A stretch of DNA of 64,000 nt from a virus. The translations under genes and the position numbers were made by a program. Numbering within the stretch: position 1 is the stretch's first letter; every line of letters starts with the position of its first letter. This document shows, one piece after another, positions 1-64,000 of this stretch. Below the pieces are notes generated by a model. That model saw only the letters and a list, made by a program, of their open reading frames with translations, made no database searches and had not been told where the DNA came from. The stretch lies in IMG/VR virus record IMGVR_UViG_3300034071_000286, positions 33,778 to 97,777 of that record. One strand, given 5' to 3'.

Positions 1-780
1 GTTGATTTCGGCTAGGATCTCAGCGGAGAGAATGTTGGATAGCTCTGTCTCAGCGTCAAGACCGTGAATAGCCTTGAGATCCTGAGCGAGTTCCATGGTG
101 TACTCTGCCTTGAGGGCGCGTGATACTGCAGTAACAGTAACCTTCTCGATTGAGAAAGCCATCTGTGGGAATGCAGTATTTGAGTCTGTACCAAGAGCTT
201 CAGCCTGAGCTGTTGACATACCTGTAGCAGTGTTATAGGTATTTGTAGCTGTTAGTGGTGTTGTATTTGTGGCACCTGGGATTGTACCCTTGAAACCACC
301 GAATGCAACGTTGGCGTCAGCATTTGGAACTGTTGAGAATGCAGTGTTGACTTCGTTATAGAATGTCTCTGGACCACCGCTGGAGTTTGACCAGTTGTAG
401 GTTGAGGTATTTGTATAACGTGAGCGCATAGCAAAGATAAGTCCTGTTGGACCTGTCATTGGCTGAACGCCGCAGATGTCGTAAGCAATGAGGTTTGGCA
501 TTGCGCGACGAACTAGAGAAATTAGAACTGGATCGAATGTATCGATACCACCTGTACCCTGTGTGGATGAAGAACCACCCATTAGGTTAGCAGGAACTAG
601 AGAAGATGTCTCTGTTAGTGTCTGGAAGTCACCATGAGCAGCTGCTTCACGGAGAGCCTTCTCTGTGTTCTCAAGCATAACTGCTGTGACTGAACGACGA
701 TGCTGGTCCTTAATCTTACCAAGAGCGTCGTGGTCGAGGACTGGTGCCCACTTGTTTTGAATTTCCTCAGCTAGATACAT
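1..780 (-). CDS. 23: Major capsid protein gp23, C-terminus outside window
   Basis: This is the first 260 codons of a T4 gp23-type HK97-fold major capsid protein, which forms the hexamers of the head. The match is seen in MPNLIAYDICGVQPM around residues 94-108 and in ELAQDLKAIHGLDAE near the window edge, both close to T4 gp23. The ATG at 778-780 has a late-promoter box about 35 bases upstream. In T4 the N-terminal part is removed by the prohead protease, which cuts after (L/I)-x-E; here the best site is L55-T56-E57, which would release a 57-residue propeptide. The gene follows scaffold and protease genes, as in T4. The reading frame is still open at base 1, so the protein is truncated only by the window. 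Confidence 0.95.
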   Translation of the reverse strand, partial: MYLAEEIQNKWAPVLDHDALGKIKDQHRRSVTAVMLENTEKALREAAAHGDFQTLTETSSLVPANLMGGSSSTQGTGGIDTFDPVLISLVRRAMPNLIAYDICGVQPMTGPTGLIFAMRSRYTNTSTYNWSNSSGGPETFYNEVNTAFSTVPNADANVAFGGFKGTIPGATNTTPLTATNTYNTATGMSTAQAEALGTDSNTAFPQMAFSIEKVTVTAVSRALKAEYTMELAQDLKAIHGLDAETELSNILSAEILAEIN

Positions 781-814
781 TTATTTTTCCTTTCTTAGAA
801 AATAAGCTTATTTT

Positions 815-822
815 TATTTATA
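815..822 (-). promoter_or_regulatory. T4-type late promoter before gene 23
   Basis: Minus-strand TATAAATA, an exact T4 late -10 box, lies in the gap between the scaffold stop and the gene 23 start. By T4 spacing transcription would begin about 6 bases further on, leaving a leader of about 28 bases. It fits the very high expression needed for the capsid protein. Confidence 0.75.
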
Positions 823-824
823 TA

Positions 825-2015
825 TTAGGTATTCTTAACTGTTCTGGAAAGTGCAGCAACGTAGCGGTTAACGACTGGGTCAACGCCAACTGTTGATGCG
901 ACTTCACCTTCAAATGTTTCTTCTTCAATGTTTGAAGAATATGAAGTTGTTTCATTCTTAAAATAGTTCTCTTTAACAATCATTAGCTTCTTAGTATATG
1001 TGTCAAGATCACCGTCGAACTCAATTCCTTCTGCTAGAGCAGAAAACTTATCTTTCTGAGTTAGTGCAAGATCAGAAGATACTTCTTCAAAAATCTCATT
1101 TGCTTTAGCTTCTAGAATGAAACCTTTTAACTCTGCGTTTTCAGAAATTGATTCGTCAAGTTTTGTCTCAAGAGCAGCGACCTTATCAGCCATTGCTTCG
1201 AGAACATCAACCTTATCCTCTGGAACATTGATATAATGCTCAGCGAATAGGTTCTTCAATCCTTCAATAAACTCTTCAGCGAGTTCATTGCGTAGGGTTG
1301 ATTCGATAGCTACTTCGTTCTCTGTCATCCAATTTTCAACAACGTAGTCGAGATATGTGTTGAGCTTTGACGTTAGCTCTTCACCGATAGTAGCAACTTC
1401 CTCTGCTAACTTAGCTTCAAACTCTTCTTCAAGACGTGTCTGCTCAGCAATGATTCTTGCGGCGACGGCGGCTTCAAATAGAGTTGAAACCTTTTCCTTT
1501 GTCTCTTCTGAAAGATCCTGACCATCAAACATTGCCTCAACGTCTTCCTTGACGCTTAGATGTGGCATTGGATAAGCGGTCTTTGGGCCAGCGCCGAGCT
1601 TGGAGTCGATTGTAGCTTGATTATGAGCGGAGTTATCACCAACGCCCCAATCCTTACCTGGACCAAACTGAGCCATAGTAGCATTGAACCAATGTGTTAG
1701 ATCCTGCTTGCTCATTGCGCCCATAACGCCCATCATATGCTGCATCATACCAATCTTTGATGCGGCTAGAGCCTTGTCGTCGGCAACGGAACGAGCAGCT
1801 GGATGTAGTGAAGAAGCAGCGAGAGTTTCCTCGTCCATCTTCTTTCCACACTCTTCTTCTTCCTCTTCCTTTTTCTTCTTGCCTTTTACAGACTTCTTGG
1901 AAGAATCTTCATCTTCCTTTTCTTCTTCCTCTTCCTCGTGCTTACCTTCCCAAGCCTTTTTCTTGGCTTCGTCTAGGTTAGCAACGTCTTCAAGGTCGTG
2001 TTCGTTATTAGCCAT
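825..2015 (-). CDS. 22: Prohead core scaffolding protein gp22-like
   Basis: A 396-residue, very acidic, mostly helical protein in the position of T4 gene 22, between the protease and capsid genes. T4 gp22 (269 aa) is the main internal scaffold and is degraded by gp21 during maturation. Visible features are an extremely charged Glu/Lys stretch at about residues 18-60, a region of long amphipathic helices from about 150 to 340, and few aromatic residues. It is longer than T4 gp22, mainly because of the charged N-terminal third. Several L/I-x-E triplets (for example LEE and LAE) could be protease sites. Function is assigned from position and composition rather than a strong motif. Confidence 0.8.
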   Translation of the reverse strand: MANNEHDLEDVANLDEAKKKAWEGKHEEEEEEKEDEDSSKKSVKGKKKKEEEEEECGKKMDEETLAASSLHPAARSVADDKALAASKIGMMQHMMGVMGAMSKQDLTHWFNATMAQFGPGKDWGVGDNSAHNQATIDSKLGAGPKTAYPMPHLSVKEDVEAMFDGQDLSEETKEKVSTLFEAAVAARIIAEQTRLEEEFEAKLAEEVATIGEELTSKLNTYLDYVVENWMTENEVAIESTLRNELAEEFIEGLKNLFAEHYINVPEDKVDVLEAMADKVAALETKLDESISENAELKGFILEAKANEIFEEVSSDLALTQKDKFSALAEGIEFDGDLDTYTKKLMIVKENYFKNETTSYSSNIEEETFEGEVASTVGVDPVVNRYVAALSRTVKNT

Positions 2016-2045
2016 TGAAATAGTCTCCTATTGTGAATTTTAATT

Positions 2046-2053
2046 TATTTATA
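2046..2053 (-). promoter_or_regulatory. T4-type late promoter before gene 22
   Basis: Exact minus-strand TATAAATA, overlapping the stop codon of the protease gene and about 30 bases upstream of the scaffold start. It lets the abundant scaffold and capsid proteins be transcribed independently of the weaker genes upstream. Confidence 0.7.
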
Positions 2054-2726
2054 ATAACTTGGATTTTAGTGCTAATGAAGTTAGATAATTCTCGAAAATA
2101 GCTAACTTCTGTTCTTCTAATTCAGCTTTTGACATCTGATGAACTTCTTGCTTAATAATATGAAGCTGCTCTTCTTGCCAAGTTCCTTTAACTGGATCAT
2201 AGATCCACTCTACTCCTTCCATAATACCTTCAACGAACGCACTTGGAGCGGAAGGATCTGCAACGATATCAGCTGCCGTTGCAATCTTGTAATCTGGCTG
2301 AACTTCCATAACGCCTTCTTTCATGGGCTTTAATGAACCCATACCACGAGAAGAAACGCCTAGCTTAGCACCAGACTTTAATAGACCTTTAGCGATGTTA
2401 CCCATTGGAGTATCAGTTAGCTTTGCCTTACCGATATAATTTGGTCCATCTTTCTTTAATTCAGTGATGATATGTGAAACTCTATCAAGATTGATCTGTG
2501 GACCAGCTGGATGTCCTAGCTCACCATAGGCACGCTTTGCATCAACAACTTCCTTGATGTAACGAGCAACTTCTTTATCCATGACTTGCTCTGGATAAAT
2601 TCTACCGTTACGATTCTTGATATTACTCTGTAAGAAGATGCCGTGAATATAATGCTCTTTCTCTCCGCTTTCTTTTGCTTCTGAAAGATATTCTACATCT
2701 TCAAATAATTCGGTAATGAGTTTCAT
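2049..2726 (-). CDS. 21: Prohead core protease gp21
   Basis: A 225-residue serine protease of the T4 gp21 family (herpesvirus-assemblin-like fold), which cleaves scaffold, capsid and core proteins in the prohead. T4 gp21 has 212 residues. The catalytic His is in GELGHP (H72) and the catalytic Ser in LGVSSRG (S125 or S126); both motifs and their spacing of about 53 residues match the family. The N-terminal HYIHGIFLQ...NRNGRIYP is also typical of phage prohead proteases. It lies directly upstream of the scaffold and capsid genes, its two main substrates. Confidence 0.93.
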   Translation of the reverse strand: MKLITELFEDVEYLSEAKESGEKEHYIHGIFLQSNIKNRNGRIYPEQVMDKEVARYIKEVVDAKRAYGELGHPAGPQINLDRVSHIITELKKDGPNYIGKAKLTDTPMGNIAKGLLKSGAKLGVSSRGMGSLKPMKEGVMEVQPDYKIATAADIVADPSAPSAFVEGIMEGVEWIYDPVKGTWQEEQLHIIKQEVHQMSKAELEEQKLAIFENYLTSLALKSKLL

Positions 2727-2735
2727 TTCTTTCCC

Positions 2736-2984
2736 TTAATACTTGTAAGCTATAGGAGTTGCTACCATATTAGCGCCTATGATAATATCAGAACCGCTTT
2801 TTTGAATAACAATCTCACTATTACCCAATACGGTAGTTGATGCGAATTGAACACCGTTAGAATATTTTTGAATTAGAATTGTATTAGCAGTTCCTCTATT
2901 AACAACACGAACAAGAACGCTTGTGTAAACATCGTTTGCTGTGCTATTAATATCGATTTCGTTTCCTAGTAATTTGAATATCAT
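2736..2984 (-). CDS. Small conserved prohead-region protein
   Basis: An 82-residue protein of predicted beta structure, with strand-like alternation such as TSVLVRVVNRG and SEIVIQKSGSDIIIGA. There is no Cys, signal peptide or membrane segment. It begins on the last base of the preceding stop codon, so it is probably translationally coupled. It lies between the core protein gene and the protease gene, where T4 has none. The fold suggests a small structural or decoration protein, but I do not recognise the family and assign no function. Confidence 0.75.
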   Translation of the reverse strand: MIFKLLGNEIDINSTANDVYTSVLVRVVNRGTANTILIQKYSNGVQFASTTVLGNSEIVIQKSGSDIIIGANMVATPIAYKY

Positions 2985-3979
2985 TAGAGTGTCCCTGTAT
3001 CAAGTCTGCCCGTTGACCAACCGGCTGCTCCCGGTCCAGTGTAATCTGTAAGAGTAGCTGGAGAATTACCAGACTCAGAACGTCCGTGCATCTTCCAAGC
3101 TTTGGCGTAAAGAATTTTCATGCCTTTTTCTTTACCATATTCCTTAACGAAACGCTCTTTATTTGACTTGATCCAATCTTCAATCTTTGGATCTGAAGGA
3201 GCAACTTCGTCTAACTTGTTTTTTGCTTTTTCAATACCAGCTTCTCTCTTATCTATATTAACCATATCAGAAGCTTTTCTATTCATTGGATCTTTGATAT
3301 TCTTTAGTTTCTGAACTTCACTAGCTGCCTTTTTAACATATGCAGCTAAAATTCTTCCAGACAATTCATCTAGTTGTTCATCTTCAGTCATCTTCTTTAC
3401 TAAGAAAGTTGATCCTTTTAACTTACCGATTGTCTTGTTTGTTCTATCAAGAAGACCAGCTGGTTTGCCTAAACTTCTTGAATCCTTCTTATTTTTCATA
3501 AGATGAGAATCTGTAAACTGATTACCGACTCTTAGAGCCTTGCCAATCTCGATTCCTTCGTTGGTCTTTTTATCGACAAGTAACTTGCGATCTTTTTTGT
3601 CGGTGTAACCTGGGCATTCGTCCATACCATGAACTTCACACTGCATACCTTCTTTAGTATTGTTACAACCACAGGATTCAGAGAATGACATAATTGCAGT
3701 CTTTTTTTCACCAGCACCTAGCTTCTGGTTGGTTATATTTGAGTCTGTCTCTTCGTAAACGCTTGCTTCCTGACGTGGATACTTAGCTGGCTTCGTTGAA
3801 CCAGTATAAACATCGTCGCCATTACCAACACGATCTTCGTGCTTCTCTACTGGATGCTTATCGTCAATAAACTTTAGACCATCAGGAGAGTTCCATTGGT
3901 ACATATCCTTATGGTTTAGCTTAACGACCTTGCTGGATTTAACACCAGCTAAAACGTCTTTTAAAGGCTTCTTTGCCAT
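2984..3979 (-). CDS. Putative prohead core protein (gene 68 position) with Cys cluster
   Basis: A 331-residue basic protein in the slot of T4 gene 68, a minor core protein of 141 residues, but much longer and without clear similarity to it. Three parts can be seen: an N-terminal Lys/Asp-rich segment; a compact cluster C103, C105, C114, H117, C122 that looks like a small metal site; and a C-terminal Lys-rich helical half ending in a KERFVKEYGKEKG...LYAKAWKMHG segment, a type common in phage structural proteins. It sits one base after the gp67-like gene. Likely a prohead or virion protein; the biochemical role is unknown. Confidence 0.7.
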   Translation of the reverse strand: MAKKPLKDVLAGVKSSKVVKLNHKDMYQWNSPDGLKFIDDKHPVEKHEDRVGNGDDVYTGSTKPAKYPRQEASVYEETDSNITNQKLGAGEKKTAIMSFSESCGCNNTKEGMQCEVHGMDECPGYTDKKDRKLLVDKKTNEGIEIGKALRVGNQFTDSHLMKNKKDSRSLGKPAGLLDRTNKTIGKLKGSTFLVKKMTEDEQLDELSGRILAAYVKKAASEVQKLKNIKDPMNRKASDMVNIDKREAGIEKAKNKLDEVAPSDPKIEDWIKSNKERFVKEYGKEKGMKILYAKAWKMHGRSESGNSPATLTDYTGPGAAGWSTGRLDTGTL

Positions 3980-3980
3980 T

Positions 3981-4214
3981 CTATTCTTCCTCTGATGTTT
4001 CTAAAGAATCTTCTTCGTATTCTGGTTCTTGCTCAGCTTCTGGCTCTTGTTCTGGCTCATAATTGTATAACTGTTGAGCGATTTCAACTTTACGAGCTTC
4101 AACTCTATCTCTAATTCTATCAACTACGAGATCATTAAAAGCTGCTTCAAACTCAACTGGTTTCTGCTCAGCGGCTGAAATAAGTAAATCATCTAAAGTA
4201 TATTTATCAGTCAT
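3981..4214 (-). CDS. 67: Prohead core protein gp67-like
   Basis: A 77-residue acidic protein with a C-terminal tail made almost entirely of Glu, Pro and Gln (from about residue 52). T4 gp67 is 80 residues, also acidic with a Glu-rich end, and is encoded just after the portal gene, as here. In T4 it is an essential core component that is cut to internal peptides. The N-terminal 50 residues carry a helix with DRIRDRVEARKVEIAQQL. The assignment rests on size, composition and exact gene position. Confidence 0.75.
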   Translation of the reverse strand: MTDKYTLDDLLISAAEQKPVEFEAAFNDLVVDRIRDRVEARKVEIAQQLYNYEPEQEPEAEQEPEYEEDSLETSEEE

Positions 4215-4220
4215 GATATA

Positions 4221-6020
4221 TTATCCTTGCTGTTGTTCTGGTTGTGTACCGGCTGTTCCTGTAACTCTGGTAGCTAGGTCTTTATTCTTAGCTAATACCT
4301 GAATTGCTGCCTTGTACTTTTCTTCATCCTTTGGAGTTCTATTAGGTTTACCAAGCTGCTTCATCTGCTTAACGATGATCTGAGCGTTACGAACCTGCTC
4401 CATCTTTTTAACTAATTCTTCGTCTCTACCCATAGAGCCTTCAGTTCCTGGCATTAAATCTTGTTGTTGATTCATAGCATCTATCTGCTGAACCATCTGG
4501 AGATTCTGTTCAATAACTGGGTTAATCCATCTTGGATCTTGAGACTGATTCTCTGAATTAATTAGAGCATCTTGTACTTCAATATCTTCATCTGATTGAT
4601 GTAGGATATTCTTACGAATCCAAGTGTGTGAATAATACTTACCCGCAATATTCTGGAACGCATCGGCAAGCTGAATACGACCCTGAGCAATTTCTGCATC
4701 TTTAAGTTCGGTGAAGTAATTATCTTTTTCGTAATCGAACTTGATGTCATTAGAGAATATTTTCCAGTCATCAAGAGTCGTGACACCCTTTAGAACTAGT
4801 TGCTTCTCTAGCATCTTTAAGAATAACTGAGAAAATCTATTTCTTAGTCTTGTAATGAATCTAACGAACTTCAATTCGTCTCTGGTAATTTCTGTTGCTC
4901 TACCTAGTGAGAATAGAGCATCTGAATTAAGTCGTGACACTGGGACGTTTAGAGCGTTCAAAAACTTCTTCTGGAAGTAAAGAACGTCATCCATCTGTCC
5001 TAGTGTCTGACCGCCTGGTAGGGTAGTAACCTCCGTACCTCTACCACCTTCACGACGAGGAAGCCAATAGTCTTCAAGCATCGTCATGAATTTACGGTCG
5101 TCTCTAATGTCGCCTGTCTGGGCGTCATATATTAATCTGTTCTTATGCTTAACCATAATGTCACGGACGTATTGTTCTGCCTTCATCTTAGGTAGATTAC
5201 CAACGTCAATGTACCAAATACGGCGTTCGGGCGCACGAGCAAGACGATAAATTACCAAGGCATCTTCCAGTGTGCGCAACTGGTTTAGTGGTTTTATCGC
5301 TTTATGAAGATATGAAAGAACCATCGTTCCTTGGTTGTCCGTTAGACCAGAAACAACATGAAGAATAGAGTCCTTAGCAATCTTTAGACCGGTGGTTGAT
5401 GGTCCAACTGCCTTATTGCCAAAATTAAATCCCTTATCATTAAAAATAAAATATTCGTTAACAGTTTTTGTTACTACTGCATCGCCTGGGTTATTAGCTT
5501 GAACTTTTTTCTTCTGAACTTCTCTGACCTTACGTATCTTGCGAGGATCGATATATCTAAGTTCTTTGATGCCTTCTTGTGGCGCTCTCTCGTCAATTAC
5601 TACATGATAGTATAAACGACCATCAATATACCAACGACGATAAATCTCATAAGCAAAACGATTAAATTCTAGAATCTTTAAACAATTATCAAACTCTTCA
5701 CGAATAATCTTCTTAATGTTATCGTTAATCTTAACATCTTCAAGATTAATTTCTACGACTTTATCTTCATCGATAGCGATTGATTCGTTTACAATCTCAT
5801 CAACTGCTGAGTCACACTCAGGCTGAAGAGACATTTCTCTATACTTTGTAACTAATTCTGCTTCAGATCTTACTGTGCCATCTAAGTCTACGTATGTACC
5901 AAAAGCACCACCAGCAGAAACGACAACAGCCCCATCATCTGAGTCCTTTGGTGGAGCAAATGATGGTAACTCTACGTCCTGCTTCTTTTTTCTGAATTCG
6001 AAACCGAAAAACTCTGCCAT
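4221..6020 (-). CDS. 20: Portal protein gp20
   Basis: A 599-residue portal protein that forms the dodecameric ring at the head vertex and docks the terminase and neck. T4 gp20 has 524 residues. T4-type portal segments are visible, including ECDSAVDEIVNE near the N-terminus, YRRWYIDGRLYYHVVID, ELRYIDPRKIRKVREV, RAPERRIWYIDVGNLP and LPGGQTLGQMDDVLYF. The extra length is mostly at the Gln-rich C-terminus (QQQDLMPGTEG and beyond). It is followed at once by the gp67-like gene. Its ribosome-binding site GGAG lies in a possible hairpin described separately. Confidence 0.95.
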   Translation of the reverse strand: MAEFFGFEFRKKKQDVELPSFAPPKDSDDGAVVVSAGGAFGTYVDLDGTVRSEAELVTKYREMSLQPECDSAVDEIVNESIAIDEDKVVEINLEDVKINDNIKKIIREEFDNCLKILEFNRFAYEIYRRWYIDGRLYYHVVIDERAPQEGIKELRYIDPRKIRKVREVQKKKVQANNPGDAVVTKTVNEYFIFNDKGFNFGNKAVGPSTTGLKIAKDSILHVVSGLTDNQGTMVLSYLHKAIKPLNQLRTLEDALVIYRLARAPERRIWYIDVGNLPKMKAEQYVRDIMVKHKNRLIYDAQTGDIRDDRKFMTMLEDYWLPRREGGRGTEVTTLPGGQTLGQMDDVLYFQKKFLNALNVPVSRLNSDALFSLGRATEITRDELKFVRFITRLRNRFSQLFLKMLEKQLVLKGVTTLDDWKIFSNDIKFDYEKDNYFTELKDAEIAQGRIQLADAFQNIAGKYYSHTWIRKNILHQSDEDIEVQDALINSENQSQDPRWINPVIEQNLQMVQQIDAMNQQQDLMPGTEGSMGRDEELVKKMEQVRNAQIIVKQMKQLGKPNRTPKDEEKYKAAIQVLAKNKDLATRVTGTAGTQPEQQQG

Positions 6021-6026
6021 TTAAAT

Positions 6027-6057
6027 CTCCAAATATTGGAGGGAGAAAAACTCTCCC
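6027..6057 (-). promoter_or_regulatory. Tandem hairpins covering the gene 20 ribosome-binding site
   Basis: In the leader of gene 20 the plus strand reads CTCCAA-ATA-TTGGAG (6027-6041) followed at once by GGGAGA-AAAAC-TCTCCC (6041-6057). In the mRNA the first hairpin pairs the Shine-Dalgarno GGAG with an upstream CUCC, and the second shares bases with it, so the two may be alternative folds. A role in limiting portal translation is inference. There is no U-run, so neither is a terminator. Confidence 0.4.
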
Positions 6058-6081
6058 CCCACAATTATATAATACTTAGTA

Positions 6082-6693
6082 TTAGAATACTGGGCCAACT
6101 TCAGTTTCGCCAAGGTATGGTGTAACCTTACCAGCTGTCTGGAGTGAAGCGTCTTCAATGATTGGTAGCCAATAATCGTATGAGAAGTTAACTGTGAACT
6201 CTTCAACTGCATTAGCTGTATCCCAACCTAGTGAAATACCGCTAACCTGAGTTGGGAATGCACCAACTAACTGACATGTACGAAGAATAGCACCGTCTTT
6301 ACCAAACTGCGTAACGTCAACTGCGAGAGCCTTATAGCCTTCAGCTGATGCTTCTGGTAGACGAATGTTTGACTGAACAGTGTTAATACCGTTCATCCAA
6401 GCTTCGAACATTGAACGAACTGAGAAGTCCTCATCGTTCATTACTGTGATTGACCAATCAGCGTAGCTTCTTTCACCAGCAACCTTGATCTTTCTACCGA
6501 AATATGGAACTTCGATATTAGAAATCGTTGATTCTGGTAACTCAGCTGCCTTACAAGTAAATACAAACTTGCTAAGAGCGATTGGGTTAACAGGAATCGC
6601 TGGTGGAGGAGTTACGACTACTTGGAATAGGGATGGTCTGGCACCTCCATATGTCAGACCATTTGCTTTGAAACTATTAATATTAAAGGGCAT
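6082..6693 (-). CDS. 19: Tail tube protein gp19
   Basis: A 203-residue tail tube subunit that stacks as hexamers to form the inner tube through which DNA passes. T4 gp19 has 163 residues. Family signs are the start MPFNINSFKANGLTYGGARPSLFQV, the central ELPESTISNIEVPYFGRKIKVAG and the C-terminal ISLGWDTANAVEEFTVNFSYDYW. It is encoded between the sheath and portal genes as in T4. A paralogue at 57135-57794 is probably the tube initiator. The ribosome-binding site AAGGAGT precedes the ATG. Confidence 0.95.
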   Translation of the reverse strand: MPFNINSFKANGLTYGGARPSLFQVVVTPPPAIPVNPIALSKFVFTCKAAELPESTISNIEVPYFGRKIKVAGERSYADWSITVMNDEDFSVRSMFEAWMNGINTVQSNIRLPEASAEGYKALAVDVTQFGKDGAILRTCQLVGAFPTQVSGISLGWDTANAVEEFTVNFSYDYWLPIIEDASLQTAGKVTPYLGETEVGPVF

Positions 6694-6722
6694 CTATATT
6701 ACTCCTTTTGAGTTTTTATTCT

Positions 6723-6730
6723 TATTTATT
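6723..6730 (-). promoter_or_regulatory. Possible late promoter before gene 19
   Basis: Minus-strand AATAAATA, one change from the T4 late box, about 30 bases before the tube gene start and overlapping the end of the sheath gene. Position fits, but it is a variant box. Confidence 0.45.
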
Positions 6731-9266
6731 AGAACTTACCAACTACTTCAGAGAATTGTACACCGGTGGGTACAGCAATGAAGTTTAGCTGGATGAAGTT
6801 AATACTTCTCGAAGGTTTAATATAGATATCACCGACGAACTGATTGCTATCAACAATCGCAGGTGTATTATTAGTATCATCGCAGACAACATAGAAGTCT
6901 GTGATACCACGACGACCCTTGATCGTGCGTAGATATGGAGTTACTAGATTTCTGAACTGTGCTCTTGTGAAAGCATCGTTGAAGTCGAATAACTGATACT
7001 TAGCAGCTGTGGAGATAGCTTTCTCTAGGACAATGAACAATCTGCGAACATTGATATGATCGAATGCAGATGGTTTTGCCTGTAGAGTCTTATCGCCATA
7101 AAGAACCGTTCCCTGACCTGGGAATGTTACAACTGGGTTAATACCGTTGCTGAATAGAACGTCTCTTTCAGACTTGCGTGGATTCCAAGCAAGCTTAACG
7201 AGATTCTTGATCTGACCACGGTTGAAACCAGCTGGTGACCACCAAGCGTCGTTTGTGCTATCTGTTCTAACACATAGACCGGCAATATCGCCGTTTAGTG
7301 GAACCCAACGGTAAAGATCGTTATACTTATCATACTGATACTTATAACCAGAGTCAAGAACTGCATAGGATGAACTATGGACAGCGCCTCTCCAAGCCTT
7401 AACGGTTAGAGCTTCTGCACCAGAGTTATTGATAACAGTTGACTTATCTGGTGATAGTAGAGCAATACAATCTCTTCTTGTTTCGCAGATATTATCAATG
7501 ATATAGTTTGCTAGCATGAAGTTAGATACTGTTGTTCCGTTAACTACTGTGGTTCCACCGATTGGCTTACCCTGTAGAACTAGAGAAATATCAATATCTT
7601 CTGCTGATGTGAATAGATCGTAAGCAGAACCTAGAACTGCTAGAGTTGCATCGTTTTCGCTTAGACCGTCTGTACCATATACTAGATTGATATCAGCTGG
7701 TGCTGTAGCGGTTGAAGAAGCAACATTTAGAGCAGTTGCAGATGGAGCAACGCTACGGTCGTTAGCCCACCAGACATACTTTGATGACTGATTGATAACG
7801 TCTTTATAGTAATTGCCTGTACCATCGTTGTTCTTAGCGTCTGTAGCTCTTGAAAGACCCTTATAGACTTCAAGAATGGTGCCTGGTGTACCACTGAAAC
7901 CACCATCGTTATCAACGACTACTACGTGTACTTCGTCCTGAGCAGCTGTATTACCGTTATAGAGAACGTAATCAGACTGACCTGGAGCAGAATCAACAAC
8001 GTTGAAGAACTCCCAATTACGATCAACTGTATCTGATGTATAATTGGTACGAAGTCTGAATGGATCTTCAAAGTTAATTCTTAGGACGTTAGTATTAGCT
8101 GCGAAAGAACCAAGTGAACCTGGGGTTGCAGCAATATCTAGTTCGTCACCGAATGCAGTAGTGGCTAGTTTGAAGCCAATTGAGTTAGCCTGAACTACGT
8201 GATAGTTTGTACCACCAACTAGACCAGAAACGGCTGGTGCTGTTGTATTGGCATAAACGATAACGTCACCGTTGGTATATGGATTACCTGTAAGTGTGAT
8301 GAAGTTTAGGTTGCTGTTAATGGCTGTATTACCATCGAACGTTAGACTGGCTGTGTTAACGAATGAGCTATTTGAACCAACTTCTACGCTTATTACCTGT
8401 AGATACTGAAGACCAATCGTGCTGTTACCAGCTAGGATCTGATCGCCTACAGTAATACCTGAAGCAAGAGTAGCGGCTGCAGCGTTGGTTGTACCTACGA
8501 ACTTAACTGTTGCAGAATTAGCACCAACTCTAAATTCAACCTTTGTGCCAGTGGCTGCTAGGTTTGAAGAATAGCTATTAGCTGTATCGCAAACACCGAT
8601 TCTTAGTGAGTTACCAAGATCACCTGGATACTTTGCAACATACATGAGGTCAGAATCGAAATTACCATCCTTTGCAGTATAGTCGTTTTCGTTCTTTACG
8701 ATCTGATTAACTAGATTTGCAACATAAGCGGAGGCGCTTGATGGATCGAAGCCAACTGCGGTATATGCTGTTTCTGGACGAGCAAAATAATAGCTTACGT
8801 TTGCTGATGTAGCAGTGGTGTTCTGTGAAAGAGTAACGTGAGTTGAATTCTTTGTTAGAACAGAAACCGTTGAAACAAGATTCATAGCTGCAGTGTTGCT
8901 AACTGTAACTAGATACATGCCAACAGAAATGGCTGAAGTATCACCAATCTGGATGATGCTGTTGGCGCCAGAAGTGTTGCCTGAAGCTACTGGAGTTGCA
9001 CCAGTTGTGTCAGCAGCACGTGAAATATATAGACGGTTTGAATATGATAAGAAGTTAGCTGCCGTGAAGAACGTTTCAGCATTAAAATTTGAAGGTTTAG
9101 CAAATCTTGAAACTAGAGTATTCTCAGAATCAACGAGAACTCTCTCTCCTACTGGACCCCAACGGAATACGCCAGCAAAGGCACCGTCTGAAGTGGCTAC
9201 AGCAGGAACGACCGTTGTTAGATCGATTTCTGATACATTAACCCCTGGTGATAGTTGAAAAGCCAT
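6729..9266 (-). CDS. 18: Contractile tail sheath protein gp18
   Basis: An 845-residue tail sheath protein, the contractile outer sleeve. T4 gp18 has 659 residues. Typical are the start MAFQLSPGVNVSEIDLTTVVPAV...GVFRWGPV, and the C-terminal conserved domain with AWNPRKSERDVLFSNGINPV, NVRRLFIVLEKAISTAAKYQLFDFNDAFTRAQF and RGITDFYVVCDDTNN. The additional length lies in the middle (about residues 110-420), a Thr/Asn/Ser-rich region where sheath proteins carry variable surface domains exposed on the tail. A late promoter box stands about 50 bases upstream. Confidence 0.96.
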   Translation of the reverse strand: MAFQLSPGVNVSEIDLTTVVPAVATSDGAFAGVFRWGPVGERVLVDSENTLVSRFAKPSNFNAETFFTAANFLSYSNRLYISRAADTTGATPVASGNTSGANSIIQIGDTSAISVGMYLVTVSNTAAMNLVSTVSVLTKNSTHVTLSQNTTATSANVSYYFARPETAYTAVGFDPSSASAYVANLVNQIVKNENDYTAKDGNFDSDLMYVAKYPGDLGNSLRIGVCDTANSYSSNLAATGTKVEFRVGANSATVKFVGTTNAAAATLASGITVGDQILAGNSTIGLQYLQVISVEVGSNSSFVNTASLTFDGNTAINSNLNFITLTGNPYTNGDVIVYANTTAPAVSGLVGGTNYHVVQANSIGFKLATTAFGDELDIAATPGSLGSFAANTNVLRINFEDPFRLRTNYTSDTVDRNWEFFNVVDSAPGQSDYVLYNGNTAAQDEVHVVVVDNDGGFSGTPGTILEVYKGLSRATDAKNNDGTGNYYKDVINQSSKYVWWANDRSVAPSATALNVASSTATAPADINLVYGTDGLSENDATLAVLGSAYDLFTSAEDIDISLVLQGKPIGGTTVVNGTTVSNFMLANYIIDNICETRRDCIALLSPDKSTVINNSGAEALTVKAWRGAVHSSSYAVLDSGYKYQYDKYNDLYRWVPLNGDIAGLCVRTDSTNDAWWSPAGFNRGQIKNLVKLAWNPRKSERDVLFSNGINPVVTFPGQGTVLYGDKTLQAKPSAFDHINVRRLFIVLEKAISTAAKYQLFDFNDAFTRAQFRNLVTPYLRTIKGRRGITDFYVVCDDTNNTPAIVDSNQFVGDIYIKPSRSINFIQLNFIAVPTGVQFSEVVGKF

Positions 9267-9314
9267 TTTTATTATCTCCCTTTATGCGAGAACTTATGTT
9301 TTAAACATTTTTTA

Positions 9315-9322
9315 TATTTATA
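9315..9322 (-). promoter_or_regulatory. T4-type late promoter before gene 18
   Basis: Exact minus-strand TATAAATA in the 68-base gap between the terminase stop and the sheath start. It separates high-level sheath expression from the terminase genes. Confidence 0.75.
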
Positions 9323-9334
9323 AAATAGGCTTTC

Positions 9335-10981
9335 TTAGAAATCTTGAGGATTGCTCCAAATCCAGCTGTCAGCTACATACTTTTCATAGTCTTCTTCTAC
9401 AAATTCATCGTCTCTTCCATTATCCACGAATCCGAAAGGAGCCATGTCCTGCTCCATATCTTCCTCTGTTTTTTCCCTTAGAGACATCAAAGTATTAATG
9501 TCAGTGTAGTCTTTGAAGTATTGCTGGTCTGAAAGCCAAGCAAACAAAACGAGACACATTACCATATCGTCGTGCTTGCCTGGTTCAGCCTCATAAGAAG
9601 TTCCCTTCTTAGAAAACGTCGAAAGCTCATTTATTGTGTGGAAGTCGTTTAACACTAGTTGGTTCTGTTCAACAAGAAGTTTCAAAATTGAACAACCAAC
9701 AGACTTCACAATCTTTGTGGTTCTAATACCCTTGTCGATCTTACCGCCTGATGCAAAACCACCTGTAATTCTTTTACCTGATCTACCTGCGTTCTCTGTG
9801 AATAGAACGTTTTCATAAGAAAAATCATATTGTAGAGTGTGAGCTACCTGCTCACCAATATCATTCACTTCAACAAGAACTGATGCATTGTTATATGCTT
9901 TAGCTGTTCTGTGAATAATATCAGCATAATCTACCGGTGCAACAGCATTATTTCTGAATACACAAACTTGATTGTATGGCATCTTGGTCACATCTAATAA
10001 CTGAAATGCCGAATAGTCCAGACCCTTACCACGAGAAACGTCACATACCATAATATACACATGACCTTCTTCTGGCTTAATATATTGAATCATGCCATCA
10101 CGTTCGACCATTGGTGCTTGGTGAACTAATTCTTTGAGTTTCCAACCAGCAATCAGTGTACCAGAAGATCCTAGAAACTCACAGTTATATTCCTGATCGA
10201 ACTTCTCAACATCGAAGTTCATACCTGCAATGGTACTTTTCCTCCATTCTTCGTCTCTGCCTGGAACCTCTTTCCAGTTAACTAGAATAGGGCTGTAACC
10301 ATTCTTATTTTCAATAGCGTTAATCCAAGTGGCATAGAAGTGATTCAACCCATTCGGGGTAGAAACTAGAATAATCTTTGATTCTGTGCCTGATGAAATT
10401 GTAGGATAAACTGATGTAAAGAATTCATCCCAGTTTTCAATAAACGCTGCCTCATCGATGAATAGTAGGTTAATAGAGAAACCACGGATGGCGCTGGCAG
10501 AAGTAGCAGCAGCGATAACACGGCTGTTATTTTCGAGAACGAACGATCCTTTGTTCCATTCAACAACGCCCTGTTGTAACCATTTAGGCAGATGCTGATA
10601 TGCAAGCTGAACACGACCTAGAATTTCTCTGGCCGTATCACCCTTGTTGGCTAGTAGAGCAACAACTTTATCTGGATTGAAAATAATATACCAAAGAATA
10701 AAAGCACAAGTCGTGGTAGATTTACCAGCCTGTCGAGCGGTAGTTACAATACTATAACGATTGTCCTTGAAGGATTTAACCATATTCTTCTGGTAATCAT
10801 ACAACTTGAAGCTCGTTAGACCTTCATCGACGTTGATGATTTTCATATAGGTTTCTGTGAAGTATACGGGGTCTTGAGAACACTTGACGTATTCTTGAAC
10901 GAGATCAGGAGTCCATTCTATATTTTGATTTGATCTCTTTAGATTAACATTACCCTTATAACCAGCATCGCTATTAGTCAT
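9335..10981 (-). CDS. 17: Terminase large subunit gp17
   Basis: A 548-residue DNA-packaging motor: an N-terminal ATPase and a C-terminal headful nuclease. T4 gp17 has 610 residues. The Walker A variant is ARQAGKST (residues 82-89), Walker B is LLFIDE (172-177) with the catalytic Glu at 177, and the coupling motif STPNG is at 207-211. The RNase H-like nuclease carboxylates are probably in VCDVSRGKGLDYSAF, VEVNDIGEQ and GKHDDMVMC. The start overlaps the small-subunit gene by 8 bases, suggesting coupled translation of the two packaging partners. Confidence 0.96.
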   Translation of the reverse strand: MTNSDAGYKGNVNLKRSNQNIEWTPDLVQEYVKCSQDPVYFTETYMKIINVDEGLTSFKLYDYQKNMVKSFKDNRYSIVTTARQAGKSTTTCAFILWYIIFNPDKVVALLANKGDTAREILGRVQLAYQHLPKWLQQGVVEWNKGSFVLENNSRVIAAATSASAIRGFSINLLFIDEAAFIENWDEFFTSVYPTISSGTESKIILVSTPNGLNHFYATWINAIENKNGYSPILVNWKEVPGRDEEWRKSTIAGMNFDVEKFDQEYNCEFLGSSGTLIAGWKLKELVHQAPMVERDGMIQYIKPEEGHVYIMVCDVSRGKGLDYSAFQLLDVTKMPYNQVCVFRNNAVAPVDYADIIHRTAKAYNNASVLVEVNDIGEQVAHTLQYDFSYENVLFTENAGRSGKRITGGFASGGKIDKGIRTTKIVKSVGCSILKLLVEQNQLVLNDFHTINELSTFSKKGTSYEAEPGKHDDMVMCLVLFAWLSDQQYFKDYTDINTLMSLREKTEEDMEQDMAPFGFVDNGRDDEFVEEDYEKYVADSWIWSNPQDF

Positions 10982-11393
10982 TCTTAGTATTCATATCCTT
11001 GATCATTTTTTGTAATTCAGCAGTTGAGCCAACGAAAAGATTATTGTTAATAGTCTTAGCCTTTTCATTGGTTGGTGCATCAGCTACATCTATTTCTCTT
11101 ATTTTAGTTTGAAGTTCCAACAGATCTTTGTTAGCTTGAATCATAGTTTCCATCATTTTAGATAGAACTTCAAACGCTCGTGGATGTTGGGAAGATGCAG
11201 CTATTTGACCTAACTTATCCATGGCCTCTTTACCACTTTGTATTACTTCATACAAATTGGATCTAGCTGCCTCGAAATCGTTTCTAGCACTATCGTCATG
11301 AGCTTTCGCTAACATGTTATCTATAGTTTTTTCAAACTCTAGAGCAGGTAGCCCTAGAGCTTTACCCATAGGGTCATTATCTTTTTCAGTCAT
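10974..11393 (-). CDS. 16: Terminase small subunit gp16
   Basis: A 139-residue helical protein that regulates the packaging motor and recognises DNA. T4 gp16 has 164 residues and forms rings. Two segments correspond to T4: HPRAFEVLSKMMETM, equivalent to SPRHMEVFATLMGQM, and NNLFVGSTAELQKMIKD, equivalent to NATVFMGSPTELMDEIGD. The centre is a predicted coiled coil. The gene overlaps the genes on both sides by 8 bases. Confidence 0.9.
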   Translation of the reverse strand: MTEKDNDPMGKALGLPALEFEKTIDNMLAKAHDDSARNDFEAARSNLYEVIQSGKEAMDKLGQIAASSQHPRAFEVLSKMMETMIQANKDLLELQTKIREIDVADAPTNEKAKTINNNLFVGSTAELQKMIKDMNTKND

Positions 11394-12246
11394 TTACCTC
11401 ATCTTCTTCATATATCATAGTAATAAAGCCATAATCATCTTCAGCGTCTATTTCTACATATGGTAAAGTATCTATACTCGTATTAGGAGCGCCATAGTAA
11501 TTTATTGGATTACCGTTAGCGTCTAATCCTGGTTGTACCGTGACTCTCTCTGCAATCGGCGTGATACCTCTACCTTCAACGGCTGTGTTTGTTGCTGGAA
11601 TGTAGAAGTTAGTTTTAACAAACTTAATAATACCAGAAGACTTAACTGGACCATAGATGTATCCTTTCAGTGTGAAATCTAATTCCCAAATAATAGCCCT
11701 TCTATCCTTAAATTCACCGTCATAGTTATCACTATAACCAATATTATTTAGAACGATTGGGATGTCAATCTTAACTTCAACTTCTGGAATTAGATTTACG
11801 GTTGTAGTCCAGTCTGGAGTGAAATAAGGTAGAATTTGTTCTATGATCTTAGTTCCATCCTCAACATTCTTAGCGTAAACGAACGCCTTGAAATTTATAT
11901 TATATGGGACTGGATTATATTGGTATTTAAATTTACTAGCATCGGTATCGCTTCTATATGAACTTTTACCGACTGTGTTTAACTTTCTAGAACCATCATA
12001 TGACATCTTTCCCATTTCGAATGAGATCATAGGAAGTGGTGTTGTCGCTGATGGTCTATCAATTCCAGGATCTTGCATAACACGAGCAAGCATCTTATCT
12101 TTAGCCGCATACGTTACAGGAACTCTTAATAACGATGTAACATTGCCATCTTTATCCGTTCTAGTGATACGGATATTATTCAGTAGCGTTCCCATAAGAA
12201 TAACATATTTACGAATAAGACTGAAATAGAATGTTTGATTAAACAT
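11386..12246 (-). CDS. 15: Tail sheath terminator / tail completion protein gp15
   Basis: A 286-residue protein of the T4 gp15 family (272 aa in T4), which caps the finished sheath and connects the tail to the neck. The start MFNQTFYFSLIRKYVILMGTLLNNIRITR parallels T4 gp15, and the following RVPVTYAAKDKM is the family hallmark. The acidic C-terminus (EIDAEDDYGFITMIYEEDE) is also usual. The gene begins one base into the stop of gene 14. Confidence 0.93.
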   Translation of the reverse strand: MFNQTFYFSLIRKYVILMGTLLNNIRITRTDKDGNVTSLLRVPVTYAAKDKMLARVMQDPGIDRPSATTPLPMISFEMGKMSYDGSRKLNTVGKSSYRSDTDASKFKYQYNPVPYNINFKAFVYAKNVEDGTKIIEQILPYFTPDWTTTVNLIPEVEVKIDIPIVLNNIGYSDNYDGEFKDRRAIIWELDFTLKGYIYGPVKSSGIIKFVKTNFYIPATNTAVEGRGITPIAERVTVQPGLDANGNPINYYGAPNTSIDTLPYVEIDAEDDYGFITMIYEEDEVND

Positions 12247-12974
12247 TAAATGTTCCCTTCGCTAAATGGATCTATTGAAGAGAAATCAACGAATAAATCA
12301 GACTCCCTTTGAATCTCATCGTTATCAGCTGCTGGAACTAGATCTGACATAGATGAATTTTCAAGAACTAGATATTCATCGTCTTCTGTTAAGATACCAT
12401 CAGACGTTTCGGTTTCAATTAACCAATCTAGAATATTAGTGCTTAGTTTCTTCTCAAGACTATCTATTTCAGGTATACCAGTATTCATTCTTTCGCCTGA
12501 ATACTCGAATAGTTCACAAACCATTTTCCAAGTATACAATTTACCCAGAGGATAAAACATCTGGAATTTTTCAACATATTTGATCTGAAAGCATTTACCA
12601 TTAAGAGGAAAATAAATTAAATCTCCTTCGTTGGGTCTTACTTGTGTTGTGTTATTTCCTACCTCTTCAGCAAATATTCTCTGAGCAACAGAAAAAGTAA
12701 CTTGATTTCTAATCTCAACGCCGAACTTAGATAAAAAATCACCATCTCCGGTAAACCCATCTACGGACTCAATATACATTGCTATAGGATATGCAACATC
12801 ATACGAAGATTGGTCATCTGCTCCGTATACATCGTCATAATTGTTCAGTTTTCTGGGTATATATTGAACGTCATGGCCGTAAATAGAAATTGACTCTATA
12901 ATCAAATTTTCTAAAAGAAACTGTTCTTGGCTGGCTTGGAAATTATTAAAGAAAAAATTGGTACTGCCTGACAT
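12246..12974 (-). CDS. 14: Neck protein gp14
   Basis: A 242-residue neck protein; with gp13 it forms the connector between head and tail. T4 gp14 has 256 residues. Recognisable parts are NFFFNNFQASQEQFLLENLI near the N-terminus, IYGHDVQYIPRKL, and the middle segment LIYFPLNGKCFQIKYVEK followed by YTWKMVCELFEYSGE, conserved in gp14 relatives. Its ribosome-binding site AAGGAAG lies inside the last codons of the homing-endonuclease gene upstream, and the two genes overlap by one base. Confidence 0.92.
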   Translation of the reverse strand: MSGSTNFFFNNFQASQEQFLLENLIIESISIYGHDVQYIPRKLNNYDDVYGADDQSSYDVAYPIAMYIESVDGFTGDGDFLSKFGVEIRNQVTFSVAQRIFAEEVGNNTTQVRPNEGDLIYFPLNGKCFQIKYVEKFQMFYPLGKLYTWKMVCELFEYSGERMNTGIPEIDSLEKKLSTNILDWLIETETSDGILTEDDEYLVLENSSMSDLVPAADNDEIQRESDLFVDFSSIDPFSEGNI

Positions 12975-13561
12975 TATTTTCTTCCTTTAATCCAGCCTTC
13001 TGGTTCCGTTCCTGGAAAATATAAACCGCTTGAGTTATTGTTAGGATTATGGAACCAACTTTTCCCTAATTTAGCTTGCGATAGTTTATATTTATGTTCT
13101 TCTTTGAACTTTCTTCCTTGCGCCGATAACGACATTTTTCTTTTAGTTTCTTCGTTATGGGGTGTTCCCCATCTATTGTTTTTGAAACCAATTTTACTAT
13201 TTTTCATTTTAAGTCTTGATTTTTGGGATACAACTTTACCCTTTTCGCTTTCGCTGATTTTTCTTTTTGTTGACTCTGTGTGACGTTTTAAAATATAACA
13301 ACCATTGTTATTGTGCATGTTATAAAACTGTTCATCAAGTCTGGCGTTCACAGCTTGAAGTATTTTAGTTTCAAACTTTCTCATATCAGACAAATCACCT
13401 TCAGCGATAATCTGTCTACTAAAATCTTTAGGACGTTTGTTATACTCTTCCATCATATACTTGCTGGAACAAATATATCCATCATCAGTTGATCCTTTAT
13501 GAGAACCAACATATAACATATTTGTTTTTTTATCCGTCCAACAATAAACGAAAGCTTCCAT
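12974..13561 (-). CDS. GIY-YIG homing endonuclease with NUMOD3 repeats
   Basis: A 195-residue free-standing homing endonuclease, a selfish gene that cuts related phage genomes lacking it. Residues 3-22 form a variant GIY-YIG core (FVYCWTD...NMLYVGSHKG), and FETKIL near residue 68 carries the expected catalytic Glu. Residues about 93-165 hold three copies of a DNA-binding NUMOD3-type motif (HTESTKRKISE, HNEETKRKMSL, EEHKYKLSQA). The C-terminal PEGWIKGR is a common ending of phage endonucleases. It sits exactly between genes 13 and 14, with 10 bases on one side and a 1-base overlap on the other. No intron signs are seen. It is more basic and Lys-rich than its neighbours. Confidence 0.88.
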   Translation of the reverse strand: MEAFVYCWTDKKTNMLYVGSHKGSTDDGYICSSKYMMEEYNKRPKDFSRQIIAEGDLSDMRKFETKILQAVNARLDEQFYNMHNNNGCYILKRHTESTKRKISESEKGKVVSQKSRLKMKNSKIGFKNNRWGTPHNEETKRKMSLSAQGRKFKEEHKYKLSQAKLGKSWFHNPNNNSSGLYFPGTEPEGWIKGRK

Positions 13562-13571
13562 CGAGTCCGTC

Positions 13572-14312
13572 CTAACCTATCATATCGGTTGCAGGCAAGC
13601 TGTATGTGTAAATCATTTCTCTCTCAAGATCAGCTCTTTCGGTGGTAGCTTCGTCATAAATCTTTTGACCGTTAAAGGTTAGTCCACCTGGCATTTTCAT
13701 ACCTTCGAACTTTTTAAGATTTTGACCCCACTGTTGTTTAATTAGGCAAGAAGCATAACGCTGTAACCAACGATCTCCCCAAGCCTTCGTATAAACGTCT
13801 GGATCAACAACTTGATATGCTTCTACTATAATATAGTTACCGGGAGAAATCTGATCCCATGACATATCAATATAAAGCTTATTCATATGACGGTTATATC
13901 TTAGTGGTTGCTTGCCAATTAACATCTGCTCAAGGAATTGAACATGACTCATAGCCATATAATATGGAACCATAGAGACTGATGTTAGGGTATAAAGATC
14001 GTTTAATGCGATCTGATAACGAATATTGAATAGGTTATTAAGACCTAAAGCTGATCCTAGATCGAATATATTAACAACGCCAATAATATTATCTGGCATA
14101 GTGATATATCTGTTTGATATATCGGTGGAGTCAACTATCTTTTTATAATAGGTTTTCTCTGAACCATCAAAGTGATAATCCCAGTAGTAACGTAATGCTT
14201 CATCAATACGATCAGAAACCTGATCATCGTCTACGTTAATTTCAATAACTGGTTTACCTAATTTTCTTAGGCAATACTCTGCGAATTCAGATCTAGAAGT
14301 TGGCACTGACAT
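13572..14312 (-). CDS. 13: Neck protein gp13
   Basis: A 246-residue head-completion/neck protein that binds the portal after packaging and forms the site for tail attachment. T4 gp13 has 309 residues. The family start is visible (SRSEFAEYCLRKLGKPVIEINVDDDQVSDRIDEALRYYWDYH in overlapping pieces), as are YITMPDNIIGV and AWGDRWLQRYASCLIKQQWGQNLKKFEGM. It is normally adjacent to gene 14; here the endonuclease gene separates them. Confidence 0.93.
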   Translation of the reverse strand: MSVPTSRSEFAEYCLRKLGKPVIEINVDDDQVSDRIDEALRYYWDYHFDGSEKTYYKKIVDSTDISNRYITMPDNIIGVVNIFDLGSALGLNNLFNIRYQIALNDLYTLTSVSMVPYYMAMSHVQFLEQMLIGKQPLRYNRHMNKLYIDMSWDQISPGNYIIVEAYQVVDPDVYTKAWGDRWLQRYASCLIKQQWGQNLKKFEGMKMPGGLTFNGQKIYDEATTERADLEREMIYTYSLPATDMIG

Positions 14313-14313
14313 A

Positions 14314-15588
14314 TTACTTGCCCTCTGTTAGTTTAGATTCTAATTCTTCAACTTTAGCTGTTAATTCTTTGATACCTTCAATTAACAGAGGAACGATTTT
14401 CTCGTATTGAACTGTCATATAATGTTCACCGGTCTTAGAAATAGTATTACCATCTTTATCGTTTGCTAAGTCAAATGGTGCTGGCTTAACGACTTGTGGA
14501 AGAACTTTCTTGATTTGTCCGGCAAGAACACCAACCTGTTCGCTTTTATCTGTGTAACCAAAAGATGCGGCAAGATCGTTACTGTTGTATAAAACACCTG
14601 AAATTTGTTTAATCTTAGCTAGTGCGTCTTTAATTACTGTAATATTTTCTTTCAATCTTTCGTCAGAATAGAAAGCGGTAATATTCTGTGTAGCGTTAAT
14701 ATAACCTGCACCTTGGTTATAAGAAGTACCAACACCAAGACCCTGAGTCGTATAACAGAAAGAACCGCTACTAACTGGACCAGTTAATGTACCAGAAGCT
14801 GTAATCCAGCTACCGTAGTTACCAAGATCGTTAGTGAAAGAGGAAAGGTTTGTTGGTCTTCCAGATACATTAGTCCAAGCTACGCCACCTGATGTACCAG
14901 TAACGCTAATAGACCACGTACCACTGTTTTTAACAACTTGTGTTCCATTAACATATAGTTCAGCTCCTGGCATATAATAACTAGTACCATCATAATAAAC
15001 ATATCTATTACCGGCACTATTTAAAAACAATACACCGGAAGCTCCACCAGAACGATAGCAATATAAATCACCAGCTGCTACAGTTAGATTTCCGTTAATT
15101 GTTCCAGAAGATGCGGTAAGAGTTCCACCAGTTAGGTTTGTAGCATTTGTAGCACTACTAGCACTGCCGGACGATGTTGAATATGAAGCAGAATTTACAT
15201 TAAAGTTTGATGGATTATAAACGTAAATATTTGTACCATCATTTGAACCCCAAAGCCATGATGGCTGACCTGACTGACCAGACCAGTTAAATGTCATAGC
15301 TGCACCAGAACCACCGCTCTGTGCTAAAGTAGATGCTTTTGTAGAGGTTCCAGCATTACCAGTAACGCTAATAGACCATGTACCACTATCGTTAAGAACA
15401 GCTCTTGTTCCACCCTGTGTGATATTACCTGATGCGTTGAATGTGCCTGTGACTGAAAGTTTGTAGGAAGGATTTGCGTCACCAAAGCCAACGTTACCGT
15501 TAGAAGCGAAATAAGAAGCAGTTCCTAATGTTAGATTATTTGCCCCGGCTACTATACCGTTCTTAACGATAAAATCTTTATCTGCCAT
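14314..15588 (-). CDS. Tail fibre with C-terminal S74 intramolecular chaperone
   Basis: A 424-residue fibre protein. Residues 1-300 are Gly/Ser/Thr/Asn-rich beta repeats containing the NGNVGFGDANPSYKLSVTG module seen in the other fibres here and two copies of a GTWSISVTG motif. The last 110 residues are a peptidase S74 domain: FYSDERLKENI carries the Ser and Lys of the autoproteolytic dyad, followed by GVLAGQIKKVLPQVV and a terminal coiled coil (IKELTAKVEELESKL). Such domains trimerise the fibre and are then cleaved off. It has its own terminator-promoter pair upstream. Confidence 0.88.
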   Translation of the reverse strand: MADKDFIVKNGIVAGANNLTLGTASYFASNGNVGFGDANPSYKLSVTGTFNASGNITQGGTRAVLNDSGTWSISVTGNAGTSTKASTLAQSGGSGAAMTFNWSGQSGQPSWLWGSNDGTNIYVYNPSNFNVNSASYSTSSGSASSATNATNLTGGTLTASSGTINGNLTVAAGDLYCYRSGGASGVLFLNSAGNRYVYYDGTSYYMPGAELYVNGTQVVKNSGTWSISVTGTSGGVAWTNVSGRPTNLSSFTNDLGNYGSWITASGTLTGPVSSGSFCYTTQGLGVGTSYNQGAGYINATQNITAFYSDERLKENITVIKDALAKIKQISGVLYNSNDLAASFGYTDKSEQVGVLAGQIKKVLPQVVKPAPFDLANDKDGNTISKTGEHYMTVQYEKIVPLLIEGIKELTAKVEELESKLTEGK

Positions 15589-15623
15589 GGTTCACTTTCC
15601 CCTCTGGTTAGTGTTTTTATCTT

Positions 15624-15631
15624 TATTTATA
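15624..15631 (-). promoter_or_regulatory. T4-type late promoter for the S74 fibre and neck genes
   Basis: Exact minus-strand TATAAATA, placed directly downstream of a terminator and about 35 bases before the fibre start. It restarts transcription for the fibre, genes 13, 14 and beyond. Confidence 0.78.
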
Positions 15632-15634
15632 TAA

Positions 15635-15661
15635 TAAAAAAGGGACCGAAATGGTCCCTTT
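15635..15661 (-). terminator. Intrinsic terminator after the fibre-array unit
   Basis: A 9-bp perfect stem (AAAGGGACC at 15639-15647 with GGTCCCTTT at 15653-15661, 5-base loop) followed on the minus strand by a U-run from the A tract at 15635-15641. It ends the transcript that runs through the genes to its right. Confidence 0.85.
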
Positions 15662-15665
15662 AATT

Positions 15666-15845
15666 TTAGTTGATAACCTTGTCCGATAATGGCCCTTCAG
15701 GTGGTGGCGATCTCAGCTGAGCGTCAGCCTGCATCTGAACGGCATTAAAAGTTCCCATTGCTGTTTCGATTGGTAGCTTAACAAGGCCACCCATAACAAC
15801 GTTTAGCTGTTCAATCGTCAACTCAAGTTTTACAGTCTTATCCAT
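15666..15845 (-). CDS. Small 59-residue protein of the fibre region
   Basis: A 59-codon gene (start MDKTVKLELTIEQLN, end GPLSDKVIN) just upstream of the terminator and 17 bases after the next gene. The upstream AGGAGAT is a good ribosome-binding site. The N-terminal half is a predicted amphipathic beta-helix mix, with LELTIEQLNVVMGGLVKLP, and the end is Pro-rich. The length and the motif resemble small proteins that many marine phages carry after fibre genes, but no function is known. It is the last gene of its transcription unit. Confidence 0.7.
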   Translation of the reverse strand: MDKTVKLELTIEQLNVVMGGLVKLPIETAMGTFNAVQMQADAQLRSPPPEGPLSDKVIN

Positions 15846-15862
15846 AATTTACTATCTCCTAA

Positions 15863-16225
15863 TTATGTATTGCTAGTTGCCGTATTTGGCGCTGGTGCCC
15901 ATGGTAGATTTGCTTCTACTACAGGATTCTTTTTATCGTCAATTTGCTTCTGAATCTGTGTATTGACGTGTTCTTCGTATGAACCAACAACTACTGCCTT
16001 AATCCATGTAAGAACATCAGCTTCTGTTAGCTGATTAAATGGAATAAAGGATGTATTTGCTGGCATCGTATTGGCAGTAAATGGAGTGGCTCCAGAGAAA
16101 GTTCCTTCGTTTCCATTACCATCGTTGCCAATCTTTTTCCAATATGTCTGAACTACAACATCGTCAGCAGAACCGACTGTTGTAGTCTTTAGACCGGTGA
16201 CTTCCCATGTATATGTTACTGCCAT
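15863..16225 (-). CDS. Conserved small protein of the fibre region
   Basis: A 120-residue protein starting AVTYTWEVTGLKT and containing VVQTYWKKIG, GTFSGATPF, and a helical VLTWIKAVVVGSYEEHVNTQIQ segment. Similar small proteins of T4-like marine phages are, as I recall, found next to fibre genes and remain uncharacterised. A role as a fibre-assembly helper or accessory tail protein is plausible from position only. A TATAAATA box at 16268-16275, inside the preceding gene, may give it its own late transcript. Confidence 0.72.
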   Translation of the reverse strand: MAVTYTWEVTGLKTTTVGSADDVVVQTYWKKIGNDGNGNEGTFSGATPFTANTMPANTSFIPFNQLTEADVLTWIKAVVVGSYEEHVNTQIQKQIDDKKNPVVEANLPWAPAPNTATSNT

Positions 16226-16238
16226 TTTAGTTTGCCTC

Positions 16239-16691
16239 TTATAAATTTGATGCTGATCTAAAAAAAGTATTTATATCTTCTTCTGTCATCCCAAATGCTG
16301 TGCCAATCACACTTGTTAGTGGATGGTTTCTTTGAAACTCTGTTGCTCCAGACAAAAGCATTTCTGCATTGAACTTGTCTGTGGGGTCTGTGATTGTATC
16401 AACAATAGCCTGTAGTGGAGCAGGAATAAAACCTGTCTTAACTGCCTGTAGAGCATCCTCTTGTGAAATGAAACCCTGAATAGCCGCCTGTTGAAAGAAC
16501 TGACGGTCAGATATAAAAGTAATGATACGAGTATCATCTTCGTCATCGGCAGGGTCTGGTGTATTACCTTGCGCCAACCAAAGCTGAAATTCAGCCCATG
16601 CTTCTGTCTTATCCTGACCGATGATTTCCCAATCAGAAGTGCGCCAGAATGTTTCAGTATCATCTTTATGTCTTTTCTTATATAGCTTCAT
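16239..16691 (-). CDS. Uncharacterised protein following a large fibre
   Basis: A 150-residue protein with an N-terminal beta-like part (KLYKKRHKDDTETFWRTSDWEIIGQ) and a helical C-terminal part with RIITFISDRQFFQQAAIQGFISQEDALQAV and ATEFQRNHPLTSVIGTAFGMTEEDINTFF. The second half resembles C-termini of small proteins that accompany fibre genes (repeated DRQFFQ...G-FIS...AL pattern). It overlaps the 1280-residue fibre gene by one base, so the two are likely coupled. I infer a fibre-associated chaperone or adaptor but cannot show it. Confidence 0.7.
   Translation of the reverse strand: MKLYKKRHKDDTETFWRTSDWEIIGQDKTEAWAEFQLWLAQGNTPDPADDEDDTRIITFISDRQFFQQAAIQGFISQEDALQAVKTGFIPAPLQAIVDTITDPTDKFNAEMLLSGATEFQRNHPLTSVIGTAFGMTEEDINTFFRSASNL
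16268..16275 (-). promoter_or_regulatory. Possible late promoter inside a coding region
   Basis: Exact minus-strand TATAAATA within the last codons of the 150-residue gene, about 43 bases before the start of the 120-residue gene. The position matches other promoters here, but a chance occurrence in coding sequence cannot be excluded. Confidence 0.45.
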
Positions 16692-19600
16692 TATTTTCTT
16701 CCATATACCTTAACGTAACCAGATATTGTGCCAGAAGAGGCATAAATTCTGAAACCAGAAATCGCAGAGTTAAATGATAGCAAACCAGTAAAGTTTATCT
16801 TGTTACCACCATCAATCGTAGAATCCCATGCACCAGCAATACCAGTCATAATTGGCATAGTATCTGTTCTTGATGGATATACAATAGAAGCAATACCTGT
16901 AATACCGGCATAGTTACGAATACGACCACCACAACCTATATCAATATAGCTGTTTGGTCCATAACCTTGTGAACCACCAGCATTCCAGATGGCAGAGTAT
17001 GTTCTATAGTCACCAGCCGCCGTTCTCCATGCGCCACCAACATAGAACTGCATATAGATACCAGCACTCATTGAACCGGGAACAACTTGGAATTGAATTT
17101 CATATGCTTTATATGTGCTATCATTAAAGCATGTTGTCGATTCAATAGTAGATGCACCAGATGCTGAAAGATCAGCAATAAGAATTGAACCGCCGTTATT
17201 AGAGTTAGAATATCTAATCCAGCTACTGAAACTATTACCAGTGATGTTTCTGGTATATAGTTCATGTGCTTTATCTTCCCAACCCCATGCAACTTGAACA
17301 CCCCAATAGTTAGAAGAATTAGAGTGTCTGAAGTTTTGTTGAACCCACCAACCACCGCCAGTAGGACAGTTTGTACCAGAGTTTAAGTCACCACCATAAC
17401 GGAAAGAGTCGGCGGGTGTGTTTTGGAAATCTGAATCCCAGTTACCAGAACGTCCTGTGCTTTGAATGCCAGAAAGTCTAGAAGCACCAGCAAGATTGGC
17501 ATAATAGGCTGTATCGTCAGTATCATAAAATATAGGTGCTCTAATTGAAGTTCCTGAATAGAAGAAACCAGAACCACCTTGATACACATTTGCATTACTA
17601 TAATAATTTAAATAGATCATATTTCCTGATTTGCAATCAATATGCAAATTACCATCGGTCGCACAAACAGACGCTTCATCAGACGGACGACCGTTTGTAC
17701 CTACCCATAGATATCTATTCCAAGACGCATTTGGACCAAAATAAGCACCACCTCTAATTCTTAGTGCTTGGTCTGATGTAGAGTTTGGATCTATGTAGTA
17801 GCCAGTATCGTCAGAATCATAAAATACTGGCGCTCTCCAAGAACCAGATGCATACCCATAACCAAATACAGAAAACTGTGCAGTTTCACCATTTCCACCT
17901 GGTCCGAATTTTGCTATATTTGACCAGCTTCCGATAGTTCCTGTTGTATATTGAACATATAATGGAACGCCATTTCCATCGTCCCATTTTCTAAATCTGT
18001 GACTATAATAACCATTAGTATAGTTACCATTAATAACAAATCCTTGGCCATCTTGTAAAACAGAAGATCCATAAGCTGTATTAAAGGTTATAAGACCTGA
18101 TATTTTTGATGATGAATTAGGATCAATATAATAAGTTGTATCATCGTAATCATATATTACAGGCGATCTAAATTGAACTGGTGCGTAAACAACTCTATCT
18201 GTTCCTATTGTAAGTCCAGAAGATCCGCCGCCAGGCATAAAATATAGATTTTTAGACGAACCGCTATATCCATAATACATTTCACCAACATTGGTTGAAA
18301 TGACCATATTAGAGCCATCATTACGAATCCAAGCTCCTGTTGATGGATCACCATCGCTTAATGTAATAGCTGTATTGTCGGTCGATGGTCTGACTGTAAA
18401 TTTACCTAGTGGTGATTTAGTATTAATACCAACATTACCTCCAGAAGCAATCCATAAACGAGAAGGATCGTTACTGGTCATGATACCAAAACCGGTTGAA
18501 CCTACAGTACCAACAACTGCTGTATTTCCAGCATAATTACCGTTTAGACGAACATCACCACCGCCGCCGTAAGCTCTGAATTGATCTTGTGAATTTATTA
18601 TTCCATTAACATCTAATGCATATGCTGGCGATGTTGTAGAAACACCAACGTTACCATTCGCCCCAATATATAAACGTTGTGTCCCGGCAGTTCCAAAACT
18701 TGTAGAACCAGAACCGTCATTATTGTTAATATAGAATGAACCATTTTTATACTTAACCATATCAACAGTAGTAGCAGCACCACCAGAACTATTAGCAGTA
18801 ATAAAACGCATAATAGCACCAGCACTTACACCAGTATCCGTATTTTGCAGATCAAAATATCTTAAAGTATTAGCTGCAGCAGATTGATTTCCAACTTGAA
18901 GATCACCGTTATTTGTAAAAGATGCACGAATTGTATTGTTTGAGTAAATATTAAATGTATGATTAGATACGGTGCCAATAGAACCAGAAGAACTAGAGGT
19001 GTTATAAAGAATAGACGTTACTGTACCATCTGTGACTTTTAAACCATCATTAGTGCTACTGTTAATGTTTAATTTGCTTGATGGTGATGTAGTTCCAATA
19101 CCAACATTACCATTAGCTGAAATATCAATACCAGTTCTTGAATTAGTTGTACTAACTGCATAAATTTTTATACCAGTACCAATTCCACTATCATTACCGG
19201 CTTGAATATTATAATACAAATCTGATGGATTTGAGGTGCTAGTAAAAGAATAAAAATGAGAAGTTCTAGGAAACGCATTACCAGCAGATGAGTTTGCGAA
19301 CACCCCCGGCGCAACAAATTGCCAACCATTCCAATAAGGATTAGATGCGTTATTAGAACCTACAACCGCAACATAAGCAGAACCATTAGCTGAAGGTTTA
19401 TAAAAACTAGCATAAGCCGCAACAGAAGAATTAAACGTTATAGATGATGAGTTAGCTACAACATTAACAGTAGAATTACCTACAGATACATATGAAGATG
19501 AAGATACATTACCGCTTAATAACGTAGTATATGCGCCAGAAGTATTAGCAACAAACCAATTAGCAGTAGTATTACCACCATAAAAGTTATTTGCTTGGAA

Positions 19601-20533
19601 GTTAGCTAAACGAAAACTAGTGTTACTTGTATCAATGTATGGACTAGCATCTGGTTCTGGACCATAGTTGTCAAATACTTTCCATATACCATCGGTTGCA
19701 TCTCTAAAGATACCAGTATGAGCATAAGTACCATCGTTATAATTACCAGCAATACCAATATCTGGATTACTAACGTCATTATTAGAATTAAGATAAATCA
19801 TATTATCAGACACTGATAAGTTATTAGCGCCGATAATATTGACGTTACCAGAAACTACTAGATTTCCAGTAAGAGTCATTCCGCCAAATTCTACCGTATC
19901 TGTATTACGAACATTCTGATTCATACGGTATGGTAATCTAGCTTCTGCTAGTGTACCAGTATTAACGTTTGTAGCATTGGAAGCGAATACTGTAGCGTTA
20001 GTATATGCAGCAGATGCATTAGCGACTATTGCCGAGTTAGCAGTTCCTATTTTCGTATCTGTGTAGCTGACAGCATTAGTATATGCAGTAGCAGCGTTTC
20101 CAGTAATTGCAGAATTAGCTGTACCAATCTTGGTATCAACATAAGAAACAGAATTACTATAAGCCGCTGAAGCATTGGCCACAATAGCGCTATTAGCTGT
20201 ACCAATTTTAGTATCTGTATATGAAGTAGCATTACTATAGGCAGCACTAGCATTAGCTATAATAGCACTGTTCGCAGTTCCTATCTTTGTATCAGTGTAT
20301 GTTACTGAATTACTATACGCAGAAGATGCGTTAGAGGTAATTTGTCCTTGAATAGTCGATAAACTAGACCCACCTAGATAAGCAGCATTATTAGCATCAC
20401 CAGTATATCCAGAAGAGTTAATAGTAATACCCGCAACGTTAACAGAAGTGATCGCAGTAGAGTTTACTGTGATTGAATTAATGATAACATTTGCGTTATT
20501 AGCTAGTCTGGATAAGTCATTGGTTACTGACAT
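16691..20533 (-). CDS. Large tail fibre protein, multi-repeat
   Basis: A 1280-residue fibre. Residues 70-181 are four and a half copies of a 26-residue repeat ending TDTKIGTANSAI. Residues about 215-320 form a module with SDNMIYLNSNND...HTGIFRDATDG that also occurs in the 945-residue fibre. Several NGNVGIGTTSPSSKL-type units follow. Three copies of R(A/S)P-x-YD-x-DDT-x-YY occur in the C-terminal half (for example APVFYDSDDTGYYIDPNS). The end is a probable receptor-binding region with no S74 domain. Composition is rich in Asn, Ser, Thr and Gly. Attachment to the baseplate and receptor binding are inferred from type and position. Confidence 0.85.
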   Translation of the reverse strand: MSVTNDLSRLANNANVIINSITVNSTAITSVNVAGITINSSGYTGDANNAAYLGGSSLSTIQGQITSNASSAYSNSVTYTDTKIGTANSAIIANASAAYSNATSYTDTKIGTANSAIVANASAAYSNSVSYVDTKIGTANSAITGNAATAYTNAVSYTDTKIGTANSAIVANASAAYTNATVFASNATNVNTGTLAEARLPYRMNQNVRNTDTVEFGGMTLTGNLVVSGNVNIIGANNLSVSDNMIYLNSNNDVSNPDIGIAGNYNDGTYAHTGIFRDATDGIWKVFDNYGPEPDASPYIDTSNTSFRLANFQANNFYGGNTTANWFVANTSGAYTTLLSGNVSSSSYVSVGNSTVNVVANSSSITFNSSVAAYASFYKPSANGSAYVAVVGSNNASNPYWNGWQFVAPGVFANSSAGNAFPRTSHFYSFTSTSNPSDLYYNIQAGNDSGIGTGIKIYAVSTTNSRTGIDISANGNVGIGTTSPSSKLNINSSTNDGLKVTDGTVTSILYNTSSSSGSIGTVSNHTFNIYSNNTIRASFTNNGDLQVGNQSAAANTLRYFDLQNTDTGVSAGAIMRFITANSSGGAATTVDMVKYKNGSFYINNNDGSGSTSFGTAGTQRLYIGANGNVGVSTTSPAYALDVNGIINSQDQFRAYGGGGDVRLNGNYAGNTAVVGTVGSTGFGIMTSNDPSRLWIASGGNVGINTKSPLGKFTVRPSTDNTAITLSDGDPSTGAWIRNDGSNMVISTNVGEMYYGYSGSSKNLYFMPGGGSSGLTIGTDRVVYAPVQFRSPVIYDYDDTTYYIDPNSSSKISGLITFNTAYGSSVLQDGQGFVINGNYTNGYYSHRFRKWDDGNGVPLYVQYTTGTIGSWSNIAKFGPGGNGETAQFSVFGYGYASGSWRAPVFYDSDDTGYYIDPNSTSDQALRIRGGAYFGPNASWNRYLWVGTNGRPSDEASVCATDGNLHIDCKSGNMIYLNYYSNANVYQGGSGFFYSGTSIRAPIFYDTDDTAYYANLAGASRLSGIQSTGRSGNWDSDFQNTPADSFRYGGDLNSGTNCPTGGGWWVQQNFRHSNSSNYWGVQVAWGWEDKAHELYTRNITGNSFSSWIRYSNSNNGGSILIADLSASGASTIESTTCFNDSTYKAYEIQFQVVPGSMSAGIYMQFYVGGAWRTAAGDYRTYSAIWNAGGSQGYGPNSYIDIGCGGRIRNYAGITGIASIVYPSRTDTMPIMTGIAGAWDSTIDGGNKINFTGLLSFNSAISGFRIYASSGTISGYVKVYGRK
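20015..20326 (-). repeat. Four 78-base protein repeats with diversified codons
   Basis: Four consecutive 26-codon units in the large fibre encode nearly the same peptide (consensus SAAYSN-x-x-x-YTDTKIGTANSAI-x-x-NA), yet their codons differ. For the Thr of DTKIG the copies use ACA, ACT, ACC and ACG, and Lys, Ile and Gly codons vary too. It is a coding repeat, not a CRISPR or operator array. Confidence 0.8.
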
Positions 20534-20554
20534 GTTTTACCTTTTTATTGGTAT

Positions 20555-20836
20555 TTAGGTATTTGCTACTGGAATAGTGGCTAGTGCCTCTTCATTTCTC
20601 TGAGCGGCTGTTTTTACCCAACCATTATCAAAAGCTGCTGCTACGATTTCATCCTTAGAACCGGGAATTGATTGACCAGCTTCTAGAAACTTTTGAACAG
20701 CAACTGCTACGATTTCATCAATAGCAATTCTTGCTCTTTCGTGTGCTGCGTTCTGAATCCAATCATCAACAGAAGCTGCGGCATACTGCATAGCTAGATC
20801 TTCAGTTGCTGTGTAAGTAATTGTATAATTTGCCAT
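20555..20836 (-). CDS. Small helical protein of the fibre region
   Basis: A 93-residue protein, mostly helical, beginning MANYTITYTATEDLAMQYAAASVDDWIQNAAHERAR in pieces, with a conserved-looking AIDEIVAVAVQKFLEAG core. It lies 18 bases after a 540-residue fibre gene and 21 bases before the 1280-residue fibre gene. Proteins of this kind recur next to fibre genes in T4-like marine phages as far as I know, without assigned function. A fibre accessory role is inferred from position only. Confidence 0.72.
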   Translation of the reverse strand: MANYTITYTATEDLAMQYAAASVDDWIQNAAHERARIAIDEIVAVAVQKFLEAGQSIPGSKDEIVAAAFDNGWVKTAAQRNEEALATIPVANT

Positions 20837-20859
20837 TGTTTACTCCTTGATTGACATAA

Positions 20860-22482
20860 TTAACTTAATAAAGTGATTGATAGCGAGCATCTAGTATCGC
20901 CTGAACATTCTAAAGTTCCACTACCAGAAACTGCAAAAAGAGCGACGTCTATATAATCTGTGGCGCTTCCATTGACGACGCCAGTTGTACTGAATTGTTG
21001 ATATGCTAGACCAGAACCTGTTTGGAAGGTGCCAAATTGCCCTGAACCATTTACTCTAATATACAAATTATAATATTGAGCCGAACCTCCATTTAACTGA
21101 ATAGAAGCTGTTACCAGATATTTACCTGCCACTGGCATCGTGAATCTGTATGTTGAAGTATTAAAATGGCTGCCAATATTAGATAGTGCACTATTATATG
21201 GAATTACTTGGTTTCCATTAACTACAGTGACATTACCAGCGCTGGAAACTGCTCTACAATAAGGTTGATTCGGACTAATAACATTACCGTTCACATCAAT
21301 AATTGTTCTGGCAGTATTGTTAGTTCCCAGAACAAGAGATGAATTATCTATATTAATTAGATGAAGACCGCTATATCCGTATGTTGAACCAGCTTTCCAT
21401 CCAATATATGATCTATCTGAACTACCATCACTAGAATTGATAAGACCTACGACATGCAGTTTTTGAGTTGGGGATGCAGTCCCAATACCGATGTTGCCAT
21501 TAGCGGCAATTCTCATACGTTCTACGTTTGAATTAGAACCAGCATAACCAGTGTTGAAAGCTACATAATTAGCTTGTTGCGATATTGTTATTCCTTTTGA
21601 ATAATTATCAGAATCAACAACTCCAATTTCAGTAAAACCCCCAACACCACCAACGCCATAACCTTTGACATAAGACCCATAAGTGGATCCTAAAGTAGCG
21701 TCGGTTATTTTTATTACAGAAGAATTAGCATCTCCATATACGTGCAGTTTAGAACTAGGCGTGGTCCCTATACCAACGTTGCCGTTTGCAGAAACATAAA
21801 ATTTAACTGAATTGTTTGTTGATAAAAATACGCCAGCAGCGCCTGGAGTGCCAATACCAAAATCTGTATTACTACCGGAAGCAACACGATTAGCAGTCCC
21901 AATATAGCCTGTTATCGAAGATCCATTGAAATATGTAGAATAGAAACCGTTTGAAGAAGTTGATTCAAACCCAACAATAGCTCCGTCGGCTGCTGCAGCT
22001 ACATATAGTGGATATGCTGGATTACTATTTCCAATACCAATATTACCATTCGCTGCTATCATCACTCTGTTTGAATTGTTTGAAATAATATATAAAGGAA
22101 CTGCAGTCGTAGTACCAAGCTGAAAATAGCTACCACCAACAGCTCTATAAACACCAAAATTAGTCCCGTCGCCAGAAAGCGTTACTGTTCCGTCTCCAGA
22201 AGGAGTAGACAGAAACAATCTGGATGTATTTGATGTAGTTGTACCGAAATATAAATTGGCATTGATTATAGCATTATTGCTGATAAATGTAGTGCCATTT
22301 ATAGAAACTTTATGGACAGGAGCAGTATTACCAAAACCAATATTATCGTTGGCTGAAATGAAAATATCAGTTCCACCATTGGCAGCAAGTTGCAATGAAC
22401 CGTTCGAGGAAAGAGTAATGTTAGTACTATTTCCTGTGGTTCCGCTTAGACCTATTGCTTGACTTAGTAATTTACTTGTCAT
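20860..22482 (-). CDS. Tail fibre with C1q-like C-terminal domain
   Basis: A 540-residue fibre. The body holds four to five NGN(V/I)GIG-type units (for example ANGNIGIGTASPTQKLHVVG). The last 130 residues read as a C1q/TNF-like jelly roll: FNTSTYRFTMPVAGKYLVTASIQLN in pieces, then YNLYIRVNGSGQFGTFQ, and a closing YIDVALFAVSGSGTLECSGD. Such trimeric heads often bind cell-surface receptors. Similar in type to the 764-residue fibre next to it, so the two may be alternative or co-assembled receptor binders. Confidence 0.82.
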   Translation of the reverse strand: MTSKLLSQAIGLSGTTGNSTNITLSSNGSLQLAANGGTDIFISANDNIGFGNTAPVHKVSINGTTFISNNAIINANLYFGTTTSNTSRLFLSTPSGDGTVTLSGDGTNFGVYRAVGGSYFQLGTTTAVPLYIISNNSNRVMIAANGNIGIGNSNPAYPLYVAAAADGAIVGFESTSSNGFYSTYFNGSSITGYIGTANRVASGSNTDFGIGTPGAAGVFLSTNNSVKFYVSANGNVGIGTTPSSKLHVYGDANSSVIKITDATLGSTYGSYVKGYGVGGVGGFTEIGVVDSDNYSKGITISQQANYVAFNTGYAGSNSNVERMRIAANGNIGIGTASPTQKLHVVGLINSSDGSSDRSYIGWKAGSTYGYSGLHLINIDNSSLVLGTNNTARTIIDVNGNVISPNQPYCRAVSSAGNVTVVNGNQVIPYNSALSNIGSHFNTSTYRFTMPVAGKYLVTASIQLNGGSAQYYNLYIRVNGSGQFGTFQTGSGLAYQQFSTTGVVNGSATDYIDVALFAVSGSGTLECSGDTRCSLSITLLS

Positions 22483-22501
22483 TTAACTGCCTTTTTGATA
22501 T

Positions 22502-22509
22502 TATTTATT
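22502..22509 (-). promoter_or_regulatory. Possible late promoter before the 540-residue fibre
   Basis: Minus-strand AATAAATA, one change from the late consensus, overlapping the stop of the preceding fibre gene and 20 bases before the next start. The leader would be short (about 14 bases). Confidence 0.4.
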
Positions 22510-24802
22510 ATCCTAAGAAATAACCCCACTGGTTCCACTGACCACCATAGAGGTTAGCGCTATCGGTTCTATAAAAAGCAAAACCGATAGTGTCATTTAC
22601 TGCCATATCTACTATTACTGTAATATTAACTAATGTGTGTTGAGAAGAATCATAACCAGATTGGACTTGTTGACCATAAGATGCACCATTTTTCCAAATA
22701 GAAGATGTAAATACTCCTGTATGAGGATAAAATAATCCATAACATCCTATCATATATTTTCCAGCAACAGGGGCAGTGAACAATCCAGTAGAAGTATTAT
22801 AATTAGCATTAGAAATAACTGCTGATGATGGTTTGGAAACCACCCATGTTGTTGCAAGGGTAGTACCGCCAGAATAAAACCATGCATGTTGGTATGGTTT
22901 TCTTACCTGACCGTTAGCGTCTATTAATAATCTTTGTAGACCTTGAGTTCTGAAGTCATGAAAACCAGATGCTCCAGTCATATATCTGTGGGCTAAATGA
23001 TTATTTGTTTGATCAAAAATTTCCCAAGAAGAGGCGCTAGATATACCCATACCAGCATATATATTTGTAGAAACGCCAGAACCATCTTTACTGGTCATGT
23101 CTAAAGAACAATAACCATTGTTAGTAGTTGCTTCCATCTTTACTCTAAGAGAACCATCAACAATATGGACTCTTCTAGAAGCAGTTGGAGCGTTGGTACC
23201 AATACCAATATTTCCTGTTGTTTCAATACGCATACGCTCATTTGTTAGCACGTAACCAGGAGTTCCTGCTGATCTAGCAGTGGCAAAAGCTATTGATCCA
23301 GTTGATCCTATGACTGAAACATTAGAAGATGGCCCATCACCAGAACACAAACTTAATTCTGATATAGAAGCAGAAGAATTAGCTTCAACAATTCTAATAG
23401 CAGCAGCATCATCATTTTGAAAAATAGCAATATCATAACTCGCTAATCTTTGATCGTAAGTTGTGCCTAATACTTGTAAAGCACCAGTTGTTAATCCAGT
23501 ACGAATTATATTATTAGCATAAGTCTGTATAAGACCTGTATTTGATATCAAAAGTCTTGTAGATGAAGCAGTAGAATCGTATATAGAAAACTCACCAGCA
23601 CCGGAAGAATAATTAGATCCAATTCTATAGGTTCTTCCGTTTGTAGAAGAACTTATGAAACTCATAGAAGTTCCATTATTGTTACTTGATGTGAGTCTTA
23701 TCAGATCGCCGCCTTGATCGTTGCTAGTAATGTGTAACTTTGTGACTGGATTTGTGTTACCAATTCCAAAATTACCATTAGCAGCAAAGATGGCCCTAGT
23801 AGAACCACCAGCAGAAACAGAAACAGAATTAACATAATATAGATTCAAGATACTTGAAGCAACCTGTAGATAAGCTGTACCAATACCGCTGTTATCTGCC
23901 AGTGATACGAATGGGTTGGACCCACCAAAAACTCTTAAAGAACTGTTTGTTGCGATTACACCGGGAACGGTTAGCTTATAGTCTGGTGTTGCTGTACCAA
24001 TACCAACATTACCGTTAGCAACAACATAGGCGGCTGTTCCAATAGTAAACGTATTAGAAGCAATAGCATTGATAGTTGCTGGCCCAGAACCAAAAGTAAC
24101 ATTAGAAGAACTATTAGAAATCTTCAAGCTAGTTTCTGTAACAACAACATTAACAGTGGAATTTCCAATAATTAATGACGAACCATTCAGAGCGATATTA
24201 CCAGCAGAAATCTGAGTGTTAACAGTGCTATTACCAACAGTAACATTACCTGAAATTGTCCCACCAGTTAGCGGTAAGAAGTTCACAACAGCCATAGTTC
24301 TTAAAGAGAAAATCTGAACAATATCACCAGCATTAACACCAATATCCAATACAACTGACGTTCCGTTAGTTGCTGTATAGTCTGATTGTGGAATGTTGAT
24401 ACCATTAACAGATACCAGAATAGTTCCATTAACATAAGAAAGAGTATTAGAATTATCATCAACACCAGTAAAGGTTGTTTGGCCTGATGATGCAGTATAA
24501 ACATAGTTTACAGCATTAGTAACCCAGTCTGCTGTATCAAAAGTAGAAGCAGAAGCAACAAATAGAACGTCATTAAGGGATGCTGCTGATTGTAGAACGA
24601 TAGTTGAACCATCGATGGCAGTATAGTCAGATGTTGGAGTTAGACGGCGACCGTTGAGGAACACATCGCAGAAGCCAACAGAATAGTTTAATACATATTT
24701 GTTATCGTCAACGCCAGTAAATGTGGTCTGACCATTCGTTGATGTGAACGTAAAGTATTGAATCTGACCTTGACCCGGAGTCTGACCGATATATCCTGCC
24801 AT
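22508..24802 (-). CDS. Tail fibre with duplicated N-terminal hinge and C1q-like end
   Basis: A 764-residue fibre. The N-terminal 165 residues contain two copies of a module with YTFTSTNGQTTFTGVDDN or YTASSGQTTFTGVDDN, then VxVNGxxxxxxDYTAxxGxxxVL, a beta sandwich typical of phage fibre attachment regions. Next come GNSTVN-type beta-helix repeats and several GNVGIGT units. The end (about residues 640-764) is a C1q-like domain with GLFTAPVAGKYMIGCYGLFY and NDTIGFAFYRTDS. Likely a receptor-binding fibre; the specific ligand is unknown. Confidence 0.83.
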   Translation of the reverse strand: MAGYIGQTPGQGQIQYFTFTSTNGQTTFTGVDDNKYVLNYSVGFCDVFLNGRRLTPTSDYTAIDGSTIVLQSAASLNDVLFVASASTFDTADWVTNAVNYVYTASSGQTTFTGVDDNSNTLSYVNGTILVSVNGINIPQSDYTATNGTSVVLDIGVNAGDIVQIFSLRTMAVVNFLPLTGGTISGNVTVGNSTVNTQISAGNIALNGSSLIIGNSTVNVVVTETSLKISNSSSNVTFGSGPATINAIASNTFTIGTAAYVVANGNVGIGTATPDYKLTVPGVIATNSSLRVFGGSNPFVSLADNSGIGTAYLQVASSILNLYYVNSVSVSAGGSTRAIFAANGNFGIGNTNPVTKLHITSNDQGGDLIRLTSSNNNGTSMSFISSSTNGRTYRIGSNYSSGAGEFSIYDSTASSTRLLISNTGLIQTYANNIIRTGLTTGALQVLGTTYDQRLASYDIAIFQNDDAAAIRIVEANSSASISELSLCSGDGPSSNVSVIGSTGSIAFATARSAGTPGYVLTNERMRIETTGNIGIGTNAPTASRRVHIVDGSLRVKMEATTNNGYCSLDMTSKDGSGVSTNIYAGMGISSASSWEIFDQTNNHLAHRYMTGASGFHDFRTQGLQRLLIDANGQVRKPYQHAWFYSGGTTLATTWVVSKPSSAVISNANYNTSTGLFTAPVAGKYMIGCYGLFYPHTGVFTSSIWKNGASYGQQVQSGYDSSQHTLVNITVIVDMAVNDTIGFAFYRTDSANLYGGQWNQWGYFLG

Positions 24803-24812
24803 TTATTGTTCC

Positions 24813-26234
24813 TTAAATTTTATATGTTATAGCGCCTATTAGATAACCTGATTGGCCTGTTGCTAATGTTCCTGCGCCAAATGCAGGAGAACCACCATTG
24901 TCTGTTCTATTACCTGTTAAATATAATCTGGATGTTCCCGCGAATGTTTCCACATTAACTCCATAACTACCAGCAGGATTTGAAACTCCAAACTTTTCGC
25001 TTACTACACCAGCTTCGTATTGAGATTGTGAACCAAATGGTAATCCTCCTATCCATAGGTTACCAGAACCAATATTTGTTAAAGAAGACCATCTTAAATC
25101 AAAATTGAGAAATACCACATTACCAATTTTTGTATATCTTCCTGCCTGTAAGCTATAAGTTAAAGTTGGGTTTGTTGTTGAACATTCTAGTGTTGGTGTC
25201 CAAGTTCCTTCCTCATAATCATCAAGGGTGTTGGCGTCAGTGCTTGCAACTTGTGTGGCAGGAAACTGTATTCTACCACCAGTCAAACCTAATACACCGT
25301 CAGAATTCAATCTCATACGTTCTGTGGTGCCTGTGGCCAAGCCACTTGCTCTGCCTGAAAATACCAAATCACCAACACCATTGGCAATGCCGTTTGTATA
25401 AAACAACTTCATAGCCCAAACAGGCAGATATGTTCCATTATCATTTTTGGTAGAAAAATACAAAGCCCCGCCGCCGCCATAATAACCATCTTTGGCAGCT
25501 ATCATTATAGAAGCATCATGATATCCAGAATCAGAAATATTATTAGAAGTTTGACCAATACCCATAACCATAAGTCTGGAATTCTGGGGTACATTATTAG
25601 AACCAATAGTAACACCATTACCTAATGGTTGTAATATCAGAGCATATGTAGCAAGAGTAGAATTAAAATAAGCTCCCTGCATCCATATATGAGAGTTTGC
25701 AAACTGCCCGATAAAAAGACTGTCGCCGCCACTATTACCAATTCGAAGTGCTGCTGTTGATGTTAAGTCGTTAGCTACAAGATTTGCACCTGCAACAAGA
25801 CCACCGGCATGGGTATAGCCTGTTGCTCTAAATGTTCCTGTGACATCAAGTTTGTATGATGGATTAGTAAGACCAATACCAACGTTGCCGCTGGGAGTTA
25901 TTCTCATTTGTAATTGACCATTGGCGCCAAAATCTAACAAACCAGTAGATGTTAGATTATACATACCCATATTATTACCGTCATTGTAAATATAACCAGC
26001 GCTGGTGGCGCTATTACCTAGTCGTAACAATCCACCACCAGTATTTCTTACTTCTAATGTCGTATAATTTGGATAACCAACAGGGGCATTAGTTCCAATA
26101 CCAACATTGCCATTAGCAACAACATACATTGCTGTGCCAACAGTCATAGTATTGGTTGACACAGTGACGTTGGCTGGAGTTATAGCTCCAGTACCATCAA
26201 TTAGTGCTGTTGTTAATGACTTTGATATTGGCAT
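24813..26234 (-). CDS. Tail fibre with 'TWTP'-type C-terminal domain
   Basis: A 473-residue fibre with two GNVGIG units near the start and a middle region of unique sequence. The last 130 residues begin TLDDYEEGTWTPTLEC and continue with GRYTKIGNVVFLNFDL and WIGGLPF, a small beta domain that caps many phage fibres. The 409-residue fibre at 26557-27786 has the same kind of C-terminal domain with different loops, so these two are probably paralogues specialised for different surface targets. Confidence 0.82.
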   Translation of the reverse strand: MPISKSLTTALIDGTGAITPANVTVSTNTMTVGTAMYVVANGNVGIGTNAPVGYPNYTTLEVRNTGGGLLRLGNSATSAGYIYNDGNNMGMYNLTSTGLLDFGANGQLQMRITPSGNVGIGLTNPSYKLDVTGTFRATGYTHAGGLVAGANLVANDLTSTAALRIGNSGGDSLFIGQFANSHIWMQGAYFNSTLATYALILQPLGNGVTIGSNNVPQNSRLMVMGIGQTSNNISDSGYHDASIMIAAKDGYYGGGGALYFSTKNDNGTYLPVWAMKLFYTNGIANGVGDLVFSGRASGLATGTTERMRLNSDGVLGLTGGRIQFPATQVASTDANTLDDYEEGTWTPTLECSTTNPTLTYSLQAGRYTKIGNVVFLNFDLRWSSLTNIGSGNLWIGGLPFGSQSQYEAGVVSEKFGVSNPAGSYGVNVETFAGTSRLYLTGNRTDNGGSPAFGAGTLATGQSGYLIGAITYKI

Positions 26235-26237
26235 CGA

Positions 26238-26504
26238 TTACTCTGCTACTGGTGGGGTTGCAACGCTGGCTGCTATCTGTGCTTCATAAGCAGCAATGAC
26301 TTCTGGAGTCCATGTTACATCAGCAATATCCTGAACATTCTGAGGCATCTCTGAAATGTCTGAACCGGGAGCAAAAGACCAACGGTGATAGGTCTGTGCG
26401 ATTTGTTCGCCGTCACGAAGGACTCTTGTTGCTTCTCTTACAAGAAGGGTGCCGTTCTCTGTGACTGTGATTTGATCGATTACTTTAGTTTCTGTTAGTG
26501 CCAT
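26238..26504 (-). CDS. Small conserved protein of the fibre region
   Basis: An 88-residue protein with a beta-like N-terminus (TKVIDQITVTENGTLLVREATRVLRDGE in pieces), the segment IAQTYHRWSFAPGSDIS and a helical, Ala-rich end (TPEVIAAYEAQIAASVA). The layout, a short beta sheet and a terminal helix containing VTWTPE, is common in small proteins near phage fibre genes. It sits between two 'TWTP' fibres, 3 bases from one of them. Function unknown. Confidence 0.72.
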   Translation of the reverse strand: MALTETKVIDQITVTENGTLLVREATRVLRDGEQIAQTYHRWSFAPGSDISEMPQNVQDIADVTWTPEVIAAYEAQIAASVATPPVAE

Positions 26505-26527
26505 TTTATTTACCTTTCTGTGTCCGA

Positions 26528-26546
26528 CTACGCTAATCCGGCGTAG
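26528..26546. other. Intergenic hairpin without U-run
   Basis: CTACGC-TAATCCG-GCGTAG, a 6-bp stem with a 7-base loop, in the 52-base gap between a fibre gene and the small gene after it. There is no U-run on either strand, so it is not a normal terminator. It could be an RNA processing or stabilising element. Confidence 0.4.
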
Positions 26547-26556
26547 TTAATTAGGG

Positions 26557-27786
26557 TTAACTTATCTTATAAGTGCCTGAAAAACTAATTTTTGAAATGT
26601 TGCCATAAGATGACCAAGCTATTGTAGAAAGTGCGCCTGGTGCCGATGACGTTATAATAGCTGAGCCACTATCATAAACACATCCATACATGGCTGTAAA
26701 TGTGTCACCCGAAGATGGATAACAATAACCACCTAAAGTTTGATAGGCATATCCGTTGGCTAAACCAGCAGCGGAGAATGGTAATCCGGTTATAAAGACT
26801 GTTCCTGAACCACCTGTACCTTTACTTGAAAGTAGAATGGTACATCTGACATAGACTAGATCGCCTATCTTAGTATATGTACCAATTCTAGAACTGTATG
26901 TAACACCGGTTGGTGGTGTGTCGGCAGTAAATACTGGTGTCCATGAACCTTCTTCATAATCATCAAGAGTATTGGCGTCAGAACTTGCAGATTGTGTAGT
27001 AGGAAAAGTAATACCAGTACCACCAGCAGAAGTATTTCCACCTTTTAAACATACTGTTCCGGCGGGACTATATACAGCAAATACATTAGTAAAATTACCA
27101 CCAGTAGAATTTGTCCAAGAATCACCAAAACCGATTTCAAACTGCCCACCATTAAAACTTCTTATTATACCTGGTTTATTAACTCCACCAGAATCTTGAT
27201 TACCCATGAGCAAATATTGAGCACCACCAGAAGCAGTAATAGCCATCGAAACAGTAGTAGCAATACTATGATTTGGCGAAGAAACTCCAACTCCTAAATT
27301 ACCTGCAGGAATAAGAACATTACCATTACCAGTAATATTAAATAAAGCACCACCACCAGCATTAGAAATTTGAAATGCGTTGGCCGATGGAGAACCTAAC
27401 CAAACACCATTAGTGTTTTCGTTATATCTTAAACCTATAGAGAATGCTTCGTTAGCACAAGCAAACTGTGCTCTGCCATTTCTTAAGTCTAATTTAAAAT
27501 TAGGGGTAGCTGTACTAAGTCCAACATTACCATTAGCAACAAAATAATTTGAATTACCAACCGTGAACGTATTAGTATATGATCCATTAGCGTAAACAGC
27601 AGAGTTTACGTTTAAATTACCTTCTGTTTTACCAAAAGCGTAAGTTGAATTATTAGCAGTACCCGTAAACACAGTGGAGTTAACAGTAGCACCACCAATA
27701 ACAATGTTGTTACCGCTAATAGTTCCTTTAGTGCTAATTGTTCCTACTGGAACGTCTGCTGTTTTTGGACCGATATATCCGCTCAT
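26557..27786 (-). CDS. Tail fibre with 'TWTP'-type C-terminal domain (second copy)
   Basis: A 409-residue fibre. The N-terminal part has beta-helix repeats with an NGNVGLSTATPNFKL unit and a unique middle. The end (from about residue 275) begins TLDDYEEGSWTPVFTAD and includes GTYTKIGDLVYVRCTI and VFITGLPFSAAG, matching the fold type of the 473-residue fibre but clearly diverged. The start overlaps the next gene by 4 bases. Probably a receptor-binding fibre. Confidence 0.82.
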   Translation of the reverse strand: MSGYIGPKTADVPVGTISTKGTISGNNIVIGGATVNSTVFTGTANNSTYAFGKTEGNLNVNSAVYANGSYTNTFTVGNSNYFVANGNVGLSTATPNFKLDLRNGRAQFACANEAFSIGLRYNENTNGVWLGSPSANAFQISNAGGGALFNITGNGNVLIPAGNLGVGVSSPNHSIATTVSMAITASGGAQYLLMGNQDSGGVNKPGIIRSFNGGQFEIGFGDSWTNSTGGNFTNVFAVYSPAGTVCLKGGNTSAGGTGITFPTTQSASSDANTLDDYEEGSWTPVFTADTPPTGVTYSSRIGTYTKIGDLVYVRCTILLSSKGTGGSGTVFITGLPFSAAGLANGYAYQTLGGYCYPSSGDTFTAMYGCVYDSGSAIITSSAPGALSTIAWSSYGNISKISFSGTYKIS

Positions 27787-28103
27787 GTGAGCTCCATCAC
27801 ACTCATCACTGCATCAACACTACTCGCAGTGTTTGAAACAACATATATTGAGTGACCGGTTTGAAGGGCAATTTTATTAATTTCCAAAGAACCACCAACA
27901 GGAATTGGCGCCAATGATACAATAGAAGTATTATTGGCGCCATTGTTATGATAAACATTGGCAGTAACTGGGGATGTAGTAATGTTTGATAATGATAGGG
28001 TCAACATCATAGCATTTGTTGACGAAGGAACTGAATAAGAACCAACCTGAGTGTTGGATGTTCCCACTGCCCTACTTTGATAATTTTTAAAAGCTGCTGG
28101 CAT
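27783..28103 (-). CDS. Small beta-rich structural protein
   Basis: A 106-residue protein with regular beta alternation (MMLTLSLSNITTSPVTANVYHNN, then GGSLEINKIALQTGHSIYVVS in pieces). This layout, a conserved beta sandwich with a 'HNNGAN' turn, is usual for small virion proteins of myoviruses lying among fibre genes. No enzyme motif, signal or membrane segment is visible. It overlaps the following fibre gene by 4 bases. Possibly a fibre-baseplate adaptor, by position only. Confidence 0.7.
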   Translation of the reverse strand: MPAAFKNYQSRAVGTSNTQVGSYSVPSSTNAMMLTLSLSNITTSPVTANVYHNNGANNTSIVSLAPIPVGGSLEINKIALQTGHSIYVVSNTASSVDAVMSVMELT

Positions 28104-28116
28104 TTTCTAGAGTTCC

Positions 28117-29421
28117 TTAACTTAATGCGACTGCTATTGCTAGGGCTGTGGTTGGGTTATAATCTACGCCATTAACATACACTGACGTACTATTTATAAC
28201 ACAATTCACTGAAGAGTTCCCTAAGAAAATAGATGTTGGTGTTATATTTGCTGTTCCTGTAGTATTAGAAATCTGTAATACTGATGTATTAACAGTTGAA
28301 TTAACTGTTGAATTTCCAATGCTAACAGTGGTATTAACAGATACGTTCGTAAATGCACCAGTGTTAGCTGTTACCGACCCTATTGCACCAGGTGATGCCC
28401 ATGTATATCCAAGAAGATTATTGGCATTATTAGCAGTTAGAATTGCAACGTTACTGGCTAATCCGGCAGAAGTCTGATAGTTCGAAAGGTTAGCTTGTAA
28501 TTGTGCATTAGAAACAACGTTAGCAGCAGACGTTCCGCCTATGTATAAAGAATTATTAACTGTTCCAATTATAGTCTGCGTAAATGTATGAGTATTGGTC
28601 CATGTATACTGTGCTGTAGTATCAATAGATAATAATAAAGAAGTTTGATAACCAAAAATATCTACTATGAAATTATTTGCTGGAGTTGAAGTAAAATCTA
28701 CAGTGCTACCAGAAGAAATAATAACGTCTGTTCCTGGTATCTGTTTAACACCATTTAGATATACTTGAATCTGATATGGAACGTATCCACCAGAAATCGT
28801 AAAACTATTTGCTGTACCATTCGCAGTAAATTGTTGCGACGTTGTTGTTGATACACCATTAGCGTAGAGCGTACCAATACCAACAACGTCAATTAGAGCG
28901 CCATTAACTGGAGCAGTTGTAAAACTAAACGTACCACCATCGGTAACGTCTACGTCAACTCCATTACGAAGCATAACGCCGTTTATGAATACTGATATAT
29001 CGTTTGGTCTATATCCACCAGTTACGATGTATGTATTTGACGTGCCATCGCCTACGTATTGTTGTCTTACATCCAATATACCATTCGCTGAACCACCACC
29101 GGTTCCCCAGTAAACAGCAGAACCGTTTGTAGATAATACTTGTCCTGATGTACCAAACTCGCCGTTTGCGAAGATACCGCCCGTAAAAATAATATTGTTG
29201 ACCGTAGCGTTTGAAGCAACGTTAACTACGTTAAGAGTTGTATTTGTGGAAACGTTTAGGGAGTTTAGATTGGCACCAGTTTCAAAAATCTGACTACCAT
29301 CAGAAGAATATAGTTTTTTATCGGATAAATTGATAGCAAGTTCGCCAATTGAAAGCGAAGCTGTATTAGGAACTTTACCTGCGACGCTTGAACGACGCAG
29401 TTTGAAAATCGTATTAGCCAT
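28117..29421 (-). CDS. Tail fibre with attachment-type N-terminus
   Basis: A 434-residue fibre. The start FKLRRSSVAGKVPNTASLSIGELAINLSDKKLY (read in pieces) is the usual N-terminus of T4-like marine phage fibres that bind the baseplate. Two related modules follow, GTSNTYIVTGGYRPNDISVFINGV and TANSFTISGGYVPYQIQVYLNGV. The C-terminal part is GNSTVNSTVN-type beta helix and ends without an obvious receptor-binding head. It may therefore be a proximal fibre segment on which other fibres assemble. Confidence 0.8.
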   Translation of the reverse strand: MANTIFKLRRSSVAGKVPNTASLSIGELAINLSDKKLYSSDGSQIFETGANLNSLNVSTNTTLNVVNVASNATVNNIIFTGGIFANGEFGTSGQVLSTNGSAVYWGTGGGSANGILDVRQQYVGDGTSNTYIVTGGYRPNDISVFINGVMLRNGVDVDVTDGGTFSFTTAPVNGALIDVVGIGTLYANGVSTTTSQQFTANGTANSFTISGGYVPYQIQVYLNGVKQIPGTDVIISSGSTVDFTSTPANNFIVDIFGYQTSLLLSIDTTAQYTWTNTHTFTQTIIGTVNNSLYIGGTSAANVVSNAQLQANLSNYQTSAGLASNVAILTANNANNLLGYTWASPGAIGSVTANTGAFTNVSVNTTVSIGNSTVNSTVNTSVLQISNTTGTANITPTSIFLGNSSVNCVINSTSVYVNGVDYNPTTALAIAVALS

Positions 29422-29438
29422 TCTAGGCTCTCCTAAAG

Positions 29439-29454
29439 CTCAGTATATACTGAG
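29439..29454. repeat. Perfect 16-bp palindrome between fibre-region genes
   Basis: CTCAGTATATACTGAG lies in the 37-base gap between the coiled-coil gene and the 434-residue fibre gene, just before the ribosome-binding site AGGAGAG. It could fold as an RNA hairpin or bind a dimeric protein. No U-run follows. Confidence 0.5.
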
Positions 29455-29458
29455 TATA

Positions 29459-29986
29459 TTAAAATTCATCAATTGATGCTTTTTTAGCTGCCTTTTTAGT
29501 ATCGGAGCCTTTCATAGATCTAAGTTCTTCCATTTCTCTATGAATGCTATTCAACTCTTCGGTCTGACGTTGTAGTTCTCTTCTAGATTCTTCAGAAGAT
29601 CTTCTATAATCGTCAATCTGACCTTTTACAGTAGAAAGCTCATTACCAAATTGATTCTTTTCAACAAGCGTCTCACTAAGTTCTTTTTCTAGTTGTTTGA
29701 TTCGATTCTCATATTGAGAAACTCTCTCTTCAAACATTTTCTTATCAACGGTTAACGCATCTAGCCCCTTAACTGCTTGATCCATACTTCCATTAAGAAC
29801 TTTAATCTGATCTTGTGATTCTTCGTATTTAGTTGAAATATCTTTAACTACGTTACCAAGAATCATTGATCTAATTTCGAGATCAATACTTTTCCTTATA
29901 TATTCCAGCATAAGCTGTTCTTGTTTTTGAACGTATAAGGTTAAGTATTGATTCTCTTTATTGTCTACCTTTTCATCATTATCCAT
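29459..29986 (-). CDS. Coiled-coil protein between fibre genes
   Basis: A 175-residue, highly charged protein predicted to be a long coiled coil from about residue 55 to 160 (heptads such as FEERVSQYENRIKQLEKELSE in pieces), with a Lys-rich C-terminus. I chose the ATG at 29984-29986 because it follows a good AAGGAT ribosome-binding site; the open frame extends 15 codons further upstream into the adjacent fibre gene. T4 has a coiled-coil whisker protein in this region, but no similarity is visible. Function unknown; a structural or assembly role is likely. Confidence 0.75.
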   Translation of the reverse strand: MDNDEKVDNKENQYLTLYVQKQEQLMLEYIRKSIDLEIRSMILGNVVKDISTKYEESQDQIKVLNGSMDQAVKGLDALTVDKKMFEERVSQYENRIKQLEKELSETLVEKNQFGNELSTVKGQIDDYRRSSEESRRELQRQTEELNSIHREMEELRSMKGSDTKKAAKKASIDEF

Positions 29987-30002
29987 AATATATCTATCCT
30001 TA

Positions 30003-32840
30003 TTAGAACGAACCACCGTCCAGAATATCATAAACTAGAGCAGAGCCGTTCGATTGTAGAACGTAGCCACTTACGCCTAGAGTTAGTCTGTTATAACCAT
30101 TGGTTACGTTACCAACTAGGATTGATTGATCAATCGTGTCCTTATATCCTGTACCACCTTCTGTTCCTGCTAGAGCAGTTGAGAGCGTAAGAGTATTAGC
30201 TACGATATGAACGTTAAGTGAGCTATTAGCAGTAATATATACCGATGTAGCGTTTGAAGTGAAACCAGCTGAATCGATATAGGTCTGTAGAATAGCAAGA
30301 GTAAATCCATTAGCAGCGGTATTAACTAGGTTATTACCAGATAGCTCTTGCTCTGAATTTGTGAATAACTTATAGATACCACCATCAGAAGCGTCACGGA
30401 ATAGACCAGTATGTCGTTGTGTTGTACCATCAAAATAGTTAGCAGCAAAACCAATATCTACTAAATCGCCAGCGTAGTTATTACCAGCGAGATAGATCAT
30501 TGGATCAGAAACAATAACCGATGTTACATTTGTAGTTGTAACGTTACCGAATACCTCAAGGCTACCACCGATCTGAACATCGCCGTCGAAATAACCAGTA
30601 TTAGAATGTAGATTAGCGAAGTGACCTTCAGCCCATCTTAGGCTATTATTACCAAGTAGATAAATCTGATTAGAAGATGGAATCAAATTACTGCTAACTA
30701 GAGCAGGAACTGTTAATCTATCAGCTGTAGAATCACCAAGCGTGGTATTAGCGTTTACGTTAAGATTATTAGTAATTACAGCATTATTAACTTTTAGATC
30801 TGCCGCTAGAGCATCAACGTTAGCACCAGTGAATACGATCTTTGTCGTATTAGCGGTTAGAACTGTAGCAGATGCGTTACTTACCTTAATCTGATAAGTC
30901 TGAATTAGGACGTTACCAGTTGTATTAGCAACGCTGATTACAGGAGAAGCTGAACCAGAAGTTGTTCCGAATACAGCACCGTTACCATTAATCGTAACTG
31001 GAGCTAGTGTAGTAGCATTACCCGTTAGCTGAATATAATTAACACCAACGTTAATTGATTCAGTTGTATTGGCCATATAGAGGACTGGCGAAGCCATTCC
31101 GCTTGTATTACCAATAACTAGTCCATTACCAGTTAATGTTACATTAGCTAGAGTTGTAGTATTTCCAGCAAAGTTAATCGAAGAAACTGTTATCTCTGAA
31201 TTACCAGTCGTATTAGCAAAGTATACGGTTGGTGAAGCAGTAACCGTATTATTGCCGATTACAACGCCGTTTGACCAATACGTAGCGGTTGCTAGTGTGG
31301 TAGAATTACCAGTAATAAAGAACGCAGACGAATTATGCGTAGCGTTAATCGTGCTATTACCAACGAATACAACTGTACCGTTATTAGCAAAAACACCGCC
31401 GTTATTAGCAATTAAGATATTAGCGGTTGAATTACTAAGCGACCAAGAATTAACGTTGAATACGCTATTACCGTAAGCATTAGCAATGTTAATAGATGGA
31501 GCAGCTGTTCCAGTATTATTACCGATTACAACGCCATTGCCGCTAATTGAAACTGGAGCTAATGTAGTTGAGTTACCGCCGATTACGATAGACGCAACCG
31601 AAACTGTAGTATTACCTACTGTATTAGCAATATAAACTTGAGGAGCAGCTGTACCAGTGCTATCACCAAACGACGCACCATTGCCGTTAATTGTTACAGG
31701 AGCAAGAGTCGTAGAGTTACCACCAAATACTAGCGAAGTAACACCTAATAGGGTATTACCTGTAGTATTAGCCATTCTTACAACTGGAGTAGCTGTACTT
31801 GTATTATTACCTAGAGATACGCCGTTTGAATTATAAACAGCAGAACCTAAAGATGTCGTATTACCAACAACGAAGAAGGCTGATGAGTTAATAGCAGCAT
31901 TTACAGAAGTGTTACCAATCGTTAACTGGCTCTGATTAGCCACTAGATTAGCATTAACGCCTGTATCGTCAAATAATCTTAGGAAAGCAGTAGTCGTATT
32001 TGAAGAGATTTCATAAGAATATGAATTACTTGTAGACTGATTGAAAGTCTTACCAGTAACCTGAGAATAACCATTTGTGCTGTTAAGATCGATCTCACTG
32101 AATTCAAAGGAATTATTACTTGTCTGTAGATATAGACCGCTTAGATCTTTAGTTACATAAGTTTGAGCCTGTCCAAATACCGTACCATTATACGTTTTTG
32201 TAATTTCACTATATTGAGTAGAATTAGCCTTTACAAACGATGTCGTATTAACGCTACTGTTACCTGCAAGAATGAAGGTATTAACGTTTGTATCGCTCTT
32301 TAAAGCTATTTGATATGGTTGGTTATAAGCACCAAGCGTAGTGTTTGATGTAGTATTACCAAGGAAGATTACGGTATCGTTCGCAATAAACTCTGTACCA
32401 ATAGTAATAACATCGCCAACATAAAGAGTATTAGATGTCTTATCAAAAGTGAAGCCGGGAACGCCGTTAGCAACGCCTGAGTCGTTAAACTGGATATAGG
32501 TATTAGAGCCTGATGTGCCTGTACCCCAATAAATTGAGGTTCCGTTTGTGACTAGAACTTGACCGTTTGAGCCGGGAGAGCCATTAGCAAAAAGAGTAGA
32601 AACTACAGCGTTAGCTACGATGACCTTATCAATACCTGAAGTGGCATTGACGACCATAGCCTGGTTTGCTGTAAGAACACCTGGGTATTGAGCGCCAGCA
32701 ACTCTTAAAGCACCTGAGCCGTCTGGGAGGCCAATCCAGAGTGTATTTGAAGCTTGTGTAAACGCAAATTCGCCGTTACTTAAACCAGTAACGACTGAAT
32801 TAGATGTTGATCTTTTAATTTGAATTCTGTTATTGGCCAT
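30003..32840 (-). CDS. Long tail fibre protein with six 47-residue repeats
   Basis: A 945-residue fibre with the attachment-type start MANNRIQIKRSTSNSVVTGLSNGEFAFTQ (in pieces). Residues 326-654 contain six related units of about 47 residues with GN(S/T)TTLAPV-x-I-x-GNG and T-x-x-A(A/S)P-x-x-x-x-AN. Residues 690-820 hold the module SDPMIYLAGNN...HTGLFRDASDG shared with the 1280-residue fibre. The end, VLQSNGSALVYDILDGGSF, resembles the end of the small 89-residue gene after it. This ending is common in proximal fibre proteins of T4-like marine phages. Confidence 0.85.
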   Translation of the reverse strand: MANNRIQIKRSTSNSVVTGLSNGEFAFTQASNTLWIGLPDGSGALRVAGAQYPGVLTANQAMVVNATSGIDKVIVANAVVSTLFANGSPGSNGQVLVTNGTSIYWGTGTSGSNTYIQFNDSGVANGVPGFTFDKTSNTLYVGDVITIGTEFIANDTVIFLGNTTSNTTLGAYNQPYQIALKSDTNVNTFILAGNSSVNTTSFVKANSTQYSEITKTYNGTVFGQAQTYVTKDLSGLYLQTSNNSFEFSEIDLNSTNGYSQVTGKTFNQSTSNSYSYEISSNTTTAFLRLFDDTGVNANLVANQSQLTIGNTSVNAAINSSAFFVVGNTTSLGSAVYNSNGVSLGNNTSTATPVVRMANTTGNTLLGVTSLVFGGNSTTLAPVTINGNGASFGDSTGTAAPQVYIANTVGNTTVSVASIVIGGNSTTLAPVSISGNGVVIGNNTGTAAPSINIANAYGNSVFNVNSWSLSNSTANILIANNGGVFANNGTVVFVGNSTINATHNSSAFFITGNSTTLATATYWSNGVVIGNNTVTASPTVYFANTTGNSEITVSSINFAGNTTTLANVTLTGNGLVIGNTSGMASPVLYMANTTESINVGVNYIQLTGNATTLAPVTINGNGAVFGTTSGSASPVISVANTTGNVLIQTYQIKVSNASATVLTANTTKIVFTGANVDALAADLKVNNAVITNNLNVNANTTLGDSTADRLTVPALVSSNLIPSSNQIYLLGNNSLRWAEGHFANLHSNTGYFDGDVQIGGSLEVFGNVTTTNVTSVIVSDPMIYLAGNNYAGDLVDIGFAANYFDGTTQRHTGLFRDASDGGIYKLFTNSEQELSGNNLVNTAANGFTLAILQTYIDSAGFTSNATSVYITANSSLNVHIVANTLTLSTALAGTEGGTGYKDTIDQSILVGNVTNGYNRLTLGVSGYVLQSNGSALVYDILDGGSF
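30879..31865 (-). repeat. Six tandem coding repeats of about 47 codons
   Basis: Residues 326-654 of the 945-residue fibre are six diverged copies of one unit (one copy carries a roughly 40-residue insertion). Core GNSTTLAPVTINGNG is most conserved. They probably extend a triple beta-helix shaft, so copy number would set fibre length. Confidence 0.75.
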
Positions 32841-32870
32841 TTTAAGCTCGGCTCCCTTAGATTTTTAATC

Positions 32871-32878
32871 TATTTATT
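32871..32878 (-). promoter_or_regulatory. Possible late promoter before the 945-residue fibre
   Basis: Minus-strand AATAAATA about 31 bases before the start, in a 40-base gap. It is one change from the consensus, followed by an AAGGGAG ribosome-binding site at the expected spacing. Confidence 0.5.
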
Positions 32879-32880
32879 AT

Positions 32881-33150
32881 TTAAAAGGTTCCACCATCAA
32901 GATCTCCCACAATATCCCCAAAATCTATTTTCTTAACAACGTAAGTATCAGAAGGCTCATCATATACTAAAGTCGAGCCATCGTTCCTTTGAGTAAGATT
33001 AACATCATGCATTTCGTCTATGGTATCGATACCATTACTTATTATCGGTACATTCTTTAGAGTTACAGGGACAGTTGTATCTATAACCCCAGCAGTGGAA
33101 TTTGATGAAACTTTTATATTTCTTCGTCTAGATACTACTACGTTTACCAT
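32881..33150 (-). CDS. Small structural protein with fibre-like ending
   Basis: An 89-residue protein. The second half, IDEMHDVNLTQRNDGSTLVYDEPSDTYVV in pieces, ending DGGTF, is a motif frequent in fibre and baseplate-associated proteins of T4-like marine phages and mirrors the end of the 945-residue fibre. The first half is basic (VSRRRNIKVSS). It may be a fibre segment or adaptor. It is separated from its neighbour by only 2 bases. Confidence 0.72.
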   Translation of the reverse strand: MVNVVVSRRRNIKVSSNSTAGVIDTTVPVTLKNVPIISNGIDTIDEMHDVNLTQRNDGSTLVYDEPSDTYVVKKIDFGDIVGDLDGGTF

Positions 33151-33152
33151 AA

Positions 33153-33485
33153 TTATCTCGTAACTTGTGGTGTAACTGTTACTATACCCTCTACAACTCT
33201 AGAAATAGCATTAGTTGATGTTTCTGTTAATTCAACATCATATACATATCTACCAGCAGTTAAAGAACCAGTTTGATTGGCTGTTAATGTTAGAGTTACT
33301 TGACCAGAAGCTGCGTTAACAGAAGTTGAAAATGCTGTAGAGTTTGAAGACGTATACCATTTTCTTAACTGAGAATTAGCCGTAAAACCATCAAGACTTA
33401 AGATGTCACCGTTTTCATCTGTGAGATCCAAATCTACTGAAAATGTACTTCCTTGATCTATTACTAGATTAGCTTTTGTTGCCAT
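33153..33485 (-). CDS. Small Ig/beta-sandwich-type virion protein
   Basis: A 110-residue protein with strand-turn pattern: LVIDQGSTFSVDLDLTDENGDILSLDGF in pieces, then GQVTLTLTANQTGSLTAGRYVYDVELTE. Proteins with this DQGSTF...TAG-YVYDVE pattern occur in many phages near baseplate and fibre genes and resemble the N-terminal domain of upper-baseplate proteins. It shares one base with the preceding gene. It is likely a minor structural protein, and its role is not known. Confidence 0.75.
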   Translation of the reverse strand: MATKANLVIDQGSTFSVDLDLTDENGDILSLDGFTANSQLRKWYTSSNSTAFSTSVNAASGQVTLTLTANQTGSLTAGRYVYDVELTETSTNAISRVVEGIVTVTPQVTR

Positions 33486-35746
33486 TATAGAGCAGTCCTA
33501 AAGAATCTTACAGTTGTATTAGTATACGCACCAGCTGGTGTAAAGTTCAATACAACGTGCGTAAGGTTAGCAGCAATATTAGCAGAGAATATACCCAATA
33601 CGTTGTTCGTAACAAGCTGAGCATATTCTGTAACGTAAGCATTACCTCTATCGTGAACAGTTAATAGCTTAGACATAGTTCTGTTATTGGCGTTATTATC
33701 GAATACATGAACAACATATTCAGCACCAAAACCTGTAACGACCGAATAACTATCAATAAGCTGCGTTGATGTACCGGTTGTGGTGATAGCAGCGTTATAA
33801 ATTGGAATCGTTGGTAGAGCTGCCCAAGATCCATTAGCGTTAAGGAAGGTATTTCCTTGGGCTATCTGGGAAGTGGTTGGGTTTACGATAGTAATGCTAG
33901 TTGTAGAGTTAGCAATTTTAATCGATGTAGAATTAGCAGATACGTTTGTAGCAGTTCCGCCAACATTTAATGTATTAACAACATTTAGGGCTACAGCATT
34001 AACGAAGCTTGAGTTAGCTACAAATGTAGTTCCTACTGTATAAGACGCAGCATTAATTGTACCTGTGTGATAAGCACCAGTAGAATTAGCTAGGAATGCA
34101 GAAGCAATATTAGCTGATGTTATAGCGTATAGAGTAGCAGTATTAACCTGATTAACAACGTTAATGGCTACAGCGTTAACTAGAGTTGAATTGGCCGTAA
34201 ATGCAGTTCCAACAGAGAACGTAGCGGTATTAACAGTTCCTGTAGTATTAGCAATAAAGATACCAGAACTATTTGAAACCGAAGAAGAACCAATCGTATA
34301 AGATACAGCGTTAACTGTACCAATACCATAAGCGCCGGTTGAGTTGGCAATTAGATAGCCGTTAACATTTAGAGCGGTTGAATTAACAAACGAATTACCT
34401 GTACCACCACCAACTGTTAAAGACGTTGTAACTGTTAGGTTATTATTAACTGTTGCGTTATTAGAGATATAAAGAGTGTTAGCAACAATGTTAAACCATT
34501 TATTTGATGTATTACCAAGGCTGTAAACGCTATCGGTTGATGGAATTAGATCACCAACTGCGTTACCCGTATACGTTAAACTACCATTAACAACTAGATT
34601 ACCTCTAACAAAAAGATCATTCTTAACGTTAGCGTAACCACTACCTGCTAATCCAAGTTCGATTATAGCGTTGGCTACGCTTAATGAGCCTCTTGTTGAA
34701 ATCGTTAGTGCTGTTACTGTTGTATTAGCAGTAGAGTTTGATGCTACAAACGATGTGGTATTAATTACAGTATTAGTTGTGCCTGTACCAAAAGCGATAG
34801 CTGGAGTGTTAATCGTACCTGTAATTAAACCTGGAACGATAATTCCAGTATCGTTAGCATAGAAGCCCCAAGTTGTAGCAATAGAAGAAGAATTGATAGT
34901 TGTATTAACGCTAGAATTACCCATAGCAGTAACGGTTGAGTTCGTTACTGAATAGATAGTGCTATTACCGATAAACAACGTAGACGTATTAGCAATGACG
35001 TTTGAGCCAAGATATACGTTATAAGAAGACATAGATGACGAGTTAATCGTCGTGTTTACGCTATTACCAAGAGCAAACGATGTTGTATTAATTACAACGT
35101 TAGTTAGGCTGTTACTTACGAATACTGTTGAAGTATTAACGTAAACATTGGAGCCTACCTTTACAGCAGTTGTATTAGCGATTAAACCACCAGCGCCTGT
35201 TGTAATAATTGTTGTATTAACAATACTATTACCAATCGTCAGATCAAGAGGCGTTAATAGAGCCTGAGAATCGTTATTTGATAGGTAAATCGAAGCTGCG
35301 TTAACTACGATATTAGAAGTTGGGCTGTTGATTACAAGATTTGTCTTGTTAAGATAAGCATTGGATGTAGTTGGACCAACCCAGAAAGTTGTAGTATTGG
35401 TCGATAGATTAGATCCAATATATGTAGCAGACGTATTAACAGCAGATGGTGTGATGATCGTATTGGTAATAGTGTTACCAACAGATATGTAACTAGAATT
35501 AACTCTAGTTGTATTAGCTGTTGATATCGTAGAGTTACCAATTACAACCGAAGAAACGATATTGGCTGTATTCGTAGTTAAGTTATTGGAAGTAAAGATT
35601 CCAGTGATAGTAGCATCGCCAACAGCTGCGTTAGAACCACCAGCAGTAACAGCATATGTTGATAAAGCATATGCTATTTCATTGGTTCTATTGCGCCAAT
35701 AATCGAAAGTATTATTATTTGCGGTATTTGCAACTGTTACGGTCAT
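33485..35746 (-). CDS. Tail fibre shaft protein with distinct C-terminal domain
   Basis: A 753-residue fibre. Residues about 40-360 are many copies of a GNSTVNTTINSSS-type unit (a threaded beta-helix shaft). Residues 380-450 include LIPSTDSVYSLGNTSNKWFNI, a module also in the 945-residue fibre. The last 110 residues (from about 645) form a beta domain with TQLIDSYSVVTGFGAEYVVHVFD and LLTVHDRGNAYVTEYAQLVT, probably a small head. The function as an elongated fibre is inferred from repeats and position. Confidence 0.8.
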   Translation of the reverse strand: MTVTVANTANNNTFDYWRNRTNEIAYALSTYAVTAGGSNAAVGDATITGIFTSNNLTTNTANIVSSVVIGNSTISTANTTRVNSSYISVGNTITNTIITPSAVNTSATYIGSNLSTNTTTFWVGPTTSNAYLNKTNLVINSPTSNIVVNAASIYLSNNDSQALLTPLDLTIGNSIVNTTIITTGAGGLIANTTAVKVGSNVYVNTSTVFVSNSLTNVVINTTSFALGNSVNTTINSSSMSSYNVYLGSNVIANTSTLFIGNSTIYSVTNSTVTAMGNSSVNTTINSSSIATTWGFYANDTGIIVPGLITGTINTPAIAFGTGTTNTVINTTSFVASNSTANTTVTALTISTRGSLSVANAIIELGLAGSGYANVKNDLFVRGNLVVNGSLTYTGNAVGDLIPSTDSVYSLGNTSNKWFNIVANTLYISNNATVNNNLTVTTSLTVGGGTGNSFVNSTALNVNGYLIANSTGAYGIGTVNAVSYTIGSSSVSNSSGIFIANTTGTVNTATFSVGTAFTANSTLVNAVAINVVNQVNTATLYAITSANIASAFLANSTGAYHTGTINAASYTVGTTFVANSSFVNAVALNVVNTLNVGGTATNVSANSTSIKIANSTTSITIVNPTTSQIAQGNTFLNANGSWAALPTIPIYNAAITTTGTSTQLIDSYSVVTGFGAEYVVHVFDNNANNRTMSKLLTVHDRGNAYVTEYAQLVTNNVLGIFSANIAANLTHVVLNFTPAGAYTNTTVRFFRTAL

Positions 35747-35749
35747 TTA

Positions 35750-35956
35750 TTAACTTCTCTGTAATAATTGGCTTAGCATTTCTTTAATTTCATTGAGATC
35801 TCTCTCAACTTTATTGATTCTGTCACTGTTGCGCATATTGTTTTCCATGAAATTCTTCTGCTTTTTATAAGCTTCTAATTTCGAATTATCTACATTCAAT
35901 ATTGCGCCAGATTTCGAATCCTTTACCAAACCCTCTACGTCTGTCTTGATATACAT
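35750..35956 (-). CDS. Small coiled-coil protein
   Basis: A 68-residue protein starting MYIKTDVEGLVKDSKSGAILNVDNSKLEAYKK (in pieces) with a helical C-terminus (VERDLNEIKEMLSQLLQ). The pattern 'K-D-x-x-SGAI-N-D-x-x-L-x-x-YKK' is known to me from small conserved proteins of T4-like phages, usually beside neck or fibre genes; their role is unknown. It has its own exact late-promoter box 20 bases upstream. Confidence 0.75.
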   Translation of the reverse strand: MYIKTDVEGLVKDSKSGAILNVDNSKLEAYKKQKNFMENNMRNSDRINKVERDLNEIKEMLSQLLQRS

Positions 35957-35975
35957 GTAATATCTCCGACTCTAT

Positions 35976-35983
35976 TATTTATA
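35976..35983 (-). promoter_or_regulatory. T4-type late promoter
   Basis: Exact minus-strand TATAAATA overlapping the stop codon of the 989-residue gene. It would start a transcript with a short leader (about 14 bases, containing GGAGAT) for the 68-residue gene and the fibre genes beyond. Confidence 0.65.
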
Positions 35984-38948
35984 GTTGTAACGCTAAGACT
36001 CTTAGATCATCTAATACTGGAACTTTAGAGGTATCATCTGACTGAAGAACAATCTTAATCTGGAATCTCTTAAAGGTAGAGTATAAGTTGAAATTGCTGT
36101 TTAGGTATGTCAATCCAGCTGGCGTTACTGAATAAGCACTAACTCCAGAATTATTAGAAGTCCATGGCGTTCCAACGCTTAAGAAAGTATCATTAGCAAT
36201 CGAAACGACAACTTGTTCGTCGTTATTGACCAATAGAATAGAACCTCTATTCAATTCTGTTGTAAAGGCAGTGCCGCTACCAATAATAGCATTATTGGTC
36301 GTATAGGTGGAAACCGTTCCAGTTATAGCCGTAGTTGTATTTGATGATAACCAAGCTGTAGTTGGAGGAACCGCTAAGAAGAACACATTACTTGTATAAT
36401 TACCATTAAACGGTAAATCTAAAGTTAATTGCGTATCGCTCTGAATTGATAGAATCTGTCTCGTGGTTTCGTTGAATGACGTATTAGCTCTTACGTTTAT
36501 GAACCAACCGGGGCTTAGATCTGTAGTAAAAGATGTTCCAGACCCTGTAACAGTTGCACTGCTGTTGGCAGCAGTTATAGTACCAACGACTGGGATCATA
36601 CCAAAAGCTGCTGGGACTGTATACACGAACTCGCTGAAGTTTGATGGGTTACTTGGATCGCTATAGAAAGAATCGTTTTGATTAATTAAAGGAGTCCAAG
36701 TTTTTGAAGACATAGGATCAGTATCATCGCCATTTAGGAACTTAACCCAAACCTTGATATCAGATCCTGGTGGTCTAAATGCCGTTAGAGATATATTAAT
36801 ATCCTGAGCGTCTTGACCTGTAGCCAAAGTTACAATCTGTGAAATATACTTTGACTTTGATGTGCCATTATTTAAGAGTTCTTCGTAACTGAACGATACT
36901 GGGTCAACATCGTTACCAATAACGAGTTCTTGATTTCTAACAGTATCAATCAAGGGAGAAATATATTCAGAATCCGTGGTTAGATTAGCACGAATCTGCA
37001 TAGACTTCTTACTACCACCAGATGTAATTTCGTTAGTTCTACTAGCTACCATTCTCTGTTTATCTAAAAACTCTACTTCATACCCAGGTATGATTGGTTG
37101 TTCTACATCAGAAGAATAGTCAGCGTATGTATTAGCCATTCCCTTATAATTAAAGGATAAGGTAGTTCCGGCTGGAGTAATATATGCAAACTGAGGAACT
37201 AATGCGTCTAATACGACGTTATGTAAAGTTGAAGAGTTTGCGAAACCAACCATGGTATTATGGCTAGGTCCAACGCTTGAGATAGCCGTTGAATTAGCAA
37301 ATCTATGAATCTGGATATTTGAATTTTCTTTAAAGTTACCAGTTGTATCATCTACGTACAATAAGCTCTTAACGGTATCAAAATAATTCAATGAACCGTA
37401 GATGCTAGTATTAGCCTTCAACGATTTAATAACGTGTGTTTCGGCTGTAGCTGTTGTTCTAGTATCGGTAATATCAATATTAGCACCACCAACCGTAGAA
37501 GAAAGCGCAACCGATGATGTGTTTACGAAACTTACATAGTAATAAGAATTGCCAGTTAGTGGGGCAATAGGAGTATTTGCCGCTGGAACGCTATAGTATA
37601 CTCTATCGTATAATTTAATGTATGTATTAGCGTTAGTGATCTTAATAACATCAGTGCTATTATTAAATCCTGTAGTGTTAGCTACAATATTAAAGTTATT
37701 CTGGTCGCAATCGAATACATAATCGCCTGGCAATACACCAGCTGATGTATTAACATAAGATAGATTATATATTTCAATAAAATCTGTATCAATATTATTG
37801 AAATATGCGTTACCTGAGTTCTGATTAAAGCTTGCTCTCTTCAGTTCAAACTTAATATATTCTGTCTGTAGAGCAGTCCACTGATTCATAGTAGCGCCGT
37901 AGAACGCAGTGCCTATTGTTGGCTGACTGAATACCTGTGCGCCAGTTGTGATATCAATGTCACCTAAATTAGCACTATAAACATAATAGTCTGGGTCATT
38001 GGCATCTGGTTTAACGATAAAAGCATATTGTTTTCCGTTAGCTAAGAACACTGGAGATTCAAAACGGAAAGTAGTAGGAACAGTTGCATCGTTGCTGGCA
38101 GAAATCTGGCTGCTATTTAAGTGAACCGTTGAGAATGGAAGAATGGCATTACCATTTGGATAGCCGTTATCAACTTCGCAAAGATAAACAGTTACGCCGT
38201 TAGTAGAAATTTGAGATTTCTGTTTAAAGTAAATATCTAGAGCTGTAGCGTAAATACCAGCTTGACCATCATATGTATTAATCGTCAAGGACTGAGCGAT
38301 AGGTTCATAGAAAGCTGTTACGTTTAGAATATCAGGAATAGATTGAACGGTAACACTAGTATTTGTAGTAACAACTCTTTCTTCAATGGGTTGATAAGAA
38401 AGTTGTGGATTTACTGTCGTTAGTGTGATAGCTCGTTTTGAAACGCTTAGATTTGATGCTGTAAATCTACCGGAACAAATTGTTGTAAAAGCCGTATTAC
38501 CTAAAGATAAGCTATCAACGTCTGAAATTTGTAGGTTTCTGTCGCCAGTTCTGAATGTAGCTTCTGGAATAGCAAACTGACCTGCAACTACACCGTTAAC
38601 ATCACTGTAAATAGCCGTTCCCCAGTTACCGTTTCTAGGTATGCTATTATAATCAGAAGTGTTGGTGATAGCTGTGTTATAGGTGTTAGATACAGTTCTG
38701 ACCGCTGGAGCGCAAAAATCGTCAACGTTAATGCTATCAAAGAAGATATGCATTCTGTGATTAGGACGCATATTATAAGCAAGAAAAGAAATAATTCTAG
38801 GAGCAATATAAGGCTGAATAGAAACGTCAGTAACGTAATCACCAACCGAAATGGTATTGGCCTGAGAGTCTACCTGTAACTGAAAACCAGATCTATCAGA
38901 TGTAGTTGTTGTTACCGTAGTTGTAGTATTTGTAGATAAACTTGCCAA
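35979..38948 (-). CDS. Large baseplate/fibre structural protein
   Basis: A 989-residue beta-rich protein. The N-terminus (about residues 40-110) carries SIQPYIAPRIISFLAYNMRPNHRMHIFFDSINV in pieces, a conserved feature of large structural proteins of T4-like marine phages. The middle contains VSIPFAYKDVYSP-like beta repeats, including two CFxQ-like units around 'YEPIAQSLTINTYDGQAGIYATALDIYFK' in pieces. The C-terminal 200 residues have DIKVWVKFLNGDD and TFKRFQIKIVLQSDDTSKVPVLDDLRVLAL. Together with the next gene it fills the place of T4 genes 9-12. It is likely a baseplate periphery or fibre protein; exact equivalence is not shown. Confidence 0.72.
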   Translation of the reverse strand: MASLSTNTTTTVTTTTSDRSGFQLQVDSQANTISVGDYVTDVSIQPYIAPRIISFLAYNMRPNHRMHIFFDSINVDDFCAPAVRTVSNTYNTAITNTSDYNSIPRNGNWGTAIYSDVNGVVAGQFAIPEATFRTGDRNLQISDVDSLSLGNTAFTTICSGRFTASNLSVSKRAITLTTVNPQLSYQPIEERVVTTNTSVTVQSIPDILNVTAFYEPIAQSLTINTYDGQAGIYATALDIYFKQKSQISTNGVTVYLCEVDNGYPNGNAILPFSTVHLNSSQISASNDATVPTTFRFESPVFLANGKQYAFIVKPDANDPDYYVYSANLGDIDITTGAQVFSQPTIGTAFYGATMNQWTALQTEYIKFELKRASFNQNSGNAYFNNIDTDFIEIYNLSYVNTSAGVLPGDYVFDCDQNNFNIVANTTGFNNSTDVIKITNANTYIKLYDRVYYSVPAANTPIAPLTGNSYYYVSFVNTSSVALSSTVGGANIDITDTRTTATAETHVIKSLKANTSIYGSLNYFDTVKSLLYVDDTTGNFKENSNIQIHRFANSTAISSVGPSHNTMVGFANSSTLHNVVLDALVPQFAYITPAGTTLSFNYKGMANTYADYSSDVEQPIIPGYEVEFLDKQRMVASRTNEITSGGSKKSMQIRANLTTDSEYISPLIDTVRNQELVIGNDVDPVSFSYEELLNNGTSKSKYISQIVTLATGQDAQDINISLTAFRPPGSDIKVWVKFLNGDDTDPMSSKTWTPLINQNDSFYSDPSNPSNFSEFVYTVPAAFGMIPVVGTITAANSSATVTGSGTSFTTDLSPGWFINVRANTSFNETTRQILSIQSDTQLTLDLPFNGNYTSNVFFLAVPPTTAWLSSNTTTAITGTVSTYTTNNAIIGSGTAFTTELNRGSILLVNNDEQVVVSIANDTFLSVGTPWTSNNSGVSAYSVTPAGLTYLNSNFNLYSTFKRFQIKIVLQSDDTSKVPVLDDLRVLALQL

Positions 38949-38959
38949 TTTAATCTCCG

Positions 38960-41900
38960 TTAAATCATAGAATTATTGGTTTTCCAATCTTCATATGTCT
39001 CAAACTTAATTCCAATAGCTGGATAACTAACAGAAAGCAATCCGTTTTGATTTGCTCTAACTGCTTCTGGTATGACTCTTTGTACTTCCTGAGCCATAAC
39101 GCCAACGTATAGAATGTCACTCCAGATATACTTAAAGATATATAGATTAATTCCGTTAACCAGTTTCTTCAAGAATCTAATCTCACGTTTTAGTCTAATA
39201 TCAGATCCTGTCCATTGGATATTCTGGTTGCCGATAGTGAAATCGGTTGGGTTATAACCAGCCTGACCAAGATACGTCCAAATGTTAGCGGCAACTGCGC
39301 CTGCATTTGTACCACCAGCGACGTAACCAAGATTAACGTCTCTTGTAACCTGATGGATAACGCTATTACTAACGGAAGAAACTGATGTTCTCCAATCACC
39401 CCACGTCTGACCGAATGGGCTTTGGGCGAAATCTCTCCATGGTGTAGCGTTGTCAATAACAATATTCATAGAACCAGTATTGATAGTGTCGCCGTGATTA
39501 TCATAAGATGGGATCAGAATAACAGTTCCATTCCAAGCAAATGCTACGAGAGCAGAACTTCTATATTTAGTTGCATAAGGTTGTCTTAAGAATGAAATCT
39601 CATCGTATGGTAGTGTGATAGAACGACCCGTTTTTTGGACGTTATTAACATAGTCAACATAGAAAGTTCCAGAGCTATTTGTAACAGCAGTTGTACTACC
39701 ATCATTGAATTTAATTTTTACAACTTCTCTTACGATAGCAGGTCTAGCAACACCCTTCTGGGCATCGATAGCAATATTGAATTCTGGGTTAGATACATCA
39801 GATAGAGAGAAGTTGCTGAATGGATCTACGAAAATACCATTCTTGAAACGATCTAGGCCGTTAGCATCTGTAACAGTTAGATCTGTTGCCTTTTTCTCTA
39901 GTAAAGAAAGCTGCGTGTAATATTCAAGATTGGTAATTCTTTGGTCTAGCTTACCAACGTCTCTCATCGTATAACGACGATTTGTTACAATCGTTGATGA
40001 AATTGCGGTGTTGGTATCTCTAATTAGATTTTTAGCTGATGCGTTTAATGCTCTCATTCCATCGGTTTCATCAGAAGATAAGGATGGATATGGAGGAACG
40101 TTAAGAACAGCAACCGCCATAGCGTTCTCAGGATATAGTGGCTTCTGAGGATTAGCTGAAGATAGACCTTCCTTAACCTTAACCTTATTATCAGCCGTAA
40201 TATAGATCAAATCTTTTCTTGGTAGATAATAGGTATAGTTTGCTTCGAAGTTCTCACCATAAGATGGAACGTCTAATCCATAAGTTGAATCATACTTGAA
40301 AGTTAGAGTAGCAGATGGATTAACTGTAGCATAAGAAAGAGCAGCGGTAAGCTGTGTAACATTAGCTGTATTACACGTTCCAGTATTATTAGCCGTGTTA
40401 TTAGCTGGAGTTCTATAATCGATATAATCTCTTAAATATCTCTTAGTTCCAGCCTCATCGACATAGAGAGGAATATCTTTAGTCTGAATAGCATTAGTAT
40501 TTGCTGTATTAGCATCATCAACTGGATAAGAATCAACTGTAAAGAATCCAATACCCTGCTGAGTATTAGCGTTGAAATAATCCATTTGTACTAATAAACA
40601 AGTATTTGGATCTAAAGAACCATATCTTGAATAGATATATCCGTAATCGTAGTGGGTATCTTTCTGTCCTGTGTCTAAAATGAAATCCGCAGTTGCGTCA
40701 ATGTTGGACGTGCTGAAAGAGCCATCAGTTGAAGAGTAAATCTTCGAAATCTTATGAACGTCACCAACACCAAGGCACCATGGACCATTTGGACCGCCTA
40801 CGCTATTAGCAACTTTAATCTTAACGAATCGATCTTTATAAATGTCCTTAGTTGCAGGCTTTACCTGAGTTCTAAGAACGTTTAATATAACATCAACCGA
40901 TAACGTAGTGCTTGGGATTTGTCCAGAATTAATAGTGAATGTTGTTGAATCATTGATTAAAATTGTAGAGGTAACATTATCACCATACTGTGTGATTGGT
41001 AGAATTTGACCCTTAATGTAGCTCTTTTTATATGTTTGACCAGATAGACTGGATGGCCATACAGCGTCAACGGTCATGACCGTATTATTCGATACGCTAA
41101 CAACTTTTCTATAATTAGCGCCAACTTTAATATTATCACCAGGGAAGAATTTCGTCGTAAACGTTGTAGAGCTACCAGTTACCGTGGTTGATGTAGAAGA
41201 AATACTAGCAGTACCACCGGCTGGGTTATTAGAACTATCAACGTCTGCTGCGCATATTAACATAAAGTTAGATGCTTGTAGATCTGTCAAAGGAACTAAA
41301 GAAGCGCTATATGGTAACTCGTCAATACCACCTTGGGCAGACGTTGGTAAAGTTACAGAAATAACACCACTGGTATTCATGCTCTGACCAGTGATTAACT
41401 TTCTATAAACATAGTTTGTGCTTGTATATTCTACGGTCTTTATTCCACCTAGACCAAAGCTATACAATTGTTCTTTGGAAGCAGAACCAACGATGCCATT
41501 CGAAACAACGTCACCGACTGCCTTTGTGCCTGTTCCATAATAAACAGATTTAATCTGATTAATATTATAACCGGTATTGAGTTTAATATTAAAGACGTGT
41601 AAAGAATATGAAGTATCTGCTAAACCTAATACACCACCAGCGTAATTGAAACATCTAACGGATGCTGTACCGATAGCATTGCCAGTTGGTGATACATTGC
41701 AATATGTTCTGGTAGTTACAGCCTGTTGTGGTGTATCATATAGAGTTACAGTCTGTGCTTTAGTGAAATCAAAGCTACCGGCAACTTCGTTTAATATGAA
41801 GTAACCACCGTAATTAAATGTAATCTGCTGCGTTAGGTTCGTCTTTGTATCGATACCACGACGCATATTAATATATGTGGTAGCATCTAAGTTGACTCTA

Positions 41901-42970
41901 TAACCTTGAGCATAACCAGAACCGGGATTGATTCTACCAAATACGTTATTTGAATTGAAGCTAATTGCTCCACCAGTGGGTGGAAGGCTGATAGTATCAA
42001 CTGCGAATGGATTAACAACATAGTTACCAGATTCTTCGTAAGTTCTGGTAGCAACAATATCACCGATTGTAGAATAAAGTTTATTCTGAGTATCTTTCTT
42101 AACCAATGCGCCAAAATTGTAAATGGCGATAGGGTTAATTGTATTATTACCAGTGATTTCTGATGGGTCTATGGAAATTAGTGTTGGAACGCATTTTAGA
42201 CGATGAGCGCCTGGTGCATTTTCGTTAGTATATCCAAGAGCGTTATCTAATAGTGAAGTATCTTGGTTTTCTGTAACAATAGTTTCGTTTAGATCGAAAG
42301 CAACAACATTATTACCAGCATATGTTCCGAAATTATTAACAAGACCAAATGTTGAGTTTGATACTCTTACGAAAGCACCATTGATGAAGATAATTCCATC
42401 AGAAACCGAAATACCATGAGAATTGCCAGTGGTGTTCTGACCTGGTGTGGTATTAGCGAAAGTATAAACGTTAGCAATCGCAACATTACCAGAGGTAGTT
42501 ACTTGCTCAAATGTTAATAGGTCACTATTAGAATATAATGCTTCTCCACCTGTGCCTGTATTTAAATATTTTAGATAGAGAATATTATTATCTGGATAGC
42601 TTGTAGAGAATCCAGCATTGGCGAATAGAACCTGAGCTTTTAGATTGCTAGTTACGCTAGTGGCTACAGTATTGATTAAATCAACAACGTTTAAAGCAAC
42701 ACTATTAGCGGAACCATTTGAAGCGAAGTCTGCTAATCTAACGTATGGTAAAACAGGAATATCAGTAATAATACAACCTTCAACAATATCACCGCTTTTA
42801 AAAGCCCAATTACCAAATCTTTCGATCTGGTTTTGTAAAATTGTTTGTGATTGTGTTAACTCTCTGGCTTGAACCGCAACAGAGGGTCTGAACATAATTC
42901 GATGATAATTCTTTAACTCGTTATAATCATCAAAATATGGAGCCACATTGAAGTCTGTTTTAAAAGGCAT
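38960..42970 (-). CDS. DUF4815-type structural protein with C-terminal S74 domain
   Basis: A 1336-residue protein. Residues 1-75 (DFNVAPYFDDY...LTQSQTILQNQIERFGNWAFKSGDIVEGC) are the start of DUF4815-type baseplate/fibre proteins of T4-like phages. A long beta-rich centre follows, then a helical part around VGKLDQRITNLEYYTQLSLLEKKA. The last 90 residues look like an S74 intramolecular chaperone (GSDIRLKREIRFLKKL, GVMAQEVQRVIPEAV), but Ser-Asp-Ile replaces the usual Ser-Asp-Glu. Whether it still cleaves itself cannot be told. Probably a trimeric baseplate-linked fibre. Confidence 0.8.
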   Translation of the reverse strand: MPFKTDFNVAPYFDDYNELKNYHRIMFRPSVAVQARELTQSQTILQNQIERFGNWAFKSGDIVEGCIITDIPVLPYVRLADFASNGSANSVALNVVDLINTVATSVTSNLKAQVLFANAGFSTSYPDNNILYLKYLNTGTGGEALYSNSDLLTFEQVTTSGNVAIANVYTFANTTPGQNTTGNSHGISVSDGIIFINGAFVRVSNSTFGLVNNFGTYAGNNVVAFDLNETIVTENQDTSLLDNALGYTNENAPGAHRLKCVPTLISIDPSEITGNNTINPIAIYNFGALVKKDTQNKLYSTIGDIVATRTYEESGNYVVNPFAVDTISLPPTGGAISFNSNNVFGRINPGSGYAQGYRVNLDATTYINMRRGIDTKTNLTQQITFNYGGYFILNEVAGSFDFTKAQTVTLYDTPQQAVTTRTYCNVSPTGNAIGTASVRCFNYAGGVLGLADTSYSLHVFNIKLNTGYNINQIKSVYYGTGTKAVGDVVSNGIVGSASKEQLYSFGLGGIKTVEYTSTNYVYRKLITGQSMNTSGVISVTLPTSAQGGIDELPYSASLVPLTDLQASNFMLICAADVDSSNNPAGGTASISSTSTTVTGSSTTFTTKFFPGDNIKVGANYRKVVSVSNNTVMTVDAVWPSSLSGQTYKKSYIKGQILPITQYGDNVTSTILINDSTTFTINSGQIPSTTLSVDVILNVLRTQVKPATKDIYKDRFVKIKVANSVGGPNGPWCLGVGDVHKISKIYSSTDGSFSTSNIDATADFILDTGQKDTHYDYGYIYSRYGSLDPNTCLLVQMDYFNANTQQGIGFFTVDSYPVDDANTANTNAIQTKDIPLYVDEAGTKRYLRDYIDYRTPANNTANNTGTCNTANVTQLTAALSYATVNPSATLTFKYDSTYGLDVPSYGENFEANYTYYLPRKDLIYITADNKVKVKEGLSSANPQKPLYPENAMAVAVLNVPPYPSLSSDETDGMRALNASAKNLIRDTNTAISSTIVTNRRYTMRDVGKLDQRITNLEYYTQLSLLEKKATDLTVTDANGLDRFKNGIFVDPFSNFSLSDVSNPEFNIAIDAQKGVARPAIVREVVKIKFNDGSTTAVTNSSGTFYVDYVNNVQKTGRSITLPYDEISFLRQPYATKYRSSALVAFAWNGTVILIPSYDNHGDTINTGSMNIVIDNATPWRDFAQSPFGQTWGDWRTSVSSVSNSVIHQVTRDVNLGYVAGGTNAGAVAANIWTYLGQAGYNPTDFTIGNQNIQWTGSDIRLKREIRFLKKLVNGINLYIFKYIWSDILYVGVMAQEVQRVIPEAVRANQNGLLSVSYPAIGIKFETYEDWKTNNSMI

Positions 42971-42985
42971 TTCCTGTCCCTATTT

Positions 42986-44515
42986 TTAAACTTGAATTAT
43001 CAACTTAAATGATTCTGCTGTCGTATTAGACCTTGTAACATTATTCAAGTTTTCAATATATATTGGTCTTAAATTCTTTGCGTATACATCGCCTAAGTTA
43101 GTTATTGTAATATCTACGCTTTGTGTGCCATCGCTAGATGTTACGGTTTCACCATCGATGAAATATTTATCTCCTGTCAAATACAGGACTGTGGTATTAG
43201 AAAAGGCAACTCTTCCGACTGCATTACTGGATTCTCCAGTAACAGTATCACCAACAGTGAAAACAATAGGCGAAGAAACTGTAGCTTCTAATAACTGATT
43301 ATATGTGTTAGCAGTATATTGACCACCTCTATCAGTATTAGCAAGTAAAATGCGTGGATTCTTGACTATACCAACTTTATTATACTTGGCTTCTGTTGGA
43401 ATCGTTGAGTTTTCGTTATTAGAGAATGTAAATTGAATTGAGATACCTTGGACGTTTAATTCGGATAGAATATCATATCCATGACCTCCGGGTGGGGGAG
43501 TAATCGCATAAAGATTAGCACCAGAACCTGAATTTGTATCCAACGAAATAGAAGCTCTAGAAATATCTTCACCAACATCAAGAACAACGATATCAGATAT
43601 AGTATTAGATGTAGAATCTACAACGCTATAAGCAACTGGTTGTCTATACCCGTCAGTATCAAAAACAACTCTTGGTGAAATCTTATATTGGGTAGCATTT
43701 GGAAGTATACTTGTTGTATTAGCTTCAGTTGAAAGGTAAACCCAGTTACCAACGCTGTTAGAAACATAACTTGAAATTTGGAAAATCTGAGAAGTTGTCG
43801 TTATTGTATTGTAGACGTAAATCGCAGAGCCTTTATAAAGATCGTTCTGATCGCTGGCAGAATTTTCAATCTGAATGACCGTTGAGTTAGCAGATCTAAC
43901 GATACCATTATGATAAGCCGAATATCCAGATCCTGAATTAGAAATCATGACAACTTCTACACCAGCATATGTGTTAGAATATAGAGTTGTAACTGCATTA
44001 GCGTAAACAGGGCAATAATCAACAGTGGAGAAAGTAACATACTGCTTGTATGTGATAGAAGTCAAATATCTCCACTTATATCCATCCGAAGTTTGGAAAG
44101 TTGAAGATTGAATCGTTGTTGGTCTAATAGTAGATGGAGCACCATTAGCGTTATCTAGGCACTTATAAATGTTATAACTACCACCGGTATATTCTGGAGG
44201 AGAGATCACATAATAATTATTATTTGCTAGTAGATTTTTATCAGTATTATCATATCTATCATATATAGAATTAATAGTCCACTGATTGTTTTTAATCAGT
44301 GGTGCAAAATTAGAAGGATATAATCTCTTACCGAAAATCATTTCCCAATCGTTAGTAAAAAGGGCTAATTGATCATCGTTTGAGATAGTTGGAATAATAC
44401 CGTTATGAGGTGTTGGGTTTGCTGCAAAAGCATAATAGTATGACGTATTTGAAGATACGTTATCTAACAACTCATCGATTATTGCTTTTTTATAAGATGG
44501 TAACAGTAAACCCAT
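42986..44515 (-). CDS. 8: Baseplate wedge protein gp8-like
   Basis: A 509-residue protein (T4 gp8: 334) that joins wedge subunits in the baseplate. The T4 gp8-type order is visible: SSNTSYYYAFAANPTPHN (fibre-proximal start), then IYDRYDN, YNIYKCLDNANGAPST and the conserved DGYKWRYLTSI. The extra C-terminal 170 residues are beta-rich and absent in T4. I chose the ATG at 44513-44515; an earlier TTG at 44542 would overlap the preceding gene and has no better ribosome site. It lies beside gene 7 as in T4. Confidence 0.82.
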   Translation of the reverse strand: MGLLLPSYKKAIIDELLDNVSSNTSYYYAFAANPTPHNGIIPTISNDDQLALFTNDWEMIFGKRLYPSNFAPLIKNNQWTINSIYDRYDNTDKNLLANNNYYVISPPEYTGGSYNIYKCLDNANGAPSTIRPTTIQSSTFQTSDGYKWRYLTSITYKQYVTFSTVDYCPVYANAVTTLYSNTYAGVEVVMISNSGSGYSAYHNGIVRSANSTVIQIENSASDQNDLYKGSAIYVYNTITTTSQIFQISSYVSNSVGNWVYLSTEANTTSILPNATQYKISPRVVFDTDGYRQPVAYSVVDSTSNTISDIVVLDVGEDISRASISLDTNSGSGANLYAITPPPGGHGYDILSELNVQGISIQFTFSNNENSTIPTEAKYNKVGIVKNPRILLANTDRGGQYTANTYNQLLEATVSSPIVFTVGDTVTGESSNAVGRVAFSNTTVLYLTGDKYFIDGETVTSSDGTQSVDITITNLGDVYAKNLRPIYIENLNNVTRSNTTAESFKLIIQV

Positions 44516-44520
44516 TATTC

Positions 44521-45000
44521 TTAATACCCTATGGCTGTCCAATAAACATTTGTAGATGTAACATTAGCTGTTCTAATCCGAGCTACCGTATTGTTAGTGC
44601 CTACAACAGCTGCCTGATATGTGTCTACTGTTGAGTTACTTGTAGCCGTTACAACATAAGCATTGGTGGTAAAAGCTGATGTGAACGTAGCATTACCATC
44701 AGTGCTGTTAGCTGAAATCCATCCCCAATTCATCTTAAACCCATTTGGTAGATATGTATAGCCATTAGCGCCGTTTGTGCTAGTGCCAACAATCAAACCA
44801 TTATTGGACTGAATTGAAACCGAAGAAGAGTTGATAACAGTATTTACAGACGTGTTACCAACTGTGATGTTTGTATTAACGATAGCTGTGCTGAATAGAT
44901 TTGAAAAGTTCTGATTTACAGAAACCATGGCGTCTCTTAATGGATCGCCATCGCCACCATTTGGAGTTCCTACGTTAATTGTGATTTGTTGAGTAGCCAC
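44521..45000 (-). CDS. Short fibre/collar protein with gp53-like lectin-type C-terminal domain
   Basis: A 159-residue protein. The N-terminal 45 residues (PLRDAMVSVNQNFSNLFSTA) are a helical segment frequent in T4-like marine phage structural proteins. A short GNTSVNTVINSS repeat follows, and the end from about residue 85 (LPNGFKMNWGWIS...TFTSAFTTNAYVVTATS...VYWTAIGY) is a domain typical of fibre tips. So this looks like a very short trimeric fibre between genes 7 and 8. A late box lies 64-71 bases upstream. Confidence 0.75.
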   Translation of the reverse strand: MATQQITINVGTPNGGDGDPLRDAMVSVNQNFSNLFSTAIVNTNITVGNTSVNTVINSSSVSIQSNNGLIVGTSTNGANGYTYLPNGFKMNWGWISANSTDGNATFTSAFTTNAYVVTATSNSTVDTYQAAVVGTNNTVARIRTANVTSTNVYWTAIGY

Positions 45001-45022
45001 CTTATATCCCCTATTTTAACGG

Positions 45023-47932
45023 TTAAGAGCCTATTCTATCTACTGTTAATGTTGCATTACTTGTATTTATAGTCGTTGAATCAACGGTCAACCATGTATT
45101 TGCGTAAATATAATCACTTACTAATATATTTACACTATCAACAGTAACATATGTACTATCCGAGGTCGTATAATTGTAGAAAGATGCTGGCCCACTTTCA
45201 ACCAGAGTAATTGGACTTTGTAAGACAGAAGGCTGTAGCTCAAATTTACCAAACATTTCAGCCCCAGATGGGTGGAATGTGGTGTATAAAATATCTTTAT
45301 ATTTATCTAATGCAAGAGAAGACTTTAGTTCATATGAATAATCTTGATAGTAGTAACTATCCTGAATGCGCTTATCTGAGTTTAACTCACTGTCATTTAC
45401 ACCCCAATAACCAAACCCTCTACCGATACCCGTTTTTCTAACAATACCTCTAATCTCACTAGCAGTGTCGTATTCGATGATACTTGTTGAAAGAACTGCG
45501 CCATAAGCTAAACTGTTTGTAGATCTAACTGTAACAGAAGGAACTGAGTTATATCCAGAACCTGCATACCAAGCGCCAGCAGTTGTATTGATTGAAGTTA
45601 TGTGGCCCAATGAATTAGTTAGAATTGATCCTCTTGCTGGTGATGATGTAAGACCACCAGAGAAAATAAGAGTATCACCATTAGCATAACCAATACCAGA
45701 ATTAGCAATAGTTGGGACGTTTAGAATACCATATCTATATGCGTGAACCGTCTCGCCTTCAACGTAAGCTTTACCAGAATTAATAGCCCTAACTGTCTCG
45801 ACAATATTGTTACCGCTTGAGTTCAGAGCTAAAATTCTATCGTTAATACCATTAATCGTCTTATCTAGACGCTTCATAACAGTTTCAGTAATAGCGAACT
45901 GTGCTGGCATGATAACGGGAGCAACGCCATATACAGAACTATCAGTGCACGTGTTATTAGGATAGCCATATAAAACGATCTTAGTATCATCAACAACTTG
46001 TCTAATGACTGCTAATTCAGTTGTATCTGTATTGGAGTTATTGGCTGTTAGGTAAACAATATCATCATTAGCGAAATACTTCTTAAATCTTGTGGTCTTG
46101 AATGTATGCGTCTCACCGGCTGTTGTTATTGGCTCAGTAATTAAAATCTGAGATCCACCTGGTTCTGTAGTAAGACTAAATGCTGAACTATTAGAGGCAT
46201 AAATGTAATAGATGTTATTACCAGTTAGACCAACAATTGGAGTATTTCCTGATGGGACTTCGTAATAAATCCAATCGTCTGCCTTTAGATATGTATTAGC
46301 GCTGGCGCTCTTAATATCATATGTTGCGTTGTTAACGCTGGTTGTATTAGCATAAACATTAACCGAATAACCATTAACTGATGGTGTGGTTGGATATACA
46401 ATATCGTTTAGTAGATAATGAGTTTCGGCACTAGCATTGGTATTAGCTGAAATTTGAATAACGTTACCACCTAACGTCTTACTCAAAGTCACAGATGTTG
46501 TATTTGTCGTCTTAACGTAATAAAATGTATTTGGGTTAAGATTCGTTATAGCAACATTACCAGTTGGAACACGATATAATACTAAATCGTTTACATCGTA
46601 ATTTGTATTTGCGTTTGCTATTAATAAAGCATGACTTGTGTTGTTAACCGATGTAGTGTTAGCATATATTGTAGATGTAAACGCACTTAAAATATCATCT
46701 GCTCTAAAATAGGTAACTCTTCCTGGTATGTTGATAGACGTTATTGTTGATCTAACGAAAACGTTGGCGGGAGCAATATATCCATTACCAGCTTGAACGT
46801 TGGTTAGAGTTGCAATTCTTCCAAAAAGACCATTCGAAAACGCAAGAGCGTCAGATAATGTTGATGATAAATTAGCAGAAGTGTTACTTGGAAATCCATA
46901 TGCAGTAGCATCTAGAGTTAGATCCAAATAACCAACTAGAGGATCTGTATTATATACTAGATTTTGAGTATCAGCAAGCTTAATGTTAAAGTCTGCGCCT
47001 CTACCGGTAGTATCTAATACGTTCTTGTAAATAAACACTGAAGCATTGGCCATAAAACCAAAGCCACCGTTTAGAATTGTGAAGTTTAGAGATCCATAAC
47101 CACGAAAAAGAGATTTAACCATAACATAAGCATCAACGCCGAACGCCATCTGTTCGCCAGTGCCTGGATCTCTTCTTGCTACCTTAAGAATATCACCAAC
47201 TTGGAAGTCAACGCCACTGTTGAAAACATCTAGACTATCCAAAGAACCAAGAATAAGCGGAGAAGCTGATGCAATCTCTGTATTAGATATGTAACGCTGA
47301 TCTATGATTCTTTCACCAACTACGAACTCACCGCCTTTTGGTGATATATTAGAAATATAGACTTTTTGAATAGCATCGTTATTGACGTATTCGGTATTAA
47401 TATACTCAACTAGAGCTGTCGTCTTAGATGCACTACCTATAATATTTTTACCAATAAGATCCAAGAGATTGGTAGTTAAAGATACTTCCAAATACCTTGG
47501 TTCAATCCAAATACCATCAGATACTCTAAGAACATCTCTGCCTGGGAGATAAACTTCAACGTCTTCGTTATAAATCATCTTGAATAGAAGTTTATAACAC
47601 TGAATAGTTCCCTTTGAACTATAAACGTCGATAATGTGTTTTAATAGAAATCTTTTATTTACGATAACATTGAATGGGATACCATATAGATATTTCTTCT
47701 GAAAATATTCAAGAAACTTTTCGACTGTAGTATCAATATCTCTATATTCTAATAATTCACGTGATTCTCTAATTGGTCCGCCATGAGCGTCTCCTGAAAT
47801 ATCACCACTGGATTCCATCCATTCGTAATATGCTTTAACGAATAGAATAAATGTTTCACCTTCCTCTTGGTAGAACTGAGGAAACTGACTTTCAATAAAA
47901 TTAGAAATGAACTTTTCTGTATAAGAATCCAT
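45023..47932 (-). CDS. 7: Baseplate wedge protein, gp7-like
   Basis: A 969-residue protein in the place of T4 gene 7 (1032 aa), between genes 6 and 8. The start FIESQFPQFYQEEGETFILFVKAYYEWME (in pieces), then LLEYRDIDTTVEKFLEYFQKKYLYGIP, is characteristic of the wedge protein of marine T4-like phages. A central region carries three repeats around NVYANTTSVNN and 'FYVKTTNTTSVTLSKT'-type units, beta domains that may contact fibres. Direct similarity to T4 gp7 is weak, so the symbol rests on position and size. Confidence 0.78.
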   Translation of the reverse strand: MDSYTEKFISNFIESQFPQFYQEEGETFILFVKAYYEWMESSGDISGDAHGGPIRESRELLEYRDIDTTVEKFLEYFQKKYLYGIPFNVIVNKRFLLKHIIDVYSSKGTIQCYKLLFKMIYNEDVEVYLPGRDVLRVSDGIWIEPRYLEVSLTTNLLDLIGKNIIGSASKTTALVEYINTEYVNNDAIQKVYISNISPKGGEFVVGERIIDQRYISNTEIASASPLILGSLDSLDVFNSGVDFQVGDILKVARRDPGTGEQMAFGVDAYVMVKSLFRGYGSLNFTILNGGFGFMANASVFIYKNVLDTTGRGADFNIKLADTQNLVYNTDPLVGYLDLTLDATAYGFPSNTSANLSSTLSDALAFSNGLFGRIATLTNVQAGNGYIAPANVFVRSTITSINIPGRVTYFRADDILSAFTSTIYANTTSVNNTSHALLIANANTNYDVNDLVLYRVPTGNVAITNLNPNTFYYVKTTNTTSVTLSKTLGGNVIQISANTNASAETHYLLNDIVYPTTPSVNGYSVNVYANTTSVNNATYDIKSASANTYLKADDWIYYEVPSGNTPIVGLTGNNIYYIYASNSSAFSLTTEPGGSQILITEPITTAGETHTFKTTRFKKYFANDDIVYLTANNSNTDTTELAVIRQVVDDTKIVLYGYPNNTCTDSSVYGVAPVIMPAQFAITETVMKRLDKTINGINDRILALNSSGNNIVETVRAINSGKAYVEGETVHAYRYGILNVPTIANSGIGYANGDTLIFSGGLTSSPARGSILTNSLGHITSINTTAGAWYAGSGYNSVPSVTVRSTNSLAYGAVLSTSIIEYDTASEIRGIVRKTGIGRGFGYWGVNDSELNSDKRIQDSYYYQDYSYELKSSLALDKYKDILYTTFHPSGAEMFGKFELQPSVLQSPITLVESGPASFYNYTTSDSTYVTVDSVNILVSDYIYANTWLTVDSTTINTSNATLTVDRIGS
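45064..45071 (-). promoter_or_regulatory. Possible late promoter for the short fibre gene
   Basis: Exact minus-strand TATAAATA inside the last codons of the gp7-like gene, 64 bases before the start of the 159-residue gene. The spacing would give a leader of about 58 bases. Confidence 0.5.
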
Positions 47933-47933
47933 C

Positions 47934-49757
47934 TTAATTTACTACCGTCTCTATAACTTCTATGGATACATCTTCAGCCTCAATTAATAGGATCATATTC
48001 TTAGTTGAAATAATATCTTTATTTTGTGTTGATAATTCCAACGCTATCGAATTAATATACGACGATGTTTTCAAGTTGGTTATAATAACACGACCTGTTA
48101 CATAATCAATTGTGCCTATTGCAGAGTTTACTACGTATTTAACGCCATTTATATACGTATATAAAATGATATTGCCGATAGCATCGTCTTCCAAATAGCA
48201 GTTAGACCAAATAACATCAGATGAATCCACATAATCAAACGCTGTACTTGTGAACACTCTTTCGTCTGGATACGCTATGCCATTATATACGCCTTCTTGT
48301 TCTGGTTTATTATTAAAGCGAATATCGTAAGATGTTTGAAAGTTTAATTTTGGTGAAATTTTCTTAACGATCTTGATATTTGTATCATTACTGGTGATAC
48401 TAGTGTCAGTCTCATCAATATGAGTTACAAACTTACTATATCTAAAATCATTGCCGAATTTTTCAATATGAGCTTTACTGAATGCTAGAATTTCATCCAA
48501 AACACTGCTTTGTATTTCATTGGCATATTTTGTAGTTAATTTTGAATTATATTGAACCACCGTATCAACTTTGATATAGAAATATTCTGGATCTGAAATC
48601 TTAACTCTGTTTGGTAATACAATATAATCGTTCAAATACGTCTTAATCTGATTTTTTAGATAATCAGGAGCGATAGTGGAAGATGAAGGTTTAATACAAA
48701 CAACAACTCTACCATATTCCTTTGGCTCCAATTCTTGACCACCATAGATGATAACGTCATCGATCTGTCCACCGAACTCACTAACAACAAGAGATGCATA
48801 GTCGTCCGAAGTAACGGCTCTTTGTTGTGATGCATATTTTCTAGGAGCAGCGAATCTAATAGATTCAATAGATTCCTGATTAGCACCGATGGTTGAAGCT
48901 GTTATAACATTAATGTCAGATACAGTAGCACTACCGCCGTTGATGACGCCTAAGTTATCAGTTATGCTGAAATTATCTACCCCGTTACCATCAGTTCCCT
49001 CTGTGACAATATAACTAACAGTTATAGAAGAAAGATTATCTGGTTTTCTACCAAACAATCCGTCACCGAAAACAATTTGATATCTACCACCATCTACGGC
49101 TTGTAGAAAGAAAACGGTTGATGTGCTTGTAAGACCGAATAAACTGTCAGCCTTAGAATAAGAAACAGAATTTGCACCTGAACTATCAGAAATAGTTACA
49201 GTAATAGATGATGTATCAATGCCATCGTTCGTTAAAATGAATCTTTGATCTTCAATGTTATAATCAACTATAAACGAATCTTGAAAATATATACCTTGAT
49301 TGATTTGAAGGTTATCAATAACGTAATAATTATTACTAGACACATACGTTGTAGTTTGATCGGTTACGAAATTATATGTTCCATTAGAATTAACACCGGA
49401 GAATTTTGTTCCCTTTGGAATTGTAATCTTGTTAGCGCCAATACCTGTAGTTGATACCGTAAAAGAGACATTAGCAACAGACGCATGAGAGCTTCTTGGG
49501 GTATAGTTTAACTCTTTAGCGTGTGAAATGACAGAATTGTATTTTTGGGCTGAATCCAAAAACATTTCTGACGCAACCATATTCAAATAGAAAGAATTCA
49601 AATATGAGTTATACGCCATGACATCTAACAGGACGCTGATATTAGACCCATCGAAATTGTAGTCTTTGAAAACTGATTGTGATTTTAAGTATTCTTTGAA
49701 GTTGCCTTTGAGAGTGTCAAAATCAAGGGAACTTAAAACTAATGAGCTGTTTGCCAT
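47934..49757 (-). CDS. 6: Baseplate wedge protein gp6
   Basis: A 607-residue wedge protein that forms the ring at the heart of the baseplate (T4 gp6: 660 aa; J-family core). Conserved parts are LSSLDFDTLKGNFKEYLKSQSVFKDYNFDGSNISVLLDV (in pieces) near the start, YNSYLNSFYLNMVASEMFL, SIRFAAPRKYASQQRAVTSDDY in the middle, and LPNRVKISDPEYFYIKV. It shares one base with gene 25 upstream, and is followed 1 base later by the gp7-like gene, the T4 partners of the same wedge. Confidence 0.93.
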   Translation of the reverse strand: MANSSLVLSSLDFDTLKGNFKEYLKSQSVFKDYNFDGSNISVLLDVMAYNSYLNSFYLNMVASEMFLDSAQKYNSVISHAKELNYTPRSSHASVANVSFTVSTTGIGANKITIPKGTKFSGVNSNGTYNFVTDQTTTYVSSNNYYVIDNLQINQGIYFQDSFIVDYNIEDQRFILTNDGIDTSSITVTISDSSGANSVSYSKADSLFGLTSTSTVFFLQAVDGGRYQIVFGDGLFGRKPDNLSSITVSYIVTEGTDGNGVDNFSITDNLGVINGGSATVSDINVITASTIGANQESIESIRFAAPRKYASQQRAVTSDDYASLVVSEFGGQIDDVIIYGGQELEPKEYGRVVVCIKPSSSTIAPDYLKNQIKTYLNDYIVLPNRVKISDPEYFYIKVDTVVQYNSKLTTKYANEIQSSVLDEILAFSKAHIEKFGNDFRYSKFVTHIDETDTSITSNDTNIKIVKKISPKLNFQTSYDIRFNNKPEQEGVYNGIAYPDERVFTSTAFDYVDSSDVIWSNCYLEDDAIGNIILYTYINGVKYVVNSAIGTIDYVTGRVIITNLKTSSYINSIALELSTQNKDIISTKNMILLIEAEDVSIEVIETVVN

Positions 49758-50185
49758 TATCGGACTCTTTTTAATAGGACGGTAAGAGTAATTGGTTCTG
49801 GGTTATTTATTAAAGTATAAAGAATTGTAATATCAAGTGCATTTTCATCAGAAGGATCAATACTTACAGTCGTTTTTATTAGATTTGCTCTTGGTTCATT
49901 GTTTTTTATAGTGTTTTCGATCAATAATTCAATCTCATGAGCGTTTTCTGCTGTATTATGTTCAAACAAAGCATTATAGACATCAGACCCAATCAATGGC
50001 TGAAATAGTCTTTCACCAAGATTAGTTTTAATAAGATTTCTGAGAGATTGATTTACTGACTGCTCATTTGTAACCCTTGCTAACTGATTACCAAAAGGAG
50101 TTTTAGCAAAGCTAGATGTGAAATCAGAAAAGAAATCTTTCTGTTTATTTGTGCCTGTTAGGGCGTCTGCTCTTGTAATTGCCAT
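49757..50185 (-). CDS. 25: Baseplate wedge protein gp25
   Basis: A 142-residue protein of the gp25 / sheath-initiator family (T4 gp25: 132 aa). It has the family core SVNQSLRNLIKTNLGERLFQPLIGSDVYNALFE (in pieces), where the first sheath ring attaches, and the EN...I-YTL-N beta hairpin at the end. It overlaps gene 6 by one base. Its fold resembles lysozyme in some descriptions, but no catalytic residues are expected or seen. Confidence 0.92.
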   Translation of the reverse strand: MAITRADALTGTNKQKDFFSDFTSSFAKTPFGNQLARVTNEQSVNQSLRNLIKTNLGERLFQPLIGSDVYNALFEHNTAENAHEIELLIENTIKNNEPRANLIKTTVSIDPSDENALDITILYTLINNPEPITLTVLLKRVR

Positions 50186-50186
50186 T

Positions 50187-50468
50187 TTATCCTACGTCTA
50201 CTAAACTACTGCCTGAAGATGCTTTGGGGTTACAGTGTTCTCCCCCAAGCGACGGACATAAATTATCTTGGTTGGCGTTATCTGTTACTACAATCACACT
50301 CTTACCACCAATCTTAAGATAGGTTTTACTTGCGATTAATCCACCAGCACCGTGCGTATTCTGATCGCCTTCTACTGCCCAAGCTTTTCCATCAATGGTA
50401 ACAAAACTTTGAGTGGCAATCGTTGTAGCGCCACAAGATCTTTGATCGCCGTGTCTATGTGCTTGCAT
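50187..50468 (-). CDS. PAAR-type spike tip protein (gp5.4-like)
   Basis: A 93-residue protein that would cap the central spike as a sharpened, metal-bound tip. It starts MQAHRHGDQRSCGATT, contains NTHGAGGL and ends CPSLGGEHCNPKAS. His and Cys residues (H4, H6, C12, H39, C71, H78, C79) are spread as in PAAR-repeat proteins, which bind iron or zinc with a His/Cys set. It is encoded just before gene 25 and after the spike beta-helix gene, in keeping with a tip on that spike. Confidence 0.85.
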   Translation of the reverse strand: MQAHRHGDQRSCGATTIATQSFVTIDGKAWAVEGDQNTHGAGGLIASKTYLKIGGKSVIVVTDNANQDNLCPSLGGEHCNPKASSGSSLVDVG

Positions 50469-50472
50469 TCAC

Positions 50473-51315
50473 TTATCCTTGTTCGAACTTAATTTGTGAA
50501 CCCTTAATTGTGATCGTTCCACTTTCAATCGTAATACTAGATCCACCAACTGTTAGAGTGATCTTACTATCAGCCTTTAAGTTTATTTCTTGTGCCTTAA
50601 CATTCGCTACATCTGATGCCGTAATCAAAACCTTAGCAGCAGAATTAACCGATGCATCGTTACCAGTCTGTAACAAGAACGTACTGGTGGTTTCTATTTT
50701 TCCTTTTTCTTTTACATAAACATCATAGTTCTGTCCAGCGTACATCGATACGTCTTTTTTAAATACGGATGCTTGTACGCCTTCTCCCATAATAACGTGA
50801 TTCTGTTCTACGTGCTGGAATAGATCACCGCCAAACTTCTGTCTCTTGGTCTGGCTATAACCTTCACTGGAAACACCACCAGAAGCTTGAGATGTCACAT
50901 GAGCTTCATTGCCCTTAATCTTAACTTCTTTACCACCTGTGCCTCTGATATAATTCTTTTTAATAGCGTGTCCAAAGTCAGCGCCGACTTCTAATCTACC
51001 AGTCTTCTCAGCATTAATATCTAAGTGAGCATCTGTATGAGTAGACTTTCCTCCAGCATAATAACCCCTATGTTGACCTGGAAACATAGAAGTATGAATC
51101 TCTTTATCGTTATCGTCTTGTTGTGTGGTCTCATAACTACCGCTGGCTTTTAATCTTTCAGTGAAGAACTTTTTAGGTTCATCTGGATTAGCATAAGTCA
51201 TATGATGACCACCAAGAGCATCCCACTCTCCGTGTACATAACCGTATTTTGGTTCTATGTCCTGTTCGCTTACCGCATCCTTTGGTAATTTCTTATTATG
51301 TTTCTTTCCAGCCAT
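50473..51315 (-). CDS. Central spike beta-helix protein (gp5 C-terminal part)
   Basis: A 280-residue protein corresponding to the C-terminal needle of T4 gp5. The last 110 residues show short repeating strands (VLITASDVANVKAQEINLKADSKITLTVGGSSITIESGTITIKG in pieces), the VxVxVxGxx pattern of trimeric spike helices. The N-terminal part is Lys/His-rich with no lysozyme motif. In T4 this needle is fused to OB-fold and lysozyme domains; here the OB-fold is a separate gene (52799-53209) with another gene between. The PAAR tip gene follows 4 bases later. Confidence 0.83.
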   Translation of the reverse strand: MAGKKHNKKLPKDAVSEQDIEPKYGYVHGEWDALGGHHMTYANPDEPKKFFTERLKASGSYETTQQDDNDKEIHTSMFPGQHRGYYAGGKSTHTDAHLDINAEKTGRLEVGADFGHAIKKNYIRGTGGKEVKIKGNEAHVTSQASGGVSSEGYSQTKRQKFGGDLFQHVEQNHVIMGEGVQASVFKKDVSMYAGQNYDVYVKEKGKIETTSTFLLQTGNDASVNSAAKVLITASDVANVKAQEINLKADSKITLTVGGSSITIESGTITIKGSQIKFEQG

Positions 51316-52799
51316 TAACTTATTCCTAATAATTTCAATAATTGCGAAACATTCTTCAAGCCACCAGAACTAATACCGCCACCAGAATAACTACCTCCAC
51401 CAGAAGCACCAGGGAATCCGCTACCTGCTCCACCACCGCCGCCTCCTGAGTTTCCACCGAAGCCACCAAAACTACCCAATAAGCTACCGCCACCAAGACT
51501 ACCCAATATGCCTCCGATACCACCACCTCCAGAACCGAAGCCTCCCATAATATTAGAAAGACCTCCCATATTACCAAGAGAACCTAAAGCACCTCCCGTA
51601 CCACCGCCTAAAGCACCTTTACCTAATTCAAAGATTTGATTATTGAGTGCCATATCTTTAGTATATTGCTGAAGAACTTTTCCAACTTCACCCTGATTTA
51701 ATACAGATTGTGGTAACTGTTCTCCTTGAATTAATCCCATAAGCTGTTGAAGTTGTCCTCCCATCATACCCATTAGATTACCACCACCGCCACCACCGCC
51801 GCCTTGGTTTTGGTTTGCTGCACCACTACCCATAGTAGTATTTAACGTATTCGTTTCAACATTATAACTCTCATCAATCAAAATAGTATTTAATATAGAA
51901 GCCGTTAATATATAAATGGTTTCTGGTTTAAAATATGGATCCAATAAAGTAGCAATAGATGTTTCAGAGTATGAATAGATTGCTTCTTGCGCAGATTCAT
52001 AAACGTATGATTTTACTTCTCTCTTTACCCACATTCTTTCATAAGCTGTAGAATTTAAGCTTGGTAGCATATGCTTAAACTCTCTGTAACCGGGATATGG
52101 ATCATCTTCTATCGTATAAAACTGTTCGACCCAATCGCCTGGAACATCTGTAATTAAATTAACTGCGTTTGGTATCTTTGCTCCGAAGATTGCTTCGTTA
52201 TAAACCGATACTGGAATATTATCTGGACCATAATATAGAGCAACCTTAATTAGATTGGCAACAGAATTTAACACTAAGTTTCTATAACCGCTATCAATCT
52301 TATCAATTCCGCCGTTGCTTAATATCATAACTAGGATTTCAATAACTCTTTCAAATCCATATCTTCTAACTAAGATGGCTAAAGCACCAGTAAAGGAATC
52401 TTCAAGAACATTAATGATGCCTGATGGGACAAACGGAACTACGCCAGAACCGAAGTTACCTCCACCTCCGCCGCCACCGCCCATTCCACTGCCCATACCA
52501 AGAATACTAATCATCATCATGGCTTGCTGATACATCTGTGGAAACTGCTGAGCGTTACCTTGTGGATCTACCATCTGCATAATAGAAGGAAGATCAGTTT
52601 GACCTTTATCAGCCGAAGCAGAAGTTGCTTTATCGGCATTAGGAGCAAACTTATCTCTAACGTCTGTTAACTTTTTAGAATCATCTGGTTTAACTGCTGG
52701 TGGATCAGCATATTTTGGATCTTTCTTTGGTGCTTTACCGCCCATCGTCTGATTATTAGGACTTACTCTTTTACCTTGATCGAAAGCGCTTTTAGCCAT
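51315..52799 (-). CDS. Gly-rich baseplate hub-region structural protein
   Basis: A 494-residue protein with three parts: a Lys/Pro-rich disordered start (1-60), a helical domain of about 250 residues (VLEDSFTGALAILVRRYGFERVIEILVMIL and others), and a C-terminal 150-residue tail composed largely of Gly with Ser, Leu and Met. Two extra Gly runs (GGGGGGGG) flank the helical domain. It lies between the OB-fold gene and the needle gene, so it probably belongs to the hub or spike. No homologue in T4 is recognised; function unknown. Confidence 0.75.
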   Translation of the reverse strand: MAKSAFDQGKRVSPNNQTMGGKAPKKDPKYADPPAVKPDDSKKLTDVRDKFAPNADKATSASADKGQTDLPSIMQMVDPQGNAQQFPQMYQQAMMMISILGMGSGMGGGGGGGGNFGSGVVPFVPSGIINVLEDSFTGALAILVRRYGFERVIEILVMILSNGGIDKIDSGYRNLVLNSVANLIKVALYYGPDNIPVSVYNEAIFGAKIPNAVNLITDVPGDWVEQFYTIEDDPYPGYREFKHMLPSLNSTAYERMWVKREVKSYVYESAQEAIYSYSETSIATLLDPYFKPETIYILTASILNTILIDESYNVETNTLNTTMGSGAANQNQGGGGGGGGNLMGMMGGQLQQLMGLIQGEQLPQSVLNQGEVGKVLQQYTKDMALNNQIFELGKGALGGGTGGALGSLGNMGGLSNIMGGFGSGGGGIGGILGSLGGGSLLGSFGGFGGNSGGGGGGAGSGFPGASGGGSYSGGGISSGGLKNVSQLLKLLGIS

Positions 52800-53209
52800 T
52801 AATTATTGTCCTTCTTCGTATAAGCTGGATTATCAATTCCTGGCTTTCTAATCTTACCACCTGAATTCTTCTGAGCGTCTTGAGTATCTGTTCCAACGCC
52901 ACCATTACTATCATCGTTACCTTCTGGCATATCACCACGAGCAAGAGAGCCTAATACAATTGGATATTGTTTAGCAGTATCATGTGGTAAATATGTAACT
53001 AGAACTCTGGATCCAACTTTAAGCCCAGATGGCGAAATACCCATTCTACCAGTAGCAGGAGAAGTAATAGGATGAACGACCATAGCCCAAGGAAGATCAT
53101 CGTCCTTTACTCCTTGTTCGTCGTTATGGTTATTATAAATTCTAACTTTTACACGACCTGATTTGGTTGGATCGTCTTCAAAGTTTCTAACCTCTCCAAT
53201 CTCAAACAT
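52799..53209 (-). CDS. gp5-type OB-fold protein (spike base)
   Basis: A 136-residue protein starting MFEIGEVRNFEDDPTKSGRVKVRIYNNH (in pieces), with DLPWAMVVHPITSPATGRMGISPSGLKVGSRVLVTYL, the classical OB-fold of T4 gp5 and VgrG which plugs the gp27 ring. In T4 this is the first of three domains of gp5 (575 aa). Here the gene ends after a flexible polar tail (about 95-136) without the lysozyme and needle domains. It shares one base with the gp27 gene upstream, its structural partner. Confidence 0.88.
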   Translation of the reverse strand: MFEIGEVRNFEDDPTKSGRVKVRIYNNHNDEQGVKDDDLPWAMVVHPITSPATGRMGISPSGLKVGSRVLVTYLPHDTAKQYPIVLGSLARGDMPEGNDDSNGGVGTDTQDAQKNSGGKIRKPGIDNPAYTKKDNN

Positions 53210-54468
53210 TATCCATTACCTCCACCGCCTTCTTTATACGAATTACCCTTCACGACTCGTAATATCATGGTGCAATTTGGTGGCTCTTTAGCCACTCTAT
53301 ATTTTGTTCTGATAGCAACGACTAAGCACTTACCATTCCACTGCTTCTCACCTTCTTCAGTATTATCGTTAGCTTTCTTTGGAATCTGTAATTCAATAAC
53401 CGAACCTAATGTGATCTTAGGATTGTAATAAACTTCTAATTCGGCAGATGTCTGTGCTAATTGAGCTAGAAAGTCAGCTCTTTTAGTTTTTGCTTCTGAT
53501 GTCTGATGCTTATCCTTATTGTTAACCTTATCATGAATATATCTAATAGGAACAGAATTAGCATAAGATGGTGCTTGCTCGTAAATCTTACTATCGTCTG
53601 CGAACTTAAACTTGTTACTTTTATTCGTATTAGTCGCAACAACTTTATGGGTTGTAAGGTCTATAGTATGTTCACTTGATTTACTTAAAGCTCTAGAACC
53701 TGTAAAGAATGAATCGGATGGCTTGAACCAAATAATAGAATTTTGTCTTTCCTGTTGATTAGCGCTACTGAAGTTAAGATTTGTTGTTTGTTTTAACTTA
53801 ACAACAGGCTGTTTCTCGAATAACTCTTCAAACGTCTTGAACACATATTTATGCTCACCGCCTTGATCTGCCTGTTGGAATAAAGCAAAGCAAGATGACT
53901 CATACTTTTCTGAAACGTGTTCTCCGTTCATCTTCTTAATAGCATCTAATGGATGCATCTTTGGAATAACAATACGTCTTTGTTTTGTACTTGCTATCTC
54001 AATTTGTCTCTTGGTCTTAAATCCTTTTTCAAGAATGTGCTTTACAACATCACCAGTCTTTCCATTAAAACTCTTTTCGACGTGATTACCTTGTGCGTTT
54101 AATAACTCTGGAGATACAGCACGAATATCATATTGCTTATGATGACCAGAACCTGTATTGGTTACAGACTGGTCGTTTAAGTTCTTATTCTGATACATCT
54201 TCAATTTAAGAGTAGATCCACCTCCACCAAGACTTCCGATGTTATCATCTCCTGAGAACTTGATCTCAACATCTTGGTCATAAGATCCGCTAACTTTGTT
54301 TTGACCTAGAGCGTCTGATGGATCTACAACTCTAATCTCAGCGACTGGACCATATGGGTTGAGAATGTCCTCATAAACATTAAATCCAGCCAAAGACACT
54401 TTATCAGTGCTGGTTAGATCCATATTACCAACTTTAATTGAAGTTATTTTTATATCACCAGCAGGCAT
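53209..54468 (-). CDS. 27: Baseplate hub protein gp27
   Basis: A 419-residue hub protein; its trimer forms the ring that connects tube and spike (T4 gp27: 391 aa). The start DIKITSIKVGNMDLTSTDKVSLAGFNVYEDILNPYGP (in pieces) and VAEIRVVDPSDALGQNKVSGSY are gp27-type. The C-terminal half has SAELEVYYNPKITLGSVIELQIP and CTMILRVVKGN, the second tube-like domain. It precedes the OB-fold gene with one-base overlap, in T4-like logic for the spike complex. Confidence 0.88.
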   Translation of the reverse strand: MPAGDIKITSIKVGNMDLTSTDKVSLAGFNVYEDILNPYGPVAEIRVVDPSDALGQNKVSGSYDQDVEIKFSGDDNIGSLGGGGSTLKLKMYQNKNLNDQSVTNTGSGHHKQYDIRAVSPELLNAQGNHVEKSFNGKTGDVVKHILEKGFKTKRQIEIASTKQRRIVIPKMHPLDAIKKMNGEHVSEKYESSCFALFQQADQGGEHKYVFKTFEELFEKQPVVKLKQTTNLNFSSANQQERQNSIIWFKPSDSFFTGSRALSKSSEHTIDLTTHKVVATNTNKSNKFKFADDSKIYEQAPSYANSVPIRYIHDKVNNKDKHQTSEAKTKRADFLAQLAQTSAELEVYYNPKITLGSVIELQIPKKANDNTEEGEKQWNGKCLVVAIRTKYRVAKEPPNCTMILRVVKGNSYKEGGGGNG

Positions 54469-54469
54469 T

Positions 54470-55375
54470 TTATTCCTTAATCTTCTGTTTAAGACTTTCT
54501 ACCATATTCTGTTTATAGTCACTATCCAAGATTCTAACAGTCTTGTTATATTCATTTCTTTCAGTTTCGTATTCAAAATACGTAATAGGACTCCAGTATA
54601 CAACTTCATCGTCTGGTATATTATTAGCAGCGGTTGATACGCTGATGAATTTAGTATTAACCTTACTTTCTGTACCATAGATATAGCTGTTAGAAGTAAT
54701 AGACACTGAGTTGCTAGTATAATAACTCCCACTAACATGCTGTATTAATATTTCACTATTACTAGACGCAACAAACTGTCCTTTACCCGAATTATAATCA
54801 TCGAATACAATATCACAGATCTCATCGACCTTGAAGCCTAAACCTTTATCAGTGTAAACAGAAAATGTTGTAGTATTAGCGCCATATGTTATAATCTTGT
54901 TAGTAGTTAGAGTCCAATCATTTTTCTTTCTGGTATAACCATTAATTCTATTATTTGTCCCTAGAGTCGGTTCCCAATATTTCTGCATACCAGCAGACAT
55001 GGCGTTAAATGTACTAACGTCTATATTATCTTGACCAATCCAATTATTTCTATAATACTTAATCTTGGTTTGAGCGTCATAGAAGCTGCCATATTTCTTA
55101 ACTAGAAAATCTGTAAATTCTCTTTCGCTCATGTACCATTCGTAATATGGATCTACGATATTATTAACAAGATATATTATCCAACTCTTATATTGATCCT
55201 CATAATATCTAGCGCTTAGCTGATCTGCTCTCTCGTTTGATGTAATTTCATATGGGTAGAAAACATAAGGATTCTCTGAAACCTTGTCGAGCATAGCAAC
55301 ACGCTTAGTAATATCAACAACTTGATTGTTACTATATGTTATTAATGGAAACTTGTCGAAATATCTTTGTGCCAT
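54470..55375 (-). CDS. 53: Baseplate wedge protein gp53
   Basis: A 301-residue protein (T4 gp53: 196) that joins wedges around the hub. The hallmark is RYYEDQYKSWIIYLVNNIVDPYYEWYMSEREFTDFLVKKYGS (in pieces), parallel to the T4 segment with YWVLLMCNDNYDPYYGW. The extra length is a beta-rich centre and a helical end that is rich in charged residues. The ribosome site GGATAAAG precedes the ATG. The first gene of the minus arm (gp48-like) lies directly upstream. Confidence 0.87.
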   Translation of the reverse strand: MAQRYFDKFPLITYSNNQVVDITKRVAMLDKVSENPYVFYPYEITSNERADQLSARYYEDQYKSWIIYLVNNIVDPYYEWYMSEREFTDFLVKKYGSFYDAQTKIKYYRNNWIGQDNIDVSTFNAMSAGMQKYWEPTLGTNNRINGYTRKKNDWTLTTNKIITYGANTTTFSVYTDKGLGFKVDEICDIVFDDYNSGKGQFVASSNSEILIQHVSGSYYTSNSVSITSNSYIYGTESKVNTKFISVSTAANNIPDDEVVYWSPITYFEYETERNEYNKTVRILDSDYKQNMVESLKQKIKE

Positions 55376-55387
55376 AAACTTTATCCG

Positions 55388-56113
55388 TTACATTAGGTCT
55401 GGGTCTGTTGATTCCCAAAGCTGGATTTCTTTTAAGTTAAGAGATAGAGTTACCACAGTAGGCGCACCGCTCTTGAAGAAAGATGGACCACCAGAACCTG
55501 TAAAGTTAACTTGTACAGAAGTGATAGCACAAGGTTTTAAGGTAAACAAATATTGATTTGGGACGAAACTAACTAAAGCTATTTGTGGGTATTTCATCAA
55601 GAATGTGCTTTCTCTTGTTGGAAGAGCAGCCCTCTTGCACTGTTTAATAATTCTTTGTAAAGAATCAGATTCAGATTGAGTGTTTGGTGATAATACCCAC
55701 TCTAATGTGTGTTCCTTGAATCCTGGTCTTTTGAACATCATGTATTGGAAAGGATTCAAAGCTCTACCAGAAGCGATACCAGCCATTGGAGCAGCAGCTG
55801 TAATACCTGCTGTTAATGATGTTCCAAATACTTGACCCAAAGTTCTAGTTACAACGCCTTCTGCGGCACCTTGTGCTGCCTGTGTAGCAGACCACTCTTC
55901 CCATATAATGTTCTCAATATCGTTGATTCTTTTTGGCATTGGGAGCTTTATAGACCCACCTAGTGATAATGCACCAGCGCCGCCCGATAAAGAGAAGTCA
56001 TACAAACCAAACCCAATTCTGGTGTAAAACTGTCTTGTGCCTTGAACCAAATCATTTGGAAAGGCATTATTGTCTTTGTTATATCTTCCAGGTGGTTGTG
56101 GAAAGTTTGGCAT
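55388..56113 (-). CDS. 48: Baseplate tube cap protein gp48-like
   Basis: A 241-residue protein of the tube-cap type that links the hub to the tail tube. Segments GRALNPFQYMMFKRPGFKEHTLEWVLSPNTQSESDSLQRII (in pieces) match a conserved pattern of T4-like gp48/gp54 proteins, and NQYLFTLKPCAITSVQVNFTGSGGPSFF resembles a tube-type fold end. I start it at the ATG at 56111-56113 because AGGGGAT lies just before it and a late box is upstream; longer alternatives (ATGs at 56140 and 56164) run through the promoter region. Whether it is gp48 or gp54 proper is open; its tube-like neighbour at 57135 is the other candidate. Confidence 0.78.
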   Translation of the reverse strand: MPNFPQPPGRYNKDNNAFPNDLVQGTRQFYTRIGFGLYDFSLSGGAGALSLGGSIKLPMPKRINDIENIIWEEWSATQAAQGAAEGVVTRTLGQVFGTSLTAGITAAAPMAGIASGRALNPFQYMMFKRPGFKEHTLEWVLSPNTQSESDSLQRIIKQCKRAALPTRESTFLMKYPQIALVSFVPNQYLFTLKPCAITSVQVNFTGSGGPSFFKSGAPTVVTLSLNLKEIQLWESTDPDLM

Positions 56114-56122
56114 AGAATCCCC

Positions 56123-56130
56123 TATAAATA
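56123..56130 (+). promoter_or_regulatory. T4-type late promoter for the plus-strand arm
   Basis: Exact plus-strand TATAAATA, 34 bases before the gene 4 ATG. With T4 spacing transcription begins near 56136. It lies inside the leader of the opposite transcript and interleaves with the minus-strand box at 56143-56150. Confidence 0.78.
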
Positions 56131-56142
56131 CTTTTTTCATTA

Positions 56143-56150
56143 TATTTATT
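56143..56150 (-). promoter_or_regulatory. Late promoter for the minus-strand baseplate arm
   Basis: Minus-strand AATAAATA, within AATAAATATA, 30 bases before the gp48-like start. With T4 spacing it starts near 56137, next to the start of the opposite transcript. It is one base off consensus, but the location at the head of a long gene run supports it. Confidence 0.6.
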
Positions 56151-56163
56151 CCGATTACAAACA

Positions 56164-56613
56164 ATGGCTACCTATAAAGGGATTTTTAAACCAAAAAATC
56201 CTAGTAAGTATAAAGGCGATCCTACTAACATAATTTACCGTTCAAGATGGGAATTATTGGTTATGAATCGTTTCGATGCAGATCCTAACGTAATATGGTG
56301 GTCCTCAGAGGAAACCATAATTCCATATCGTTCGCCTGTAGACAACAGAGTCCACAGATATTTTGTTGATTTCACTGCAAGAATAAACACAGTTGATAAC
56401 AAGACTAAGACTATTTTAATTGAAGTCAAACCTGCCAGTCAAACAAAACCACCAGTGATTCAAGAAAGTAAGAAGAAATCTAATAAATACATCAAAGAAG
56501 TCATGCGCTGGGGTGTAAACTCTGCAAAGTGGAAAGCAGCCAGAGAATACTGCAAAGATAGAGGTTATGAATTTATTATCATGACAGAACACGAACTCGG
56601 ATTAAAGTTTTAA
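56164..56613 (+). CDS. 4: Head completion protein gp4
   Basis: A 149-residue protein equal in size to T4 gp4 (150). Its core matches closely: PKNPSKYKGDPTNIIYRSRWE, WSSEETIIPY, VHRYFVDF, ILIEVKPASQTKPP and the end YCKDRGYEFIIMTEHEL. The Asp/Glu-x-Lys pattern (RYFVDF...IEVKP) resembles a restriction-like nuclease fold, and gp4 is thought to act on packaged head ends. It is the first gene of the plus arm and ends two bases before its neighbour. Confidence 0.94.
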   Translation: MATYKGIFKPKNPSKYKGDPTNIIYRSRWELLVMNRFDADPNVIWWSSEETIIPYRSPVDNRVHRYFVDFTARINTVDNKTKTILIEVKPASQTKPPVIQESKKKSNKYIKEVMRWGVNSAKWKAAREYCKDRGYEFIIMTEHELGLKF

Positions 56614-57126
56614 ATGGCCAGTAAAGAAAATCAAGAGTCTGTTGAGTGGTTTAATGACACTTTGGATGAAGTTACCAAAGACAGAAGAAATACATATCAA
56701 AAACGAGTCAGACCTTCAGTTGGTAGTATGTACCTTTACATCTACGATCCAAAGACCAAAGACAAGTTGCCAATATGGGACACTTGCCCTCTAGTATTTC
56801 CTATGGAATTTTACGATGACGGTTTTCTAGGTCTAAACATGCATTATCTCACACCATTGGCAAGAAAGAAACTTCTTGATTCATTGAAAAACCTACTACT
56901 TAATAATGACAAATATAATTCAACAACAAAGTTAGAAAATTTATCATATATGGTATTGAAAGAATATGGTAATTATTTCTATAAATATCAGGCTTGTATA
57001 AAAAGATACCTTTATGGTCATGTTAGAAGCTCATTCTTCCTTATTCACCCAAGTCAATGGGATAAGGTTATTATGTTACCGTTGGCAAGATGGGAAATTA
57101 ATAGCAAAGTAAACAAATACCCATAG
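56614..57126 (+). CDS. Conserved T4-like structural or assembly protein of unknown role
   Basis: A 170-residue protein with a strongly patterned core, VRPSVGSMYLYIYDPKTKDKLPIWDTCPLVFPMEFYDDGFLGLNMHYL (in pieces), and a helical RKKLLDSLKNLL segment. I recall this arrangement as conserved in many T4-like phages, always among head-completion and tail genes, but I cannot name its function with certainty. It lies directly between gene 4 and a tube-like gene. No signal peptide or membrane segment is visible. It is likely a minor virion or assembly protein. Confidence 0.75.
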   Translation: MASKENQESVEWFNDTLDEVTKDRRNTYQKRVRPSVGSMYLYIYDPKTKDKLPIWDTCPLVFPMEFYDDGFLGLNMHYLTPLARKKLLDSLKNLLLNNDKYNSTTKLENLSYMVLKEYGNYFYKYQACIKRYLYGHVRSSFFLIHPSQWDKVIMLPLARWEINSKVNKYP

Positions 57127-57134
57127 GAATCAAA

Positions 57135-57794
57135 ATGGCTTTTAATATAAACAGATTCGCAACAAATATCAGGGACTTTGGTTATCTTGATAACAACTCA
57201 TTCGTTGTCATGGTACAAACGCCACCAGTTCTTGCGAACGCATATTTAAGCAATCAAGGCAATCCTACAGCAACTGCTTCCATAGCTCAAAATATGAGCT
57301 TCCGTATCGATCAAGTCAGAGCGCCTGGCATCTCATTATCGACCGCTGATATTAACAGATACGGTATTGGTCCAACCCAGAAGCAACCTATAGCGGCACA
57401 GTTCCAAGAGATTAACATCTCTATTCTAGGCGATCATTATTGCGAGTTTTGGCAATATTGGTATCAGTGGACAAGAGCAGTATTTCAGTATAATGGTGTT
57501 AACGGCCAAGCTCCAAACTACACAGCTGAATATAAAGACCAATTCTCTTCAACCATTGTTATTATGATTTGCGATCAGTTTGGTAATATCATTCAAAAGA
57601 TAAATCTGTTCGAAGCCTTTCCAACGGCTCTTAGAGAAGTTCCTTTATCTTGGGCTGATACAACCAATCTAATGAAGATCAACGTATCTATTGCATTCAC
57701 TGAGTATTCTATCGAAGGTTCAAGTATGCAGACTATTAGACCACAACCAACTAATATGTTTACAGGAACACAAAGGGAAACTGTAAGTTCTTAA
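57135..57794 (+). CDS. Tail tube-like protein, probable tube initiator (gp54-like)
   Basis: A 219-residue relative of the tail tube protein: start MAFNINRFATNIRDFGYLDNNSFVVMV (in pieces) like gp19, RIDQVRAPGISLSTADINRYGIG, EFWQYWYQWTRAVF, and the closing pattern MKINVSIAFTEYSIEG that is usual for the tube fold. The true tail tube gene lies at 6082-6693. A second tube-fold gene next to tail-assembly genes suggests the T4 gp54 role: the first ring on which the tube grows. Confidence 0.78.
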   Translation: MAFNINRFATNIRDFGYLDNNSFVVMVQTPPVLANAYLSNQGNPTATASIAQNMSFRIDQVRAPGISLSTADINRYGIGPTQKQPIAAQFQEINISILGDHYCEFWQYWYQWTRAVFQYNGVNGQAPNYTAEYKDQFSSTIVIMICDQFGNIIQKINLFEAFPTALREVPLSWADTTNLMKINVSIAFTEYSIEGSSMQTIRPQPTNMFTGTQRETVSS

Positions 57795-57810
57795 TTAATG
57801 GAGTTTTAAT

Positions 57811-58521
57811 ATGGCTTTACCGAAAATTGACTATCCAATGTACAGAATTGAAATACCATCGATGAAAAAGGAATTTCAATTTAGACCATTTTTAGTTAAA
57901 GAAGAAAAACTGTTGCTTATGTCAAAAGAGAGCGAGAATACTGCTGATATTCTAGCAGCTATTAAACAGATTATCAACAACTGCTCTCTTGATAAAACTT
58001 TAGATGTTAATAAGCTGGCACTATTTGATTTAGAATACATCTTCTTGAAGCTGAGATCTTTATCGGTAGATAACGTGATCAAGGTAACATATAAAGATAA
58101 CGAAGATCAGAAGAAGTATGATTTTGATATCAATCTAGATGATGTTAAAATGGTATATCCAGAGAATGTCGATAACAACATCAAGTTATCTGGAAAATCT
58201 GGAATCATTATGAAATACCCAACTGCTGCTCTATATGATGATAAAGACTTCTTATCCTTAGAGAAGGATTATATGTTTGAATTAATCGTTCGATGTATTG
58301 ATTCGATCTATTATGAAGATGAAGTATATCAGTGTAAAGATTATAAGAAGCAAGAACTTAATGATTTTATAGAAAACCTTAATATCAAGGCATTCGAACA
58401 GATTCAAAAGTTTCTATTAAATGTTCCTAAAATGGAATACGTTATCACATATGAAAATTCTTTGGGTAATGAACGAAAGATCGTTCTGAATTCGTTAAAT
58501 GATTTTTTTACTTGGCGCTGA
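57811..58521 (+). CDS. 26: Baseplate hub assembly protein gp26-like, zero-frame product
   Basis: A 236-residue protein of the T4 gp26 / 'T4_baseplate' family (T4: 208 aa), probably a tail-assembly chaperone. The start ALPKIDYPMYRIEIPSMKKEFQFRPFLVKEEKLLL (in pieces), then ADILAAIKQIINNC and KLRSLSVDNVIKV, is characteristic. The zero-frame product ends FFTWR at a TGA located within a possible stem-loop. Directly before this stop, T-TTT-TTT (58503-58509) is in correct phase for -1 slippage into a frame continuing for 59 codons. In many tailed phages such paired products are made just upstream of the tape-measure gene, as here. Confidence 0.88.
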   Translation: MALPKIDYPMYRIEIPSMKKEFQFRPFLVKEEKLLLMSKESENTADILAAIKQIINNCSLDKTLDVNKLALFDLEYIFLKLRSLSVDNVIKVTYKDNEDQKKYDFDINLDDVKMVYPENVDNNIKLSGKSGIIMKYPTAALYDDKDFLSLEKDYMFELIVRCIDSIYYEDEVYQCKDYKKQELNDFIENLNIKAFEQIQKFLLNVPKMEYVITYENSLGNERKIVLNSLNDFFTWR

Positions 58522-58688
58522 GTCATACATCGTTGTCTAACTATTATTCAACGATATTTTCAATGGTTCAGCATCATAAATATTCCATAAGTGAAGTTGA
58601 AGCGCTAATACCATTCGAAAGAGACATTTATGTACAGATGTTAGTTGATTATTTGAAGGAAGTAGAAGAAGCCAAGAAACAAAAATAA
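57811..58688 (+). CDS. Predicted -1 frameshift product, gp26-gp51-like
   Basis: If the ribosome slips -1 on the T run at 58503-58509, translation continues YLALSHTSLSNYY and so on to the TAA at 58686-58688, giving a 292-residue protein. The 59-residue extension has FSMVQHHKYSISEVEALIPFERDIYVQMLVDYL, a pattern I recognise from tail-assembly chaperone C-termini of the gp51 kind. No good ribosome-binding site precedes any ATG within the extension, and the extension overlaps the end of gene 26, so separate initiation is unlikely. The alternative is a sequencing error or pseudogene remnant. Confidence 0.7.
58503..58572 (+). promoter_or_regulatory. Predicted -1 ribosomal frameshift signal
   Basis: The slippery heptamer T-TTT-TTT (58503-58509) is in frame with gene 26. 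After a 7-base spacer a 10-bp stem forms (58517-58526 with 58563-58572, including two G-U pairs), enclosing a second perfect 7-bp hairpin (ATCGTTG at 58529-58535 with CAACGAT at 58549-58555). The TGA of the zero frame is inside the first stem. Heptamer, spacer and structure are the standard parts of a -1 signal. Confidence 0.7.
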
Positions 58689-58699
58689 GAAGGTAAACC

Positions 58700-60670
58700 A
58701 TGGCTGACACAGAAGAGTTAAGTTATATTCTAAATCAAATGAGAAACTCTATGGAGTTCTCAATTTCTCAAGTCGTGGGTGAATTCCGTCAGGCTGCTAT
58801 GCAGTCAAACGCTAATATCAGTAGAGTCGTAAAAGACATTTATACTGTATTTAAAAGCCAAAGACAAGATGTAGTTGATTTAGAAAACTCTATAAACGAT
58901 GTAGCATCTGAAACTCAAGAAATGTCGTCAAAGATTGATAGACTTGGTGTCTACATGCAGGATCTTATCTCTGTAGAAACTAACATTCTAGGTTCTATTA
59001 GAGATATGGGAAAGAACATCGTTATCCTTAACGATAGCACCGAATCTCTAAACGAGAACATGAAAGAATCTCTAGGTGAAAAGGGATTACTTGGTGCAAT
59101 TACCTCTGGTGTTGGTACTCTTTCTAGCGGTCTTTGGGAATTAACTAAAATGGGTATCGGTGCCGGTGCTGTGGTAGGCGGCGCATCTATGCTCGGCGGT
59201 GATTCTAATACTAGTAGTTTTAATTGGGGGTCTGGACCAGAAAACGTTAATATGAAAGCCGCAGCCGATGCTATTAAATCGATTGAATCGAAAGGTAGCG
59301 GCGGTTATAAAGCACAAAACCCAGGCAGTTCTGCTTCTGGTGCTTATCAATTTATTGACTCAACTTGGCAAAGCGCAGCTGCTGGCGCTGGTATTGGAAC
59401 TCAATTTAAAAGAGCAGTAGATGCTCCACCAGAAATTCAAGATGCGGTATTTAATGACTACTTCCAAAAACTAATTAAAAAGGAAGGATTGAGAAACGCC
59501 GTATTAACTCACTTTCTTGGTCCTAAACATACTATATCCGCAGAAGCACAAAGAAATAATATAACACCAAGTTCTTATCTTTCAAAATTTGAAAGATCGT
59601 ATAGTGCTGGTTCCTCTACTAATCCATCAGAATCAGCTTCTGCTACTACTCCAAGATCTGATGCTACACCAGCTGCTGTAACTCCTTCTGGTAAAGATTC
59701 AGAAAGAATGGAAGGCGCTTCTCCTTTACCATCTGGCGATCTAGTCGCTTTAGGAAAAGCTCTTCAAGGTATGGGAATTAGAGTTTCTGAGCACCCAGCT
59801 TTCGGAGGCGTTCATCCAGAGCAACATCATCCTGGATCTGCGCATAACGATGGTATGGCTATGGATATTAACGCTCCTGGTAATATAGTAGAAGCAAGAG
59901 ATCCTGTATGGGGTCCAAAGTTTGATAAGTTAGCTAAACAATTACAAGCTGCTGGTTATACTGTTCTTTGGAGAGTTAAAGATCACGATAATCATATTCA
60001 TGCTCAAATAGGCGGTAAAGGTATTAGAGGTGGTGCGTCTGCTATCGGTGGTTTGATGGGAGCATCACCCGATCAAGCACATAGCGAAGCATATAATAAA
60101 TCCACGTTAACTCCCGGCTCAACGCCAATGACAACAGTACAAACTGTTCCACCGCCTTCTGCTAGTGCTGAAAGAACAGAATCTGGTTCTACTGCTATTT
60201 CTAGACCAATGGAACCTGCTGGATCTAATCTACCTATGCAAATTGGATTAGGAGCTTTAAATAGTTTTATGCCAGGTGGTCTTGGTGGAATAGTAGGATC
60301 GTTCTTACCTATGCTAACTAGTGCTTTAGGTAATATGAACGCACCTATGCCTCAAGCTGCCTTAATGCCTTCTATTGGTCCAGGTCAATTAATAGGTGGA
60401 ACTTCTTTACCAGAAATGAATAGTCAGATAGTTAAACAAACTGCTGTTCAATCTGCTGCTAATCAAGAAACATTCCAAGAGAGTTTATTTAACGAAACTC
60501 CTGCTCAAAATAACATTCAAGTCAACGGCGGTCAATCTGGATATATCGGAGATATGGCTGGATATAATTATAATCATCCAGCTGATGTTAGTTGGCCAGA
60601 TTGGGCATCTTTAATCGGTGGCAATCACTGGGAAGAAGCTAAGAAAATTAAAAAGCACATGGGTGCATAA
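58700..60670 (+). CDS. Tape-measure-like hub protein with two peptidoglycan-cleaving domains
   Basis: A 656-residue protein (T4 gp29: 590). Residues 1-130 are helical and coiled, as in tape measures, and a Gly-rich hydrophobic stretch (MGIGAGAVVGGASMLGG) lies at 151-167. Residues 188-300 resemble a lytic transglycosylase: SIESKGSGGY with catalytic-type E196 and GAYQFIDSTWQ. Residues 345-440 resemble an M15-type zinc peptidase: SAHNDGMAMDIN (H382, D389) and DHDNHIHAQI (H432 or H434). The rest is Pro/Ser/Gly linker. The gene follows the frameshifted chaperone gene, the usual tape-measure position. These enzymes would let the tail cross the cell wall. Confidence 0.8.
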   Translation: MADTEELSYILNQMRNSMEFSISQVVGEFRQAAMQSNANISRVVKDIYTVFKSQRQDVVDLENSINDVASETQEMSSKIDRLGVYMQDLISVETNILGSIRDMGKNIVILNDSTESLNENMKESLGEKGLLGAITSGVGTLSSGLWELTKMGIGAGAVVGGASMLGGDSNTSSFNWGSGPENVNMKAAADAIKSIESKGSGGYKAQNPGSSASGAYQFIDSTWQSAAAGAGIGTQFKRAVDAPPEIQDAVFNDYFQKLIKKEGLRNAVLTHFLGPKHTISAEAQRNNITPSSYLSKFERSYSAGSSTNPSESASATTPRSDATPAAVTPSGKDSERMEGASPLPSGDLVALGKALQGMGIRVSEHPAFGGVHPEQHHPGSAHNDGMAMDINAPGNIVEARDPVWGPKFDKLAKQLQAAGYTVLWRVKDHDNHIHAQIGGKGIRGGASAIGGLMGASPDQAHSEAYNKSTLTPGSTPMTTVQTVPPPSASAERTESGSTAISRPMEPAGSNLPMQIGLGALNSFMPGGLGGIVGSFLPMLTSALGNMNAPMPQAALMPSIGPGQLIGGTSLPEMNSQIVKQTAVQSAANQETFQESLFNETPAQNNIQVNGGQSGYIGDMAGYNYNHPADVSWPDWASLIGGNHWEEAKKIKKHMGA

Positions 60671-60697
60671 AAAAGGGGGCTAATGCCCCCTAATTTT
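60669..60697. terminator. Bidirectional intrinsic terminator between convergent genes
   Basis: GGGGGC (60675-60680) pairs with GCCCCC (60685-60690) around a 4-base loop, flanked by A-rich sequence on the left and T-rich sequence on the right, so it can act for both the tape-measure transcript and the gene 32 transcript. It overlaps the last codons of both genes. Confidence 0.85.
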
Positions 60698-61586
60698 ACT
60701 TGTCCTTTAGTTTATTGAAAAACTCTTCTAGTTCTGCATTATCATCATCGTCTCCAGAATAGCTAGGAGCGTGAGTAGCCTTAAAGGAGGGCGCTCTATC
60801 TTCGTCTAGGCTATCCTCTACCTTAGAAGCTTTAGGGGCGCTAGGAGAGCCTAGAACCTTGGATAAACGGGCTTCTAATTCCTCGTAAGACTTAAAATTA
60901 GATGGCGCAAGAAACTCTTGTAGAGAATACTCCTGCTTCCATACTGCCTCTAGCTTCTTGTCGTCATCGAACAGAGGGCCAGCCTTATCAAACTCAGACT
61001 TATCGTAATTACGATAACCTTCCACCTGACGAATCTTTAGCTTGAAGTTAGCACCTGACCAAAGATCGAAAGGATTGACTGCCTCTTCGTCCTCAAACTG
61101 AGGCTCCATAGCTTCCTTTAGCTTATCAAAGATCTTCTTTCCATACTTGAAGAGATAGACTTTGCCTTCCTTGTCTGGATTACCAGAATCATGGACTACG
61201 TAGATATTGGAAATGAAGTTAAGCTTGCGCTTCTGCTTACGAGCGATTTCCTTGTTAGACTCAATACCGCTATTCCAAAGCTTAGTATTGTAGTCAGAAA
61301 CAGGATCGTTCTTACCAAGAGTGGTTAGTGAGTTCTCAATATACCAACCGCCTGGACCCTTGAAACCATGCTCAAATAGACGAATGAATGGAACGTCTTC
61401 TTCGCCAGGGGCGGGGAGGAAACGAATAACAGCATAACCATTACCTGCCTTATCAGCAGTTGGTTGCCAAAAACGCTCGTCGTCTTTGTTGTTTGATTCG
61501 TTACCAGAAACTTTAGTGAGTTCTTGAGTGAGGGACTCTAGGGACTTCTTACCAGAAGAGGCTTTTAGTTTAGCAAAATCTACCAT
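60696..61586 (-). CDS. 32: Single-stranded DNA-binding protein gp32
   Basis: A 296-residue ssDNA-binding protein for replication, recombination and repair (T4: 301 aa). Matches are DKAGNGYAVIRFLP, FEHGFKGPGGWYIENS, EGKVYLFKYGKKIFDKL, SGANFKLKIRQVEGYRNYDKSEF and the acidic, Asp-rich C-terminal tail that contacts other replication proteins. The T4 zinc ligands (His64, Cys77, Cys87, Cys90) are mostly absent: only the His (H73) remains, and no Cys occurs in the segment that follows. I start at the ATG with GGAG upstream (61584-61586); the frame extends 16 codons further. Next genes are 59 and 33, as in T4. Confidence 0.93.
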   Translation of the reverse strand: MVDFAKLKASSGKKSLESLTQELTKVSGNESNNKDDERFWQPTADKAGNGYAVIRFLPAPGEEDVPFIRLFEHGFKGPGGWYIENSLTTLGKNDPVSDYNTKLWNSGIESNKEIARKQKRKLNFISNIYVVHDSGNPDKEGKVYLFKYGKKIFDKLKEAMEPQFEDEEAVNPFDLWSGANFKLKIRQVEGYRNYDKSEFDKAGPLFDDDKKLEAVWKQEYSLQEFLAPSNFKSYEELEARLSKVLGSPSAPKASKVEDSLDEDRAPSFKATHAPSYSGDDDDNAELEEFFNKLKDK

Positions 61587-61640
61587 ATTAATCTCCGTAT
61601 GATCGTATGTTTGTATAACGGGCATTTGTATCACCCGATA

Positions 61641-61648
61641 TATTTATA
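61641..61648 (-). promoter_or_regulatory. T4-type late promoter before gene 32
   Basis: Exact minus-strand TATAAATA, 55 bases before the start. The leader that results begins with a GGG...CCC hairpin region and a repeated CATACG. T4 gene 32 is also autoregulated through its leader, but the T4 pseudoknot itself is not recognisable here. Confidence 0.65.
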
Positions 61649-61657
61649 CTACTTCAA

Positions 61658-62236
61658 TTAGCCGTAAAAGTCTAGTAATATTTTACGGAATTTATCTTTA
61701 TCATATTTTATGAACGGAATGTATTTCTTTGCCTTTAGACTGATTTCCTCCCACACTGGATCGTATTCCATTTTCCTATCAAAGAACGGAATAGATTCTG
61801 TTAAATCTAAAATTACACAGAAAGTCTCTAAACATATAGCATTTCTCAGATATAGTTTCAAGAGAATAGGATGCTCACCATCCTTACAAACAAAGTTGTA
61901 ATTGAACGGTTTACAAAGATGTTCGTTGGTTTCTTGTTTAAAGATATATGAAAGAGATTGGTTACGTTTCTTCCAAGTCTGAAACTTTAGTTGAGCATCA
62001 TCTGAATATGCAAGATCACGAATCCAAAGCTTCGGATTGTCACTAAGATTAGCAATAAGAAACTCATGGTAATCCTGATTTTTCGCAAGTTTGTCAAAGA
62101 AGATTTTATCCTTGCGTTTGGCAAACGACGCTGCCTTTACACCAGTCTTACCATTATACTTTATGTAGTCATATTCTTTCTTAGTGAAATGGTTTTTAAG
62201 AGCTATGTAATCTTTATAGACTTCAAAGGAGGACAT
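61658..62236 (-). CDS. 59: Helicase loader gp59
   Basis: A 192-residue protein that loads the gp41 helicase onto gp32-covered forks (T4: 217 aa). The key stretch EYDYIKYNGKTGVKAASFAKRKDKIFFDKLAK (in pieces) matches T4 KYDVIKYNWCMRVSDAAYQKRRDKYFFQKLSEK. It is basic, as expected for a DNA-binding protein. Its beginning overlaps the SprT-like gene by 34 bases, and it lies directly upstream of gene 32 as its functional partner. Confidence 0.9.
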   Translation of the reverse strand: MSSFEVYKDYIALKNHFTKKEYDYIKYNGKTGVKAASFAKRKDKIFFDKLAKNQDYHEFLIANLSDNPKLWIRDLAYSDDAQLKFQTWKKRNQSLSYIFKQETNEHLCKPFNYNFVCKDGEHPILLKLYLRNAICLETFCVILDLTESIPFFDRKMEYDPVWEEISLKAKKYIPFIKYDKDKFRKILLDFYG

Positions 62237-62709
62237 TTAATAATCTCACATTCACCAGTTTTCAAATAATTAAGGAATTTGAAGTATAATCCCTTCTCAC
62301 GACCATAAGCCTCTATTTCCCAAGGCTGCTCCCAATAGTCCATTTTCTCATGTAGATACCTGTCACCATGCCATTTCACCATTCTCATGGGTCTGAATAT
62401 ATCTTTCAACTCGCCTTTGGCATACTGCTTGAGATGCACCATCTCATGCGCCAAGGCTAAAAGTGTTTCTTTCTTGCTGAGAGATCTGTCAATGGTTATA
62501 TTGAATACTCTGCTGCAATGGTTATCGTCAACCCAGTCACAGTAACCGTAATCATTGTCGTTTTCTGCAAACTTTTCAAAAATCACAGTTAATTGTATGT
62601 TTTCATATAACTTTCCAGCGCCTAACAAATATTTTGCGTAGAAAACCACTGCCTTTTTTATCACGGTATTCGGTACATGTGCTGGCTTGCCAATTGTTTT
62701 TAAAAGCAT
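62203..62709 (-). CDS. SprT-like zinc metallopeptidase
   Basis: A 168-residue protein with the zinc motif HEMVH (H88, E89, H92) preceded by a long helix, and a WHGDRYL segment followed by QPWEIEAYGRE, a layout of SprT-like phage peptidases. The start is set at the ATG after GGAGG (62707-62709); the frame extends nine codons upstream. A late box lies 29-36 bases upstream. SprT-family enzymes cut proteins crosslinked to DNA in cells; the substrate of the phage form is unknown. It separates genes 33 and 59, which are neighbours in T4. Confidence 0.8.
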   Translation of the reverse strand: MLLKTIGKPAHVPNTVIKKAVVFYAKYLLGAGKLYENIQLTVIFEKFAENDNDYGYCDWVDDNHCSRVFNITIDRSLSKKETLLALAHEMVHLKQYAKGELKDIFRPMRMVKWHGDRYLHEKMDYWEQPWEIEAYGREKGLYFKFLNYLKTGECEIIKCPPLKSIKIT

Positions 62710-62737
62710 ATTGGCCTCCAACAATGGTTTAACCATT

Positions 62738-62745
62738 TATTTATA
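62738..62745 (-). promoter_or_regulatory. T4-type late promoter before the SprT-like gene
   Basis: Exact minus-strand TATAAATA, partly inside the end of the gp33 gene. It would start a transcript for the SprT-like peptidase, gp59 and gp32. Confidence 0.7.
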
Positions 62746-62959
62746 TTGGAAGGCGTGCGCCCCGCTTCAAAACATTTAAATTTTCAGCCTCAAGCTGAAT
62801 CTTGGATTTCATCACTGGGTCTTTCTTGATCCAGTATGCAGCTGTTTCAATCTCAAGATTGTTCTTCTGGCACCAAAACACAACAGCATCAATATATTCT
62901 ATGTTTTTGTCTTTGCAGAGAGATTCTATCTCTTCTACGAAGCTTGAATTTTTAAACAT
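62741..62959 (-). CDS. 33: Late transcription coactivator gp33
   Basis: A 72-residue protein (T4 gp33: 112), smaller but with the pattern of marine T4-like gp33 proteins: IEYIDAVVFWCQKNN, EIETAAYWIKK and a terminal KSKIQLEAENLN...RLPI. The short C-terminal hydrophobic end is the part which in T4 contacts the flap of host RNA polymerase. It works with the late sigma factor gp55 and the sliding clamp at TATAAATA promoters, which are numerous in this window. It overlaps the 60-residue gene upstream by 25 bases. Confidence 0.78.
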   Translation of the reverse strand: MFKNSSFVEEIESLCKDKNIEYIDAVVFWCQKNNLEIETAAYWIKKDPVMKSKIQLEAENLNVLKRGARLPI

Positions 62960-63117
62960 TGTTTTTCATATTCCTTCAATTCCTTAATTCTTCTTTCAAG
63001 ATATTCCTGTATGTGCAAATCATTAGTTCTAAGAGCCTTGTTTCTATTCAATTCCTGTTGTAATGACCACATTACAGTGCTGGCATGTGAATATGAATAA
63101 GACTCTTTAGATTGCAT
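62935..63117 (-). CDS. Small uncharacterised charged protein
   Basis: A 60-residue protein, predicted helical and coiled, with YSHASTVMWSLQQELNRNKALRTNDLHIQEYLERRIKELKEYE (in pieces). I set the start at the ATG 63115-63117, after AAGGAAT; the frame extends 12 codons upstream. It sits where T4 has dsbA, a DNA-binding protein of the late program, but it lacks any obvious similarity. Not recognised beyond that. Confidence 0.68.
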   Translation of the reverse strand: MQSKESYSYSHASTVMWSLQQELNRNKALRTNDLHIQEYLERRIKELKEYEKQCLKIQAS

Positions 63118-63121
63118 AGAA

Positions 63122-63523
63122 TTATTCCTTAATTGTGATTGTTGTGTATTCACCTTTGGTCATATTATAAAGAGTAGAAGCATTGCTTGGAGAAAGGCGA
63201 ACGCAGCCGTGAGAAGCGGGTCTACCCAAAGCACCAACATGAGGAGTAGCGTGAATTGCATAACCACCGCTAAAAAAGATAGAATTGGGCATCGGCGCAT
63301 TGTCGTATTTCTTTGAGTAGTGCATGGGTTGATAGGCATAAGGATGGAAAGTTCCAGTAGGGGTATAATAACCTCTACGAGCAGTAGAGACTGGCCATAC
63401 GTCCATAAGCTCTCCACCGTCATAAACGCTCATAGTCTGTTTACGTTTTGAGATTACAATATCAAAATCAGCTAGAGCAGAAGTAGAAAATAAAATAGCA
63501 GCAACGACTAATAGTTTATTCAT
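63122..63523 (-). CDS. Exported L,D-transpeptidase (YkuD family)
   Basis: A 133-residue enzyme for peptidoglycan crosslinks between meso-diaminopimelate residues. It carries a signal peptide (NKLLVVAAILFSTSALA, cleavage after A18), so it would act in the periplasm. The catalytic motif is complete: H91 in YAIHATPH, then SHGCVRLS with C107. Residues 19-60 are a beta region typical of the family. The start ATG overlaps the stop of the upstream membrane-protein gene in ATGA. Many bacterial relatives crosslink or anchor lipoproteins; the phage role is not known but could harden or reshape the wall late in infection. Confidence 0.88.
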   Translation of the reverse strand: MNKLLVVAAILFSTSALADFDIVISKRKQTMSVYDGGELMDVWPVSTARRGYYTPTGTFHPYAYQPMHYSKKYDNAPMPNSIFFSGGYAIHATPHVGALGRPASHGCVRLSPSNASTLYNMTKGEYTTITIKE

Positions 63524-63726
63524 GAAAGATACCCTAGAATAGCGCCAACTGGACCAACGAAAACACCGATACAGCGAAGAATGAACTTGGCCGTTAAGGG
63601 ATTATCCATCGTGTTCCAAATTGAAATAATATTCATAACCCAACCAACAGCAAATACGAGCCAGATTGCGATTATTGTAAGATAATAAACAGCACCATAT
63701 TCTTTGTGCCCATGATAAAGCGCCAT
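63520..63726 (-). CDS. Small membrane protein, two predicted transmembrane helices
   Basis: A 68-residue protein. Residues 13-34 (YYLTIIAIWLVFAVGWVMNIIS in pieces) and 47-67 (FILRCIGVFVGPVGAILGYL) are hydrophobic helices separated by a short polar loop. The start has a GGAG site at 8 bases. It overlaps the L,D-transpeptidase by 4 bases, so both are likely made together. It could be an inner-membrane partner or an independent superinfection or lysis-timing factor; no family is recognised. Confidence 0.72.
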   Translation of the reverse strand: MALYHGHKEYGAVYYLTIIAIWLVFAVGWVMNIISIWNTMDNPLTAKFILRCIGVFVGPVGAILGYLS

Positions 63727-63742
63727 AATATATACTCCAATA

Positions 63743-63853
63743 TCAGTGATTATGATTCTGCTTGCGCCAGAGCCAAGATGTTAGTTTTAACAATGATTGA
63801 TGTAGTTGATTGATGAAAGAACTATTCCAAAGCCAATGATTATGTCTTGACAT
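63743..63853 (-). CDS. Possible 36-residue His/Trp-rich peptide
   Basis: A short frame beginning MSRHNHWLWNSSFINQ and ending WLWRKQNHNH, with a strong GGGGAG ribosome site six bases before its ATG and a late promoter 31-38 bases upstream. It is enriched in His, Asn and Trp, and it stands at the head of the transpeptidase cassette. No known family is recognised; real translation is inferred from the ribosome site and position only. Confidence 0.5.
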   Translation of the reverse strand: MSRHNHWLWNSSFINQLHQSLLKLTSWLWRKQNHNH

Positions 63854-63883
63854 TTTGTTCTCCCCAAATATGATAGGTTTTTA

Positions 63884-63891
63884 TATTTATA
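63884..63891 (-). promoter_or_regulatory. T4-type late promoter of the transpeptidase cassette
   Basis: Exact minus-strand TATAAATA directly after the tRNA gene (next to its CCA end), 31 bases before the ATG of the 36-residue frame. It would start transcription through the small membrane protein, the transpeptidase, gp33 and others. Confidence 0.65.
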
Positions 63892-63968
63892 TGGCGATTC
63901 CGATTGGATTCGAACCAATGACCTACTGCTTAGAAGGCAGTTGCTCTATCCAGCTGAGCTACGGAATC
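63892..63968 (-). tRNA. tRNA-Arg (anticodon TCT) with encoded CCA
   Basis: A complete cloverleaf. The acceptor stem pairs GATTCCG (5') with CGGAATC (3'), followed by G and an encoded CCA (63892-63895 region). The D arm has AGCTCAGCTGGATAGAGC, the anticodon stem ACTGC/GCAGT encloses CTTCTAA with anticodon TCT, and the T arm contains GGTTCGAATCC. It reads AGA codons, which are common in this AT-rich phage. T4 also carries a tRNA-Arg of this type. Confidence 0.95.
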
Positions 63969-64000
63969 GTTAGATATAATCTACTACGATAGAGAAAAAA

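Follow-up and report, generated by a model that had tools for sequence, protein, structure and literature searches.

A gene 26 of T4-like phages with a conserved T_TTT_TTN heptamer and a predicted -1 frameshift to a gp51-type long form

The window analysed here is a stretch of 64,000 nt from IMGVR_UViG_3300034071_000286, the record (97,777 bases in all) of an uncultured T4-like virus. All the features described lie on its plus strand. The zero-frame ORF of gene 26 is located at 57811..58521 and encodes a protein of 236 aa, a short form of the TAC-N or gpG-like kind that appears to be the counterpart of T4 gp26. In profile searches the body of gene 26 matches PF12322, T4_baseplate, with an E-value of 1.9e-57 (194.9 bits against a cut-off of 24.5) and phrog_150 with an E-value of 1e-63, and a search of the whole 97,777-base record found PF12322 in gene 26 only. 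A gene of the tail-tube family is located upstream at 57135..57794 (phrog_45, E 2.1e-20; PF23849, E 1.1e-6). Downstream, an ORF of 656 aa at 58700..60670 has transglycosylase-like and tape-measure-like regions. It matches the tape measure profile phrog_13339 only in part (E 2.7e-14), and its match to PF06737 (E 1.3e-4) is under the cut-off. The product is probably the tape measure protein and the client of the chaperone, an assignment that is weak because T4 gp29, used as a query, found no match in the 97,777-base record. It is possibly a tape measure protein that carries cell-wall enzymes. The ORFs found at this position in cyanophages are larger. A DD-peptidase-like region (HNDGMAMDIN...HIHAQ) was noted by eye beside the transglycosylase-like region of the window ORF.

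The zero frame of gene 26 ends in ...AAT GAT TTT TTT ACT TGG CGC TGA, with the stop at 58519-58521. The run of T residues forms an in-phase slippery heptamer, T_TTT_TTT, at 58503..58509, with 9 nt between it and the stop. The -1 frame is open from 58503, and the preceding stop in that frame is at 58500-58502. After a slip, this frame would be read for 59 codons, from TAC at 58509-58511 to AAA at 58683-58685, and would end with TAA at 58686-58688. The extension (58509..58688) matches phrog_634, 'baseplate hub assembly catalyst', with an E-value of 4.5e-24 and would be the C-terminal part of a long form of the TAC-NC or gpGT-like kind. The heptamer is followed by a spacer of 7 nt (58510..58516), which is set by the position of a covarying stem. 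The 5' arm of this predicted stimulatory stem, GCUGAGUCA, is at 58517..58525 and spans the zero-frame stop, and the 3' arm, UGGUUCAGC, is at 58564..58572. An inner hairpin is predicted within the loop of the stem at 58529..58555, where 58529-58535 would pair with 58549-58555. An initial annotation of this DNA had proposed a correctly phased T-TTT-TTT, a 7-base spacer and 59 open codons of gp51/chaperone-like sequence at the junction, and the positions and the phrog_634 match bear this out.

Alignment of the junction in relatives had been suggested as a check on that proposal, and the heptamer proved to be kept wherever the -1 extension was found. A scan of IMG/VR found 80 gene 26 relatives and the extension is in the -1 frame in 79 of them; the remaining one (L044) is truncated by the end of its contig. 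Together with cultured phages, there are 96 loci with a -1 extension, representing 75 distinct junctions and 64 sequence clusters. An in-phase T_TTT_TTN precedes the extension in all 96 loci, which greatly exceeds what chance would give, and the zero-frame stop lies 0-9 nt beyond it. The last base of the heptamer is T in 51 of the 75 distinct junctions, C in 22, A in 1 and G in 1, and this variation is counted as support because the simultaneous-slippage model allows it. The first Phe codon is TTT in 64/64 clusters, against a background of 65%, and the codon that precedes it ends in T in 64/64; the corresponding probabilities of about 1e-13 and 1e-16 treat related clusters as independent, and the significance is thus overstated. 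The frameshift site is seen in Kyanoviridae and in KVP40-type, Aeromonas 65, Sinorhizobium, Rhizobium and pf16 phages. The phages with both heptamer and extension include those of the window clade, the cyanophages S-PM2, S-ShM2, S-SM1, P-TIM40 and S-CRM01, Methylophilales phage Melnitz, Sinorhizobium phiM7, Rhizobium and Agrobacterium phages, pf16, the KVP40 type and Aeromonas phage 65. Substitutions in the extension, counted in the -1 frame, number 2784 at the third position, 1451 at the first and 793 at the second. The extension evolves as a -1-frame protein, most of the differences beyond the zero-frame stop being at third positions. A long ORF lies downstream of the extension in most relatives.

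The RNA beyond the heptamer is predicted to be structured. In the window, a 101-nt segment has a folding energy of -22.9 kcal/mol (z -2.39). Averaged over the 64 clusters, the segment at +5 to +65 beyond the heptamer (61 nt) has a folding z of -2.33 against shuffles, compared with -0.42 to -0.02 at four control offsets. In 28 relatives, 93.7% of the cells of the 9-bp outer stem are paired, against at most 37% for slid controls, but this set was chosen partly for the presence of the stem and the 93.7% is therefore biased upward. Compensatory changes on both sides occur in 4 of the 9 pairs in these relatives, and the covariation score of 0.263 (0.185 when shuffled) is reached by 0 of 500 shuffles. 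When all 64 clusters are considered, 71% of the stem positions are paired versus 62% with permuted arms, and 0 of 2000 permutations reach 71%. RNAalifold independently recovers 8 of the 9 pairs. The window has a predicted downstream structure within 5-9 nt of the heptamer, in the form of a 9-bp stem with compensatory changes behind a 7-nt spacer. An outer stem beginning 7 nt past the heptamer is shared by the window clade with several more, and other clades have different hairpins downstream of the heptamer. A two-tier stem-loop over the stop had been described in the initial annotation; the outer tier, which covaries and spans the stop, is upheld, however, the inner hairpin is a prediction for the window that is conserved in close relatives only. 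The proposal of a programmed -1 frameshift at the junction is supported by the in-phase heptamer in 96 of 96 loci, the covarying stem and the folding z of -2.33.

A second element is found on the other side of the heptamer. An SD-like sequence lies 7-17 nt upstream of it in 28 of the 64 clusters (among L050-L116) versus a background of 2%. In this GAGGG/GAAGGA element, GAG for Glu and GGA or GGG for Gly are preferred over their synonyms. It resembles the stimulator of dnaX. The element is absent upstream of the heptamer in the window and the window clade.

T4 gp26 (208 aa) and gp51 (249 aa) are encoded by genes on opposite strands. Both belong to PF12322, with E-values of 4e-52 and 9e-64, and residues 147-246 of gp51 match phrog_634. 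An HMM of the extension, for which only frameshift phages and not T4 were used, detects the C-terminus of gp51 in both T4 and phiAS4, and its E-values against T4-type gp51 C-termini are 1e-8 to 1e-2. On these profile matches T4 gp51 is a full gp26 paralogue that bears the extension at its C-terminus, and gp26 is the short form. It is wrong to regard T4 gp51 as the extension alone. The predicted frameshift product would be the counterpart of gp51 as a whole, because gp51 consists of a gp26-type body and the extension, and the unshifted product would be the counterpart of T4 gp26. The suggestion that the window fuses the separate T4 genes 26 and 51 is therefore not supported. In whole-record searches PF12322 occurred once in the record of the window, once in its relative of 168,653 bases and once in each of the frameshift phages searched. 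It occurred twice in T4, in phiAS4 and in two other T4-type records, and their gp26 genes do not have the heptamer. The window gene and the T4 pair share the PF12322 / phrog_150 family and the use of a short and a long form, the long one ending in the same extension, but T4 has two divergent paralogues without a heptamer whereas the window has one gene with a predicted -1 frameshift. A tree of the frameshift, gp26 and gp51 bodies, drawn with no outgroup, has three separate groups on long branches. In one T4-type gene 51 (L098:2982-3755) the sequence is apparently split over two frames, with the body ORF ending at 3360 and the C-terminus in an ORF at 3296-3755. This appears to be an assembly error or a broken gene.

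The gene 26 products are likely to be tail assembly chaperones, by analogy with other phages. The order of the genes, with a tail-tube family gene followed by gene 26, the extension and a long ORF, appears to be that of lambda V-G-T-H. The AlphaFold model of the window gp26 has a pLDDT of 86.9, and a fold search of this model against the PDB gave no significant match. The matches from that search include 3fgx (prob 0.51) and 2ob9, HK97 gp13 (prob 0.23), which have E-values of 2-3 and are individually not significant. Both are tail assembly chaperone proteins (PMC9603447). The model of a T4-type gp51 likewise had no significant fold match in the PDB, with no TAC structure among the matches listed, and sequence searches of the PDB found no credible relative. 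In BFVD, the gp26 fold matches baseplate hub proteins of the Campylobacter phages CP220 and CP21, Bacillus phage SP-15, Serratia phage 2050H1 and Aeromonas phage phiA8-29. T4 gp26 and gp51 have been listed as hub assembly chaperones, gp51 not being present in the particle, and genetic evidence for gp26 in the T4 hub has been cited (PMC3004832). In lambda, the tape measure protein is bound by gpG and gpGT, neither of which is present in virions (PMC5009743).

Taken as a whole, the best explanation is that gene 26 very probably expresses two chaperone forms by -1 ribosomal frameshifting at T_TTT_TTT. The majority of ribosomes would stop at 58519-58521 and produce the 236-aa short form, TAC-N, which is comparable to lambda gpG and T4 gp26. 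A minority, with P- and A-site tRNAs positioned on T_TTT_TTT, would run into the stem at 58517-58572 and slip back one base. The slipped ribosomes would read on in the -1 frame and produce a long form, TAC-NC, of about 292 aa, comparable to lambda gpGT and the whole of T4 gp51. The analogy with lambda suggests that the short and the long form bind the tape measure protein, which is probably the product of the next ORF, and that the extension recruits tail-tube subunits. The sequences compared here support the frame change, heptamer, stem and gp26/gp51 paralogy, and the chaperone function, its client, the ratio of the two forms and the efficiency of slippage are inferred from other phages.

The extension could instead be a separate small gene that starts at a TTG or ATG near the gene 26 stop and is translated by stop-start coupling. 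Many GenBank records annotate it as a gene of its own, KVP40-type phages have an ATG that overlaps the stop, and the window itself has a TTG at 58512 that is formally a start codon, without a preceding Shine-Dalgarno sequence. In Vibrio phage K476, ATGATG is found at the stop and the heptamer is missing. However, the first 12 codons of the -1 frame contain no ATG, GTG or TTG in 25 of the 64 clusters and no ATG in 42, this startless region is conserved as protein, and in one locus (L073) no start codon occurs before codon 45. Every -1 extension that was found comes with the heptamer, and, as T4 gp51 shows, a gp26-type body is where the extension belongs. A separate gene is thus very unlikely, and a start of its own is rejected at the level of the family on account of the startless clusters. 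The claim in the initial annotation that the extension has no start site of its own is supported, with the qualification that the TTG of the window is formally a start.

Slippage might also occur during transcription of the run of seven T, giving mRNAs with an altered number of U and a long form made without ribosomal frameshifting. The 7-T homopolymer is present in the window and in 41 of the 64 clusters, but 21 clusters have T_TTT_TTC and two more have heptamers ending in A or G, all of which contain six T only. These members disfavour transcriptional slippage, which is exceedingly improbable; the structured, covarying RNA at a ribosome-type spacing and the upstream SD-like element, which acts on ribosomes, argue against it as well. 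T runs are error-prone in metagenome assemblies, and a one-base error in the run or a pseudogene, the former already raised in the initial annotation, could have split a single in-frame gene. The probability of this is negligible. Five identical copies are found in other contigs (L002-L006), the divergence is dominated by third positions, and the independent genomes exclude an error, as the frame relation is the same in 96 loci including finished cultured phages.

Ribosomal frameshifting may not be the only means used in the family. K476 (L087:3700-3905) is the sole gene 26 relative found without the heptamer. It has one copy of PF12322, and in its -1 frame an extension-like ORF, similar by eye but with an HMM match that is not significant, lies behind ...CTTTTTGCGTAATGATGG, where the ATGATG overlaps the gene 26 stop. 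A switch to stop-start coupling is possible in this phage. An ATG also overlaps the gene 26 stop in some cyanophages, as in the KVP40 type, and wherever this occurs coupling may add to slippage or replace it.

Most long-tailed phages make tail-building helper proteins by such frameshifting. In the window as in lambda G/GT, the chaperone locus has a tail-tube gene on one side and a long tape-measure-like ORF on the other. The two differ in that the window heptamer is all-T, which that of lambda G/GT is not. Lambda makes a short and a long chaperone form through a -1 frameshift towards the end of its upstream gene (PMC5009743), and the same is predicted for the window. A major review names T4 as the exception to G/GT frameshifting in long-tailed phages (PMC5009743). 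The parallel with the G/GT chaperones that had been drawn for the window is supported, and the gene is a newly added member of a kind of system, G/GT or TAC-N/TAC-NC, that is already known. A 2022 article by Vladimirov, Gautam and Davidson in Virology 566:9-15 reportedly assigns T4 gp26 and gp51 as TAC-N and TAC-NC encoded in separate genes. T4-like phages that encode the short and the long chaperone separately are mentioned in passages of PMC10885494 and PMC12846349, both citing that work, and a passage of the latter, with the same citation, describes poly-T slippery sites as known from TAC-N genes in T4-like phages. The window clade differs from those other poly-T sites in having a 9-bp covarying stem and lacking the SD-like element.

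The additions made here are a new member, its broad conservation, the covarying stem and evidence that the extension is misannotated. Taken with the 2022 study of T4-like chaperones, they place the predicted frameshift across the wider kin of T4, in genomes that have the heptamer and a single copy of the gene; T4 and its close relatives have two copies and no heptamer. The putative clade-specific stimulators form a natural series in which the evolution of frameshift signals could be tested. A tentative and rather doubtful reading is that the control of frameshifting has been rebuilt repeatedly around a fixed heptamer, some clades having the stem without the SD-like element and others the SD-like element with short hairpins, while T4 relatives have two paralogues and K476 may use a stop-start overlap. 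If this were true, one gene family would have several ways of setting the ratio of short to long form.

About 560 phage records contain the extension. In the records that were opened, it is omitted or given as a separate 'gp51' gene, and a joined gene is found in none. The 'gp51' of cyanophage records is the C-terminal tail only. In the cyanophages L083 (NC_062735) and L111 (KU686210), the extension lies unannotated between gene 26 and the long ORF.
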